A stretch of DNA of 8,415 nt, taken from the NCBI GenBank assembly GCA_020200615.1, contig JAIVIH010000270.1, forward strand, positions 1 through 8,415. Direction: 5' to 3'. The stretch is from Actinomycetota bacterium (GTDB lineage: Bacteria > Actinomycetota > Acidimicrobiia > Acidimicrobiales > AC-14). The notes under the pieces are model-generated. The model did not search any database and was not told the origin of the DNA. It saw only the letters and a list, made by a program, of their open reading frames with translations. Positions 1 through 8,415 of this stretch are shown in pieces (the stretch's first letter is position 1; each line of letters begins with the position of its first letter). Position numbers and translations under genes: made by a program.

Positions 1-402
1 GGCCCCGGGTGCGTCCGTGACTTCGTCAAGCAGCGGCGGCAGGTGCACACCGGGCATCTCTGGCTCCGTCATCGCCAGGGCTACACTGTGCCGAGCCTGC
101 AGCCAGCTCTCCTCCTGTACGAGCTGTGGCGCGACCTTCGGGCCGATCGCACTCGTACAGAGCCCAAGCGCCTGGCCTGGACGGCCGGGGCGGTGGCGAT
201 GGAGGCCTGGGCCCGAATGGGGGCACGGGCCGACTTCGTGAGGGGAATGGAGAACCATGTCTGGGAGATGGTCCAGAGCACCAAAGCTCCGGCGCTTGAC
301 GCAGACGGGGTACACCCTGGCCATGGCGAGCTCCTGGCGAGCCCGGGGCTGGCCGAAGCTGCTGCCGATCAACGTCGTCATCAGCACCAACTTCCGCTGT
401 AA
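1..402 (+). CDS. Family 2 glycosyltransferase, C-terminal fragment (5' end outside window)
   Basis: Frame 1 is open from the first base to the TAA at 400-402, giving about 133 residues without a start, so the gene begins upstream. The visible part starts with a basic stretch, DFVKQRRQVHTGHLWLR, followed by GY-x-VPS, and later carries HVWEMVQSTK. Segments of this kind ([F]xRQRRRxxxGHLxLR, then Wxxx-x-STK near the C-terminus) are what I know from the tails of membrane-associated family 2 glycosyltransferases, which transfer sugars from nucleotide donors to lipid or polysaccharide acceptors at the inner membrane. The catalytic GT-A domain is not in the window, so substrate and fold cannot be checked. 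The last 35 or so residues, after STK, are low in recognisable content and overlap the start of the next gene by up to 146 bases. The assignment rests on tail motifs only, hence moderate confidence. Confidence 0.55.
   Translation, partial: GPGCVRDFVKQRRQVHTGHLWLRHRQGYTVPSLQPALLLYELWRDLRADRTRTEPKRLAWTAGAVAMEAWARMGARADFVRGMENHVWEMVQSTKAPALDADGVHPGHGELLASPGLAEAAADQRRHQHQLPL
249..252 (+). promoter_or_regulatory. Ribosome binding site for the radical SAM gene (favours ATG at 257)
   Basis: GGAG lies four bases before the ATG at 257. The alternative in-frame ATG at 323 is preceded only by GGGG-TACACCCTGG and has no comparable purine-rich site. This supports the earlier start, although it lies well inside the glycosyltransferase reading frame. 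Confidence 0.4.
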
Positions 403-1408
403 CTTCCGCTGCCTCAGCTGCAACGTCTACGAGCGCAAGGTCAAGGAGCTCGAGGCCCCCGAGTGGGAGCAGGTTTTCGCCTCGATGGGCAAGGCCCCCA
501 CGTGGATGACGTTCAGCGGCGGCGAGCCCTTTCTCCGGGGTGACCTTCCCGACATCATCCTCTCGGCCATCCACCACTGTGAGCCGGCCATCGTCAACAT
601 CCCGACCAACGGCTGGTTCACCAAGCGGGTGCTGGCCGGCGTCGAGAAGATCTGCACCGGCAGCCCCGAGACCCAGCTGGTCATCAACCTCTCCTTCGAC
701 CACAACGCCCCCGACCGGCACGACGTCCTCCGGGGCGCTCCGGGATCGTGGAACCGCCTGATCGACACCTACACGGGCCTGCGGGCCCTCGACCTGCCCA
801 ACCTCACCGTCGGGGTGCACACCGTGGTGTCCGACCGGAACGAGGAGGACTTCCCCGGTATCGCCCAGGGCCTGGCCGCCCTCGGGGCCGACTCCTACAT
901 CGCCGAGCCCGCTGAGGAGCGGGTGGAGCTGCAGACCATCGGCACCGGCATCACCCCCCGGGCCGCCCGCTTTGCGGTGGCGGCCGAGGCCGTGCTCGAC
1001 GTCGAGGAGGCGGCCAGCGGCACGGTGGCGGGAATGGCCCGGGCCCTGCGGGGCGAGTACTACCAGCGCGTCACCCGCCTGCTCAACGGCGAGGAGGACG
1101 CCATGCCCGTGTGCCACGCCGGGTTCCTGTCGGTTCACGTCGGGGCCGACGGCGACGTGTGGTCTTGCTGCGTGCTCTCCCGGTCGTTCGGCAACCTGCG
1201 GGACAACGACTTCGACTTCCCCAAGGTCTGGTTCTCCGAGCAGGCCGAGGAGTTCCGCACGTGGATGCGGGAGCGGCGCTGCTCCTGCCCGCTGGCCAAC
1301 GCCGCCTACACCAACATGCTGGCCGAGCCCGGGGCGGTGAGCCGCATGGCCACCAGCATGGTGCGCACCCCCCGCCGGATCCCCGTCTTGGCTTCCTCCG
1401 ACCGATGA
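257..1408 (+). CDS. Radical SAM protein with SPASM-like C-terminal domain
   Basis: The product is 383 residues. It has the radical SAM signature C48-x3-C52-x2-C55 (CNFRCLSC), which would ligate the [4Fe-4S] cluster that cleaves S-adenosylmethionine. It also has FSGGEPFL (86-93), the family's SAM-binding GGE motif, and NIPTNG (114-119). The C-terminal third carries further cysteines, C286, C304-C305 and C342/C344, in contexts CHAGF, WSCCV and RRCSCPLAN, with GNLR (312-315) between them. This is the layout of a SPASM/twitch-type auxiliary cluster domain. Such enzymes often modify peptides, but related proteins also occur in glycan and lipid clusters, so the substrate is not certain. The first 30 residues are poorly conserved-looking; ATG 323 (residue 23) is a possible alternative start. 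The stop overlaps the start of the next gene (ATGA), so the two are translationally coupled. Family confidence is high; the role in the small-protein cassette downstream is inferred from position. Confidence 0.9.
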   Translation: MSGRWSRAPKLRRLTQTGYTLAMASSWRARGWPKLLPINVVISTNFRCNFRCLSCNVYERKVKELEAPEWEQVFASMGKAPTWMTFSGGEPFLRGDLPDIILSAIHHCEPAIVNIPTNGWFTKRVLAGVEKICTGSPETQLVINLSFDHNAPDRHDVLRGAPGSWNRLIDTYTGLRALDLPNLTVGVHTVVSDRNEEDFPGIAQGLAALGADSYIAEPAEERVELQTIGTGITPRAARFAVAAEAVLDVEEAASGTVAGMARALRGEYYQRVTRLLNGEEDAMPVCHAGFLSVHVGADGDVWSCCVLSRSFGNLRDNDFDFPKVWFSEQAEEFRTWMRERRCSCPLANAAYTNMLAEPGAVSRMATSMVRTPRRIPVLASSDR

Positions 1409-3351
1409 TCCTCGTCACCGGCGCGTCGGGCTTCATCGGGCGCCACCTGGTGCGCGCCCTGGCGCAGGACGGCCGAGAAGTGCGCGCTCTGGTGCGTAGC
1501 GACGAGGCCGCCGCTCGGGTGCGCGAGATGGGCGTCGTCGGGGGGGCCAGAGGCGATCTCGAAGACGCCGAGAGCCTGAAGGCGGCCGCCGCCGGCTGCG
1601 ACCTGGTGTTCCACCTGGCCGGCTCCTACCGGGGATCGGCGGCGACCATGCACAGCTCCCACGTGGCCGGCACCGCCCGCCTCCTGCGCGCCGTGGAGCC
1701 CACGGCCCGGTTCGTGCTGGTCAGCTCCACCTCCGTCTACGGATGGGACCAGAACTGGCCCGCCGATCACGCCACCCTTCCCCGGCCGGCGTCGGCCTAC
1801 GGGTCGGCCAAGCTCGCCGCCGAACGCCTGGTCCTGGCCCGGACCACGGGCGAGTCGGTCGTCGTCCGCCCCACCATCACCTACGGCACGGGTGACGACC
1901 ACGGCATGCTGGCCCGCACCTACCGGCTCCTCCGCAAGGGGGTCCGCCGGTTCCCGGGCACGGGCGAGAACCGGATCCACCTCACCCACGTCGACGATCT
2001 CGTCGCCGGGCTACAGCTCGTGGCCGTCAAGGGGGACGGGATCTACCTCCTGGCCGGGCCTACGGCCGAGCCCGTCCGCCACTTGTTTGCTCTGCTGGCC
2101 GAAGGCGCCGGGCTTCCTGCCCCCCGCTTCGGGCTTCCCGCCGGCCTCCTCCGTCCCGTGGCCAAGGGCGTGGACGCTGCCTGGGCCGCCGCCGGCCGGA
2201 AGGGGGAGGCGCCTCTGTCACGCCACTCGGTCGACGTGCTCACCCGGGACCGGGCCTACCGGGCCACCCGGGCCGAGGACGAGCTGGGGTGGACGCCGGC
2301 CATCACCGTCGAGGAGGGCGTGCCCGAGGTGGGCGCCTGGCTGGCCTCGATCTCGGGTGCCACCGCGTCGACCAAGACCCGGTCGCCGGCGCAGGCCGAG
2401 CCCGGCCGGCCGTCAGCCGCGGCCGTGGCCTCGGGCAACGCCACCACCGGCTCGGAAAACGAGCTGGGTTTCGACTGGCGCGGCTACGTGGCCGACCCCG
2501 ACGAGGGCTTGGGCACGGTCTACGAGCGCTTCGCCCTGAGGGACGTGCTGCAGGCTGCGGTGGGGCGCACCGGTTCGCAGAGCGTGCTCCACGCCCCCCT
2601 GTTCGGGATGATGGGCTTCCCCGGGCTCGACGCCGCCTTCCTGGCCCAGGAGGGCATGCGGGTGGGCCTGCTCGACTTCTCCGAGGAGCGCCTGGAGGCT
2701 GTGCGTGCCCAGTGGGAGGAGTTCGGGCTCACCCCGGAGCTGCACCTGGTTGACGGCCCCGATCCCGCCTCCTGGCCCGACCGCCTGGCGGCCGAGTACG
2801 ACCTCGTCTTCAGCTTCGCTGCGCTCTGGTGGTTCGACGACCCGTGGGCCGTGCTGGCCGCCCAGACGCGCTGGGCCGGCCGCGGGGTGCTCTCGTGCGT
2901 GCCCAACATGAACGTGTTCCTCAAGATGCGGGCCCGCCTGTGGCACCAGGGCCTGTTCGACAAGCTCAACGAGGAGGCCCTCGACCGCCAGGCCCAGCTG
3001 GCTGCGGGCCAGAAGCTCGGCCTGTCGGCCGTAGACAGCGGCCTGTTCGACATCCCGCCCTTCCCCGACACGTCCGTCCCCCTGGCCAAGGTGGTGCGGG
3101 CCGTGCTGGGCAAGAAGGACGCTCCCGCACCCGTGGCCACGACCGACGGTCCCCGGGGCGAGGGCGAGCCGGGCGAGGGGGCGTGGAGCTGGTCGATCCT
3201 CCCCTACCTCAAGGGGGAGCAGCCCGACCTCGAGGAGCGGGTGGCCAAACTGGCCGCTTGGGAGCGGTACGTCCCCAAGTCGGTGGCCCCCGGCTTGGCC
3301 CACCACCGCTACACGCTCTTCATCCCCACCGAGGTCCCGACCGGTCGCTGA
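1405..3351 (+). CDS. Fusion: NAD-dependent epimerase/dehydratase plus methyltransferase-like domain
   Basis: The product is 648 residues. Residues 1-315 form an extended short-chain dehydrogenase: the nucleotide-binding TGASGFIG (5-12), an SSTSVYG strand (107-113) and the catalytic Y132-GSA-K136. Members oxidise or epimerise nucleotide sugars, or reduce other carbonyl compounds, with NAD(P). A linker rich in Ala, Pro, Ser and Thr (about 318-350) follows. Residues 365-500 then look like a Rossmann methyltransferase: VLHAPLFGMMGFPG in the place of motif I, VGLLDFS with acidic D424 at the end of strand two, and EYDLVFSFAALWWFDD as the motif IV/V region. The usual GxGxG is absent, so SAM binding is doubtful. 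ATG at 1405 overlaps the preceding TGA; an open frame reaches back to 1111 but that part shadows the radical SAM gene. The fusion could modify a sugar or a peptide; nothing in the sequence decides. Confidence 0.85.
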   Translation: MILVTGASGFIGRHLVRALAQDGREVRALVRSDEAAARVREMGVVGGARGDLEDAESLKAAAAGCDLVFHLAGSYRGSAATMHSSHVAGTARLLRAVEPTARFVLVSSTSVYGWDQNWPADHATLPRPASAYGSAKLAAERLVLARTTGESVVVRPTITYGTGDDHGMLARTYRLLRKGVRRFPGTGENRIHLTHVDDLVAGLQLVAVKGDGIYLLAGPTAEPVRHLFALLAEGAGLPAPRFGLPAGLLRPVAKGVDAAWAAAGRKGEAPLSRHSVDVLTRDRAYRATRAEDELGWTPAITVEEGVPEVGAWLASISGATASTKTRSPAQAEPGRPSAAAVASGNATTGSENELGFDWRGYVADPDEGLGTVYERFALRDVLQAAVGRTGSQSVLHAPLFGMMGFPGLDAAFLAQEGMRVGLLDFSEERLEAVRAQWEEFGLTPELHLVDGPDPASWPDRLAAEYDLVFSFAALWWFDDPWAVLAAQTRWAGRGVLSCVPNMNVFLKMRARLWHQGLFDKLNEEALDRQAQLAAGQKLGLSAVDSGLFDIPPFPDTSVPLAKVVRAVLGKKDAPAPVATTDGPRGEGEPGEGAWSWSILPYLKGEQPDLEERVAKLAAWERYVPKSVAPGLAHHRYTLFIPTEVPTGR

Positions 3352-3356
3352 GCGAG

Positions 3357-3384
3357 CCCGGGCGTTTTCCGGCGGACCCGGGCG
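3357..3384 (+). repeat. CCCGGGCG repeat pair before the small-protein genes
   Basis: CCCGGGCG occurs at 3357-3364 and again at 3377-3384, exactly 20 bases apart. Because CCCGGG is its own complement, the pair can also fold as a 6-bp stem with a 14-base loop containing TTTT. It sits in the only sizeable gap between the enzyme genes and the small-protein genes. It could be an attenuator, an mRNA stability element or a chance product of high GC; there is no U tract after it, so it is not a classical terminator. Confidence 0.3.
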
Positions 3385-3414
3385 GGTACCTACCAGCAGC
3401 AGGCGGACCGGACG

Positions 3415-3420
3415 AAGGAG
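3415..3420 (+). promoter_or_regulatory. Strong ribosome binding site for first small gene
   Basis: AAGGAG six bases before ATG 3427 is close to the ideal complement of the 16S rRNA tail. It contrasts with the absence of any such site before the protease gene at 4438, which suggests the small proteins are made in excess of the protease. Confidence 0.65.
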
Positions 3421-3426
3421 TCACCC

Positions 3427-3657
3427 ATGTCGAATCCCGCCAACGAGTTGAGTCTCGAGGACCTGGACGCCGAGGAGGCCCTGGCCCTTCCCGAGCGGCA
3501 GGCCATGTCGAAGATCGACCTCGGTGCCGGCCTGGGGATCGACAACTTCGCCATGCCCATCAACGAGGCGACGGCCATGAACATCTCGTCGAACCAGTCG
3601 ATCGCCTTCGCCGATGCCGACCAGATCGTGGTCATCAACCAGGTCGACGAGGACTGA
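3427..3657 (+). CDS. Small precursor-like protein 1 (LPERQAMS motif, one repeat unit)
   Basis: A 76-residue acidic protein, first of three paralogues. Residues 1-20 are rich in Glu, Asp and Leu; LPERQAMS follows at 21-28, then a Gly-containing linker. One degenerate copy of the family's 14-residue unit comes next (D39-N52, FAMPINEATAMN), and then a tail with ADADQIVVINQVDED. There is no signal peptide or membrane segment, and no Cys, Trp or Tyr. Alignment with the next two proteins is position-for-position through residue 28 and again at P44 and N52 of paralogue 2, so common origin is clear. I do not recognise a named family. The best reading is a substrate or precursor peptide with an N-terminal leader ending near AMS, acted on by the PqqD-M50 protease downstream. 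A structural or secreted hydrophobic protein is the alternative. Reality of the gene is supported by its ribosome binding site and by the paralogues. Confidence 0.8.
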   Translation: MSNPANELSLEDLDAEEALALPERQAMSKIDLGAGLGIDNFAMPINEATAMNISSNQSIAFADADQIVVINQVDED

Positions 3658-3661
3658 GGAG
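3656..3661 (+). promoter_or_regulatory. Ribosome binding site for second small gene, overlapping the previous stop
   Basis: GAGGAG overlaps the TGA stop of the first small gene and lies four bases before ATG 3666. The two genes are eight bases apart and are almost certainly on one transcript. Confidence 0.6.
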
Positions 3662-3665
3662 CTAA

Positions 3666-3980
3666 ATGGACCACAAGCCTGAGCTGACGAACGCCGAGAT
3701 GGACGCAGAAACCGCGGCCGCCCTCCCCGATCGGGAGGCCATGTCGCTGCTCGATCTGACCGCGAACCTCGACCTTGCGCTCGATATCGCCGCGCCCGTA
3801 AACGCGGCCATCGCGGCCAACGCCAACGTGGCGGCCCCGATCGACGCCGCTGTCGCCGCCAACATCGGTTCCGTCGGGTCCGAGGCCACGGCTGTGGCCG
3901 ACCAGGACTCGATCATCATCCAGGACCTGGACGGCACGGCCATCGCCAACGCCACCCAGGACGCCAACGTCGAGCAGTAG
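3666..3980 (+). CDS. Small precursor-like protein 2 (LPDREAMS motif, two repeat units)
   Basis: A 104-residue acidic, Ala-rich protein. Its N-terminus has ELTNAEM (6-12), shared with paralogue 3 as ITNAEL, then LPDREAMSLLDL at 20-31. Two adjacent 14-residue units follow: L39-N52 (core AAPVNAAIAAN) and A53-N66 (core AAPIDAAVAAN). The tail includes ADQDSIIIQDLDG (78-90) and ends in TQDANVEQ. It contains no Cys, Trp, Tyr or Phe, which rules out thioether or aromatic cross-links. Each unit has one proline and an Asn at the end, so the core could form short helices broken at regular intervals, or a stacked repeat fold. No signal peptide is present, so export, if any, must depend on the protease or an unseen transporter. 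I infer a modified-peptide precursor; family and product are unknown. Confidence 0.8.
   Translation: MDHKPELTNAEMDAETAAALPDREAMSLLDLTANLDLALDIAAPVNAAIAANANVAAPIDAAVAANIGSVGSEATAVADQDSIIIQDLDGTAIANATQDANVEQ
3780..3863 (+). repeat. Two tandem 14-residue coding repeats in small protein 2
   Basis: Unit one is 3780-3821 and unit two is 3822-3863, 42 bases each. At the protein level both fit x-x-[IV]-A-A-P-[IV]-[ND]-A-A-[IV]-A-A-N. Bases 3816-3847 match 4203-4234 of the third small gene with a single difference in 32 positions, a sign of recent duplication or gene conversion between paralogues. Confidence 0.75.
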
Positions 3981-3995
3981 CTCAAACCATCTCTC

Positions 3996-4008
3996 GGAGG
4001 GATATCCC
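3996..4008 (+). promoter_or_regulatory. Ribosome binding site overlapping the palindrome GGGATATCCC
   Basis: GGAGG at 3996-4000 serves ATG 4011 with a ten-base spacer, longer than for the other two small genes. Its last two bases begin the perfect ten-base palindrome GGGATATCCC (3999-4008). The palindrome may be accidental, or could be a small protein-binding site or local mRNA fold that tunes translation of the third small gene. Confidence 0.4.
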
Positions 4009-4010
4009 GA

Positions 4011-4391
4011 ATGAACGAACCCACTGGCATCACCAACGCCGAGCTGGAGTCCCAGGACGTCACTGCGGTACCGGACCGCGAAGCCATGTCGCTCCTGGGG
4101 GACCTGGACCCGGCGTCGCTGCTGGGCACTTCGCTGCTGAACGTCGACGTCGACCTGGCCCTGGATGCCGACGTCGCCGCCCCGATCGACGCCGCCGTAG
4201 CCGCCAACGCCAACGTGGCCGCCCCGATCGACGCGGCCGTGGCTGCCAACGTCTTGTCGGTCGACTCCGACGCGGCCGCTTTGGCCGACCAGGACTCCGT
4301 CATCGTCCAGAACCTCGACGGCGTGGCCGAGGCCACCGCCATCCAGGACGCCAATCTCGATCAATCCGGCGGCGGCGCCTCCACGGGCTGA
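4011..4391 (+). CDS. Small precursor-like protein 3 (VPDREAMS motif, two repeat units)
   Basis: A 126-residue protein, longest of the three paralogues. ITNAELE (7-13) and VPDREAMSLL (20-29) match paralogue 2. An extra Leu/Ser-rich stretch (30-52, including DPASLLGTSLLNV) separates this leader-like part from two near-identical 14-residue units, A53-N66 (ADVAAPIDAAVAAN) and A67-N80 (ANVAAPIDAAVAAN). The tail LADQDSVIVQNLDG (91-104) and IQDANLDQ (111-118) mirror paralogue 2, followed by a Gly/Ser end, SGGGASTG. There is no Cys, Trp, Tyr or Phe and no signal peptide. Variation between paralogues lies mainly in linker length and unit number, while the AMS region is fixed. That is the pattern expected of precursors with a conserved recognition leader and a variable core. 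Function is inferred only. Confidence 0.8.
   Translation: MNEPTGITNAELESQDVTAVPDREAMSLLGDLDPASLLGTSLLNVDVDLALDADVAAPIDAAVAANANVAAPIDAAVAANVLSVDSDAAALADQDSVIVQNLDGVAEATAIQDANLDQSGGGASTG
4167..4250 (+). repeat. Two tandem 14-residue coding repeats in small protein 3
   Basis: Units at 4167-4208 and 4209-4250. The encoded units differ at one residue in 14 (Asp versus Asn at position two), while several third codon positions differ. That suggests the protein sequence, not merely recent DNA duplication, is under constraint. Confidence 0.8.
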
Positions 4392-4437
4392 GCATCTCCC
4401 CCCTTCAGCCTGACTTCTCACCTACGCCGCCCCTCCC

Positions 4438-6222
4438 GTGACGCAACAACTCGACGCCGGTCGCACCCCGTCTGCGACCGGGGAAGGCAGCGCTCCGGGT
4501 TCTCCGCGCCAGCGGTCACACAGCCAGCCCGGCGTCGACACGCCTCGCCTCGCCAGTGGCGTGAACCTCATCGGCGAGTACGAGGCGTCGGGGTACAAGG
4601 AAGCCCCGTGCCTCGTCCGGCGGGCTGACGGCCAGACCATCCAGCTGACCCCGCTGCTGTACGCCACCTTGGAGGTCATCGACGGCCAGAGGGACCGGTC
4701 GGAGATCGCCCGCCAGTTGAGCGCCCGTATCGGACGGCCGGTGAGCGCCGACAACGTGCGGTACCTGGTCGCCGAGAAGCTGTGGCCCGCCGGGCTCGTG
4801 AAGGACGCCCGGGGCGGCGATCCGCAGGTCCAGAAGTCGAATCCGTTGCTGGCGCTGCGGCTGCGGATGCAGCTGACCAGCGAGCAGTGGACGAACCGGC
4901 TGGCCGCACCGTTCGCGATCCTGTTCCGGCCCTGGGTCGTCCTCCCGGTGATCGCCGGCTTCGTGGCCGTCGCCGTGTGGGTGCTCGGCGTTCGAGGGGT
5001 CGGAGGCGGGGCGCGGCAGCTGCTCTACTCGCCGGGGTTCATGCTCGCCACCTTCGCCATGCTGATCGCTTCCTCGTCGTTCCACGAGCTGGGCCACGCC
5101 GCCGGCTGCCGGTCCTCCGGAGGTCGCCCGGGAGTGATGGGCTGCGGGCTGTACCTCGTGTGGCCCGCCTTCTACACCGACGTCACCGACGCGTACCGCC
5201 TCAACCGGGCCGGGCGGCTACGGACCGACCTCGGTGGCATCTATTTCAACGCCCTCTTCGCCCTGGCCACGTTTGCCGCGTGGGCCGTGACCGGGGCCGA
5301 GGCTTTCCTTCTGCTCATCCCGCTCCAGATGTTGCAGATGATCCACCAGCTGCTTCCCGTCGTCCGGATGGACGGCTACCACATCCTTTCCGACCTCGTC
5401 GGGGTACCCGACCTGTTCGCCCGGATCAAGCCCACGTTGCTCGCCCTCGTACCGGGACGGAGAGGCGGCGACAACGCCCGTGTCCTGAAGCCGTGGGTGC
5501 GGCTCGTCATTACCGTCTGGGTGCTCACCGTCGTTCCGCTGCTCCTCTTCAGCCTCCTCATGGTCGTCGTCTCGGCGCCCCGCGTGGTGGCCACGGCGTG
5601 GGACTCCGTCGGGCTCCAATGGCGTGCCGTGAGCGGCGCCGTCGGCGACGGCGCCTGGTCCTCGGCGACCGTCGGCGCGCTGGGCGTCATGGCCACGGTG
5701 TTGCCCGTTCTCGGCTCCGGCTACATCCTGAGCCGTATCGTGCGCCGGGCTGGCTCGTGGGCATGGTCGGGTGCGGGGAACGTGCCGCTCGGGCAGCCCG
5801 GGGTCGTGCTGGCCGGCGTGGCCGTCACAGCCGCGCTCACGTTCCTGTGGTGGCCCAACGGCGAGTACCGGCCCATCCAGCCGGGTGAGAGAGGACGCAT
5901 CGGTGAGGCCCTCGAGGCCGTGTCATCGCTCGGCACCGGCCGTCCCGCCCTCACGCCCGAGCGTGAGTCCGAGTTGGGTGGCGCACCGGCACGGGCCTGG
6001 ACCGTGGGCGAGGGCGCGACGGAGACACCGGCCCCGCCCTTGAGCGACGGGTCACCGACGTCGCCCACGACCCAACCGGCGCCCGCCGATGAAAGCGATG
6101 AGGCCCCAGGCACCACCTTGGCCGGGCGCACCGCCACCACTACGGCCGACGTCGACGAGGACGAGGAGACGCCGGTTCCCACAACCTCGGTGTCCCCTAC
6201 CACCGTGACGACCCGACCCTGA
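4438..6222 (+). CDS. M50-type membrane zinc metalloprotease with N-terminal PqqD-like domain
   Basis: The product is 594 residues. Residues 57-122 (CLVRRADGQ, LTPLLY, IDGQRDRSEIA, NVRYLV, GLV) fit a PqqD-like winged-helix domain, the fold that binds leader peptides in RiPP pathways. The protease core follows. H216-ELGH-220 is the HExxH zinc and catalytic motif inside a hydrophobic segment, and VRMDGYHILSDL (309-320) supplies the distal Asp ligand (D312) typical of site-2-type proteases. Hydrophobic segments lie near 161-185, 198-215, 268-306, 354-380, 411-432 and 454-471. After ALTPERESELGGAP (504-517) comes a Pro/Thr/acidic tail to 594, probably exposed. The start is GTG 4438, with no purine-rich site before it. 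The alternative GTG 4561 would cut into PRLASGVNLIGEY, which looks like part of the family's conserved N-terminus. Its place just after three precursor-like genes suggests it recognises and cuts them at the membrane. Confidence 0.85.
   Translation: MTQQLDAGRTPSATGEGSAPGSPRQRSHSQPGVDTPRLASGVNLIGEYEASGYKEAPCLVRRADGQTIQLTPLLYATLEVIDGQRDRSEIARQLSARIGRPVSADNVRYLVAEKLWPAGLVKDARGGDPQVQKSNPLLALRLRMQLTSEQWTNRLAAPFAILFRPWVVLPVIAGFVAVAVWVLGVRGVGGGARQLLYSPGFMLATFAMLIASSSFHELGHAAGCRSSGGRPGVMGCGLYLVWPAFYTDVTDAYRLNRAGRLRTDLGGIYFNALFALATFAAWAVTGAEAFLLLIPLQMLQMIHQLLPVVRMDGYHILSDLVGVPDLFARIKPTLLALVPGRRGGDNARVLKPWVRLVITVWVLTVVPLLLFSLLMVVVSAPRVVATAWDSVGLQWRAVSGAVGDGAWSSATVGALGVMATVLPVLGSGYILSRIVRRAGSWAWSGAGNVPLGQPGVVLAGVAVTAALTFLWWPNGEYRPIQPGERGRIGEALEAVSSLGTGRPALTPERESELGGAPARAWTVGEGATETPAPPLSDGSPTSPTTQPAPADESDEAPGTTLAGRTATTTADVDEDEETPVPTTSVSPTTVTTRP
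4606..4803 (+). other. PqqD-like (leader-recognition type) domain within the M50 protease
   Basis: This is the coding segment for residues 57-122. The pattern is a short strand, LVRRADGQTIQLTP, then a helix, LLYATLEVIDGQRDRSEIARQL, and a second helix pair ending at AGLV. The 'DG-x-R-x-x-x-E-I-A' core is the usual hallmark of PqqD-like proteins. The assignment is from pattern memory, without a profile search. Confidence 0.6.
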
Positions 6223-6294
6223 CGAAACGCCACCACGCGCTGAACCGGGGATGGCCCTGTACGGTATTCCAGCGGCCCGCAGGCGTCGTCTACC

Positions 6295-6300
6295 GAGGAG
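6295..6300 (+). promoter_or_regulatory. Ribosome binding site fixing the start at 6308
   Basis: GAGGAG seven bases before ATG 6308 decides against the earlier in-frame ATG at 6251, which would add 19 Arg-rich residues and has only GGGG nearby. The 85-base gap before this gene could also hold a promoter (TACGGT at 6260-6265 fits a TAnnnT -10 box), but no convincing -35 element is visible. Confidence 0.65.
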
Positions 6301-6307
6301 ACTCACA

Positions 6308-6793
6308 ATGGAGATCGTTCGTAACGACGATGGAACGCTCGTGGTCCCGGTCCAGCCCGCACGGCACCACGAGAGCGAGGACGGTGACGACGCCGCCTCC
6401 TCCGTGGTCGAGGATGTGGCGGCGGCCGACGATGCCGAGCCCGCCACGCGCCTCCTCCACCCGGGCGAAGGTGGTTACGACGACGCCCTGGCCGAGTGGG
6501 ACCTTCAGCAGAACCCCGACCGCCCGCCGGTCGTGTCGACGGCCACCGGCCGGCAGGAGGCCATGAGCCTCGTGCACGCGGTGGCGACCTCACCCGATCA
6601 TGCGGTCGCACCCGCCGTCGAAGCCCTCGACGATCCCGAAGCGAGCGGCGAAGCGTTGCGACACGTTCTCGTCGGCGGGGTTCACTCGGTGGAGGACTTC
6701 GCCGCCGAGGTTGCCGAGGCCGAGGGCGGCGACCCGCTCCCCGCCCACGAGACGACGAAGATCATCGGTGAGGTGCTGGCCGAGCTCGATTGA
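6308..6793 (+). CDS. Hypothetical acidic protein with RQEAMSL segment
   Basis: A 161-residue, strongly acidic protein of unknown family. Residues 1-50 are rich in Asp, Glu and Ala and probably flexible; 51-70 contain HPGEGGYDDALAEWDLQ. R82-Q-E-A-M-S-L88 then resembles the LPDREAMSL and LPERQAMS segments of the three small proteins upstream. The C-terminal half (about 89-161) is predicted helical, with VEDFAAEVAEAEGG and TTKIIGEVLAELD. No signal peptide or membrane segment is seen. The shared motif may mean it is a fourth, diverged substrate or a protein that mimics or binds the same site on the protease. Alternatively, seven residues with two conservative changes may be chance. It is followed by a TGATG overlap with the next gene, so it is co-translated with the luciferase-domain protein and may belong to that unit instead. 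Confidence 0.75.
   Translation: MEIVRNDDGTLVVPVQPARHHESEDGDDAASSVVEDVAAADDAEPATRLLHPGEGGYDDALAEWDLQQNPDRPPVVSTATGRQEAMSLVHAVATSPDHAVAPAVEALDDPEASGEALRHVLVGGVHSVEDFAAEVAEAEGGDPLPAHETTKIIGEVLAELD
6551..6571 (+). other. AMSL motif shared with the small proteins
   Basis: These codons give RQEAMSL (residues 82-88). Compare RQAMS in small protein 1 (24-28) and REAMSLL in small proteins 2 and 3 (23-29). Position differs: it is central here and near residue 24 in the others. Confidence 0.45.
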
Positions 6794-7311
6794 TGAGCGC
6801 GGTCGATCCCGGGCGGGCGCCCTTGCCGAAACGGGCAGGACCCCGGCCGACGACCACTCCGACCAACCCGCACATGCAGCTCGACCAGCAGCCGGTCGGG
6901 ACAGAGCAACGAGAGCTCCTGGCAGCCGAGGTGTTCACCCTTCCGGGCGTGCAGGAGCACCCGAGCCTCCTATCACTACCGGGGGCGCGCGCCCTGTGGC
7001 TCGCCGACGTGGTCGGTGCTCCCGCCGACGCTTTCATGGCCGGCATCGAGTTTGCCCACCTCCACCCGAGCCCCGACCAGAGTTTGCACATGATGCTGCC
7101 GCCCGCTCTGGTCGATGAGGCGATCGAAGCGGGGTGGGCAGAGCAGCACCCGGCCGCTCGCCGCGGGCTGATCTCCGCCAACGCGGTGATGGTCTACGCC
7201 CCCCGCACCGACGAGGAGCGCGCCGTGGTGGCCTCCCTGGTGAAGGCGAGCCACGCCTATGCGACGGGCGAGGGAGCCGGCGGCGACTCGGGCACCGCCG
7301 GGCCGACATAG
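6793..7311 (+). CDS. Luciferase-domain (DUF5519-like) protein
   Basis: The product is 172 residues from ATG 6793, which shares one base with the preceding stop (TGATG). The last two thirds fit the small 'luciferase domain' family (DUF5519): an EFAHLHPSPDQSLHMMLPP segment, GWAEQHPAA, a VMVYAPRTDEE segment and a final helix VASLVKASHAYATG. These are the family's usual landmarks. Despite the name, members are mostly uncharacterised, and bacterial copies are not known to emit light. The first 27 residues are Pro/Arg/Thr-rich and unlike the family, so ATG 6874 (MQLDQQPVG) is a possible true start, though it has no ribosome binding site. Histidines in HLHP and LHM could bind a metal or act in catalysis. 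The relation to the peptide cassette is unclear. Confidence 0.75.
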   Translation: MSAVDPGRAPLPKRAGPRPTTTPTNPHMQLDQQPVGTEQRELLAAEVFTLPGVQEHPSLLSLPGARALWLADVVGAPADAFMAGIEFAHLHPSPDQSLHMMLPPALVDEAIEAGWAEQHPAARRGLISANAVMVYAPRTDEERAVVASLVKASHAYATGEGAGGDSGTAGPT

Positions 7312-8090
7312 CCACCGTACGCATCGCCACCCTGAACTGCCGGAACACGGCCAACAAGTGGCGGAAGCGCGCTCCGCTTCTGGTGGAGCAGCTGGTCGAC
7401 CTGGCGCCGGACGTGATCGGCCTCCAAGAGCTGCGGCACTTCCCCTCCCAGGGCCGGAAGATCGCCGAGGCGGTGGGGAACGCCACGGGTCGGGCCCACT
7501 GGCTCCACCCCACCTACAAGACCGGCATCTGGTGGTGGTGGGAAGGCATCGCCATCCTCAGCCGCCTGCCCATCCTGCAGCGGGACGCCCTCGAGCTGCC
7601 CGGACAGAACAAGGTGGCGAGCTTCGCTCGCGTGCAGCTTCCCGCCGGAGGCGTCCTCGACGTCTACAACACGCATCTGGCGGCCCTCGGCGCCGCGGTA
7701 CGCCTGGAGCAGATGCGTGCCGTCCTGGCCTGGATGAGCGAGCGCCAAGGCCCGAGCGGGGCCGCGGGCATTCCGCAGGTGCTGGTGGGCGACTTCAACG
7801 CCGGCCCCTCGGCCGAGAGCATCCAACTGGCCAGTCGGGTCCTCCGCTCCGCCTGCGCCGTCTCCGGTGGCGATCCGGTCCGCACCTCCCCCACCCCTCT
7901 CCGGCGGGTGCAGCGGTCGAAGAGAGCCGCCGTTCTCGACTACGTGTTCGTGAGCCCGGGCCTGGAGGTGGTCGACGCCCACGTGACCTTCGATCGCTCC
8001 CACCCCGACGATCCCTGCCTGTTCGCCTCCGACCACTTCGGCGTGGTGGCCGACATTTCCGTGCTTACCTCCACCATGACCCTCGACTGA
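7134..8090 (+). CDS. Endonuclease/exonuclease/phosphatase-family protein, start uncertain
   Basis: The domain runs from VRIATLNCRN (codon 7317) to the stop at 8088-8090. It holds the family's metal and catalytic signatures: Asn in LNCRN, LQEL with the metal-binding Glu, NTHL, GDFNA, LDYVFVS and the C-terminal SDHFGV. Such enzymes hydrolyse phosphodiesters (DNA, RNA, phospholipids or inositol phosphates) using Mg2+; the substrate here is unknown. No signal peptide is seen. The only ATG, GTG or TTG in frame before the domain is GTG 7134. Using it overlaps the preceding gene by 178 bases and adds about 61 Arg-rich residues that look like a frame shadow. A natural start would be near 7308-7317, where the codons are ATA, GCC, ACC and GTA. 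Either a rare start codon is used or a base change or sequencing error hit the initiator. Codons 7308-8090 are intact and catalytic residues complete, so I treat the gene as functional. Confidence 0.8.
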   Translation: MGRAAPGRSPRADLRQRGDGLRPPHRRGARRGGLPGEGEPRLCDGRGSRRRLGHRRADIATVRIATLNCRNTANKWRKRAPLLVEQLVDLAPDVIGLQELRHFPSQGRKIAEAVGNATGRAHWLHPTYKTGIWWWWEGIAILSRLPILQRDALELPGQNKVASFARVQLPAGGVLDVYNTHLAALGAAVRLEQMRAVLAWMSERQGPSGAAGIPQVLVGDFNAGPSAESIQLASRVLRSACAVSGGDPVRTSPTPLRRVQRSKRAAVLDYVFVSPGLEVVDAHVTFDRSHPDDPCLFASDHFGVVADISVLTSTMTLD

Positions 8091-8142
8091 GCCGAACAGA
8101 GAAGGGTCCGTGGCGGAGCTACGCCGGCTTGCTACGGTTATC

Positions 8143-8333
8143 CCTTCGTCGACGCCGCTGTTTCTGGGCGGTGCCCGAAGGTTCCAGGAGGTCTTGCCAC
8201 TCGATCAGCCACGCCCAGGGTGCCGTCTGCACCTCGTAAGGACGATGGTCCCGGGCCCTGGCTCGCGAGGTGAATGCTGCAGATAGACGAGTGCCCGCAT
8301 TTCAAGCCACACCTGATGCCCCCAGAAGGGGGC
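8143..8333 (+). promoter_or_regulatory. Hairpin-rich leader region before a secreted-protein gene
   Basis: The 260 bases between the phosphodiesterase-type gene and ATG 8351 contain no plausible gene but several complementary pairs: CCTTCG 8143-8148 with CGAAGG 8176-8181; CTGGGCG 8164-8170 with CGCCCAG 8212-8218 (an alternative to the first); GGTGC 8219-8223 with GCACC 8229-8233; AGGTG with CACCT around an inner AATGC/GCATT pair (about 8266-8315); and GCCCCC 8318-8323 with GGGGGC 8328-8333, a strong stem five bases before the ribosome binding site. TACGGT at 8133-8138 could be a -10 box. A structured 5' untranslated RNA, perhaps a riboswitch or attenuator, is plausible. I could not match it to a known riboswitch consensus (c-di-AMP, c-di-GMP, cobalamin and glycine were considered). 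Confidence 0.35.
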
Positions 8334-8337
8334 TTCC

Positions 8338-8344
8338 GAGGAGG
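8338..8344 (+). promoter_or_regulatory. Ribosome binding site for the last gene
   Basis: GAGGAGG, six bases before ATG 8351, is a near-perfect Shine-Dalgarno sequence. It lies directly after the GC-rich hairpin at 8318-8333, so folding upstream could expose or hide it. Confidence 0.7.
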
Positions 8345-8350
8345 CGCAAA

Positions 8351-8415
8351 ATGCGCACACGCCGACGTACTGCGGCTTTCGCCGCGTCCCTTTTCCTGGC
8401 CGCCAGCCCCCTGGG
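8351..8415 (+). CDS. Secreted protein, N-terminal signal peptide only (runs off window)
   Basis: Twenty-one codons plus two bases are visible: MRTRRRTAAFAASLFLAASP, then Leu and the start of a Gly codon. A basic n-region (RTRRR) followed by a hydrophobic Ala/Leu/Phe core is a standard Sec signal peptide. There is no RRxFLK-type twin-arginine motif that I would trust. The cleavage site and mature protein lie beyond the window, so function cannot be given. The strong ribosome binding site and the long structured leader suggest a separate, regulated transcription unit. Confidence 0.7.
   Translation, partial: MRTRRRTAAFAASLFLAASPL

Follow-up and report, generated by a model that had tools for sequence, protein, structure and literature searches.

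The question raised by this locus is what is made from three tandem small proteins that share an N-terminal motif and are encoded directly ahead of a membrane protease. The locus lies in an 8,415-nucleotide stretch of DNA from an Actinomycetota bacterium of the order Acidimicrobiales, referred to here as the window. The initial annotation had placed three small genes at 3427 to 4391 and had read their products as precursors of ribosomally made, posttranslationally modified peptides (RiPPs). The coordinates were exact, and the motifs LPERQAMS, LPDREAMS, and VPDREAMS align without gaps, occupying residues 21 to 28 in small protein 1 and residues 20 to 27 in small proteins 2 and 3. All three open reading frames (ORFs) lie on the same strand, head to tail, ahead of a 594-amino-acid (aa) membrane protein, with 8 and 30 bases between the small genes and 46 bases separating the last of them from the protease ORF at 4438. 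The features of the window are as follows.

257..1408, + strand: radical SAM/SPASM protein, a neighbor outside the conserved cassette
1405..3351, + strand: fusion of an NAD-dependent epimerase with a methyltransferase-like domain, a neighbor
3427..3657, + strand: putative small precursor protein 1, 76 aa; leader at 3427-3510, containing LPERQAMS; one shortened unit in the core; counterpart L003:9008-9238
3666..3980, + strand: putative small precursor protein 2, 104 aa; leader at 3666-3746, containing LPDREAMS; core of AAP(I/V)(D/N)AA(V/I)AAN units plus S..S.A.A.A.Q...I.Q; counterpart L003:9253-9567
4011..4391, + strand: putative small precursor protein 3, 126 aa; leader at 4011-4091, containing VPDREAMS; 42-bp (14-aa) tandem duplication inside the core; counterpart L003:9613-9996
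4438..6222, + strand: RRE-M50 intramembrane protease, 594 aa, GTG start; predicted RRE at about 4534-4812, placed by alignment with a modelled relative (L018); HELGH zinc motif at 5083-5097; conserved distal DGYH; Pro/Thr-rich C-terminal tail
8351..8415, + strand: start of an ORF with a signal-peptide-like N terminus (judged by eye), cut by the window end

The radical SAM/SPASM gene overlaps the gene for the epimerase/methyltransferase fusion, and the pair sits 75 bp upstream of the small genes. After the protease, positions 6793-8090 of the same strand encode a luciferase-domain protein (PF17648) and a protein of the endonuclease/exonuclease/phosphatase family. The ORF at 6308-6793, also downstream of the protease, contains GRQEAMSL at about residue 97, and the EAMSL string is common to small proteins 2 and 3; its motif is internal and lacks the LP, and a four-way alignment did not support it as a fourth copy.

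A small-protein family with a common leader

The three small ORFs look like real genes, judging from comparison with a second Acidimicrobiia locus (L003), with which small proteins 1, 2, and 3 share 75, 79, and 80% amino acid identity at pN/pS values of 0.38, 0.30, and 0.29, indicating purifying selection. Since each small protein scores best with its own L003 counterpart, the triplet is old. None of the three matched a Pfam family at an E value of ≤1, and the single NCBIfam row, a beta-lactamase model for small protein 1 (E value of 0.094; 12 bits versus a cutoff of 815), was taken as chance. Structure prediction of the small protein gave no confident model, and a test for strand-like alternation was negative, the N-terminal half reaching 0.28 at lag 2 in a comparison without a shuffle control.

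A profile built from the three proteins matched at least 5,622 proteins at an E value of ≤0.01 among 7,998 candidates scored. This large family has no Pfam or NCBIfam model, and no description of it was found in the paper listings and text passages searched. For closer comparison, 84 loci were assembled, comprising 80 loci from GTDB genomes found with the protease as the query, two from plasmids, one from a putative viral contig (L083), and the window itself. The 80 GTDB loci are the best 80 of at least 375 confirmed matches and are therefore close relatives; the sample of 346 genomes described below is less biased.

Alignment of 91 rows from 79 loci gave the leader consensus L-[ST]-x-[ED]-E-L-x-A-E-4x-L-P-x-[KR]-E-x-x-S-[LIV]-[LI]. 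Five of the 96 profile matches were left out of this alignment (three on the minus strand in L024, one partly masked in L025, and one in L078 that is truncated where its contig stops), and one row with a misassigned start (L060) was dropped from the core statistics. The final serine of the motif is present in 89 of the 90 correctly assigned rows. The cores behind it range from 39 to 459 aa and are rich in alanine (22%) and aspartate (12%), with lysine plus arginine at 0.3% and cysteine absent from all 90, and they are built on a recurring unit of approximately NVAAP(I/V)(N/D)AAVAANxxSxxSxAxAxAxQxxxIxQ. In Thermoleophilia and certain other MAGs, the usual arrangement is a tandem of about three proteins, each with a single unit and 67 to 73 aa long; loci of Arthrobacter, Mycobacterium, and Nocardioides have one gene encoding 200 to 488 aa with several units.

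The profile detected the small family in 81 of the 84 loci, and the remaining three (L001, L002, and L083) contained short ORFs with a similar leader and different cores. Alternative cores behind a similar leader included a hydrophobic ISLLGIPLAGLDG...NVNTSGPNWL type and a AQSEATQLVFVHQ type, and further core types next to the protease were cysteine containing, glycine rich, or tyrosine/proline rich. That a conserved leader carries exchangeable cores is the strongest argument for reading the motif as a recognition tag.

Several observations on individual members can be added. In L085, a leader-like ORF adjoining the protease continues into an arginine-rich stretch and then a tyrosine/proline-rich tail, a very different core type. 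Shorter protease relatives of about 430 to 480 aa were seen in L088, L089, L091, L104, L105, and L106, with partners that are tiny hydrophobic peptides, such as ISLLGIPLAGLDGLAVNVNTSGPNWL, behind a similar leader; L104, L105, and L106 belong to one genome (G001) that also has a window-like locus. The proteins P0001, P0066, and P0087 and the L006 protein matched no Pfam family at an E value of ≤1. The label "peptidoglycan-binding protein" that P0087, P0097, and P0099 carry at their source was unsupported, as P0087 had no Pfam match and neither P0087 nor P0097 had an NCBIfam match. A curli-type amyloid was also considered, and no curlin repeat (Pfam) was found in the three proteins of the window, P0001, P0066, P0087, or the L006 protein.

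Linkage of the leader to an RRE-M50 protease

The precursor reading had come with the expectation that homologs of the small proteins would adjoin the PqqD-M50 protease wherever they occur. In an even sample of 346 Actinomycetota genomes, 19 carried the small family (E value of ≤1e-5) and 24 the protease (E value of ≤1e-15), and in 17 of the 19 genomes the protease lies within about 1 kb of the small genes. In one of the two exceptions (G012), the small genes run to the contig end and the flanking stretch examined contained no protease; in the other (G173), the small genes and a stand-alone four-cysteine gene share one contig (L095) and the protease is on another (L096). The parts can therefore be split, as the G173 protease has no leader ORF beside it. 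From the protease side, 27 of 28 long matches had an adjacent leader ORF, L096 being the only one without; two of the 30 protease rows were fragments and were excluded. Eighteen of the 27 leader ORFs were recognized by the profile and nine by pattern or eye, the latter having other cores and in some cases a leader looser than the consensus.

A leader pattern, written after the motif had been seen, was also scanned against 107 sequences (L001 to L106 and the window) that partly overlap, such as L101 with L003 and L100 with L024. It matched 112 ORFs within 1.6 kb upstream of a protease, distributed over 93 of 104 protease loci, versus 63 ORFs elsewhere in 1.66 Mb. Of these 63, 17 were judged to be real members that lie in divergent orientation or further off, and the other 46 give a chance expectation of about two upstream matches. 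Because the linkage holds in 17 of 19 genomes and for 27 of 28 proteases, it supports the precursor and leader reading. Pairs of the presumed tag and the protease occur widely across Actinomycetota, with payloads that differ greatly.

The protease has the HExxH motif and the distal aspartate within a membrane domain that are expected of a site-2 protease (M50), as judged from the sequence and the predicted structure, although its score with PF02163 is 11 bits versus a cutoff of 27. In the predicted structure, the N-terminal domain has the RRE fold seen in lasso peptide B1 and PqqD proteins and the protease core matches SpoIVFB and RseP; these matches come from a second structural aligner, Foldseek having returned no match at an E value of ≤0.001. 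Over 93% of its length, the protein shares 99% identity with one from a record named "Acidimicrobiales bacterium." The only relative found on a putative viral contig is a distant one, in the IMG/VR contig L083, with two leader-like ORFs upstream.

The predicted likeness to SpoIVFB and RseP raises the possibility of regulated intramembrane proteolysis, in which the M50 protease would degrade the small proteins as regulators, in the way that SpoIVFB acts on pro-sigma-K, and no product would be made. We consider this highly improbable: the protease carries an RRE-type domain, the loci hold many copies of the small gene, the cores are repetitive and contain no recognized regulatory domain, and the four-cysteine domain attached to most relatives of the protease is probably extracytoplasmic.

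Modifying enzymes and known peptide systems

Several elements of the RiPP reading stood, namely, a ribosomal precursor with a conserved leader and a variable core, several copies per locus, and a steady RRE-M50 partner, whose predicted fold would provide the pathway with a leader-binding RRE. The part that did not stand is the dedicated modifying enzymes, as none were found regularly linked to the small genes in the flanks covered. In a true RiPP pathway, the cores would be modified before the protease removes the leader, and the candidates in the window are the radical SAM/SPASM protein and the epimerase-methyltransferase, whose genes directly precede the small ones on the same strand. Radical SAM proteins with a SPASM domain are frequent peptide modifiers. 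Neither gene, however, has a counterpart in L003, the three precursors of which are 75 to 80% identical to those of the window. A tblastn search of the other 106 sequences returned nothing for the radical SAM protein, and across 198 genomes of the class it was found in two and the protease in three, with no overlap. The two radical SAM relatives, in G416 and G490, are 43 to 44% identical to the window protein, and both genomes lack the protease. When the other 83 loci were searched with tblastn, the radical SAM protein, the luciferase-domain protein, the endonuclease-type protein, and the product of the ORF at 6308-6793 all remained without a match; for the epimerase-methyltransferase, three weak, generic epimerase matches were obtained. 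Modification by the upstream pair was therefore rejected as a general feature; it is possible in the window alone, and the pair possibly belongs to a separate pathway of its own.

Searches for known modifying enzymes gave a similar picture. At an E value of ≤1e-5, tblastn found no match to MpaB, MpaC, MpaD, MpaM, LanKC, or YcaO in the 107 sequences, whereas MpaP matched 103 of them; the Mpa queries were taken from one daptide cluster of Streptomyces (L107). All-against-all clustering of the genes in the 84 loci, based on rough gene calls, recovered the protease in 84 loci and the long small proteins in 56 at that threshold, and the next clusters covered at most 20 loci. The top two of these, at 20 loci each and one of them S9-peptidase-like (named by eye), were confined to Arthrobacter and Pseudarthrobacter loci and are thus attributed to local synteny. 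No dedicated modifying enzyme appears to be conserved with the precursor within the flanks covered, enzymes not queried by name having been assessed by rough clustering; this absence holds for those flanks, since 59 of the 84 loci extend at least 5 kb on both sides. An RRE and a leader are common among RiPPs (PMC10036551), yet given these results and the lack of cysteine in every core we regard a true RiPP as unlikely.

Three known systems resemble the locus in part. Removal of the daptide leader is ascribed to MpaP, described as an intramembrane peptidase that depends on an RRE. Like the window, daptide loci encode a site-2 protease that begins with an RRE domain, along with several short precursors sharing a conserved motif near the N terminus (PMC10036551). 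However, the window protease scores far under the cutoff of 300 for the MpaP model NF041824 (118 bits; E value of 4.5e-34), the daptide leader ELExMEAP is absent from all 91 rows (pattern E.ME.P in the first 60 residues), where LPx(K/R)ExxS stands instead, the C-terminal threonine is found in only two of the 91, cores reach 459 aa, and MpaB, MpaC, MpaD, and MpaM have no match in the 107 sequences; membership in the daptides was rejected. Epipeptides (YydF/EpeX with YydH/EpeP) also depend on an M50 protease for cleavage and perhaps export of the peptide, both steps having been attributed to EpeP (PMC10885120). Here, the match to the YydH/EpeP model NF058609 is limited to protease residues 208 to 323 and reaches 37 bits (E value of 2.9e-9) versus a cutoff of 225, and the radical SAM gene is not conserved, so that the locus was not assigned to the epipeptides. 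In TMcins (TmcA/TmcP), the leader is cut by an intramembrane protease and the product is secreted (PMC13252029). TMcin proteases, though, belong to DUF3267/PF11667, which the window protease does not match, and the locus was not assigned to that group; the TMcin precursor has a transmembrane helix, and the cited TMcin text does not use the term RRE (PMC13252029). The RRE of the window protease is part of a membrane protease. In contrast, that of lasso peptide B1 and PqqD proteins serves other enzymes.

The leaders of epipeptides and TMcins are cut by intramembrane metalloproteases (PMC10885120, PMC13252029), which is a precedent for cores released as membrane-active antimicrobial weapons. Such a role would fit with the multiple paralogs of many loci, with a single leader preceding variable cores, and with two plasmid-borne protease relatives of about 42% identity. 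On the other hand, no further gene recurred across the loci as a candidate for immunity or transport (on rough gene calls; ABC matches occur in four loci), Arthrobacter-type loci have a repeat protein some 200 aa long as the core, and the protease family of the TMcins is unmatched here, and an antimicrobial function seems improbable.

The four-cysteine domain and a proposed release route

Profile search also detected, in 79 of the 84 loci, a domain that spans about 175 residues and carries four conserved cysteines (two CxxC motifs). It lies on the C-terminal side of the protease ORF in 72 loci and is a separate downstream gene in 7; L018 and L075 have an additional separate copy. The domain is probably located outside the cell, because several of the separate genes have a signal-peptide-like start, as judged by eye. 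It had no Pfam match at the gathering level. For a four-cysteine protein of L025, weak NCBIfam matches to BasB of the bindosome (E value of 0.044; 13.8 bits versus a cutoff of 230) and to GcrA (E value of 0.05) were taken as chance.

The repeat of the four-cysteine domain, PxNxAxAxNxxCxxCxxxAxAxQ, resembles the core unit, with C..C where the core has S..S. With deeper alignments, hhalign scored the pair at 21.7 (E value of 0.0013; probability of 18%), a score reached by column-permuted controls in 0 of 60 and 1 of 600 runs, the reversed control scoring 9.1; shallower alignments gave an E value of 0.097 and a probability of 0.6%. These alignments suggest, but do not prove, that the two repeats are related, as both are alanine rich and the composition bias is only partly controlled.

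The reading that we favor, and consider probable, is a leader-guided intramembrane cleavage that releases a cysteine-free repeat core and needs neither a tailoring enzyme nor an ABC exporter of its own. The first 27 or so residues of the small proteins would be a leader bound by the RRE at the N terminus of the protease, which would bring the leader to the membrane near the active site, where the M50 (site-2-type) protease would cut after or within it. The Ala/Asp-rich core would then leave the cell and probably work outside together with the four-cysteine domain, which most relatives carry as part of the protease. From the leaders, linkage, and predicted folds we infer this binding, cleavage, and export, and a role of the cores at the surface; the products are most likely largely unmodified and act there. 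A further-reaching version is tentative and, in our view, doubtful: RRE-leader recognition, a feature of peptide natural product pathways, may have been repurposed as a general means of cutting unmodified repeat proteins within the membrane and exporting them. Their cysteine-free units would share ancestry with the four-cysteine domain on the outer face of the protease that cuts them, and this domain would retain the units or nucleate their assembly into a surface polymer, a single protein serving as protease, exporter, and anchor.

The system is best filed as an RRE-protease system with a protein-sized, apparently unmodified product. If this reading is true, an RRE together with a leader would not be enough to predict chemical modification of a peptide, and a testable role would be available for thousands of actinobacterial proteins now annotated as hypothetical. 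As a minimal two-part system, the leader protein and its RRE-S2P would suit the study of how site-2 proteases choose substrates and release them across the membrane.

The window protease has no fused four-cysteine domain. In L003, a stand-alone four-cysteine gene follows the protease, and by analogy the ORF that begins at 8351 could be the stand-alone partner gene of the window.
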